The notes beneath the pieces were generated by a model. That model worked only from the letters and a program-made list of their open reading frames with translations. It did not search any database and was not told where the DNA came from. The position numbers and the translations under genes were made by a program. A DNA stretch of 32,086 nt from a virus: IMG/VR virus record IMGVR_UViG_3300032323_001996, positions 1 to 32,086 of that record; one strand, given 5' to 3'. Positions within the stretch are counted from its first letter, which is position 1; each line of letters starts with the position of its first letter. Positions 1-32,086 of the stretch are shown piece by piece.

Positions 1-123
1 CTTAACTTATTTATTATGTCGTTTGTTACTAAACCTCTTTCGTAAAGTAATTCTTCCAAAAAGATTTTATCACCACTTTTATAAACAGCACACAAAGCAG
101 TGGGGTCACTACTAAACCCAAAG
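1..123. repeat. Terminal direct repeat (copy 1), circular assembly overlap
   Basis: Bases 1-123 are identical to 31964-32086. The repeat lies inside the terminase large subunit gene, and joining the ends restores one uninterrupted reading frame. The simplest reading is a circular contig with a duplicated end, giving a genome of about 31,963 bp. A true short terminal repeat of the virion DNA cannot be excluded, but a repeat in the middle of terL would be odd. Confidence 0.95.
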
Positions 124-803
124 TCAAGCCCAAAACCCACAAAATCAGCGTCATACTCACCACATAACTCAAATTGAAAAATAGCTTTATCATTTGGAGC
201 AAACTCACCCTTTCCATATATTTTCCATTTCTTTTCATTCGTATGTTGTAAATCTTCAATTGCTTTAACCATTTCTTTGGAGATATACGGATTATCAGCA
301 TAGTTAGTTGTATATCGTTCACAATCCTGCATCTGTCTTAACCAATGATATGGTGACACCGTAGGGTTATATGCCAGTATTATCTTACCTGTGGTACGAA
401 TACTTAGCTGAAAATAACTTTCTTCATCTATCTCTGATGCTTCATCAATGAATAGTATGTCTGATTTTAAACCTCTTAACTTCTCTGGGTCATCTGAATT
501 AATAAACTGAACTAAACTATCTTGCAACTTATATGTTCTATCACTTACATTCCAATTATCTTCATTAAATACACCTAATGATTTAAGTATGTCAATTAGG
601 TCTTTTATAACCGTTCTCTTAAGTGATGGTATAGTTCTTCTAACAATAGTAATGGTTAATGGTGTTTGTAATGCTTCTACAATAAGATACTGCAAGATAC
701 CAAATGTCTTTCCACTTCTTGTACCACCTATATGATGAGTAACTCTATGCTTACTATCTAATAGATGTTCAAATGTAATAGTAGTATTAATCTCTATGTT
801 CAC
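1..803 (-). CDS. terL: Terminase large subunit, N-terminal part (gene continues at 31963-31591)
   Basis: This is the ATPase motor and nuclease that packages DNA into proheads. The whole gene, read across the circular join, encodes 391 aa, and about 267 residues lie here. A Walker A motif GGTRSGKT is at residues 26-33 and a Walker B motif ILFIDEA near 116-122. The nuclease domain begins at DFGFSSDPTA close to the end of this part, in the style of PBSX/Terminase_3 enzymes. No ATG precedes the Walker A motif in frame, so I chose a GTG start at 803. That start lies just after an in-frame TAA and overlaps the TerS-like gene by 17 nt, which suggests translational coupling. The identity is secure; the start codon is inferred. 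Confidence 0.95.
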   Translation of the reverse strand, partial: MNIEINTTITFEHLLDSKHRVTHHIGGTRSGKTFGILQYLIVEALQTPLTITIVRRTIPSLKRTVIKDLIDILKSLGVFNEDNWNVSDRTYKLQDSLVQFINSDDPEKLRGLKSDILFIDEASEIDEESYFQLSIRTTGKIILAYNPTVSPYHWLRQMQDCERYTTNYADNPYISKEMVKAIEDLQHTNEKKWKIYGKGEFAPNDKAIFQFELCGEYDADFVGFGLDFGFSSDPTALCAVYKSGDKIFLEELLYERGLVTNDIINKL

Positions 804-1086
804 TATCTTTTCTATTTATGTTTATAGACACTTGTTGTATTCTATGGTCTATTTCACCACTTATTTCCATTGATGTCTTTTTAGGTACAATATACTCTAG
901 CAATTTTAAATAAAGCTTTGCAGCTTCTGCTGGATTATCCTTTCTTATCTTATCAAAGTCTTCCATTATATTATCTAATCCTCTATTTGCCAATCTAGCA
1001 ATTGTAAGTTTAGCCTGTTCAGTACTTCTATTCAAAGAACCTGGCTTTCTTCCACCTAATTTATTTCCTACTTCAAACTTTCCCAT
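787..1086 (-). CDS. Probable terminase small subunit (TerS-like)
   Basis: This 99-aa basic protein lies directly upstream of terL and overlaps it by 17 nt, the usual place for the DNA-recognition subunit. It opens with a GNKLGGRKPGSLN-type segment (about residues 7-19), seen in many phage TerS or DUF5681-like proteins. A helical middle (TEQAKLTIARLANRGL and AAKLYLKLLEYIVPKK) follows. A late-type motif lies upstream at 1119-1132. The function rests on position and style; no helix-turn-helix can be proved by eye. Confidence 0.7.
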   Translation of the reverse strand: MGKFEVGNKLGGRKPGSLNRSTEQAKLTIARLANRGLDNIMEDFDKIRKDNPAEAAKLYLKLLEYIVPKKTSMEISGEIDHRIQQVSININRKDSEHRD

Positions 1087-1118
1087 ATTCGTTTTGTATC
1101 GTTATTTATTCGATTTCT

Positions 1119-1132
1119 ATATAATAATAACA
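1119..1132 (-). promoter_or_regulatory. Late-type motif upstream of the TerS-like gene
   Basis: The minus strand reads TGTTATTATTATAT, a variant of the TTGTTATTATA element found before several virion genes. It lies 33 nt before the gene start. This is a weaker match than the copies at 22979, 25441 and 29787. Confidence 0.35.
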
Positions 1133-1141
1133 CCATTTAGT

Positions 1142-1279
1142 TTATTTTGTAGTATATACCTCCCATGCAACCAATGTAGTCAGGATAAGGAGATATGCAA
1201 CAATGAGGATATATTCCGATGATATTCTACTATCAATAAATTTAACTAACGACTTTATTTTATCCCCAACCCCTTTCAT
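1142..1279 (-). CDS. Small single-pass membrane protein (unknown; holin candidate)
   Basis: A 45-aa protein with a charged N-terminal third (MKGVGDKIKSLVKFIDSR) and one hydrophobic segment at about residues 22-40 (ILIVAYLLILTTLVAWEVY). The start at 1279 is chosen because the longer frame back to 1366 runs through the tRNA-Gln gene. It sits between the tRNA and the TerS-like gene. Its size and single membrane helix would fit a pinholin-type or other small membrane protein, but there is no specific evidence for lysis. Confidence 0.6.
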   Translation of the reverse strand: MKGVGDKIKSLVKFIDSRISSEYILIVAYLLILTTLVAWEVYTTK

Positions 1280-1293
1280 ATTATTATTCTTTG

Positions 1294-1365
1294 TAGTTCC
1301 TCTAGGACTCGAACCTAAACTAACAGAATCAAAATCTGTGGTGCTGACCATTACACTAAGGAACA
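1294..1365 (-). tRNA. tRNA-Gln (anticodon TTG)
   Basis: A full cloverleaf can be drawn on the minus strand. The acceptor arm GTTCCT pairs with AGGAAC, with a T-T mismatch at the outermost pair. The D-stem is GTGT/GCAC-like with the TAATGGTCAG loop region. The anticodon stem ACAGA/TCTGT is perfect, with loop TTTTGAT and anticodon TTG. The T-arm is TTAGG-TTCGAGT-CCTAG, and the discriminator base is A. No CCA is encoded. It would read CAA, the main Gln codon in this AT-rich genome. It is the only tRNA I found. Confidence 0.93.
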
Positions 1366-1373
1366 TTATTATT

Positions 1374-1541
1374 TTATTGATTTATTAATTCGTATGCATA
1401 CATTCCAACTGCTCTACCTTTATTATCTAATATAATTACCATACCTGCCCATTCATCTCCTTTTAATATTATCTCTTTATCCCTAATCCATGTCCAATCA
1501 AAGTTAAAGTGTGCATAGTTATAATCTATTCTACTCTTCAT
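1374..1541 (-). CDS. Small hypothetical protein (55 aa)
   Basis: A 55-aa reading frame beginning MKSRIDYNYAHFNFDWTWIR and ending in GMYAYELINQ. It overlaps the end of the upstream 157-aa gene by 11 nt, the normal tight packing of this genome, and ends just before the tRNA. It is acidic and aromatic-rich and looks like a small globular domain, perhaps a beta-sheet with IILDNKGRAVGMYAYEL. I do not recognise a family. Confidence 0.65.
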   Translation of the reverse strand: MKSRIDYNYAHFNFDWTWIRDKEIILKGDEWAGMVIILDNKGRAVGMYAYELINQ

Positions 1542-2004
1542 ACCATCCTCTTGTGTCAGGAAATTCAGTTCTAATCATATTCTTAGACTTAACTTGTGCA
1601 TCTTTTTTAGATGCATCACATCTTCTATCTAATATCCAAGTCATTATTCCATTCTCTTCTATCTCTTTGAATTGTTTATCATAGTGTGCAATTACTGATG
1701 ATTTATCTCCTGTCTTATTGTATTCTTTCCATGCATTACTTAATGCAGTCCGAATTGTACAAAACCTATTACTTGATTCCGATGTTCTATTACTAAACGG
1801 ATATGGTTTCTTTGGTGGTAAACCTCTCCATTTGCCAGTTGCAGGTAAGTCACCATACTTTTCTTTTGCCATCTTATGTATGTATTTAGATGTACAAGGT
1901 TTACATCTCCATACTGGTCTTAATGTATGGAAATCTTTATCACATACTTTACATCTTCTTGTCTCACCATTTGTGTGGTCAAACTTTACATTCCATAATG
2001 CCAT
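1531..2004 (-). CDS. Zinc-ribbon hypothetical protein
   Basis: A 157-aa protein with a likely zinc-binding ribbon near the N-terminus: CKVC at about residues 18-21 and CKPC at about 34-37. The region after it is basic and rich in Trp and Arg. The C-terminal half (MTWILDRRCDASKKDAQVKS) has no motif I can name. It lies directly after the sigma-like gene, 8 nt away, so it may be co-transcribed and could bind nucleic acid. The function is unknown. Confidence 0.8.
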   Translation of the reverse strand: MALWNVKFDHTNGETRRCKVCDKDFHTLRPVWRCKPCTSKYIHKMAKEKYGDLPATGKWRGLPPKKPYPFSNRTSESSNRFCTIRTALSNAWKEYNKTGDKSSVIAHYDKQFKEIEENGIMTWILDRRCDASKKDAQVKSKNMIRTEFPDTRGWYEE

Positions 2005-2012
2005 ACTATAAC

Positions 2013-2561
2013 TTATTTAAATGGATTGTCTAATGTGTTTTCTAAATACTTTCTTATCTTCTTAACTGATATAAATGTTGTTGATTTACTTATACCTATC
2101 TTCTTACTTACTTCATCAAGTGTGTCCGATGACATCCAATACAATTCAAATATCTTTGCTTGAGGCCACATTCTTGTTACTTTTAATTTTTGTAATTCAT
2201 TCATCACTTCTTCATGTGTCTCTTGTAATTTTAAATCCCATTCTTCATTATAAGGTATATCTTCTTCTTCATCTGGCATTTCTTCTATTAAGATAGTCTT
2301 TTTTAGTTTCTTTACCTTATTCATATACCTACTATGTAAAAACTTATTACAATAAAATAGATTATAACTATCTCCCCAGAATATCTTCGGATTGCATTTT
2401 AAGTGTAGGTATTCAAATAACTCACTACAAAGGTCTTCAGCTTCTTCTTGGTTTTTTGTAACCTTCTTTGCTTCATTAACTAACCAGCCATTATGTTTAG
2501 TATAAAGATTAGTTAGTCTTTCATTGCATTCTATTTGTTGTATACTACCTGAGTCTATCAT
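2013..2561 (-). CDS. Sigma-70/ECF-like RNA polymerase sigma factor
   Basis: A 182-aa protein with the two-domain layout of small sigma factors. A region 2-like helix pair lies around residues 22-55 (KHNGWLVNEAKKVTKNQEEA, EDLCSELFEYLHL). A region 4-like helix-turn-helix lies around residues 135-172 (AKIFELYWMSSDTLDEVSKK then IGISKSTTFISVKKIRKYL). An acidic linker (EEMPDEEEDIPYNEE) separates them. By inference it redirects host RNA polymerase to phage late genes; a repeated TTGTTATTATA motif before virion genes is the candidate target. Region 2 is divergent, so it could instead be a plain HTH regulator. Confidence 0.7.
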   Translation of the reverse strand: MIDSGSIQQIECNERLTNLYTKHNGWLVNEAKKVTKNQEEAEDLCSELFEYLHLKCNPKIFWGDSYNLFYCNKFLHSRYMNKVKKLKKTILIEEMPDEEEDIPYNEEWDLKLQETHEEVMNELQKLKVTRMWPQAKIFELYWMSSDTLDEVSKKIGISKSTTFISVKKIRKYLENTLDNPFK

Positions 2562-2771
2562 TTACTTATTCTTTACATAATCATGTAAAAAGTCCACTGC
2601 TCTTTTCCAATGTGCTCCACTACTACCACACATACATGGTTGTGGTTCTCTTTCACCTCTTATGTGATTGAATGTATTCCAAATGTAATGTGCCTTATCT
2701 TCTGGTAATCTAGTCGTAATTTGTTTTAGAGTTCCTTTTAATTCCTCTAATTGAATTTCTGTTAATTCCAT
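2562..2771 (-). CDS. Small hypothetical protein with CxCG motif
   Basis: A 69-aa protein that ends immediately before the sigma-like gene. The N-terminal half is helical (ELTEIQLEELKGTLKQITTR). The C-terminal half has PCMCGSSGAHWKRAVDFLHD, where the CxCG and Trp could form part of a metal or nucleic-acid site. The short peptide REPQP also occurs in the next gene upstream, encoded by an exact 15-bp repeat. The family is not recognised. Confidence 0.75.
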   Translation of the reverse strand: MELTEIQLEELKGTLKQITTRLPEDKAHYIWNTFNHIRGEREPQPCMCGSSGAHWKRAVDFLHDYVKNK

Positions 2772-2772
2772 A

Positions 2773-3033
2773 TTACTTAACTTGTTTTAATTTAGGTAAT
2801 GCAACTGATTTTACTTCTGGTTGTGGTTCTCTTCTAATAGGACTTTGTAGATTTAAGAATGGTTTTAAGGATTCAATGTTCGGATGGCTTCCTGGAAAAC
2901 CAATCGCCATACTTGCTAAGATTAAAATCATATCGTTTACTGATGTCATTTTTGACCAGTCTACCATATAAACTGCATTCTCATCTACTAATTGTTCTTG
3001 TTCTTTTGGTGTTGATGCGTAACTAACTCCCAT
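2773..3033 (-). CDS. Hypothetical protein (86 aa)
   Basis: An 86-aa protein in the early operon, 1 nt from the next gene. The middle part (MTSVNDMILILASMAIGFPG) is moderately hydrophobic, but its charged surroundings make a membrane helix uncertain. The tail is Pro- and Lys-rich (EPQPEVKSVALPKLKQVK). No known domain is apparent. Confidence 0.75.
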   Translation of the reverse strand: MGVSYASTPKEQEQLVDENAVYMVDWSKMTSVNDMILILASMAIGFPGSHPNIESLKPFLNLQSPIRREPQPEVKSVALPKLKQVK

Positions 3034-3050
3034 AATTTTTGTGTTTTATA

Positions 3051-3257
3051 TTAATGATTGCCAAATATTGGCTCTTCGTTTCCTCTATTGTATAGTTCTC
3101 TTCTTCTCATATACCATTCTGCCCAATTAAAATTAAATGTTTCACAATAGTCCTTTTCAGTAATTAAGGTTTGTTCACATTCCATTTCATTTGCATCATC
3201 CATACCCCAATAAGATAAGATGTGTTCATCCATTGTAAAGTCTTTTAAATTTTTCAT
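3051..3257 (-). CDS. Small acidic hypothetical protein (68 aa)
   Basis: The start at 3257 (MKNLKDFTMDEHILSYWG) is preferred over the in-frame ATG at 3368, because it lies 1 nt after the stop of the upstream 63-aa gene and gives normal tight spacing. The protein is acidic and aromatic, with a WAEWYMRRRELYNR stretch that looks like an amphipathic helix. The function is unknown. Confidence 0.7.
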   Translation of the reverse strand: MKNLKDFTMDEHILSYWGMDDANEMECEQTLITEKDYCETFNFNWAEWYMRRRELYNRGNEEPIFGNH

Positions 3258-3258
3258 A

Positions 3259-3450
3259 TTATAATTTAATTCCATCTGGACATCCAAATAGTTCGTTAAG
3301 ATAAATCTGTCTTTCCAAACATCCACATGATTGTTTATTGAATACTTTAATTGCAATGAATCCTGCAATATCTTTTGCTCTACCTAAGAATATAATATCT
3401 AACACTGCAGATACTATATTTCCAACTTTTATTATACAAATCTTTTTCAT
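3259..3450 (-). CDS. Small phage protein with CGC...GC motif
   Basis: A 63-aa protein starting 1 nt after the GIY-YIG gene stop. The C-terminal half, QSCGCLERQIYLNELFGC, matches a pattern common in small phage proteins: Cys-Gly-Cys, a basic helix with Leu-Asn, then Gly-Cys. It may bind zinc. The N-terminal half is hydrophobic (ICIIKVGNIVSAVLDIIFLG), and a membrane-proximal location is possible. The role is unknown. Confidence 0.7.
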   Translation of the reverse strand: MKKICIIKVGNIVSAVLDIIFLGRAKDIAGFIAIKVFNKQSCGCLERQIYLNELFGCPDGIKL

Positions 3451-3451
3451 A

Positions 3452-3967
3452 TTAATTTTTTGTATTTAAACTTATGTTCTGAAATTTATTTAATGTAATA
3501 AATGCAGACTCTACTTCTTGTAATTGTTTACGAGTTAATCCAGGACATTCTTTGATTATTTTAAATTCGTGATTATCAATACCATACTTGTCGAATGAAT
3601 CATGTAATTTACCTAATCTATCTCTCTTACCTTCTGATGCTCTTCTATAATGTCTCCTGTGTTCGTTTAATCTAACTATGAAATACATTTGAGTCATACC
3701 AATATAAACCATTCCTTCTGGATTTGTAATACCATATATTACACCAACTTTATCTGCCTTTCTGTATTTCTTAACATAGTCAACAAACTTATCCCAATTC
3801 TTATTTTGCCACTTCTGATGATGTGTTGGATTGATTTCAGTACGGAATTTTAGATTGTCTACTTTATTACATTCTTTACATTTGTATTGTAAACCATCTT
3901 TATTTGATTTACATTTAGAAAATTGAGTTGTGTCTTTAAGTTTGTGACACTTTTGGCATTCTTTCAT
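3452..3967 (-). CDS. GIY-YIG endonuclease with N-terminal zinc finger (homing type)
   Basis: A 171-aa protein. Residues 1-35 hold a four-Cys zinc finger (CQKC, later CKEC), as often seen fused to phage homing nucleases. The GIY-YIG domain follows: GVIYGITN and VYIGMT give the paired tyrosine motifs at about residues 75-92, with the catalytic Arg-His region RLNEHRRHYRRA and a C-terminal acidic residue in QLQEVESAFITLN. It heads the early operon and has its own promoter at 3995-4026. Free-standing enzymes of this kind usually cut phage relatives and promote their own spread. Confidence 0.9.
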   Translation of the reverse strand: MKECQKCHKLKDTTQFSKCKSNKDGLQYKCKECNKVDNLKFRTEINPTHHQKWQNKNWDKFVDYVKKYRKADKVGVIYGITNPEGMVYIGMTQMYFIVRLNEHRRHYRRASEGKRDRLGKLHDSFDKYGIDNHEFKIIKECPGLTRKQLQEVESAFITLNKFQNISLNTKN

Positions 3968-3994
3968 ATTTTGTCATTTTTATTTATGTTATTA

Positions 3995-4026
3995 GTAATA
4001 TACGAAAAATTACTGATATTACCAAA
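3995..4026 (-). promoter_or_regulatory. Promoter of the GIY-YIG gene and early operon
   Basis: The minus strand has TTTGG at 4026-4022, 17 nt, then CGTATATTAC at 4004-3995. This matches the Bacteroidetes layout TTTG, about 20 nt, TAnnTTTG. The same architecture occurs at 5367, 5421, 30204 and 31563. Confidence 0.8.
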
Positions 4027-4057
4027 CATATATATCATTTTTAAAAGTCAAACGCAT

Positions 4058-4091
4058 AAAAAAGACCAGGGAATGACAAAAAACCCTGGTC
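4058..4091 (-). terminator. Intrinsic terminator (end of the structured RNA and rep operon)
   Basis: On the minus strand a perfect 8-bp stem, GACCAGGG/CCCTGGTC (4091-4084 with 4071-4064), has a 12-nt loop and is followed by six T residues (4063-4058). Confidence 0.92.
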
Positions 4092-4177
4092 TGTAATATG
4101 TTGAACAGGAACTTTATAATGTAATGCTGAATAGCGATAAAGTATTTTTTAATCCTGTCTTTTATAATAACATATTA
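4058..4177 (-). ncRNA. Candidate structured small RNA (about 120 nt)
   Basis: There is no reading frame here. On the minus strand three perfect nested stems can be drawn: 9 bp (4177-4169 with 4102-4094), 6 bp ACAGGA/TCCTGT (4158-4153 with 4110-4105) and 6 bp CTTTAT/ATAAAG (4142-4137 with 4117-4112). A small GCT/AGC cap sits inside. The strands are offset by bulges of 10 nt on one side and 1-2 nt on the other. A full-consensus Bacteroidetes promoter lies just upstream (4183-4214) and a strong terminator ends it at 4058. It could also act as the 3' end of the rep operon mRNA. The function is unknown. Confidence 0.72.
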
Positions 4178-4182
4178 TATTT

Positions 4183-4214
4183 CAAATATAGTTAAATTAT
4201 TTTACATTAACAAA
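4183..4214 (-). promoter_or_regulatory. Promoter of the candidate small RNA
   Basis: The minus strand reads TTTG (4214-4211), 20 nt, then TATATTTG (4190-4183). This is an exact match to the Bacteroidetes -33 TTTG / -7 TAnnTTTG consensus. The -33 box overlaps the last codons of the 93-aa gene. The predicted start falls at the 5' end of the outer RNA stem near 4177. Confidence 0.75.
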
Positions 4215-4478
4215 TAAATCTTCTATTTTAATATTTTGTCTTTTAACATCATGCACATATGCTCTAAAAGATTTCCATTGTTTGAATGATATCTTTTGAA
4301 TACCATATTCTGCAAGTAGTTGTAAATTGAATAATATTAAATGGGTATACTGATGTTTAAAGTCAATATCTTTTTTTGCAATTTCATATGCATCTTTTAA
4401 TAATTCTTCAATACTATTCCAACTACATTCTTTATATTCTGTTAGTAATTTTTCTTCCCAATCATTTTTCCAATTCAT
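4197..4478 (-). CDS. Hypothetical protein (93 aa) in the rep operon
   Basis: A 93-aa helical protein starting 3 nt after the replication gene stop, so the two are surely co-transcribed. It contains NSIEELLKDAYEIAKKDIDF and HLILFNLQLLAEYGIQKISF and ends acidic. No motif is recognised. Its position directly after a DnaD-like initiator would suit a helicase-loader or replication accessory role, but this is inference only. Confidence 0.75.
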   Translation of the reverse strand: MNWKNDWEEKLLTEYKECSWNSIEELLKDAYEIAKKDIDFKHQYTHLILFNLQLLAEYGIQKISFKQWKSFRAYVHDVKRQNIKIEDLFVNVK

Positions 4479-4481
4479 AGT

Positions 4482-5243
4482 TTATTGATTTAATTTAATT
4501 GTAATTGTTGTGTCTAATTCTTTCTTTTGAATATCTGATAAATCTAATTTTGCAAAGAATGTATCCCATCCTATTTCTGATATGTCATCGTATATTTCAT
4601 TATACTCACTTAAAGGTATTTCATAATTTAATAATTGTTGATATAGTTTATAAGCTACTTTATAACTTAGTCCTTGTTCTATATCACTATCCAGGACAAT
4701 GTCCTTAGACTTGTCCGTTGCTTTAACTTGTTCCTTGTTTTTATCCTTATCTTTAACCTTATCCTTGTCCTTGGGGGTATCGATAGGGTATGGATACTCT
4801 ATGTATAGGGTATCAATAGGGTTAGTATAGTCTATCAATACCTTATATTCTTTTCTTTGTCTTGTATCAGTTTTACCATATGGGTAGTCTATTAACTTTC
4901 CAGTCCACTTAATAACATTATTTTGTTCTAATATCTTTACAGCAGATAATACTGCTTTATTAGTGCTTTCTAAAAAATCATTTCCATACTGATAAACACA
5001 GAATTTATTTATTAACCATTTATCATCAGTTAGTTGATTAACTCTTTTATTGAATACTTTTAATATATCTTCAGCTGATACATTAGTATTACAATAGTAA
5101 TTTAATAATTTAATGTTTCTTTTGTAAATTCCTGCATTATCACAGGTGTCTAAAAGGTATTGCCAAATGATTTTATAATCACTACTTAATTCAGTATACC
5201 ATTCATCTTTCCATTTGTCGGTGTCGGTAAATCTCTTTGCCAT
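4482..5243 (-). CDS. Replication initiation protein (Lin1244/DnaD-like)
   Basis: A 253-aa protein. Residues 1-110 (FTDTDKWKDEWYTELSSDYK, then LWQYLLDTCDNAGIY-like) match the N-terminal winged-helix domain of initiators conserved in phages of Bacteroidetes and Firmicutes (Lin1244/Lin1753, DUF4373 type). A flexible linker rich in Pro, Asp and Lys (PIDTP then KDKDKVKDKDKNK) follows at about 145-170. A DnaD-like helical C-terminal part ends the protein. It probably binds the origin and recruits host helicase. The DNA under the linker carries short direct repeats that may be the origin itself. The leader has a promoter, an inverted repeat and a terminator hairpin. Confidence 0.8.
   Translation of the reverse strand: MAKRFTDTDKWKDEWYTELSSDYKIIWQYLLDTCDNAGIYKRNIKLLNYYCNTNVSAEDILKVFNKRVNQLTDDKWLINKFCVYQYGNDFLESTNKAVLSAVKILEQNNVIKWTGKLIDYPYGKTDTRQRKEYKVLIDYTNPIDTLYIEYPYPIDTPKDKDKVKDKDKNKEQVKATDKSKDIVLDSDIEQGLSYKVAYKLYQQLLNYEIPLSEYNEIYDDISEIGWDTFFAKLDLSDIQKKELDTTITIKLNQ
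4773..4845. repeat. Iteron-like direct repeats inside the replication gene (putative origin)
   Basis: The 15-nt unit GGGTATC[G/A]ATAGGGT occurs at 4775-4789 and 4808-4822, spaced 33 bp start to start, with further partial units (GGATACTC, CTATCAATACC) around it. It encodes the PIDT repeats of the linker. An origin inside the initiator gene is known from lambdoid phages; here it is an inference. Confidence 0.45.
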
Positions 5244-5252
5244 AATCTAATT

Positions 5253-5301
5253 AAAAACCCCATTGAACTATGAAGTAGGATTTCATAATTCTCAGGGGTT
5301 T
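5253..5301 (-). terminator. Attenuator-like terminator in the replication gene leader
   Basis: On the minus strand AAACCCC (5301-5295) pairs with GGGGTTT (5261-5255). An inner TATGAA/TTCATA stem lies inside, and the 3' arm runs into a TTTTT tract. It ends only about 10 nt before the rep start codon and lies downstream of the rep promoter, so it would stop transcription before the gene unless opened. Confidence 0.7.
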
Positions 5302-5328
5302 GTTTTGGAATTTCTTCCGTTATCTTTA

Positions 5329-5349
5329 ATATAGTATCCTACACTATAT
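5329..5349. promoter_or_regulatory. Inverted repeat downstream of the rep promoter (possible operator)
   Basis: ATATAGT, 7 nt, ACTATAT form a perfect inverted repeat about 15-30 nt downstream of the predicted rep transcription start. It could bind a repressor or form an RNA hairpin. Confidence 0.45.
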
Positions 5350-5366
5350 GTTTTTTGTTTGATAAT

Positions 5367-5398
5367 GTAATATACGATTAATATTTCACTTTACCAAA
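5367..5398 (-). promoter_or_regulatory. Promoter of the replication operon
   Basis: The minus strand has TTTGG (5398-5394), 17 nt, CGTATATTAC (5376-5367). It is the same element as at 3995-4026. It is divergent from the plus-strand promoter at 5421-5451, with 22 bp between the two -33 boxes. Confidence 0.8.
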
Positions 5399-5420
5399 TA
5401 TAAGTATTAGATTTTTCTTT

Positions 5421-5451
5421 TTTGGAAAAACCAATATTTATTCATATATTG
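5421..5451 (+). promoter_or_regulatory. Promoter of the glycan cassette
   Basis: The plus strand has TTTGG (5421-5425), 17 nt, CATATATTG (5443-5451). The spacing is the same as in the minus-strand promoters. It overlaps the upstream in-frame ATG at 5422, which is therefore not the start of the glycosyltransferase. Confidence 0.75.
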
Positions 5452-5472
5452 TATTATAAGAAAATAGTTAAA

Positions 5473-6147
5473 ATGAAAAATAAATTCGCAGTACATTATC
5501 AAACATGGAAAAACGAAAAGGCAACCCAATTTACAATAGAAAAATTTAGAGAATATTTTCCAAACGAACAATTGAGATTAATTTCAGATAATGGTTCTGA
5601 TTATTCTCACTTTATTCCAAAGTATAATATTGATTTTGAATTTTCAAATATCAGTACAGGTAGTAGATTAAAAAACATTGATGCATGTTATGTGTGGTTG
5701 GAGAGAGTTTTTAATACATGCATTTTATATGATACTGAATGGATTGTTATATTTGAAGATGATGTCTTAACACAAAATAATAATATTACCTTTCCAAAAG
5801 AAGATAGTGGTGGTATGATATGTTGGCCATGGGAAAATAATCTAACACAATTACTAAAAAGCAGAAATAATAAAAATCAAATGTTTGGATATGGTATGTG
5901 TGGTGGTTCTATTTTCAGAAGAGAATCGTTTATTAATGCATATTCTAGAATTCACGAATTTGATTTAAAATATATTGGAAGTTTGGATAATAGAGTAACG
6001 GGATATTGTGATACCTTAATAGGTTGTTTCCTACAATATTTTGGATATAGTTACCAAATTTGGGAGAGTACCGATGATATGACTTATCCAGATAGAATAC
6101 CATCAGAAACGGCCTGTTTCATTCACGGATATAAAGAATTATATTAA
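5473..6147 (+). CDS. Glycosyltransferase (GT-A fold)
   Basis: A 224-aa protein starting at MKNKFAVHYQTWKNEK. The ATG at 5473 lies about 20 nt after the promoter; the in-frame ATG at 5422 lies within it. An acidic metal-binding motif EDDV (in WIVIFEDDVL) is at about residues 94-97, the likely DxD-type nucleotide-sugar site. GYGMCGGSIFRRESF follows as the acceptor region, and GYCDTLIGCFLQYFG comes near the end. There is no signal peptide or membrane helix. It overlaps the mutase gene by 1 nt. It may transfer galactofuranose made with its neighbour's product onto host surface glycan; donor and acceptor are inferred. Confidence 0.82.
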   Translation: MKNKFAVHYQTWKNEKATQFTIEKFREYFPNEQLRLISDNGSDYSHFIPKYNIDFEFSNISTGSRLKNIDACYVWLERVFNTCILYDTEWIVIFEDDVLTQNNNITFPKEDSGGMICWPWENNLTQLLKSRNNKNQMFGYGMCGGSIFRRESFINAYSRIHEFDLKYIGSLDNRVTGYCDTLIGCFLQYFGYSYQIWESTDDMTYPDRIPSETACFIHGYKELY

Positions 6148-7232
6148 TGTACGATTATCTTATTGTAGGTGCTGGTTTCTTTGGTTCTATATGTGCGTAT
6201 GAACTTAATAGAAAAGGGTTTAAGGTGTGTGTAATAGAAAATAGAAATCACATTGCAGGAAATTGTTATACATCAAATAGAGATGGTATTAATGTACACG
6301 ACTACGGCCCACATATATTTCATACATCAAATGAAGAAGTGTGGAAATGGATAAATCAATTTGTTGAATTTAATCATTTTAGATTATCACCTGTTGCAAA
6401 TTATAAAGGAGAATTGTATTCACTACCATTTAATATGTGGACATTTTCTCAAATGTGGCAAGTTACTACACCCGATGAAGCAAAGGCACTAATTCAACAA
6501 CAAAGTGATGAAATTGGTGAACCTACCAACTTAGAGGAACAAGCTATTAAATTTGTAGGTAAAGATGTTTATAACAAATTGATAAAAGGATATACTGAAA
6601 AACAATGGAGAAAACCTTGTAATGAATTACCAAAAGAAATTATTAAAAGATTGCCAGTTAGATTTACTTATGATAACAATTATTTTAATGACAAATATCA
6701 AGGTATCCCAATTGGTGGGTATACTCAAATATTTGAAAAACTATTAGAGGGAATTGATGTTAAATTAAATACGGATTATTTTAATGATGAATTACCGGAA
6801 CATAATAAAGTAATATACACAGGCCCAATTGATAAATTTTATAATTATAAATTTGGTGAATTAGAATATAAAACAACCAGATTTGAACATAACCAATTAG
6901 ATACTCCAAATTATCAAGGTTGTGCTATAATGAACTATACGGATTTAGAAATTCCATATACAAGAATAATAGAACACAAACATTTTGAATTTGCAAATAC
7001 AAATACAACTTGGATTACACATGAATACCCCGTTGAATATAATGCCAAAACAACGGAACCTTACTATCCAGTAAATGATTTGAAAAATAATGAAAAGTAT
7101 AATTTATACAAAAGCTTAGCAGATTTAGAAAAAGATGTTATATTTGGTGGAAGACTTGCGGAATACAAATATTATGATATGCATCAAGTAATAGAATCTG
7201 CACTGAAAAGAATAAGTTTGATATGTCCATAA
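6147..7232 (+). CDS. glf: UDP-galactopyranose mutase
   Basis: A full-length 361-aa flavoenzyme that converts UDP-galactopyranose to UDP-galactofuranose. The FAD-binding GAGFFG is at residues 8-13, followed by the acidic residue in VIENR. HDYGPHIFHT is at 51-60, GYTEKQW at 148-154, and VRFTYDNNYF with the first conserved active-site Arg at 172. YTRIIEHKHF places the second active-site Arg at about 273. GGRLAEYKYYDMHQ is at 334-347. All family landmarks are present, so it should be active. It is co-transcribed with the upstream glycosyltransferase by a 1-nt overlap and followed by a hairpin terminator. The host must supply UDP-Gal and reducing power. Confidence 0.97.
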   Translation: MYDYLIVGAGFFGSICAYELNRKGFKVCVIENRNHIAGNCYTSNRDGINVHDYGPHIFHTSNEEVWKWINQFVEFNHFRLSPVANYKGELYSLPFNMWTFSQMWQVTTPDEAKALIQQQSDEIGEPTNLEEQAIKFVGKDVYNKLIKGYTEKQWRKPCNELPKEIIKRLPVRFTYDNNYFNDKYQGIPIGGYTQIFEKLLEGIDVKLNTDYFNDELPEHNKVIYTGPIDKFYNYKFGELEYKTTRFEHNQLDTPNYQGCAIMNYTDLEIPYTRIIEHKHFEFANTNTTWITHEYPVEYNAKTTEPYYPVNDLKNNEKYNLYKSLADLEKDVIFGGRLAEYKYYDMHQVIESALKRISLICP

Positions 7233-7268
7233 TTACTACTTAGATTTTTAGAATAAAATATAGACATG

Positions 7269-7293
7269 AAAAAACCCCCATTCCTGAGGGTTT
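7269..7293. terminator. Hairpin terminator between the cassette and the minus-strand genes
   Basis: AAACCC (7272-7277) pairs with GGGTTT (7288-7293). On the minus strand the hairpin is followed by TTTTTT (7274-7269), a good terminator for the genes ending at 7374. On the plus strand it is followed by a weaker T-rich stretch and can close the glycan cassette. Confidence 0.8.
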
Positions 7294-7342
7294 AGTTACT
7301 TTTGGTATATTATCCTTACTTTACTATTAAAGTGTCTGTATT

Positions 7343-7356
7343 TAGGTTATAACCTA
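7343..7356. repeat. Perfect 14-bp palindrome
   Basis: TAGGTTATAACCTA lies in the 80-bp gap between the terminator and the basic protein gene. It has no clear partner site. It may be a protein-binding site or chance. Confidence 0.4.
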
Positions 7357-7373
7357 TTTTCCACCTATTTTAC

Positions 7374-7508
7374 TTATCTCCCTTGAGAACGATATGGTTT
7401 AGGTCGAGGTGTATGTTTATTGTAAGATTTCTTACCACCTGGTTGTCCTGATTTTCTTACACCGAATGAAGTCTTTGTACTAGTACCTGCTGATTTACTT
7501 TTTGCCAA
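7374..7508 (-). CDS. Small basic protein with TTG start
   Basis: A 44-aa, very basic, Ser/Lys-rich protein (AKSKSAGTSTKTSFGVRKSG, ending PKPYRSQGR). No ATG is available; a TTG at 7508 is the only likely start and overlaps the upstream lipoprotein-like gene by 14 nt. Similar small basic proteins ending in GQGR-like tails occur in Bacteroidetes phages. It may bind nucleic acid or virion components. It is the last gene before the terminator. Confidence 0.65.
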   Translation of the reverse strand: MAKSKSAGTSTKTSFGVRKSGQPGGKKSYNKHTPRPKPYRSQGR

Positions 7509-7674
7509 TTGTATCTACTTTTAATGTGTCTACTTTAATTTCAGTTGAGTCAGTTTTCACTTCAGTTTTTACTGCAGTTTCACATCCCCATACTAAAAAT
7601 GATATTACAACTATTATTGCAAATCCTGCAATAATCTTTTGTGTCTTTGTTAATGTTGGTAATTTAATTTTCAT
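7495..7674 (-). CDS. Small lipoprotein-like membrane protein (spanin candidate)
   Basis: A 59-aa protein. A basic N-terminus (MKIKLPTLTKTQK) is followed by a hydrophobic helix at about residues 14-29 (IIAGFAIIVVISFLVW) and then GC, where Cys31 could be a lipidation site. The remainder is a soluble, Thr/Lys/Val-rich tail. It overlaps the coiled-coil gene upstream by 4 nt (ATGA). A small lipoprotein beside a coiled-coil protein could be part of a spanin-like lysis pair, but no endolysin is known nearby. The lipobox is imperfect. Confidence 0.65.
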   Translation of the reverse strand: MKIKLPTLTKTQKIIAGFAIIVVISFLVWGCETAVKTEVKTDSTEIKVDTLKVDTIGKK

Positions 7675-7856
7675 ATTGATTTTCCGTATTTTTCGTTTGT
7701 TAAATAATTCACTTCAATTGTAAGTGAGTTTATGTCTTTTGATAATTGTAGAACTAATTGTCTTAGTTCATCTATCTGTTTTTGTTGTGCTTCTATTTTC
7801 AATTGCAAATCATATAGATTTGAATCAAATTTTTCCTTTCGGAATAAATGTATCAT
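7671..7856 (-). CDS. Small coiled-coil protein
   Basis: A 61-aa protein, mostly one predicted coiled coil (LQLKIEAQQKQIDELRQLVL and the following LSKDINSLTIEVNYL). It has no signal peptide. Its stop overlaps the start of the lipoprotein-like gene, so the two are probably translated together. The role is unknown. Confidence 0.75.
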   Translation of the reverse strand: MIHLFRKEKFDSNLYDLQLKIEAQQKQIDELRQLVLQLSKDINSLTIEVNYLTNEKYGKSI

Positions 7857-7859
7857 ATT

Positions 7860-8261
7860 TTAGTCTGTTATAGGGCCGCCTACTACCCAAGCATCACATG
7901 TTCTATTTGCTGCACATTTGAAATCAAATGCTTCACAATATCCCAAATCACCTGCTTCTATTGTATCCCATTCGTTATCATCGTTGATACCATTTGCAAT
8001 ACAATCTAATATTTTTTTGGTTTGTACAAAGAATGCACAATTACCACATAATGCTTTTTTAGCACTCTCTAAATCTCCACCAAACATATCTGATTTTTGT
8101 TTCCAATAATCTTCGTTTGGTTCATTTGGATTTAAAGGGCCGTAGTTTGCAACATCAATTGCTTCTTGTCTATTTTTTAAGTTAGTTGCAATATCTTGTG
8201 TTGCTTTTGGACAACCCAGAGTTTGAAATTTAATTATATTTCTGTAAACTTTATTCTCCAT
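7860..8261 (-). CDS. Cysteine-rich phage protein (HiPIP-like pattern)
   Basis: A 133-aa protein with ordered cysteines in its second half: CGNC at about residues 72-75, then DC, YC, KC and TC spaced through to CDAWVVGGP at the end. The order CxxC...C...GxC...C...C...W resembles the small iron-sulfur-like (high-potential) domains seen in phage structural regions. It lies in the operon after the prohead protease. Metal or cluster binding is inferred from spacing only. Confidence 0.75.
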   Translation of the reverse strand: MENKVYRNIIKFQTLGCPKATQDIATNLKNRQEAIDVANYGPLNPNEPNEDYWKQKSDMFGGDLESAKKALCGNCAFFVQTKKILDCIANGINDDNEWDTIEAGDLGYCEAFDFKCAANRTCDAWVVGGPITD

Positions 8262-8264
8262 ATC

Positions 8265-8576
8265 TTAATCTTCTATTGGTATACAATTAGGGACTTCTCT
8301 ACCACCCATGTCCTTTGTTCCATATTGTTCATATCCATCCCAACAAGGGTCATCTCCTTCTGCTAATAAATTAATTCCTCTATACTTTGTATTGAAATTA
8401 ACACTAGCCATTACCTTACTTGTAGTGTCAGTTATCTTAGACATATTTTCTTTGTCCCAATATGAATAACATATCGCAGCTGCCTGAGATTGTTCATATC
8501 CTGCACCTATTTCTTCACCTATACAACGAGAGATAAATGTTTGTTCATCTTCTCCTTTTTTTACATTTACTGGCAT
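8265..8576 (-). CDS. Conserved phage protein with ISRCIGEE and CWDGYEQ motifs
   Basis: A 103-aa protein joining two short motifs found in many phages. The first is FISRCIGEEIGAGYEQSQA at the N-terminus. The second is PCWDGYEQYGTKDMGGREVP followed by NC near the C-terminus. Both motifs carry conserved Cys. In other phages these segments occur near or fused to prohead proteases and portal or MuF genes, which fits its place here. The biochemical role is unknown. Confidence 0.8.
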   Translation of the reverse strand: MPVNVKKGEDEQTFISRCIGEEIGAGYEQSQAAAICYSYWDKENMSKITDTTSKVMASVNFNTKYRGINLLAEGDDPCWDGYEQYGTKDMGGREVPNCIPIED

Positions 8577-8581
8577 AATCT

Positions 8582-8905
8582 TTAATTTATTGTGTATGTT
8601 TTACCCTCAAATCTAAATGAGGAAATATTATCGTATGTTAATGTTCTCCATCCTTCTATTGTAGTAGGTGCAACTAAGTTCACCATACCTTCTTCTTGTT
8701 TAGTTTCACTTTGGTCAGAATTAGAATAAAACTTTCCCCAATACATTTCATAAGATGCTCTATGTGTTGGTGGTATTGCAGTTCTCCATTTTACAAACAT
8801 AGGATTACCTGCTGAACTACTTTCCAACATAGACTTAAACTTTCTCATCGATACTGATGGTAAAGCAAACTTCTCTATATTCTTTATGTAAGTGTTTTGA
8901 TTCAT
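8582..8905 (-). CDS. Hypothetical protein (107 aa)
   Basis: A 107-aa protein starting 1 nt after the protease gene. It has a basic, Met/Ser-rich N-terminal region (SVSMRKFKSMLESSSAG) and a beta-rich end (ISSFRFEGKTYTIN). No domain is recognised. Tight linkage to the protease and the Cys-rich genes suggests a virion or morphogenesis role. Confidence 0.7.
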   Translation of the reverse strand: MNQNTYIKNIEKFALPSVSMRKFKSMLESSSAGNPMFVKWRTAIPPTHRASYEMYWGKFYSNSDQSETKQEEGMVNLVAPTTIEGWRTLTYDNISSFRFEGKTYTIN

Positions 8906-8906
8906 A

Positions 8907-9947
8907 TTACTTTAATGCAGGTGCAACAATCAAATCTTTCTTTTTCTTTTTTGCTACTTCACCTGGATAAGATGATGTAATAGATGGTTGTGCTTCAGTT
9001 TCAGTTAGTAAACCTAACTCTCTTAATTTATTTCTACTCCAACTTAATCCTGACTTTCCACCCCACATCAAATAAGAAATTGTGCCACAAGCGTTCATAT
9101 CAGTTTCATCGTAGTATGTTTCTGCTCTACTTAGGTATGAGTGCATTCTCTTTATAGTTTCTACTGAGATTGGTGCACCTTTTGCAAGTTGTTGTGCTCT
9201 TACCTTACCTACTTGAGTTGCACATTTATTATTATTCTTTTCGTTTAATTCAATACCTTTCTTTGCGTTATTAGAAATGCCACTACCATAGTCCGAATAA
9301 GACTCCATTTCAATTCGTTTACCTTTAGCATATCTATTATCTTTCTTTATGATTGCTTTCAATGTTGATAAGAATATTTCCGCTTCTTCCTCTGTAAAAT
9401 CTTCAATATCTTTTAATAGGATATCTTCTTTTGATGCATGAATTAAATTATGTGTGAATAATCCTTCAATAGAGAATCCCTTAACTTTTCCTGTTTTTAC
9501 ATAGTCTTTCCAAATCTTAGGGTCAGTTATCTTAAACATACCCATCCATGCACCCTCAGGTACATTTAACCCGTATGAGTTCGACTTATCCAATTTACCT
9601 TCTTTAATCCAAGATTCAACGAGATGGACACCTTTAATACTCATGTCATGTTCTAGTGTTGCCTTGTCCGTATACTTTTTCATTAAGTAATTCTGTGCAA
9701 TCTTCTTTACTGTCTCTTTAGTAAAATAAACATGGTATGGTTGTCCCTCTCCGTCAACTCTCAGTATTTTTTTCTCAGGTATTAAAATTGGGCCTACTAA
9801 CATTTGTTGTTCCGTATCGGTTGCAGCAAACATTACTTCTTCTTTGTCAAAGAAAATAAAATCAGATTCAATTGCAGGACTCTCTACTAAAGAGATTGCA
9901 AATACTTCATCTTCATTATCTTCAATTTTTAATTCGTATAGCTTCAT
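8907..9947 (-). CDS. Prohead protease (XkdF-like) with C-terminal extra domain
   Basis: A 346-aa protein. The first 200 residues match the XkdF-like serine protease of phages: FAISLVESPAIESDF near 16-30, ATLEHD with the probable catalytic His100, VPEGAWMGMFKITDPKIWKD at about 129-148, and VKGFSIEG with the probable catalytic Ser159. The enzyme matures the prohead. Residues 220-325 form a second conserved phage domain (NNAKKGIELNEKNNNKCATQ, RAQQLAKGAPIS, MNACGTISYLMWGGKSG) of unknown function. The gene sits after the tape measure, far from the capsid gene, which is unusual. Confidence 0.88.
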   Translation of the reverse strand: MKLYELKIEDNEDEVFAISLVESPAIESDFIFFDKEEVMFAATDTEQQMLVGPILIPEKKILRVDGEGQPYHVYFTKETVKKIAQNYLMKKYTDKATLEHDMSIKGVHLVESWIKEGKLDKSNSYGLNVPEGAWMGMFKITDPKIWKDYVKTGKVKGFSIEGLFTHNLIHASKEDILLKDIEDFTEEEAEIFLSTLKAIIKKDNRYAKGKRIEMESYSDYGSGISNNAKKGIELNEKNNNKCATQVGKVRAQQLAKGAPISVETIKRMHSYLSRAETYYDETDMNACGTISYLMWGGKSGLSWSRNKLRELGLLTETEAQPSITSSYPGEVAKKKKKDLIVAPALK

Positions 9948-9962
9948 AGTATAATAACAATA
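9948..9962 (-). promoter_or_regulatory. Late-type motif abutting the protease start
   Basis: The minus strand reads TATTGTTATTATACT directly before the ATG at 9947. It shares TTGTTATTATA with other late gene leaders. Its closeness to the start would make the mRNA nearly leaderless if this is a -10 element. Confidence 0.4.
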
Positions 9963-9978
9963 AAATTATTAAAAATGG

Positions 9979-11742
9979 TTATCCTGCACTAAATGTTGCA
10001 GCTCTATTCGTTCTTCTATCTAATGCTTGTTGTGATGTAATATCTCCTGAAATTACATATGCTTTAATAGGTCTTTGTGCTGCAGATATAGTTTCTCCTA
10101 TTTGTTGTGTTGGATTCATACCACCAGTCGTTTGTATTTGTGGTGCTGCAGTTGCAGCAATTGTTGGTGCATTTGGTATTGCTCCACCTCCTGCAGATTG
10201 TGCACTTCCACCACCAGTAGCTCCTGCTGATTTACTTTTACCTGCTGATAAGATTGCTGCAATCTGTGCAGCTGATGAAACACCAACTGCTGCAACTTGT
10301 AAACCTGTGTTTACTTTTAATGTAGCCTTTCCAGCAATACCAGCTGCAACTGCTGCTTTACCTGCTGCAGCTTCTGCTATACCCAAAGGTGCAGTAACTG
10401 GATTTACTAATTTTGGTATTGCACTTATAATTGCTGCATTACCTGTTGCAATTGCTTTATCATATTCAAATTGTGCAGCTCTTGCATTTACTAATATTTG
10501 TCCAATTGATGCTGCAGCATTGATTGCAACCTGTGCAATACCAAATGCTTTAGCCATTGCAGAACCTTGTTCAAATACATTTATTAAACTTCCAAATATA
10601 CCTGAAATATTTTGACCTAAACTAACCCACGATTGTGCTACAGCTTGATTAGTTTTAAATGTTACATCTTCTCTTTCTGCTTCTAATTTCTTAATCTTGT
10701 CTAATTGGTCTAATTGAAATTTAGCAAGTTCATCTGCATCTTTTAATCTTTTCTCTTTATCCTTCTCTTCTTGTTCTCTTTGTTTAGCTAAATACTTATC
10801 ATCAATTTCCTTTAATGCATCGGCTTGTGCTTGTTTTAAAGTAGTTGTATCTTCACCATACTTAGTTGCAAGAAATAATAATCTAGAATAATGTTCGTTT
10901 ACTTTATATTCTTCAGCTTCTCTTTCAGAAAGTAATTCTAACATTGCTTCCTTCTGACCATCCATTAATTCTTTTAACTCTTCTTCTCTTTGTTGTTTAG
11001 CTTTCTCTGCAGCTTCGTCTCTATCTTTCTGTTGTTTGTCTAAGTTTTCTTTTTGAGTTTTAGTCATTTTCTTTTGACCTTGCTCAAATCTATCAACTGC
11101 TGAATCGTAATTATCACTAAATGATGTTACTGATGATTTAGCATCTTCCCATGCACCTTTAAAATCTCCTTTGAATAATTTTACAACTGCTGAACCTAAT
11201 TTACCTAATGATTGGAATACTGCCGTTACTGCTGAATAAACTACCTTAAATGCTTTTGTTACATACGGCATTACATTTATTGCTAACTCTATAAATCCAT
11301 CAATTAAAGGTTGTAGTGCACCTAAGATACCATTCAATGCCTGTTCAAACATAATAAGAATAGGTTCGAACTTTTTCATTGTGTCCTCAGACTTTGATAA
11401 AGCTGCAACAAATCCTCCAATCAATGATACTATAAGACCTATCACAGATGCTTTCAATGCAGCATTAAAAGAAGAAAAGTTCTTTTCAGCAGCACGCAAT
11501 CCTTTACCTAACATACCCAATGGCCCTTCAGCGTTCTCTAAATATCCTGCAAAATCATCCGATGTAGCTGCTGCATCTTTAATAGCATCATCCATATCTC
11601 TAATTTCTTTAGATATTCTTTTGAAATCTTCACTGCCTGCAGCGGTTTCTTTTAACTGTCTTTTTAATGCTTTTAAGTTGGAAATAGTATTCGCAGTATT
11701 TGCTTCTATATCAACTTTTACTTTGATTTTCTTTTCTGCCAT
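9979..11742 (-). CDS. Tail tape measure protein
   Basis: A 587-aa protein that sets tail length and passes through the tail tube. The N-terminal part is a coiled region (NTISNLKALKRQLKETAA). A hydrophobic segment follows at about residues 95-115 (ASVIGLIVSLIGGFVAALSK). A long charged coiled coil spans about 225-360 (KQQREEELKELMDGQKEAML). The C-terminal third is rich in Ala and Gly with membrane-like helices (IAQVAINAAASIGQILVNAR). This composition is diagnostic. The length predicts a short tail, roughly 90 nm at the usual 0.15 nm per residue. Confidence 0.93.
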   Translation of the reverse strand: MAEKKIKVKVDIEANTANTISNLKALKRQLKETAAGSEDFKRISKEIRDMDDAIKDAAATSDDFAGYLENAEGPLGMLGKGLRAAEKNFSSFNAALKASVIGLIVSLIGGFVAALSKSEDTMKKFEPILIMFEQALNGILGALQPLIDGFIELAINVMPYVTKAFKVVYSAVTAVFQSLGKLGSAVVKLFKGDFKGAWEDAKSSVTSFSDNYDSAVDRFEQGQKKMTKTQKENLDKQQKDRDEAAEKAKQQREEELKELMDGQKEAMLELLSEREAEEYKVNEHYSRLLFLATKYGEDTTTLKQAQADALKEIDDKYLAKQREQEEKDKEKRLKDADELAKFQLDQLDKIKKLEAEREDVTFKTNQAVAQSWVSLGQNISGIFGSLINVFEQGSAMAKAFGIAQVAINAAASIGQILVNARAAQFEYDKAIATGNAAIISAIPKLVNPVTAPLGIAEAAAGKAAVAAGIAGKATLKVNTGLQVAAVGVSSAAQIAAILSAGKSKSAGATGGGSAQSAGGGAIPNAPTIAATAAPQIQTTGGMNPTQQIGETISAAQRPIKAYVISGDITSQQALDRRTNRAATFSAG

Positions 11743-11876
11743 AATCTGCGTTTAATATTTTTACCTAAGTCTGAAAATGAAGAAGGTATTGCATGTTTTC
11801 CTTTTGCAATATCGACATTATTACTCACTCCGTAAAACTGGTTTGTTTGCAATAAATCTATTATAGTCTTTATCAT
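11718..11876 (-). CDS. Small basic protein before the tape measure
   Basis: A 52-aa frame beginning MIKTIIDLLQTNQFYGVSNN and ending with a basic tail (NIKRRLWQKRKSK). It overlaps the tape measure start by 25 nt and fills what would otherwise be a 170-bp gap. A late-type motif directly precedes its ATG. Its position suggests a small tail-assembly factor, but no family is recognised. Confidence 0.65.
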   Translation of the reverse strand: MIKTIIDLLQTNQFYGVSNNVDIAKGKHAIPSSFSDLGKNIKRRLWQKRKSK

Positions 11877-11890
11877 ATTATAATAACATT
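11875..11890 (-). promoter_or_regulatory. Late-type motif before the tape measure operon
   Basis: The minus strand reads AATGTTATTATAATAT, ending at the ATG of the 52-aa gene. It matches the TTGTTATTATAATAT element before other virion genes. Confidence 0.4.
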
Positions 11891-11915
11891 AAAACCTTTA
11901 TAAATAAGTGAGGTT
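11891..11915 (-). terminator. Weak hairpin at the end of a tail gene
   Basis: On the minus strand AACCT (11915-11911) pairs with AGGTT (11897-11893), followed by TTTAATG. The stem is only 5 bp and the T-run is short, so activity is doubtful. It lies directly before the late-type motif at 11875-11890. Confidence 0.35.
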
Positions 11916-13170
11916 ATAAACATGCAGTATCACAAGCTGCAAATGTTCTTAAACTTAATGTATCCCCAATATCTTCGGTTTGTACAGTATATGTTCCTGT
12001 TGTTAATGTTACTGAACTATCTGCACATGCTGCATCTGCTATTATATCATATGTATATGCATTTGCTTTACCTGCACTACCATCACAACCACTTGAATAT
12101 ACTTCAACTCTAATATCATCACCTGCATAAACATTTATTGTTCCTGATGATGTAGAACTTCTACTTTCAACAACCGATTCATTTATATATAAATCCATAT
12201 TACCCAATGTACCACCACTTTCAGTAAAACTCCATGCTAATGTTGCTGTTCCCCTTGGACTACCTACTACTGCAGTACTACCTGATATAGTAATTGTGTG
12301 TCCTGTTGTGAATGTTGTTGGTACAGTTATTATCGTATCAGTACTACCTGAATAAATCAATTGTGTTGAACTTGTTATAAGTGTTCCATTATCTCGAATT
12401 GTCAATGTTGCAGATGCAGTTGTATATCCTCCCCATACAGTTGAAGCTGCATATTTACCTTCCATTGTTACATTAGCAACTACTCCACCTGTAACATATT
12501 GTGTAAAGTTACCACTAAAATAATAAGGACTTCCAGATACAATTATATTTCCATCTATGAATACGCTACCTGAATTTAATTCATTCAAATTTATTGATGC
12601 AGTTGCAAATTCACTACTACCTGTTGGTAATGGTGCGGGTTCTGGAAATACACTACTAAATGTATCTGCAATAATTGGCCCTAATAATTGTAAATTACAA
12701 GTACCATCTTTTAATGAATAATCGTTTATTGCACGAAGATGATAATAGTTACCTCTAAAGTTTATTATATCATTCAATTCCATTTCAAAATAATCTTTCA
12801 AAGGAATAATTGCAGAACAATTTAATAATCTTGTTGTAGGGTTATACAATAGATTTATATATGTCTCCCAATATTGAGTATAAAGATTCTCATTTGGTAT
12901 TGTTCCATAAGATGCTGCTTCATTATTAAAAAGTAATGATAAACTACCTGTTGTAGGAAAACTACCTGTTACTACATTATAATTGTCAAAATATGGAAAT
13001 GAAGTTTGTGCATAAGTTACACCACCAAAAGTAGCAGACCCACTTTCTATCCAATATTCTTCACAATCAACTACTCCATTGTAAAAATAGATATGTGGTA
13101 ATACTCTTGATGGATTATAGTTTTGGTCACTAATAAATGTTGGTATGTATATTGGTATAATTTGACTCAT
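11914..13170 (-). CDS. Tail/baseplate protein with beta-sandwich repeats
   Basis: A 418-aa protein. The N-terminal half resembles baseplate proteins of flavobacterial phages (LNDIINFRGNYYHLRAINDY, SLKDGTCNLQLLGPII). The C-terminal half is Ser/Thr/Gly-rich, with beta-sandwich-like segments (ITSSTQLIYSGSTDTIITVP, GTIRD-like stretches). It ends in a Cys-containing tail (SLRTFAACDTACL). It follows a similar 643-aa protein and precedes the tape measure operon, so it is likely part of the distal tail and may contact the host surface. Confidence 0.7.
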   Translation of the reverse strand: MSQIIPIYIPTFISDQNYNPSRVLPHIYFYNGVVDCEEYWIESGSATFGGVTYAQTSFPYFDNYNVVTGSFPTTGSLSLLFNNEAASYGTIPNENLYTQYWETYINLLYNPTTRLLNCSAIIPLKDYFEMELNDIINFRGNYYHLRAINDYSLKDGTCNLQLLGPIIADTFSSVFPEPAPLPTGSSEFATASINLNELNSGSVFIDGNIIVSGSPYYFSGNFTQYVTGGVVANVTMEGKYAASTVWGGYTTASATLTIRDNGTLITSSTQLIYSGSTDTIITVPTTFTTGHTITISGSTAVVGSPRGTATLAWSFTESGGTLGNMDLYINESVVESRSSTSSGTINVYAGDDIRVEVYSSGCDGSAGKANAYTYDIIADAACADSSVTLTTGTYTVQTEDIGDTLSLRTFAACDTACL

Positions 13171-13181
13171 AATATTTTTAT

Positions 13182-15113
13182 TTAACTACATGATGTTCCT
13201 TGTGTAACAGGATAACCTCTATGACTACCCGCTCTACCACATCCTAAGTTTATAACAGTATATGGTGAAACATATTGTGTTTGACTAACTCCTGCACAAT
13301 CTAACCATGTAACAGTTCCTCCAACCGGTATAGATATAGTAGTATAGTTATAACAACTAAAAGATGGAATTATTCCTCCAACACTACCTGATAAACCTGT
13401 TCCAGCAATTCTAACCAATGGTGTAGATGCAAATGTGGTTTTCACATTAAACTCACCTTGTGAATAAAAGTTTGTAGTATCTATATAATATTGTTTTCCA
13501 AATTCTCTATTTGCTGCTTTACTGAATTGTTGAGAAATATAATCCTGGTCTAAAGTATCTCCAAAGTTTAATTTATTTACTGCTAAGTTATTTGCAGGTA
13601 TTACTTCTATTTTATCATCTAAATTAATATATTGATTAAAATCTTTTACTTGACCTCTTTTATACCATTCATTAAATGTTTCAATTATAAATTCACTAGA
13701 TTTAGTATTACTAGGATAAATAACTAAATTAAATTTCTTTTGCAATCCTAATATAAAATCAATTTGCTTGATACCAGATGTACCATACGGCATATTAGAA
13801 GGTATATCCAACACTCTACCATCAGCAGCCTGTTTAACTTCTTTAATTTCTATAAAAGATTTAGTTGTACCCTGTGGGTCTAATGTTACAAGTGGTAAAC
13901 TACCTGTTGCAAAATTAGGAGATTGTCTTATTTGAAAATAATAATTACCTGCAGGTATTGTATTGAATTTAAACTGACTTGCTAACTCATATGTTGTATT
14001 GATACCACCCGTTCTACTTTGTTGTAATTGGTCAAAGAAATTAATATATGATGATACGGCTTGTGTAGAATAAGGTGTTGAACTACCTGTTTCTAACATA
14101 CGGATTTGCCATGTTCCGTTTGCAGAAAGTGTACCTGGCATATTATTTACCGAGCAACTTACATTGATATTTATATTTAATGCACCTTTTAAGTTAGTCG
14201 TTTTCTCAACTCTATATGCACCATTGTTGTAAAAATCTTGAGGGTCAGATAATTCGTTATACCAAGGAAGTGTTACCCAACTACCAGAAGCTAATGTTAT
14301 GTCTGTCATACCAGTACCTGATATTGCACCTACTTTTATTTTACCATAAGTTTCTAAATCAACTCCTGCATATTCAGGATATTTTAATGAATTATTACAA
14401 ATCATATAAACATCATCTAAAAATGCTTGATTCATAAATGAAGAAGTGTAAGTATATCCTGCTTCAGAAAAGATTGCATCTAATACAGGTTTAACTCTAA
14501 TTGCAGGTTTAAAATTTTGAACTGTCAGTGCACCATCTTGGTCATCTATTCCAAATAAATTCAATGCACCTTGTGTAAATTCATATCCACTACCATAATC
14601 TGCAAGTGGATAAACTATATCACCATTAAATAAATTACCACTCCAACTTGATGTTATATTATCATAAGATGATGTATGATTATATATTGAAAGTGAAGTT
14701 AAATCTGTTAAATATAATCTATTTGTATCTCTTGCAAATGATGATAGAGTACCATATAAAGTAATCTCATAAGACTCAATATATTTATTTGCAATTACAT
14801 TTACTTTATTCAATTGTATATAACCATCAATAAGGTATACAGAATCAAAATCAATGTATGCAGGAACCTTTATATTGGTTGCAAATAGAAATGGGTTATC
14901 AATACTAATGTCATATACATGTTCAAAGAATGCATTATTTACTTTCGTTCCAGGTAGGGATATCTGACGAGTAAATGTAGCAGGTAAAACTGCTATATCA
15001 AAGAGACCTGTTACATTATTAGATATTTTTATATCTTCGTCATCAAATATGTCTAATTGTGTTCCGTTTGCAATTAGTCTAAATGTGAAGGATTGTTGTG
15101 ATATTATTCCCAT
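13182..15113 (-). CDS. Large tail/baseplate protein
   Basis: A 643-aa protein of the type common in Bacteroidetes siphophages. The N-terminal region (LFDIAVLPATFTRQISLPGT and KVNNAFFEHVYDISIDNP) looks like a hub or distal-tail domain. A long beta-rich middle part follows (GINTTYELASQFKFNTIPAG). A Cys-rich C-terminal module carries VTWLDCAGVSQTQYVSPYTV and ends in TSCS. It overlaps the upstream 388-aa tail gene by 1 nt. An exact name (Dit, Tal or hub) cannot be given from sequence alone. Confidence 0.75.
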   Translation of the reverse strand: MGIISQQSFTFRLIANGTQLDIFDDEDIKISNNVTGLFDIAVLPATFTRQISLPGTKVNNAFFEHVYDISIDNPFLFATNIKVPAYIDFDSVYLIDGYIQLNKVNVIANKYIESYEITLYGTLSSFARDTNRLYLTDLTSLSIYNHTSSYDNITSSWSGNLFNGDIVYPLADYGSGYEFTQGALNLFGIDDQDGALTVQNFKPAIRVKPVLDAIFSEAGYTYTSSFMNQAFLDDVYMICNNSLKYPEYAGVDLETYGKIKVGAISGTGMTDITLASGSWVTLPWYNELSDPQDFYNNGAYRVEKTTNLKGALNININVSCSVNNMPGTLSANGTWQIRMLETGSSTPYSTQAVSSYINFFDQLQQSRTGGINTTYELASQFKFNTIPAGNYYFQIRQSPNFATGSLPLVTLDPQGTTKSFIEIKEVKQAADGRVLDIPSNMPYGTSGIKQIDFILGLQKKFNLVIYPSNTKSSEFIIETFNEWYKRGQVKDFNQYINLDDKIEVIPANNLAVNKLNFGDTLDQDYISQQFSKAANREFGKQYYIDTTNFYSQGEFNVKTTFASTPLVRIAGTGLSGSVGGIIPSFSCYNYTTISIPVGGTVTWLDCAGVSQTQYVSPYTVINLGCGRAGSHRGYPVTQGTSCS

Positions 15114-16279
15114 TATAAAATTAACTTGTAAGGTTGTCCGTATTGGAATTCAAATTGATATTGAATTAACTTATCGACTACCCCTGTTTTAAATACTATG
15201 TTTTGAGATACAATAGTCATAGGTCTTAATGCACCTGTTGATTCATTGTAAATCCAATAGATTTCATCACTTACCAATAATTGTTTTAGAATATCGTTAT
15301 AAGATTCAGGTAACCAAAATGTGTTAACGGATAAGCCTTGTTTACTATCTACAATGTATGCACTATTTGCAGTATCATAACTTTGATAAGATAGTGTAGA
15401 ACTTTCCCATGTACCTAATTGTGGTTGATAAGTTTTTCTTTCAGTTGAGAATGATTGTCTACTTACCATATAGAAGTTTAACCAATCAAATTGTCCAAAA
15501 CGATTTTTCCATTTCATTCTAACATTTGGATATTTTTGTTCACAATCAATGTTATATCTGATTGGTAATCCTAATGCAGCTGCACCATTAAAAGGTTGAA
15601 CTGTAAAGTAAGTTAATCCTGTTGTTGATAATGGAAAACCACTTTGTGAAGGTGCAATTGGATATTGTTGTATTTGTCCAGAAGAACTAACATTTGCAGT
15701 TAATGTATAATCTGCAGTACCTGTATTACCTGTATAAACTATTTTTGTAGGTGTAGTTGCACCAATGTTTCCACCATATACTCCACTCACACCTCTATTA
15801 TCTAAGAATGCAGATTGTGTTGCAGGCCCATCGGTTAACAATGGCCAGTAAGGAGTAGTGGTCTGCATTTGCTGACCAATCGTTTCAGGAAATATTCCAT
15901 ATCCATCTACTGCTTTATATGTTTGAGATTTTAAATGTGACCCGGTTACATATGTTGTTCCAGTATAATATTGCCAATAAAAATCTACTGCATAATAAAC
16001 TACATTTGAAGTATTTTGTTGTGCGTAATCTGTAAGAGTTGAATTGATTATTCTATTCAAATCAAATAAACCGACACCTACTGTATTTGGGAATTTAGTA
16101 ATTGTATAATCTGCAACTGAAGAAGATGCATTTGGCCCACCTTGCCAATAATATAAATCACCTACATATTGAAATGAAGATGATGTTAATGTAGCAGTAT
16201 CGCTCTCATTAAGAGAAAATATAATTGGTGATTGTGCAAATGAACAACTCGCTGGAGTTTGTAATAATGATAAAGCCAT
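15113..16279 (-). CDS. Tail protein (unknown, conserved in Bacteroidetes phages)
   Basis: A 388-aa beta-rich protein with no signal peptide. Notable parts are VGVGLFDLNRIINSTLTDYA (about 68-87), KYPNVRMKWKNRFGQFDWLN (about 255-275) and the C-terminal LIQYQFEFQYGQPYKLIL. It lies between the gp10-like gene and the large baseplate protein and probably belongs to the tail tip. A late-type motif precedes it at 16290-16308. It could be the distal tail protein; the sequence does not settle this. Confidence 0.7.
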   Translation of the reverse strand: MALSLLQTPASCSFAQSPIIFSLNESDTATLTSSSFQYVGDLYYWQGGPNASSSVADYTITKFPNTVGVGLFDLNRIINSTLTDYAQQNTSNVVYYAVDFYWQYYTGTTYVTGSHLKSQTYKAVDGYGIFPETIGQQMQTTTPYWPLLTDGPATQSAFLDNRGVSGVYGGNIGATTPTKIVYTGNTGTADYTLTANVSSSGQIQQYPIAPSQSGFPLSTTGLTYFTVQPFNGAAALGLPIRYNIDCEQKYPNVRMKWKNRFGQFDWLNFYMVSRQSFSTERKTYQPQLGTWESSTLSYQSYDTANSAYIVDSKQGLSVNTFWLPESYNDILKQLLVSDEIYWIYNESTGALRPMTIVSQNIVFKTGVVDKLIQYQFEFQYGQPYKLIL

Positions 16280-16289
16280 TATGTATATC

Positions 16290-16308
16290 GTTTAATATAA
16301 TAACCACC
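16290..16308 (-). promoter_or_regulatory. Late-type motif before the tail tip operon
   Basis: The minus strand reads GGTGGTTATTATATTAAAC, 11 nt before the ATG at 16279. The block GTTATTATATTAAAC is shared with 29787-29806. Confidence 0.45.
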
Positions 16309-16330
16309 TTTTCAATAAAAGTATGTGATA

Positions 16331-16714
16331 CTAGTACTCTGCTTCCATTTTGTCTAACTCTGCTGCAATATTTCCGATTACAAGTTTGTCAACCATATCC
16401 TCATAATACTGATTTAACATTGCTTCAACAGTTGGGTCATTTAATGCATTATCTGCAAATGGTCTTGCTGCCATTTTGTATGTACCATCATTTACATATT
16501 GTCCATACTCAGCTCCTTGTGGTGCATAATCTAATTCTATTTCAAAAGAATAATCATCCTTTGTTTTTATCTCCTTTACCATACTGGTAGGAGTGTTTGC
16601 AGCTTTAACTCTTTTAAGTAAGTTACCTGTATCGATTGCTCGAGTAGGTTGTCTTTGTAAATTTAGTTGTGCTAAAGAACTAATCTGTTTTGCTATGTCT
16701 TGTAATGATGGCAT
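16331..16714 (-). CDS. HK97 gp10-like head-tail joining protein
   Basis: A 127-aa protein with YGQYVNDGTYKMAARPFADN at about residues 85-104. This is the signature of HK97 gp10-like neck proteins, where an Arg-Pro-Phe motif precedes a C-terminal helix. The helical N-terminus (SLQDIAKQISSLAQLNLQRQ) fits too. It probably bridges connector and tail. In many phages this gene follows the connector directly; here two host-contact genes are inserted between. Confidence 0.75.
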   Translation of the reverse strand: MPSLQDIAKQISSLAQLNLQRQPTRAIDTGNLLKRVKAANTPTSMVKEIKTKDDYSFEIELDYAPQGAEYGQYVNDGTYKMAARPFADNALNDPTVEAMLNQYYEDMVDKLVIGNIAAELDKMEAEY

Positions 16715-16724
16715 ATTATTTTAT

Positions 16725-18296
16725 TTATGGACAACCACAACTTCCTGTACTGAATACTGTATTCAAACAATCACTACCTGATACAAAAGTTTGAGTTCCA
16801 CCTCCACCAACAAATGCTGGTGTGCTCATATCTCTACAAAAAGACCCACTTCTAGTAACACCAACACCAACTGGTGTATTTTTTATCAATTCTAGTGTAG
16901 TTCTATTACCATTACATTCATAATAGGTGTATGTTGAAAATGCACTTGGTAAAGATGTACTTGGCCACTCCGTAACAAATGTAATTGTTTGACACTTTGT
17001 ATCATTAATTAATGATATAAAATTTCCACTTAATACTTGAGGATATATCTGATTATTATTAAATAAACTACCAGTTGATATACAAATAATTTTTACTCTA
17101 TTTTCTGTTGTTGTGTAAACGGAATTAGTAGTTTCATTTTTTGCAACATAAACAAATGTATTTACATTACCACCACTTCCAGAAGGTGTATATATTGTTA
17201 CAATTGATGAAGTACATGTTGCAGGAAATGCTTCCGGAGAACAAGGAACTGGAACTAAACTTGCAGATACACATTCAGGTCCTGATGTAACAATTCCAGA
17301 ATTAACAGTTAATAAAGAATTTACAGGGTCTCTATAAGAATATGAATAATAAGAATTAGATACTGCACAAAGTGTTTTATCAAAATATGAAATAATTGTT
17401 CCTGAAACAAATTCTGTTCCACCACAAGGCATATATAGATAACTTGCAGTTACTTCTGGATAAAATCCACCAAAATCAGGGTCTCCAAATTCTATTTGTC
17501 TACATCCACAACTTCCTGTTTCATTAAAATAATTTGTGCAATAATCGTATATAGGATATTTAATTATAACGCTACCACTTCCACCTCTTCTACCTATTCT
17601 ACCACCATTACCTCCACCGCCACCCATTCCATAGTATGGTGCACCTTCTACCGAATCACCACTTTGAGAGCCACCTTGACCATAATTAGTTCCATTGCAA
17701 CTCAATCCAGAAGGTGCACCACTGAATATATCTTCAGCACCACCTCCACCACATCCATAACCCCATGAATCTTCAGCTATGGATATTATAATACCTGGAG
17801 AACCATCACCTGCTGAATTTGTTCCACCATCACCACCATTACCACCATTAGGTGAACCACCAGTTCCACCTGTTGATGCATCTAAACCTATACCACCACC
17901 CCCACCAGTTGCAGTCATTGATAAATTACTTCCAATAAACGAAGATGGACTACCATTTAATCCATTAGTATTTGTGGTAGTTTGGTCTGCACCACCTTTA
18001 CCAACGACAACATTATATGTTCCTTGAAATAATCTTCCTGTTGTGGTATAATTAACACCACCACCTCCACCACCGCCAGCACCTCTTGTAGTATTTCTAT
18101 TACCACCACCGCCACCTCCACCAACTACATAAATTTCTACATTATCAATAGTTCCTTTTTGTACTTGTAAAGTAGCAGAGCCTGTAAATAAATGATATTT
18201 GTATTCTTGTGAGCCAGATATAAAGTATCCTTCATATCCACCAGATGCAAATAAACACTTTTGTAAAGCTCCTTCAAATGTTAATGGTATATACAT
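16725..18296 (-). CDS. Glycine-rich tail adhesin candidate
   Basis: A 523-aa protein. A short N-terminal domain is followed by a Gly-rich region (about residues 55-245) with many runs such as VVGGGGGGGNRN, GAGGGGGGGVNY and GMGGGGGNGGRIGRRGGSGS. These runs can pack as polyglycine II helices, as in the S16-type gp38 adhesin and related Gly-rich domains. The C-terminal half is Ser/Thr/Cys-rich, with TGSCGC twice, the second at the very C-terminus. It lies between a fibre gene and neck/tail genes. A receptor-binding role is inferred from composition. Confidence 0.7.
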   Translation of the reverse strand: MYIPLTFEGALQKCLFASGGYEGYFISGSQEYKYHLFTGSATLQVQKGTIDNVEIYVVGGGGGGGNRNTTRGAGGGGGGGVNYTTTGRLFQGTYNVVVGKGGADQTTTNTNGLNGSPSSFIGSNLSMTATGGGGGIGLDASTGGTGGSPNGGNGGDGGTNSAGDGSPGIIISIAEDSWGYGCGGGGAEDIFSGAPSGLSCNGTNYGQGGSQSGDSVEGAPYYGMGGGGGNGGRIGRRGGSGSVIIKYPIYDYCTNYFNETGSCGCRQIEFGDPDFGGFYPEVTASYLYMPCGGTEFVSGTIISYFDKTLCAVSNSYYSYSYRDPVNSLLTVNSGIVTSGPECVSASLVPVPCSPEAFPATCTSSIVTIYTPSGSGGNVNTFVYVAKNETTNSVYTTTENRVKIICISTGSLFNNNQIYPQVLSGNFISLINDTKCQTITFVTEWPSTSLPSAFSTYTYYECNGNRTTLELIKNTPVGVGVTRSGSFCRDMSTPAFVGGGGTQTFVSGSDCLNTVFSTGSCGCP

Positions 18297-18297
18297 A

Positions 18298-19896
18298 TTA
18301 TGCGAAATAATTAGCTGCTACTGCAAATATTGAGGCAGTATCAAATGATAAGAATGTTATTATATCAGTTGATGTAGCTACCGAAGTAGGTATATAACTA
18401 AATCCTGTTGGGAATTTAACAGATACACTACTACTTACAACTGATGCGGTCGTTTGGTTTAATATTCTTAAAGATAAAGTTTCTCCTGGTAATATATTTG
18501 TTGCTTCTAATCTAGTTACACCCGCGGGTAAAGTTAATGTAAAGAAATTACCTAAACTACAATCCATAGATGCAGTTTGTGATGTAATTGTTATTGGAAA
18601 TACCTGTCCTCTTACACTTCCAGAATAAACCATAGAAGAACTTACTAATAAAGTTCCATTTATAGTTTGATTACCATTGAATGTGTTACTTCCAGTAGTA
18701 GGTGTAAATGTAAATCTATTTGCAATTGATGCAGATAATTGATTTATATCAGAAGTATTAGATGCAGTATATGCATTCAAATTACTAATGCTAACATTTA
18801 AACTTGCAGTAGTTGTTTCTAAATTATTTAATCTATTATTAGTTGAACTTGTATATGCATTAAATGATGAAGTAAATACTTTTTGGTCTATCTGATTTTG
18901 TAAGAAAGATGCAGTTTGTGTTAATTCGGTAGTTGTTACAAAACCGGTTTGAACAGATGAACTCCATGCTTCCAATTCATCCAATCTAAAATCAACAGAT
19001 GTAGAAAAAGGCCCTTCTAAAAAGTCTAATCTAGAATCAACTGATTGAGAAAATAAAGTTACATTTCCAATTCCACTAATTGTAGAAGATGAAATATTAC
19101 CTAATACATTTAAGTTACCTGTAATACCCATAGAACCGGTCAAAGAACTGCTTCCTGACATTATCACATCACCGATAAGGGTTTGTATATCTGCAGTGGT
19201 ATCTCCCAAAATATTAGACCCAGATGAGAATATAACCGATGCTGATTCTATTGTTGTAATTATTTCATATGCGTTAATTGTTCCACTTACTACTAAGTCT
19301 CCTTGTATCCATGCATTACTTGCAGTTACATCTCCTGTAATATCAATACTACCTGTAATTTCAACACCATCTTCAATCGTTAAGTGGCCACCAACGAATA
19401 AATCATCAGAAACACTTAAATCACCAGTTATTTCAACTGCTCTTTCTATACTACCTGTAAATGTATAAGTTACATTATTTGCTGTATAATATTGGTCAAT
19501 TGTATATGTTACATCAACATTAGGAGTTCCTGTTATACCAATTACTCTACCATTTTGTAATTGACCACCATTAACTAACCATCCAATTCCTATTTCAGTA
19601 ATAGATGCTTCATTACCAGATGTAGTATATGAGCCTGTTATTCTTATTAAGTTATTAATTGAACTTTGATTTACAAATCCTTGAGTTGACCCACTAAAAA
19701 AAGTATTAATATCAACTGCTCCTGAAACTAATAATCCTGCTGATTTTATTTCACCTCTTGTATTAAGAGATACTCCTAAATCATTACCAAAACCATCTTG
19801 CAAAACTGTGTATGCAGTAGATGCAGTATTATCATTACCTAAGTGTATTAAACTTTGAAATGATGATGAAATATATAAGTTACTTAAACTTCCCAT
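18298..19896 (-). CDS. Tail fibre-like protein with repeat stalk
   Basis: A 532-aa protein. Beta-helix-like repeats (VEITGDLSVSDDLFVGGHLT, GSIDITGDVTASNAWIQGDL) are followed by a coiled stalk containing FNAYTSSTNNRLNNLETT. A TGSNTFNGNQTINGT unit comes next, then a C-terminal domain beginning ITSQTASMDCSLGNFFTLTL. The stalk peptide and the C-terminal domain recur in the 1072-aa protein at 26266-29484. It is probably a trimeric fibre. Its attachment site cannot be told, but it is encoded next to the Gly-rich adhesin. Confidence 0.78.
   Translation of the reverse strand: MGSLSNLYISSSFQSLIHLGNDNTASTAYTVLQDGFGNDLGVSLNTRGEIKSAGLLVSGAVDINTFFSGSTQGFVNQSSINNLIRITGSYTTSGNEASITEIGIGWLVNGGQLQNGRVIGITGTPNVDVTYTIDQYYTANNVTYTFTGSIERAVEITGDLSVSDDLFVGGHLTIEDGVEITGSIDITGDVTASNAWIQGDLVVSGTINAYEIITTIESASVIFSSGSNILGDTTADIQTLIGDVIMSGSSSLTGSMGITGNLNVLGNISSSTISGIGNVTLFSQSVDSRLDFLEGPFSTSVDFRLDELEAWSSSVQTGFVTTTELTQTASFLQNQIDQKVFTSSFNAYTSSTNNRLNNLETTTASLNVSISNLNAYTASNTSDINQLSASIANRFTFTPTTGSNTFNGNQTINGTLLVSSSMVYSGSVRGQVFPITITSQTASMDCSLGNFFTLTLPAGVTRLEATNILPGETLSLRILNQTTASVVSSSVSVKFPTGFSYIPTSVATSTDIITFLSFDTASIFAVAANYFA
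18815..18872. repeat. 58-bp repeat shared by the two fibre genes, copy 1
   Basis: Matches 28493-28550 at 52 of 58 positions. All differences appear synonymous, and both copies encode the stalk segment FNAYTSSTNNRLNNLE. Confidence 0.85.
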
Positions 19897-19914
19897 TTTA
19901 TTTTTATTTATATT

Positions 19915-20781
19915 TTAATCGTATTGCCACTTTCTAAATGCTACATCCGTTCCTAATCCCCACTTTTGTGGTGTTGTATTCCATATTTGTGGATTTGCCC
20001 ACAACAAACAATAATCACATGTCACAAAATTATCATATGGTAATTCCAATACTGGTAAATTAACATAATCAAAATCATCCTCTCCACTAAATGTACCTAC
20101 AATTGTATAACAATGATAATCGTAGTAAGTAGTTGTATCTCCTGATGAATTAGGGAATGGCCTACTCATAAACACTTGTCCTATACTTCCAGTTTCATCT
20201 AATACCGCTTTATACCTATCACCACCTACACAATCTTCAATTATATAACCACTCCCCGACGGATTAATTAAAAAAAAAAGACAACGATTTTTATCATTGT
20301 GGGTAGTTAACTCAAAGGTTGCAACCCATCCGGCCAATCCATTATTAAATTGGTCAGAGAAAGCAGTACAACTTATGTCCCCATTTATCTCAAACCCTGC
20401 AACTCCTCTTTGCGTATATGAAGTTAAATCGTTTAAGATACCTAATGTGTTTGCGTGAATATCAACTGTATCATCTGTTCTATAAAATGGTATAGTTTGC
20501 TTATTCGTTCTTTCGTTACTTTCGTTATTCTTATTCTTAATCTTATCAGCAACCGTCAACTGAATTGTATAGTTGGTTACATTAGTACCAAAATTACTTT
20601 CAGTTATTAGGATATTTCCTAATGGATATGATGGAAACTCATCGGTATCTATTTTTGTAATGTCACCTTGTGTCACTGCATTAATAGAAGGATGGTTTTG
20701 CATTATTGTTTTAAAATAATTCAAAGCATTGTAATAGAGAGTATAATTTACACCTGTATTATGAACGATTTGTTGAGCCAT
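19915..20781 (-). CDS. Neck / tail completion protein
   Basis: A 288-aa protein. The N-terminal 90 residues (YNALNYFKTIMQNHPSINAV, TQGDITKIDTDEFPSYPLGN) match a tail-completion style common in Bacteroidetes phages, placed after the connector gene. A Cys-containing insert or extension (about 140-260, EDCVGGDRYKAVLDETG and FVTCDYCLLWANPQ) follows. A run of ten T on the coding strand (20279-20270) encodes part of CLFFLINP; the gene stays in frame through it. The function is inferred from position and N-terminal resemblance. Confidence 0.65.
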   Translation of the reverse strand: MAQQIVHNTGVNYTLYYNALNYFKTIMQNHPSINAVTQGDITKIDTDEFPSYPLGNILITESNFGTNVTNYTIQLTVADKIKNKNNESNERTNKQTIPFYRTDDTVDIHANTLGILNDLTSYTQRGVAGFEINGDISCTAFSDQFNNGLAGWVATFELTTHNDKNRCLFFLINPSGSGYIIEDCVGGDRYKAVLDETGSIGQVFMSRPFPNSSGDTTTYYDYHCYTIVGTFSGEDDFDYVNLPVLELPYDNFVTCDYCLLWANPQIWNTTPQKWGLGTDVAFRKWQYD

Positions 20782-20786
20782 AGTTA

Positions 20787-21305
20787 TTATAATTGTATTC
20801 CGCCGAAGTATTGATTACTTTGGTCAGGATATATTTGAGTTTGATTTCCAACAGTTTCTAAGTATTGAGGTATGTTATTAGAATATGCAATTAAGTAATT
20901 CTGTAATCTCAATGCGTAGTAATCTGCATTGTTCAATGCTTTATTTAAAAGATAATCAATTTCAGATTTAGCAGGTGCTATACCTTGTTCGCTTTGTTGT
21001 TTAACTGCTCCATTTGATTTAAATTGAACAGAACTAAAAGGAATGTATTCAACACATGCATACCACAATAAAGTATATTTGATATGGTCATCCATTAAGT
21101 CTTGATAATAAGAACTTAAAGTACTAAATGTGTTTGCAGTGATTTGTGCTTGTAGATATTCAAATAGGACAGTTCCTAATAAATTCTTTAAGTACTTATC
21201 TTGTGCAGTTCTACAAAACGGCAATAAAGCATCTGCATCAATTGCACCTTGCAATGGAGAGTTCTTTATGATATCGTTTCTATTTATGAATAATGCGTAT
21301 GACAT
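20787..21305 (-). CDS. Head-tail connector (adaptor, DUF6712-like)
   Basis: A 172-aa helical protein directly after the portal gene. FINRNDIIKNSPLQGAIDAD and ALLPFCRTAQDKYLKNLLGT at the start match the DUF6712/gp6-like connectors that form a ring under the portal. The C-terminus is Gln- and Tyr-rich (NQTQIYPDQSNQYFGGIQL). The start lies 2 nt after the portal stop. Confidence 0.78.
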   Translation of the reverse strand: MSYALFINRNDIIKNSPLQGAIDADALLPFCRTAQDKYLKNLLGTVLFEYLQAQITANTFSTLSSYYQDLMDDHIKYTLLWYACVEYIPFSSVQFKSNGAVKQQSEQGIAPAKSEIDYLLNKALNNADYYALRLQNYLIAYSNNIPQYLETVGNQTQIYPDQSNQYFGGIQL

Positions 21306-21307
21306 AG

Positions 21308-22603
21308 TTATTTTTTATATATTTCGTATTCTTTACTTAATGATGTTGGCATTGTAAATCTTTCTAATGATTCATCTTTACCTGGTATTGGTTCTAATGG
21401 AGTTTGGTCTGCATTATCTTCAGTAGTTGCTGGATTTTCCATACTATCATTTACTTCATCTTCAACCTGTCCAACTGTCTTACCAGTTTCTTCTGCAGTT
21501 TGAGAAAGAATTACTAATGGAGTTAATTGTTCAAAGTATAATTCAGTATCGTTATATCCACCATTACTTAATGCATAATCCAAAGAATTTAAGATAATGT
21601 TTTGGAAAGGTGCAATAGTCATCGTTTGTAAGATACTAAATGCAGTTTTCATTTCTTCTGATTGTGAACTAAAACCATTGTTCTTTGTTCTGATACCAAA
21701 CAATAAAGGAGATGTAACTCTATGTGCAACTAAGATTCTATCCTGTGTGTATTCTGCAACATAATCATACTTCTCATGTAAGTTTGTGATATCAATTACA
21801 TCGATTGTAGGTTTAGTTGCAGGGTCATCGTTGAATGATAACATAAATCTACCCGCGTTATCCGTACCTGTGAATTTAGCTTGAACTAAATCTTCGATAG
21901 TTTGTCTTTCTTCAGGTGCAGGAACTCCGTTGTTGAAGTTTAACATTACTGCTGGTAAGAAACCATTAACAATATTATTAAAGTGTAAATTTGATATCTC
22001 ACCTTCTGCCATTGCTAATTGTAAAGCAGAAACCCAATCTGGTAAAGAATAATAATACAAACCTGGACAATAATGTTTGATGTAAAGTATTTCCATCTTT
22101 TCATTACTGGTTTCAAATGCAGGTATTTTCTTTTTATCTCTTACCTTTCTTTGGTCATTCCAATCAGTACAATAATAATAGTTTTCTATCATTGGTGATG
22201 CACCTAACTTCTCTGCTCTTAATAATTGAACAGGTACATGGTACATCTTTTTTATCTTAGTATGTGTATCATCCCAATATACTTGAAATGCTGCATTACC
22301 AAATAATTTTAAATCAAATGATACTCTCTTTACTTCTTCTTGTGGAATTATTCTTTGTAAAGTTTCATTGAATATTTCGTTCTTTGAATATAAACCTTTA
22401 CCAAATATTAAATCAGCAATACCTTCGATAGATGCTGCATTAGTTGTACTAACATTGAAAGCAGTAGTAACTGCATCAAAGAAATCATCATTACCATACA
22501 CACCAAATGGTACGAATGGATAACGAGTTTTAGTATCCTCCTGTATAATTGGGAGAGAGTTATTATTTACATTAACGATTGAGAATTTTTGTTGTCCTTT
22601 CAT
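21308..22603 (-). CDS. Portal protein
   Basis: A 431-aa protein forming the ring through which DNA enters. Recognisable parts are KRVSFDLKLFGNAAFQVYWD (about 95-115), the wing/stem region FNNIVNGFLPAVMLNFNNG, and AHRVTSPLLFGIRTKNNGFS followed by SQSEEMKTAF near residues 290-320. The last of these is typical of HK97/SPP1-type portals from Bacteroidetes phages. The C-terminus is acidic. The gene is unusual in place: it follows the capsid and tail tube genes rather than the terminase. Confidence 0.92.
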   Translation of the reverse strand: MKGQQKFSIVNVNNNSLPIIQEDTKTRYPFVPFGVYGNDDFFDAVTTAFNVSTTNAASIEGIADLIFGKGLYSKNEIFNETLQRIIPQEEVKRVSFDLKLFGNAAFQVYWDDTHTKIKKMYHVPVQLLRAEKLGASPMIENYYYCTDWNDQRKVRDKKKIPAFETSNEKMEILYIKHYCPGLYYYSLPDWVSALQLAMAEGEISNLHFNNIVNGFLPAVMLNFNNGVPAPEERQTIEDLVQAKFTGTDNAGRFMLSFNDDPATKPTIDVIDITNLHEKYDYVAEYTQDRILVAHRVTSPLLFGIRTKNNGFSSQSEEMKTAFSILQTMTIAPFQNIILNSLDYALSNGGYNDTELYFEQLTPLVILSQTAEETGKTVGQVEDEVNDSMENPATTEDNADQTPLEPIPGKDESLERFTMPTSLSKEYEIYKK

Positions 22604-22604
22604 A

Positions 22605-22970
22605 TTAGTCCATTATGATATATTTGTTTTCACTATCGTGAGAAACATATTGTGTATTTTGAGTTTCGTAAACTGACTTATCTATTGATTGAGATGCGTA
22701 TACTTGCCAACTACCATTCCATATGTCAATAGATGCACTACCTGATTGATTGTATAGAGTTGCACGATATTCACTACCAACACTTGCACTTTGTATACTT
22801 GCAGTGAATGATAGAATACTTTCGTATGCGGAATAACTTACATTAGTCATTGATGCAGTAAATGTATTCAATCCCATCATATCTTGCAAACTCATTGTAA
22901 ACTGATTACTACCAGTTATCTGTGTTCTTATTGTGTATGAGTTAGATTGAGATATATAATATGCGAGCAT
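22605..22970 (-). CDS. Small virion-type protein (unknown)
   Basis: A 121-aa Ser/Thr/Tyr-rich beta protein (MLAYYISQSNSYTIRTQITG, SILSFTASIQSASVG) with the look of a structural domain. It lies between the tail tube terminator and the portal gene and begins a new transcription unit with a late-type motif at 22979-23000. It could be a decoration or head-completion protein; no family is recognised. Confidence 0.65.
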   Translation of the reverse strand: MLAYYISQSNSYTIRTQITGSNQFTMSLQDMMGLNTFTASMTNVSYSAYESILSFTASIQSASVGSEYRATLYNQSGSASIDIWNGSWQVYASQSIDKSVYETQNTQYVSHDSENKYIIMD

Positions 22971-22978
22971 TATCTTGT

Positions 22979-23000
22979 GTTTATATTATAATAACAATGA
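22979..23000 (-). promoter_or_regulatory. Late-type motif before the portal operon
   Basis: The minus strand has TCATTGTTATTATAATATAAAC. The first 12 bases are identical to the elements at 25441-25462 and 29787-29806. It follows a strong terminator, so a promoter is expected here. Confidence 0.6.
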
Positions 23001-23022
23001 ATTTCGTAATAATAGTTAAATC

Positions 23023-23050
23023 AAAAAACCCCACTCCGAAGAGTAGGGTT
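23023..23050 (-). terminator. Strong terminator with TTCG tetraloop after the tail tube gene
   Basis: The minus strand reads AACCC-T-ACTC-TTCG-GAGT-G-GGGTT followed by TTTT. An ACTC/GAGT stem is closed by a very stable C(UUCG)G loop, with a second AACCC/GGGTT stem outside a single T-G pair. Confidence 0.92.
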
Positions 23051-23079
23051 AATATTTTTAGTGTTTATACCGAATGATA

Positions 23080-23643
23080 TTATGCAGATGCTCCGTAAAC
23101 TACTGTGTAGTTTGCAGTTAATCCACCTAATGCATTTGCAGTAGTACTTCCAGATAAGAATTGAGCTGGGAATTGTTCAGTACCTGTGAAAGTCAAAGAG
23201 TATCCGTAAAGGTCTCCTAAAGCTCCACCAGTTTGTATAGTTCCGCCAGTCATGTCTGCACCTTCTTTTTTACCTACTAAGAACGCATCACCATTGTTAG
23301 TCCAAACGATAATTTGAGGTCTACCATAAGCCATAAGCTTTAATTGAGTAGTCATTTCGTTTGTTAACTTCTTTAAGTTTAGAGTTAATTCTTGTGAAAA
23401 GAATGTAGTTCCGTTCTCTCTTGAAGTGTTAACAGTTTCAGTATATGCACTAGTCCCTTTCAATTCGTAGTAATACAAAATTGAGCCAGAAGGAACACCT
23501 GTCAACAATCCTGAAGGAGTTGCTGTTTGTGCTGCTGTTTCTGCAAAAGAACCCGTCGTATAATTGATAAAGTAAACACCCTGTAAACCACCGATGCTTT
23601 CTTTACATACTTCGTTTCTTCCTAGAGTTAATGAACAAGGCAT
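23080..23643 (-). CDS. Major tail (tube) protein
   Basis: A 187-aa protein encoded alone between two strong terminators, as expected for a highly expressed structural protein. The N-terminus ESIGGLQGVYFINYTTGSFA, the middle ELTLNLKKLTNEMTTQLKLM and the C-terminal YSLTFTGTEQFPAQFLSGST are typical of siphovirus tube proteins with a beta-sandwich fold. The length is normal for the family. The identification rests on pattern and context, not on a named motif. Confidence 0.78.
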   Translation of the reverse strand: MPCSLTLGRNEVCKESIGGLQGVYFINYTTGSFAETAAQTATPSGLLTGVPSGSILYYYELKGTSAYTETVNTSRENGTTFFSQELTLNLKKLTNEMTTQLKLMAYGRPQIIVWTNNGDAFLVGKKEGADMTGGTIQTGGALGDLYGYSLTFTGTEQFPAQFLSGSTTANALGGLTANYTVVYGASA

Positions 23644-23668
23644 ATATTTAAATTTTAGTTTTGTTATT

Positions 23669-23694
23669 AAAAAAGGTGGGTGTTGAGACCCACC
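23669..23694 (-). terminator. Strong terminator after the capsid gene
   Basis: On the minus strand GGTGGGT (23694-23688) pairs perfectly with ACCCACC (23681-23675), with a 6-nt loop, followed by six T (23674-23669). The tail tube gene starts 26 nt later. Confidence 0.95.
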
Positions 23695-23711
23695 CTTTAA
23701 TTATTTTTTGA

Positions 23712-24680
23712 TTAGTAAGCTCCGTAGTATACGATGTCTTGACCAATACCGAACTGAGTACCACCTGTGTATCTCATTACAATTCTGTAATTTTGAGAAC
23801 CATCAATGTTAGCCATATCCAATACTTTTACTTCATTGTAGTCAGATAATAAACCTGTACCGAAGAATAAGTTTGATTTTTGAGCTGCTACGATTTTAGA
23901 AGAACTCATACCTGGACACCATACGATTTCAATACCATTGAAGTTAAATGGTTTTTCACCCACGTTTAATTGGTTGTTCCATCCGTTTGCACCGATAGCA
24001 CCACCCGCTAAAGCTTGTTGGTATGCTTTAGCTACGTCAGTAGCAACATACAACAATACATCAGGCTTACCATAAACTGTATCAGGAATAGTGTTTACAA
24101 CTGAATTTAATTTGTCGATTACGTTAGCTGAAGTTACAGAGCCAGAGATTACGATTGAACCACTCTTTGCTGCTAATACTGCAGTTGCACCACCTGCTGC
24201 AATTGATGCAGAGAATGCAGTTTGGAAACCACCGAACTCACCATTTGTTGAGTTAGTTCCTTGCCAAATTGATTCTTCAGTTGCTTCTGCTACTTTACCA
24301 CCTACATAAGAGATTAAGAAATCGTTGAAGTTCTTAGGAATTTCATCGAATGCAGAGAAACCTAATTGTAAAGCTTCCCATGAATCTACGAACTCTTGCT
24401 TACATAATAGTAAGTTAACTTGTAATTCTTTTGGAGTTAATACTTGCTCAGAAATAGCAACGCTACCTGAAGTTGTGAAATCACATGAAGCATCTTGAAC
24501 GATACCACTCACGTCTAATTTTTGGATTACAGATTTGTACTTCACGTTAGGCATGATAGTTACAAGTTTCTTATCCAAAGTGTTTGCACTTAACAACGCT
24601 GCTGCGATGTAGCCACTTGCCGCCTCACCTGCGTAGGTAGTCGTAATAGTAGGCAATGCGAAATTTTGTCTTGCTTTCAT
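23712..24680 (-). CDS. Major capsid protein
   Basis: A 322-aa protein preceded by the scaffold gene and followed by a strong terminator. KKLVTIMPNVKYKSVIQKLD, AISEQVLTPKELQVNLLLCK and GGKVAEATEESIWQGTNSTN are typical of HK97-fold capsid proteins of Bacteroidetes phages. The C-terminus (YRIVMRYTGGTQFGIGQDIV) is the last strand region of such proteins. GC content at codon ends seems higher than in neighbouring genes, which fits high expression. Confidence 0.92.
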   Translation of the reverse strand: MKARQNFALPTITTTYAGEAASGYIAAALLSANTLDKKLVTIMPNVKYKSVIQKLDVSGIVQDASCDFTTSGSVAISEQVLTPKELQVNLLLCKQEFVDSWEALQLGFSAFDEIPKNFNDFLISYVGGKVAEATEESIWQGTNSTNGEFGGFQTAFSASIAAGGATAVLAAKSGSIVISGSVTSANVIDKLNSVVNTIPDTVYGKPDVLLYVATDVAKAYQQALAGGAIGANGWNNQLNVGEKPFNFNGIEIVWCPGMSSSKIVAAQKSNLFFGTGLLSDYNEVKVLDMANIDGSQNYRIVMRYTGGTQFGIGQDIVYYGAY

Positions 24681-24708
24681 TTTTTTAATTTAAATGATTG
24701 TTATTAAT

Positions 24709-25431
24709 TTATTTATAAAGTTTAGATAAGAAAGAAGATTGTGCATCTTTTGATTTCTTACCATAATTTTTTCTGTTTGTTTCAGATGTGAATTTTAAAG
24801 CTTCTTCTGTTGGAGCACCATCTAATTTTGGTAACTCTTCTTCTTCCATCATTACTTCCTCATCAACTTCTTCGTCAACTGGAGGCATCATAGCTTCTTC
24901 CATTTTCATCATCTTCTTTTCCATCTCTTCGATTCTGTAAGCCATTTCTTCTAACTTCTTACCTAATTCGATTTCGATTTCAGGCTTCTCATCTTCAGGC
25001 TTTAATTCAGCTTCAGCATCTTCTGGTAAAGTTTCTACTTCATCAGTTTCTTCTGCTGCTTTCAATGTTCCTTTTTCGATTTGACCTGGAACTTCTGGCA
25101 TCTTGTCATCTTCAGTATAAGTTCCTGCTTGAGGAATATCTTTTACTTTTTCATCAGCCATTTCTACATTTTCTCTCTCAACGATTTTACCATCTTCAGT
25201 TCTTACTTTGAACATAGTTTCGTTACCTTCGGTGTCTCTTAACATTAAGTCATGCATACCGTTTGGTGCTGGAGATTTAGTTCCATCTTCTGAAACTACA
25301 AATAGGTCTTCACCTACATCGAATGTTGCAGATTCAACAATTGTTCCGTCTGCTAATTTTGCATAAGTTAATTCAACTTCATTTGCTGATAAAAACTCAA
25401 CAATCTTATTTAATACTTTTTTTGCGTTCAT
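24709..25431 (-). CDS. Scaffold-like protein
   Basis: A 240-aa, very acidic protein directly upstream of the capsid gene. A beta N-terminal domain (VELTYAKLADGTIVESATFD) is followed by a disordered acidic linker. A Met/Glu coiled coil (KKLEEMAYRIEEMEKKMMKM) is at about 155-180, and a basic C-terminal tail (NRKNYGKKSKDAQSSFLSKL) could bind capsid protein. This arrangement fits scaffolding proteins, which the protease would remove. A late-type motif precedes it at 25441-25462. Confidence 0.8.
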   Translation of the reverse strand: MNAKKVLNKIVEFLSANEVELTYAKLADGTIVESATFDVGEDLFVVSEDGTKSPAPNGMHDLMLRDTEGNETMFKVRTEDGKIVERENVEMADEKVKDIPQAGTYTEDDKMPEVPGQIEKGTLKAAEETDEVETLPEDAEAELKPEDEKPEIEIELGKKLEEMAYRIEEMEKKMMKMEEAMMPPVDEEVDEEVMMEEEELPKLDGAPTEEALKFTSETNRKNYGKKSKDAQSSFLSKLYK

Positions 25432-25440
25432 ATATTTTTA

Positions 25441-25462
25441 GTTTATATTGTAATAACAATGA
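25441..25462 (-). promoter_or_regulatory. Late-type motif before the scaffold/capsid operon
   Basis: The minus strand has TCATTGTTATTACAATATAAAC. It shares 21 of 22 bases with the element at 22979-23000 and lies 9 nt before the scaffold start. Confidence 0.6.
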
Positions 25463-25498
25463 TTTTTTGATTTATAGTTATTTTTAGTTATTTTTGGT

Positions 25499-26266
25499 TT
25501 ATAATCCGTATCTTGCTTTTAATGAATTATGATTTTGTAATAATTCTGCAGTAGTTAATGACCCTGTATACAATGCCATAACTTGCATAGTACTTCCTGA
25601 ATTTAAATATCTATTAGGTAAACTACTATTATCAAAATTAAATTTAGGAGTTAGAGTACCTGTTGAGATAGTTGCACTCAAAGTAAATGAGCCTGTTATA
25701 CCATCCATACACCAGTTTAAATTATTAGAAGCATCATTAAAACTAAATTGAGATATGTGCCAACTACCTGATGATGCTGACCCCGTTGGTGCTTGTGTTA
25801 AAGCAAATTGGTCATTTATTACAAAAAGAACTCTACTACCATATGTTGTCTGGTCTCCTATAAACATACCATATGCCTCAGGGTCTAAACCTGCAAATAA
25901 TTCAGCTCCACTAAATTGATAAGTTGCACTTTGTAAAAACCATGCACTTACAAATGTTACACTACCAGTAAGAGTTAATGCTGGCATTGCAATTGTATTG
26001 GTATTTGTAGAAGTAGCCAATCTTAAGAAACTACCTGATACAGAAGATGAATTATAATTCCAGTTTGCACTTACACTACCTGTTCTATTATTGCCACTTA
26101 AGTCAAATATTGTTGTCTGTCCACTTGCAGAATACGATGATGTAAATGCAACATCATAATATGCATAAAGTGAAGAACTTACAGCCAATGGTTGTATACC
26201 ACTTACAAATGGTGCAACTTCACTTATTGGGTAATTTTGATTAAATCCAAAGTTTTGAAATATCAT
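25499..26266 (-). CDS. LamG/concanavalin-like lectin-fold protein
   Basis: A 255-aa protein with the pattern of Laminin-G-3/ConA-like domains. YAYYDVAFTSSYSASGQTTI with FDLSGNNRTGSV comes near the N-terminus, NLNWCMDGITGSFTLS in the middle, and MQVMALYTGSLTTAELLQNH near the C-terminus. Such domains bind glycans on many phage virions. It overlaps the 1072-aa fibre gene by 1 nt (TAATG), so the two are made together and probably act in one appendage. Confidence 0.8.
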   Translation of the reverse strand: MIFQNFGFNQNYPISEVAPFVSGIQPLAVSSSLYAYYDVAFTSSYSASGQTTIFDLSGNNRTGSVSANWNYNSSSVSGSFLRLATSTNTNTIAMPALTLTGSVTFVSAWFLQSATYQFSGAELFAGLDPEAYGMFIGDQTTYGSRVLFVINDQFALTQAPTGSASSGSWHISQFSFNDASNNLNWCMDGITGSFTLSATISTGTLTPKFNFDNSSLPNRYLNSGSTMQVMALYTGSLTTAELLQNHNSLKARYGL

Positions 26267-29200
26267 TATACCATATTTTTTGTTGATACTACGAATGGAA
26301 CACCACTTGTAACTGCTACTATTGATAGAACATCTTTCTTAGCACTTCCGTTAGTTGCTGAATATGCACTACCTGATGGTTGTAACATAGTCGGTGCTAA
26401 TGAAGCAGATGAGTCTGTACCTGTTGTAATAACTAATGTTGCAGATGTACCTGGTTGAACATTTGATGCTGATATATGTGTTGTTGCAGTATCTGCTAAT
26501 GTTAAAGTAAAGTAGTTACCTAAATTCAAATCCATTGATGCAGTATTAGATGTAATTGATAATGCTATTACATTTCCAAATGCACTACCGGTAAATACAG
26601 AATTACCTATTACAGTTAATTCAACTGCATTTGATGAACTTAGTATTAAACTACCTGTCATTGTAGTCGAACCACTTACATTAAGAGTTCCCTCTATGAA
26701 TGTATTTGAACCACTATCTATTAACAAACCAGTCTTTCTTGCAGATGTTGATGTACCTGTTCCAACTGCAAATATAGTTTCTGCAGTCAAATCTTTATTA
26801 CCATCTACTGCATTAAATCTACCTGCGAATAGTGAACCATGTCTTAAACTATCACCACCGAAAGCTGGATTACCACTACTTCCCGTTACAATCAATCCAT
26901 TACCTATAATAGCTGTATTTGAAATTGAATTGGAGCCTGTTGGACCTGTTTGTACAAATGGTGTATTAGTACCCATAATCATACTTCTATAAACACCACC
27001 TTGATAATCCGCATCAGAAGTATCATTAGGGTCATTACTTCCACTAAATGTAATTGTATTCGTTCCAAGCAAAATATTTTGATACAATCCAACTGCATTA
27101 CCTAGTTGTGATACTCTAGAACTACCTGATGAATTATTTGTAATTGTATTGGTTCCATACCATAAATTACCACTTAAATCTATGGATGAACTATTCATAT
27201 TAAGATTAGTAACACCATTAAGTTGATTATTATTAATTGTAGCTACTTGTGTTGTATTTGTTCTATTTGCAACAATAGCTAAAGTTTGTATAATATTTGA
27301 GTTTATACTAACTCCTGCAACTATCTTTTCTGCGTTGTTTGCTGCAGACGTACCTAAATTTATTGCGTTAAAAATCTGGTTGTTATTTATAGTATATGCC
27401 GATGAACTAATAGGCCCTCTTATTGTAATTGGGTTAGCTGTTGCTAAAACATTAAAAAAAGTATTGTTACTTATTGTAGGTGAGAATTGCATCGATGCAC
27501 TTATTTGTGGAAGTGCACCCATCATTGATATATTACCCGATGTTAAGTATCTCTTAAATCCTGCAGTTGGTGCACCTGGATTAGTGAATATATTTCCACT
27601 ACCTGATATAGTTGTATCTGCAGTATTTGAATTTGTTTTGAATATAAAGTTTCCAATACCTGCAGAAGATGCACTTATGTGTGCAGATGCAGATGTGAAT
27701 CCTTTTGCAACTAACATCATTGAGCCTGATGCATCTGATATTGTAAAGAAGTTACCAGCGTTATCTATTAGAGTTTGGTCACCTGTAAATACATTACTTC
27801 CAGTTGTTGCATAACTTCCAGTTGCTGCAATTAAACTATTTACCTTTTGGTCGTTAGATGATGTGTATGAATTGAATGATGAAGTTGTTACATAACTTCC
27901 ACTTGCACCTTCTAAACTATCCAATCTACTATCCACCGATGTAGAGAATACTAATGGGTCACCTAAACCATTTATTGTTGATGCGGATATAGAGTTTGCA
28001 GTTACTGCTCCTACGAATGTTGCTTGTGTTCCACCACCTTGTCCCATTGCAACTATAATAGTTCCTGCTGATGTTTGTAATTCTAATCCATTACTTCCTT
28101 GTGCTCTAACATGGTGTGTTACTAAATCAGCACCATTCACCATATTGATTGAACCACTTATGTTTATACTACCTGTTATAGTTTGATTACCTACGAATGT
28201 GTTACTGCCTGTTGTTGCAAAGTTACCTGTTGAGCCACTAACATCAGGAATGTTTACACTAAATGTTTGTGTATTTCCTTTTGTGAATGTTAAGTTTCTT
28301 GTCCCATTATCAAAAGATGCAGTTACAATTGCTAAACTTGCAGATGTAAATAAAGATGCAGTTGCAGTGTTTATGTTACTAATTGATATATTAACAGATG
28401 CAGTTGCAGTATTCAAATTAGAAATTGATACTAATGCAGATGCACTAAACAATTCTAAGTTTTGTGTTTCAACTAATAAACTTGCAGTTGTAGTTTCTAA
28501 ATTATTTAATCTGTTATTAGTAGAAGAAGTATATGCATTGAATGATGAAGTAGATACTAAAGAAGATGTACTAAATGATGCGGTGAATGTGTTTAATGAA
28601 GATGTACTTGCTTGAACTGCTAAGAATTTAGCATCGGTTGAAGCAGTGTATGTGTTAAACGATGCAGTCAAATTATTAATTGTTCCACTATCAGGTGTAT
28701 TAACCGATATGATTGCAGTACCTCCAGCAATAAATGCACTAATACCACTACCCGTAAAGTTTAATGATACTGCATTACCTTGTGGAATACCTTCGTCTAA
28801 AATAGGCATTGATATAGATGCAGTTATACCTGTAATCTTACTACCATTACCAATAAATTCAGATGCAGATATAAATGATGATGCACTAATAGATGTGAAT
28901 ATATTAGCACCTACAAATGTATTACTACCTGTTGTTGCGTATGAACCCGTCTTTGAATTCAAACTATCTATTGAAATCTGTTGTGATGCAGATGATTGAT
29001 TCAAATTATTTATTGAAACCAATGCAGATGCACTAAACAATTCTAAGTTTTGTGTTTCAACTAAAAGACTTGCAGTAGTCGTATTCAAATTATTAATCGA
29101 TATCTGTGCAGATTGAGTAAATTGTTGTAATGATGCAGTTGCCTGATTTAGATTACTGATGTCAACAGTACTACCGGTTGCAACTGTTACATTGAAAGTA

Positions 29201-29484
29201 GAGTTATTACCCTTTGTAAAAGTAATCACATTACCTGCAGCTGATGCAGTAATCAATAAACTACCTGTTGTTAATCCACTTGCAGATGCAGTAAATTGTT
29301 CTAATGCATCTATTTGTTGATTCCAACTTGAACTATCTACATTATAGCCTAACTCATCAACCATAGAGTCAATCATATTTACATTGAATGCTCTTAAGAT
29401 TGCTGGAGTGATTGCTCCGTTATTATTATTGGGGAAGGATTGATTGTTATCAACCTTCAATGCCTGTTTTGAAATTTCAGCCAT
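26266..29484 (-). CDS. Long fibre protein (1072 aa) with repeat stalk
   Basis: This is the largest gene. After a short N-terminal region (LKVDNNQSFPNNNNGAITPA) comes a stalk of heptad-like repeats (FNAYTSSTNNRLNNLETTTA; LLVETQNLELFSASALVSI twice) and repeated TTGSNTFVGNQTI-type units. A beta-helix-like central part follows, rich in Asn and Ser (NNNQLNGVTNLNMNSSSIDL). The C-terminal domain (ITSNTASMDLNLGNYFTLTL) is shared with the 532-aa fibre. It lies upstream of the scaffold and capsid genes, so it could be a capsid fibre as well as a tail fibre. Confidence 0.8.
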   Translation of the reverse strand: MAEISKQALKVDNNQSFPNNNNGAITPAILRAFNVNMIDSMVDELGYNVDSSSWNQQIDALEQFTASASGLTTGSLLITASAAGNVITFTKGNNSTFNVTVATGSTVDISNLNQATASLQQFTQSAQISINNLNTTTASLLVETQNLELFSASALVSINNLNQSSASQQISIDSLNSKTGSYATTGSNTFVGANIFTSISASSFISASEFIGNGSKITGITASISMPILDEGIPQGNAVSLNFTGSGISAFIAGGTAIISVNTPDSGTINNLTASFNTYTASTDAKFLAVQASTSSLNTFTASFSTSSLVSTSSFNAYTSSTNNRLNNLETTTASLLVETQNLELFSASALVSISNLNTATASVNISISNINTATASLFTSASLAIVTASFDNGTRNLTFTKGNTQTFSVNIPDVSGSTGNFATTGSNTFVGNQTITGSINISGSINMVNGADLVTHHVRAQGSNGLELQTSAGTIIVAMGQGGGTQATFVGAVTANSISASTINGLGDPLVFSTSVDSRLDSLEGASGSYVTTSSFNSYTSSNDQKVNSLIAATGSYATTGSNVFTGDQTLIDNAGNFFTISDASGSMMLVAKGFTSASAHISASSAGIGNFIFKTNSNTADTTISGSGNIFTNPGAPTAGFKRYLTSGNISMMGALPQISASMQFSPTISNNTFFNVLATANPITIRGPISSSAYTINNNQIFNAINLGTSAANNAEKIVAGVSINSNIIQTLAIVANRTNTTQVATINNNQLNGVTNLNMNSSSIDLSGNLWYGTNTITNNSSGSSRVSQLGNAVGLYQNILLGTNTITFSGSNDPNDTSDADYQGGVYRSMIMGTNTPFVQTGPTGSNSISNTAIIGNGLIVTGSSGNPAFGGDSLRHGSLFAGRFNAVDGNKDLTAETIFAVGTGTSTSARKTGLLIDSGSNTFIEGTLNVSGSTTMTGSLILSSSNAVELTVIGNSVFTGSAFGNVIALSITSNTASMDLNLGNYFTLTLADTATTHISASNVQPGTSATLVITTGTDSSASLAPTMLQPSGSAYSATNGSAKKDVLSIVAVTSGVPFVVSTKNMV
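28433..28476. repeat. 44-bp exact direct repeat, copy 1 (within the fibre gene)
   Basis: Identical to 29021-29064. It encodes the repeated LVETQNLELFSASA peptide of the stalk. Such repeats allow stalk length change by recombination. Confidence 0.9.
28493..28550. repeat. 58-bp repeat shared by the two fibre genes, copy 2
   Basis: Partner of 18815-18872; it lies in the 1072-aa fibre gene. Confidence 0.85.
29021..29064. repeat. 44-bp exact direct repeat, copy 2 (within the fibre gene)
   Basis: Identical to 28433-28476, 588 bp away (a multiple of three), so recombination between the copies would keep the reading frame. Confidence 0.9.
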
Positions 29485-29500
29485 GTTATTTTATTATTTA

Positions 29501-29779
29501 TTAGTCTAATATTATGTCGAAACCTTCACTATATCCGTCTGAGAAACCACCACCTTTAGTTCTATTAGGAGATTGTATTTGTCCTATTCCTTGGTTCATA
29601 AGAAAACCCTTACAGCATTTTACATCATAAGTGTTACTTTCCAAGCAAAGACATGCTTGTCTACTATTTTTAGGGGATGATAATCCTTTAGTTGGCCCAA
29701 TATAGATGCCTGAGTTATTCTCTCTATTTACACTATATCTTAAATTCCCATTCCTACTATTGCTCCATTTTCCAGACAT
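29501..29779 (-). CDS. Small Cys-containing virion-type protein
   Basis: A 92-aa protein with ACLCLESNTYDVKCCKGFLM and NQGIG at about residues 42-66. This CLC...TY..xCC.G...NQGIG pattern recurs in small proteins of the structural block in Bacteroidetes phages. The N-terminus is Asn/Ser/Arg-rich, and the C-terminus is GGGFSDGYSEGFDI. Its role is unknown; it precedes the long fibre gene by 16 nt and has a late-type motif upstream. Confidence 0.72.
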   Translation of the reverse strand: MSGKWSNSRNGNLRYSVNRENNSGIYIGPTKGLSSPKNSRQACLCLESNTYDVKCCKGFLMNQGIGQIQSPNRTKGGGFSDGYSEGFDIILD

Positions 29780-29786
29780 CGGTATC

Positions 29787-29806
29787 GTTTAATATAATAA
29801 CAATGA
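29787..29806 (-). promoter_or_regulatory. Late-type motif before the fibre operon
   Basis: The minus strand has TCATTGTTATTATATTAAAC. The first 12 bases are identical to 22979-23000 and 25441-25462. It lies 7 nt before the ATG at 29779. Confidence 0.6.
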
Positions 29807-29821
29807 ATCCAGAATAAATCG

Positions 29822-30199
29822 TTATGAGTATCTACTTCTATGTCTGCCATCTCTAATCATCTGTTTCATATTATCATCATAAGTTCCCCAATATAAGTTA
29901 TCTGCTGCATTATTAGTCGGGTCATTATCATTATGGCAAACTAATGGTAGATTATTTGGATTAGGTATAAATGCAATTGCTACTAATCTATGTGGTGCTA
30001 ATGAAGTAATTATACCATCTTTGCAAAGACTTACTTGTGAATGGCCCCATTTACTTTTTTTACATGGTTTAATTATTTGACTTTTACGATTTCTATAAGA
30101 ATTTTTATATTTGCAAATTCTATCCATTGAACGTATTAAGCCAGTAATACTCACTTGATATAAACCTTCATATCCTATTATGTCTTTCCAAATTTCCAT
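29822..30199 (-). CDS. HNH homing endonuclease (NUMOD4 type)
   Basis: A 125-aa protein. The N-terminal NUMOD4 motif is MEIWKDIIGYEGLYQVSITG. The HNH core is APHRLVAIAFIPNPNNLPLV then CHNDNDPTNNAADNLYWGT, with HRLVA, a His-Asn-Asp centre and the usual Asn-Asn spacing. A Cys replaces the usual residue before the central His. Its ATG lies 4 nt after the promoter -7 element, so the mRNA should be leaderless or nearly so. It is an independent mobile gene between chaperone-like and virion genes. Confidence 0.9.
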   Translation of the reverse strand: MEIWKDIIGYEGLYQVSITGLIRSMDRICKYKNSYRNRKSQIIKPCKKSKWGHSQVSLCKDGIITSLAPHRLVAIAFIPNPNNLPLVCHNDNDPTNNAADNLYWGTYDDNMKQMIRDGRHRSRYS

Positions 30200-30203
30200 A
30201 CTA

Positions 30204-30235
30204 CCAATATACGAAAAATAATTAACTTTTACAAA
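30204..30235 (-). promoter_or_regulatory. Promoter of the HNH gene at 29822-30199
   Basis: The minus strand has TTTGT (30235-30231), 17 nt, CGTATATTGG (30213-30204), then TAGT and the ATG. It is almost identical from TTTTTCGTATATT through the start codon to the promoter at 31563-31594. The -33 box lies within 10 nt of the frameshift product stop. Confidence 0.8.
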
Positions 30236-30240
30236 TATAT

Positions 30241-31010
30241 TTAACCTTGCTGCTGTTTCTTTAAAGCCTCTCTATGTAATAAGTTCTTTAGTGTAGTTTC
30301 ATCTGATTTAAATGCAAGATATAGTAAACATTTCTCTAATGGTTGTTCGGTTACCCAATCTATCCTACCATATTGTCCGTCTGCAAGTTCAATAAGCGTT
30401 TGGTAATTTCCCCACTTTTTTCCAAAATTGATTTGATGTTCGGTGGCAGTCCCTCCACCTTCAAATACTTCAGGGTAGCGTTCAACAAGTCCGTTAACAA
30501 ATTTACAAAAAAAAAGAGTGCTCCAAATTGCACATCCATATTAACATTAAGAAATAACTTATCGTCTATCTCTCCTTTGTATGTTTCTATCGTATACATA
30601 TCTCCTTTCTTTTCCACAACAGGTCTGTATAATATTGACATTATCTTTGGCCAGTTATCATCAATAGTTAATTGTCCGAACTTACTAATGTCCACATATG
30701 CACCATAAGCCATTTGAGATAAGTTAGGTTCAAATCCATATTCCTTACCATTTATCTTAATTATTTTTTGCAAGGGATATTCCGTATTATTAATGAATCC
30801 TTCTAATGCAACTCTTACTTGATTATAATCTTCAATTGAAAGTGAATTGATATACTCTGCATCTAAACCACATAAGTGAGATAACATCAAAGCAGTTTGT
30901 GCTTCTTCATCATCACCATAGTTCTTTATATCCTTTTGTAAAGTTAGATACTTCTTTAATGTTACGCTACTCCAATCAGTTGGAACCGTAAGGGTTATTT
31001 CCTTGACCAT
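30241..31010 (-). CDS. Tail assembly chaperone, -1 frameshift product (256 aa)
   Basis: The first 168 residues are those of the 216-aa protein. At T-TTT-TTT (30513-30507) a -1 slip joins an 88-codon frame that has no ATG or other clear start and ends at TAA 30241-30243. This frame encodes protein-like sequence such as INFGKKWGNYQTLIELADGQ and GRIDWVTEQPLEKCLLYLAF, ending LHREALKKQQQG. It is read out of frame under the end of the 216-aa gene and beyond it. The layout matches the gpG/gpGT strategy of tail chaperones. Slippage is inferred, not measured. Confidence 0.72.
30360..31010 (-). CDS. Tail assembly chaperone-like protein, 0-frame product (216 aa)
   Basis: The short form. The N-terminus (TLTVPTDWSSVTLKKYLTLQ) and the central part (EYGFEPNLSQMAYGAYVDIS) resemble T4 baseplate/gp26-like chaperone proteins found in many phages. 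After the slippery run it continues for 48 residues (VNLLTDLLNATLKYLKVEGL). The start at 31010 overlaps the coiled-coil gene by 35 nt. It lies between the terminase and virion genes rather than next to the tape measure, where such genes usually sit. Confidence 0.72.
   Translation of the reverse strand: MVKEITLTVPTDWSSVTLKKYLTLQKDIKNYGDDEEAQTALMLSHLCGLDAEYINSLSIEDYNQVRVALEGFINNTEYPLQKIIKINGKEYGFEPNLSQMAYGAYVDISKFGQLTIDDNWPKIMSILYRPVVEKKGDMYTIETYKGEIDDKLFLNVNMDVQFGALFFFVNLLTDLLNATLKYLKVEGLPPNIKSILEKSGEITKRLLNLQTDNMVG
30507..30515 (-). other. Slippery site for programmed -1 frameshift
   Basis: Nine T on the coding strand, read CTC-TTT-TTT-TTT-GTA in frame 0. The last seven (30513-30507) form a canonical X-XXY-YYZ heptamer, T-TTT-TTT. 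Indels during sequencing are an alternative, but both frames look coding around this point. Confidence 0.68.
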
Positions 31011-31191
31011 ATAATAATTTTATTATGTTACTTAATTTTCTATTCTTTGCTTCTTCGTTTTCTAATTTTGCATTCATCATTATTAATTGTGCAGACTTCT
31101 CATCTACTTCCTGTTGTAATGATTTAGCGTATAGTATTAATTCTTTAATCTCTTCTTCAGTCCAAGTCTGCATATTAGATATATCTCCCAT
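30976..31191 (-). CDS. Small coiled-coil protein
   Basis: A 71-aa protein starting at MGDISNMQTWTEEEIKELIL. I prefer this start to the ATG at 31221, because the longer form would overlap the HNH gene by 47 nt and its sequence before the second Met looks unlike the rest. The middle is a coiled coil (KSLQQEVDEKSAQLIMMNAK). It overlaps the chaperone gene by 35 nt. The function is unknown. Confidence 0.7.
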   Translation of the reverse strand: MGDISNMQTWTEEEIKELILYAKSLQQEVDEKSAQLIMMNAKLENEEAKNRKLSNIIKLLYGQGNNPYGSN

Positions 31192-31558
31192 ATTTATCTC
31201 TTTTATTATTTGATAATCCATGCAACTCTCTATGTTGACAATTCTCTTTACGTGTTACCCATTCCAAATTAGATGCAGCATTATTTAACTTATTACCATC
31301 AATATGATTTATCTCTGGTTTATTATTAATATTATCAACAAATAAGGTTGCAACCAATCTATGTATAGTATACACTTTTGATTTGCCAACTATATGTGGT
31401 CTAATAAATACTTGCATATACTTTCCATTATTTAATCCTTTAATATACGCATACTCACCAATTTGTTTTACACGCTTAGACCTTAGCTTTCTGCGAACTC
31501 TACCTAAATTACTAACTTCATAATCGGCTCTTATATGTGTTTGTTTCCATATTTCCAT
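31175..31558 (-). CDS. HNH homing endonuclease (NUMOD4 type)
   Basis: A 127-aa protein with NUMOD4 start MEIWKQTHIRADYEVSNLGR and HNH core YTIHRLVATLFVDN then KPEINHIDGNKLNNAASNLE with WVTRKEN. All HNH landmarks are present. The ATG at 31585 is rejected because it lies upstream of the -7 box; the start at 31558 sits 4 nt after that box, exactly as in the other HNH gene. The gene follows terL directly, a favourite insertion point for such elements. Confidence 0.92.
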   Translation of the reverse strand: MEIWKQTHIRADYEVSNLGRVRRKLRSKRVKQIGEYAYIKGLNNGKYMQVFIRPHIVGKSKVYTIHRLVATLFVDNINNKPEINHIDGNKLNNAASNLEWVTRKENCQHRELHGLSNNKRDKYGRYI

Positions 31559-31562
31559 ACTA

Positions 31563-31594
31563 CTAATATACGAAAAATTTTTCATATTACCTAA
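31563..31594 (-). promoter_or_regulatory. Promoter of the HNH gene at 31175-31558
   Basis: The minus strand has TTAGG (31594-31590), 17 nt, CGTATATTAG (31572-31563), then TAGT and the ATG at 31558. The -33 element overlaps the terL stop codon. Confidence 0.78.
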
Positions 31595-32086
31595 TACTTA
31601 ACTCTTAAATCACCACCAAAGGAAATGGCATATGTTCCTTTCTTTGTTGCTTTCTGACTTAATTTCATCATGCAGCAGTATCTAGCTGCGTCAATTAAAT
31701 GGTCATCACCACCTTCGGGTACATCAGTTACATACCCATACTTATCACTAGCATATTGATATGCATACATCTCATTGATTAAGTTCTGTGATTTGTTGTG
31801 TATGAATATCTTATGGTTTTGCATTACACCTATACCAAACTTAATACTATCCTTTCCTTTTACAACAGGTTTGATATTAAATCCACTTCTATATAGTTCT
31901 TCAATTAGACGAGGTTCTGCACTATCTGCCCATATCTCTTCACTCTTACTGATATCTAACTCTCTTAACTTATTTATTATGTCGTTTGTTACTAAACCTC
32001 TTTCGTAAAGTAATTCTTCCAAAAAGATTTTATCACCACTTTTATAAACAGCACACAAAGCAGTGGGGTCACTACTAAACCCAAAG
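31591..32086 (-). CDS. terL: Terminase large subunit, C-terminal part (nuclease domain)
   Basis: This is the continuation of the gene that starts at 803. It carries the RNase H-like nuclease domain: DFGFSSDPTA with the first acidic residue, IWADSAEP with a second, and GGDDHLIDAARY near the C-terminus as the third acidic site. The first 123 nt of coding sequence here duplicate bases 1-123. The TAG stop at 31591-31593 overlaps the -33 element of the promoter that serves the HNH gene downstream. Confidence 0.95.
   Translation of the reverse strand, partial: FGFSSDPTALCAVYKSGDKIFLEELLYERGLVTNDIINKLRELDISKSEEIWADSAEPRLIEELYRSGFNIKPVVKGKDSIKFGIGVMQNHKIFIHNKSQNLINEMYAYQYASDKYGYVTDVPEGGDDHLIDAARYCCMMKLSQKATKKGTYAISFGGDLRVKY
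31964..32086. repeat. Terminal direct repeat (copy 2), circular assembly overlap
   Basis: This is the exact second copy of bases 1-123. It marks the circular join and means that features here and at the start of the window are the same DNA counted twice. Confidence 0.95.

Follow-up and report, generated by a model that had tools for sequence, protein, structure and literature searches.

On the minus strand of a virus sequence from IMG/VR (record IMGVR_UViG_3300032323_001996, positions 1 to 32,086; this whole stretch of 32,086 nucleotides is called the window here), a short interval between two phage operons combines a promoter-like sequence, nested stems and a terminator. This raises the question if an independent small RNA is encoded at this site, as the original prediction proposed, and on which partner such an RNA would act.

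Promoter, fold and terminator in the window

Direct reading of the minus strand confirmed both the TTTG-N20-TATATTTG element (4214-4183) and the 8-bp terminator with its six T residues (4091-4058); the two signals are conserved at the sequence level (Table 1). The TTTG-type promoter consensus is that of Bacteroidetes housekeeping promoters, and we take the element found here to be of this type. In the window, TTTG-N19-21-TATATT is enriched (nine found vs 2.2 expected; 0/100 shuffles); TTTG-N19-21-TANNTTTG alone is not above chance (two found vs 1.5 expected). Further TTTG-N20-TATATT promoters form a divergent pair at the replication operon (5369-5450), and another one precedes a NUMOD4/HNH gene (30206-30235). 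The operon behind the RNA encodes a phage sigma-70-like factor (2013-2561, minus strand), which is kept across the phage group, and a tRNA-Gln (anticodon TTG; 1293-1365, minus strand) lies within this sigma/terminase operon. The genes for UDP-galactopyranose mutase and an unassigned neighbour (5422-7232) are on the plus strand, opposite to the other phage genes.

The minimum free energy structure of the window RNA (-30.1 kcal/mol, z -5.31) contains all three nested stems of 9, 6 and 6 bp that had been described, and none of 200 dinucleotide-shuffled controls was as stable. The outermost stem, P1, is the least supported of the three: it varies little in close relatives and is absent from others.

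Table 1. Features of the predicted RNA and of the adjacent endonuclease gene (window coordinates)
Feature	Position	Strand	Evidence and remarks
Promoter TTTG-N20-TATATTTG	4183..4214	-	Direct reading (TTTG 4214-4211, N20, TATATTTG 4190-4183); promoter also 5' of the RNA in close relatives
Putative small RNA, about 120 nt	4058..4177	-	5' end predicted from the promoter, 3' end from the terminator; family conserved in viral contigs
P1, 5' strand	4169..4177	-	Pairs with 4102-4094 (TAATATGTT/AACATATTA, 9 bp); close relatives only
P1, 3' strand	4094..4102	-	Pairs with 4177-4169
P2, 5' strand	4153..4159	-	Pairs with 4110-4104; two-sided changes at all 7 pairs across the family; ACAGGA/TCCTGT (4158-4153/4110-4105), 6 bp, 7 counting one G-U
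Conserved 5' bulge UUAANNAAU (window version UUAAAAAAU)	4144..4152	-	Invariant alignment columns
P3, 5' strand	4137..4143	-	Pairs with 4117-4111; two-sided changes at 5/7 pairs; contains CTTTAT/ATAAAG, 7 bp counting A-U
Small cap GCU-AUUC-AGC	4126..4135	-	Variable in the family; 61% of cells paired
3' strands of P3 (4117-4111) and P2 (4110-4104)	4104..4117	-	Alignment covariation
Hairpin 2: putative guide hairpin and intrinsic terminator stem-loop	4064..4091	-	Fold, relatives; stem GACCAGGG/CCCTGGTC (4091-4084/4071-4064), 8 bp; 12-nt loop 4083-4072
Putative guide sequence UUUUGUCAUU in the hairpin 2 loop	4072..4081	-	Antisense to 3978-3969; mostly unpaired
Terminator U run, six T	4058..4063	-	Direct reading
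Endonuclease gene promoter TTTG-N20-TATATTAC	3995..4026	-	Between RNA and gene
Predicted target AAUGACAAAA, 5' UTR of the endonuclease mRNA	3969..3978	-	Complementarity search; one base before the start codon
Predicted target gene, zinc-ribbon and GIY-YIG endonuclease, 171 aa	3452..3967	-	phrog homing endonuclease, E 1.7e-10

A conserved RNA structure in related phages

Relatives were drawn from IMG/VR by searches with the replication protein and the phage sigma factor. The RNA was found at 46 discovery loci plus further ones in Bacteroidetes-type phages, with exactly one convincing copy per whole viral record carrying it. Its core, of nearly constant length (59-64 nt), consists of P2 (7 bp), the 5'-side bulge UUAANNAAU (9 nt), P3 (RCU...AGU, 7 bp) and a variable top; P1 and the cap are not kept in all family members. 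Within the bulge, UUAA and AAU are invariant in the core alignment of 25 sequences. The 5'-side bulges (9-10 nt) had attracted attention for their regularity, which holds for the family in part: conservation is limited to the inner, 9-nt bulge (4152-4144), and the other one is not conserved.

In the model alignment of 46 matches, 96.9% of the P2/P3 cells are paired despite freely varying helices. Two-sided changes occur in 12 of the 14 core pairs and amount to 191 cells, compared to 54 in shuffles, and covariation reaches 0.83 vs 0.23 in shuffles, with every slid version at background. The first alignment, which was not fitted to the model, gave a similar result for pairing and covariation. 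The structure is therefore real at the RNA level; compensatory changes, which the original prediction regarded as decisive, are present in P2 and P3. No conserved reading frame was found in the RNA, as had been stated, since the stops of the homologues are at differing places and the stems covary. A small peptide encoded in the RNA was considered as well and rejected, the frames being broken in relatives.

A search against Rfam 15 gave a tRNA as the sole match in the window at the gathering score and nothing credible at a relaxed threshold, and seven divergent loci matched no Rfam family. The RNA would be a new conserved family, absent from Rfam 15. Cultured phages showed no DNA match, the related Nonlabens phages P12024S/L had no convincing copy, and none was found in 395 genomes of one phylum, centred on a MAG genome and searched without a positive control. 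The near-complete contigs L010, L018, L089 and L109 lack the core, and a looser structural scan was empty. Core-less phages of the same group have different intergenic hairpins, whose GCCAU-type loop precedes a terminator (L087:3984-4422, L089:4635-4976, L109:3761-4098, L119:1083-1415, L009:1844-2053 and L010:2913-3112); the loop of L087 is a 9-nt complement of the start of a replication-like gene (ATGGCACTA).

The RNA occurs in two genomic settings. In class A, which includes the window, it shares the strand of the sigma-factor operon and lies upstream of it, usually about 190-240 nt before the first operon gene. In class B (L002, L005, L007, L008, L012, L080 and others) it is found beside the replication gene, on the strand opposite to its neighbours, and thus represents an independent unit. 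Taken together, the covariation of P2 and P3, the single copy per phage and the class B position strongly support the predicted phage RNA that would be transcribed from its own promoter and end at its own terminator.

The terminator loop and the start of endonuclease genes

The hairpin following the core, hairpin 2, forms an intrinsic terminator in nearly all cases. The stem is wholly different between phages, and the loop mostly holds UGYYAU across the family. In the window, the loop is a perfect 10-nt complement of the start region of the GIY-YIG gene. This is the longest match in a comparison of 82 gene starts, the others reaching 8 nt at most; by duplex energy the target ranks third of 53. 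Predicted unpaired values in the putative guide are 0.57-0.59 for two loop bases and 1.0 for the rest, and the target region is A-rich and predicted to be unstructured.

In class A, the loop is antisense to the start of the first downstream endonuclease gene (GIY-YIG or HNH), and loop and target classes switch together (GUCAU/AUGAC, GCUAU/AUAGC, GCCAU/AUGGC). GUCAU loops go with AAUGACA targets and GCUAU loops with AAUAGCAA (L085, L076, L004). Longer matches are found in L103 (loop GCCAUCGGUU, target AACCGAUGGCA, 11 nt; extension pair GCCAUCGGUU/AACCGAUGGC), L123 (loop GCCAUCUU, target AAGAUGGCA; extension pair GCCAUCUU/AAGAUGGC) and L113 (loop GCCAUGUUU, target AAACAUGGCA; extension pair GCCAUGUUU/AAACAUGGC). 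The target motif is retained even where it does not coincide with the start codon (window, L206, L085, L076 and L126); in the window, L206, L085 and L126 it is located in the UTR. The predicted target proteins (120-175 aa) are HNH_3/NUMOD4, GIY-YIG or zinc-ribbon GIY-YIG proteins similar to homing endonucleases of phages; a GIY-YIG or HNH domain is present in the genes, and as a sign of mobility we found mosaicism only. A type I toxin-antitoxin system was rejected, as the target is an endonuclease of this size and not a small hydrophobic toxin.

Loops fit their own endonuclease starts better than swapped ones: 7.6 vs 5.9 nt in the discovery set (28 distinct loops; 0/100,000 permutations, p < 1e-5). 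In a second set of 12 class A loci, fetched separately by sigma-factor alignment and with the nearest endonuclease gene preset as target, the values were 8.1 vs 6.0 nt (0/50,000 permutations). Shuffling of the targets' own sequences (combined p 6e-14) and ranking within each phage (p 1.2e-8) agree, although both figures are optimistic, since the phages are related and the p-values therefore overstate independence. Among 22 class A gene families scanned, own-vs-swapped specificity was seen in the GIY-YIG (0/4000 permutations) and HNH families (pE 0.0003, pL 0.036) only, and endonuclease starts outdo other genes starting with AUGGC (p = 0.001). The GUCAU loops as a group have no better duplex energy with the endonuclease starts than with other AUG(A/G)C starts (p 0.34). 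The complements are short, 6-11 nt, and only 4-6 nt in L072, L125, L132, L110 and L097, phages in which the loop has a better site than the endonuclease.

Two further candidate interactions were rejected. UGUUA in the 5' region of the RNA (window 4172-4163) is conserved family-wide; as a second seed against UAACA in the target UTR (10 nt in the window) it gave an own-vs-swapped p of 0.15. The replication gene as a second target looked significant in raw ranks, but AUGGC starts match equally well (own-vs-swapped p 0.54).

One may also ask if the complementarity is used at the level of DNA. Homing endonucleases, among them I-TevI, bind operators close to the gene that encodes them (PMC2988022), and loop and start region could represent two inverted copies of an endonuclease binding site serving autoregulation. 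We consider this very unlikely: the complement is strictly inverted and always within the single-stranded loop, it differs between close GIY-YIG homologues (L103, L123 and the window), and G-U pairs lengthen some of the duplexes (L145, L271).

In class B, the near-invariant loops resemble GUGCCAU, and many of the endonuclease genes have AUGGC. Own and swapped pairs of loops and endonuclease starts did not differ (p 0.9 by length, 0.28 by energy), and none of 19 gene families showed clear own-vs-swapped specificity. An accessible seed that co-varies with a translation start is hence a property of class A and not of class B, and the RNA family overall may have another or broader target. The near-invariant loop of these phages, as well as the unrelated GCCAU-loop hairpins of core-less phages, would fit a general primary partner, protein or RNA of host or phage origin, that recognises the UGCCAU loop or the UUAANNAAU bulge, with the endonuclease fit as a secondary adaptation in one lineage. 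Such a partner alone leaves the endonuclease-specific co-variation unexplained, and we regard this proposal as rather doubtful.

Core, hairpin 2 and gene do not always change together. The cores of the window and L103 are 100% identical and their hairpins 2 only 52%; the window and L003 share a 100% identical hairpin 2, and their genes are of different types and compare at the level of unrelated sequences. The unit is therefore modular. A conserved bulge and an adjacent terminator upstream of a gene are also the typical layout of a riboswitch or attenuator, in which the bulged hairpin would sense something and control the terminator ahead of the endonuclease gene. This is extremely unlikely here, as an identical scaffold can be combined with wholly different terminator stems (window/L103), scaffold and terminator showed no conserved alternative pairing, a promoter specific to the endonuclease gene lies downstream of the terminator, and no gene follows the RNA in the opposite-strand phages.

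Proposed function and relation to known systems

Since the loop changes in step with the endonuclease start, the RNA probably switches translation of the endonuclease off. The best explanation, to which we assign a probability of about 70% on the basis of the sequence comparisons, is a two-module phage antisense RNA that represses the adjacent homing-type endonuclease. Module 1 would be the constant scaffold hairpin (P2, the bulge UUAANNAAU and P3), which probably has a role in RNA stability or in protein binding; module 2 would be the intrinsic-terminator hairpin with its loop as the guide. The guide is predicted to pair over about 6-11 nt with the 5' UTR or start codon of the endonuclease gene heading the next operon (GIY-YIG in the window, HNH or other GIY-YIG genes in relatives), and this pairing would block translation initiation, probably in trans. 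Replacement of the endonuclease gene would be accompanied by replacement or alteration of the guide hairpin, and the scaffold would stay. The roles originally suggested (regulator of the host or of late genes, decoy, primer or packaging element) found no support; the data instead favour control of the neighbouring endonuclease gene by antisense pairing.

The RNA and its predicted target share a strand, with the RNA located upstream at a distance of usually about 190-240 nt, so that an effect in cis on read-through transcripts is conceivable. The hairpins would then act only on transcripts comprising both the RNA and the endonuclease gene, the loop pairing with the start codon on that transcript, as in T4-type early/late control of homing endonucleases. 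The promoter between RNA and gene would yield a leaderless, translatable mRNA, as for T4 I-TevI and segB and Aeh1 mobE (PMC2988022). This arrangement seems unlikely in view of the RNA's own promoter and strong terminator, of the class B RNAs, which face away from all genes, and of L100 and L135, where the loop still matches the original target despite a further HNH-type gene between this target and the RNA.

In T4-type homing endonuclease genes (I-TevI, segB, mobE), RNA hairpins hide the ribosome-binding site (PMC2988022). The predicted control is similar in that translation of a phage endonuclease (free-standing or intron) would depend on RNA structure at its start (PMC2988022). The T4-type hairpin is part of the endonuclease mRNA, whereas here the antisense loop belongs to a separate transcription unit, equipped with promoter, terminator and a conserved scaffold; in the window, the start region is unpaired and the hairpins lie 5' of the gene's own promoter. 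Another phage antisense RNA adjoining a homing endonuclease gene, and by its description comparable, is CfrI of cyanophage S-PM2, which lies between psbA and the endonuclease gene and was described as linked to psbA (PMC12197685). Unlike CfrI, for which another role was proposed, the RNA described here is short and structured and fits the endonuclease start itself. Like the RNA as predicted here, P22 sar, lambda OOP and P1 c4 are small phage RNAs that silence a neighbouring gene by base pairing. They do so with long complementarity from overlapping or adjacent regions, whereas loop pairing over 6-11 nt resembles that of trans-encoded bacterial sRNAs.

No description of the window RNA was found in the open-licence literature. 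In the known cases, homing-type endonucleases are controlled by hairpins within their own mRNA; if our proposal is correct, this would be, to our knowledge, the first separate small RNA devoted to such an enzyme. A more tentative idea, possible at best, is a re-targetable silencing platform in which a constant, inherited scaffold is combined with guides acquired with each invading endonuclease gene, which it would tame in trans; elsewhere, the same scaffold might carry a general guide for AUGGC starts and act on many mRNAs. The natural scaffold and guide swaps are ready-made test pairs and would illustrate the way in which selfish endonucleases may become domesticated by phages. Bacteroidetes deviate from the textbook in their RNA chaperones and translation signals, and the RNA offers a probe into RNA regulation in this group.
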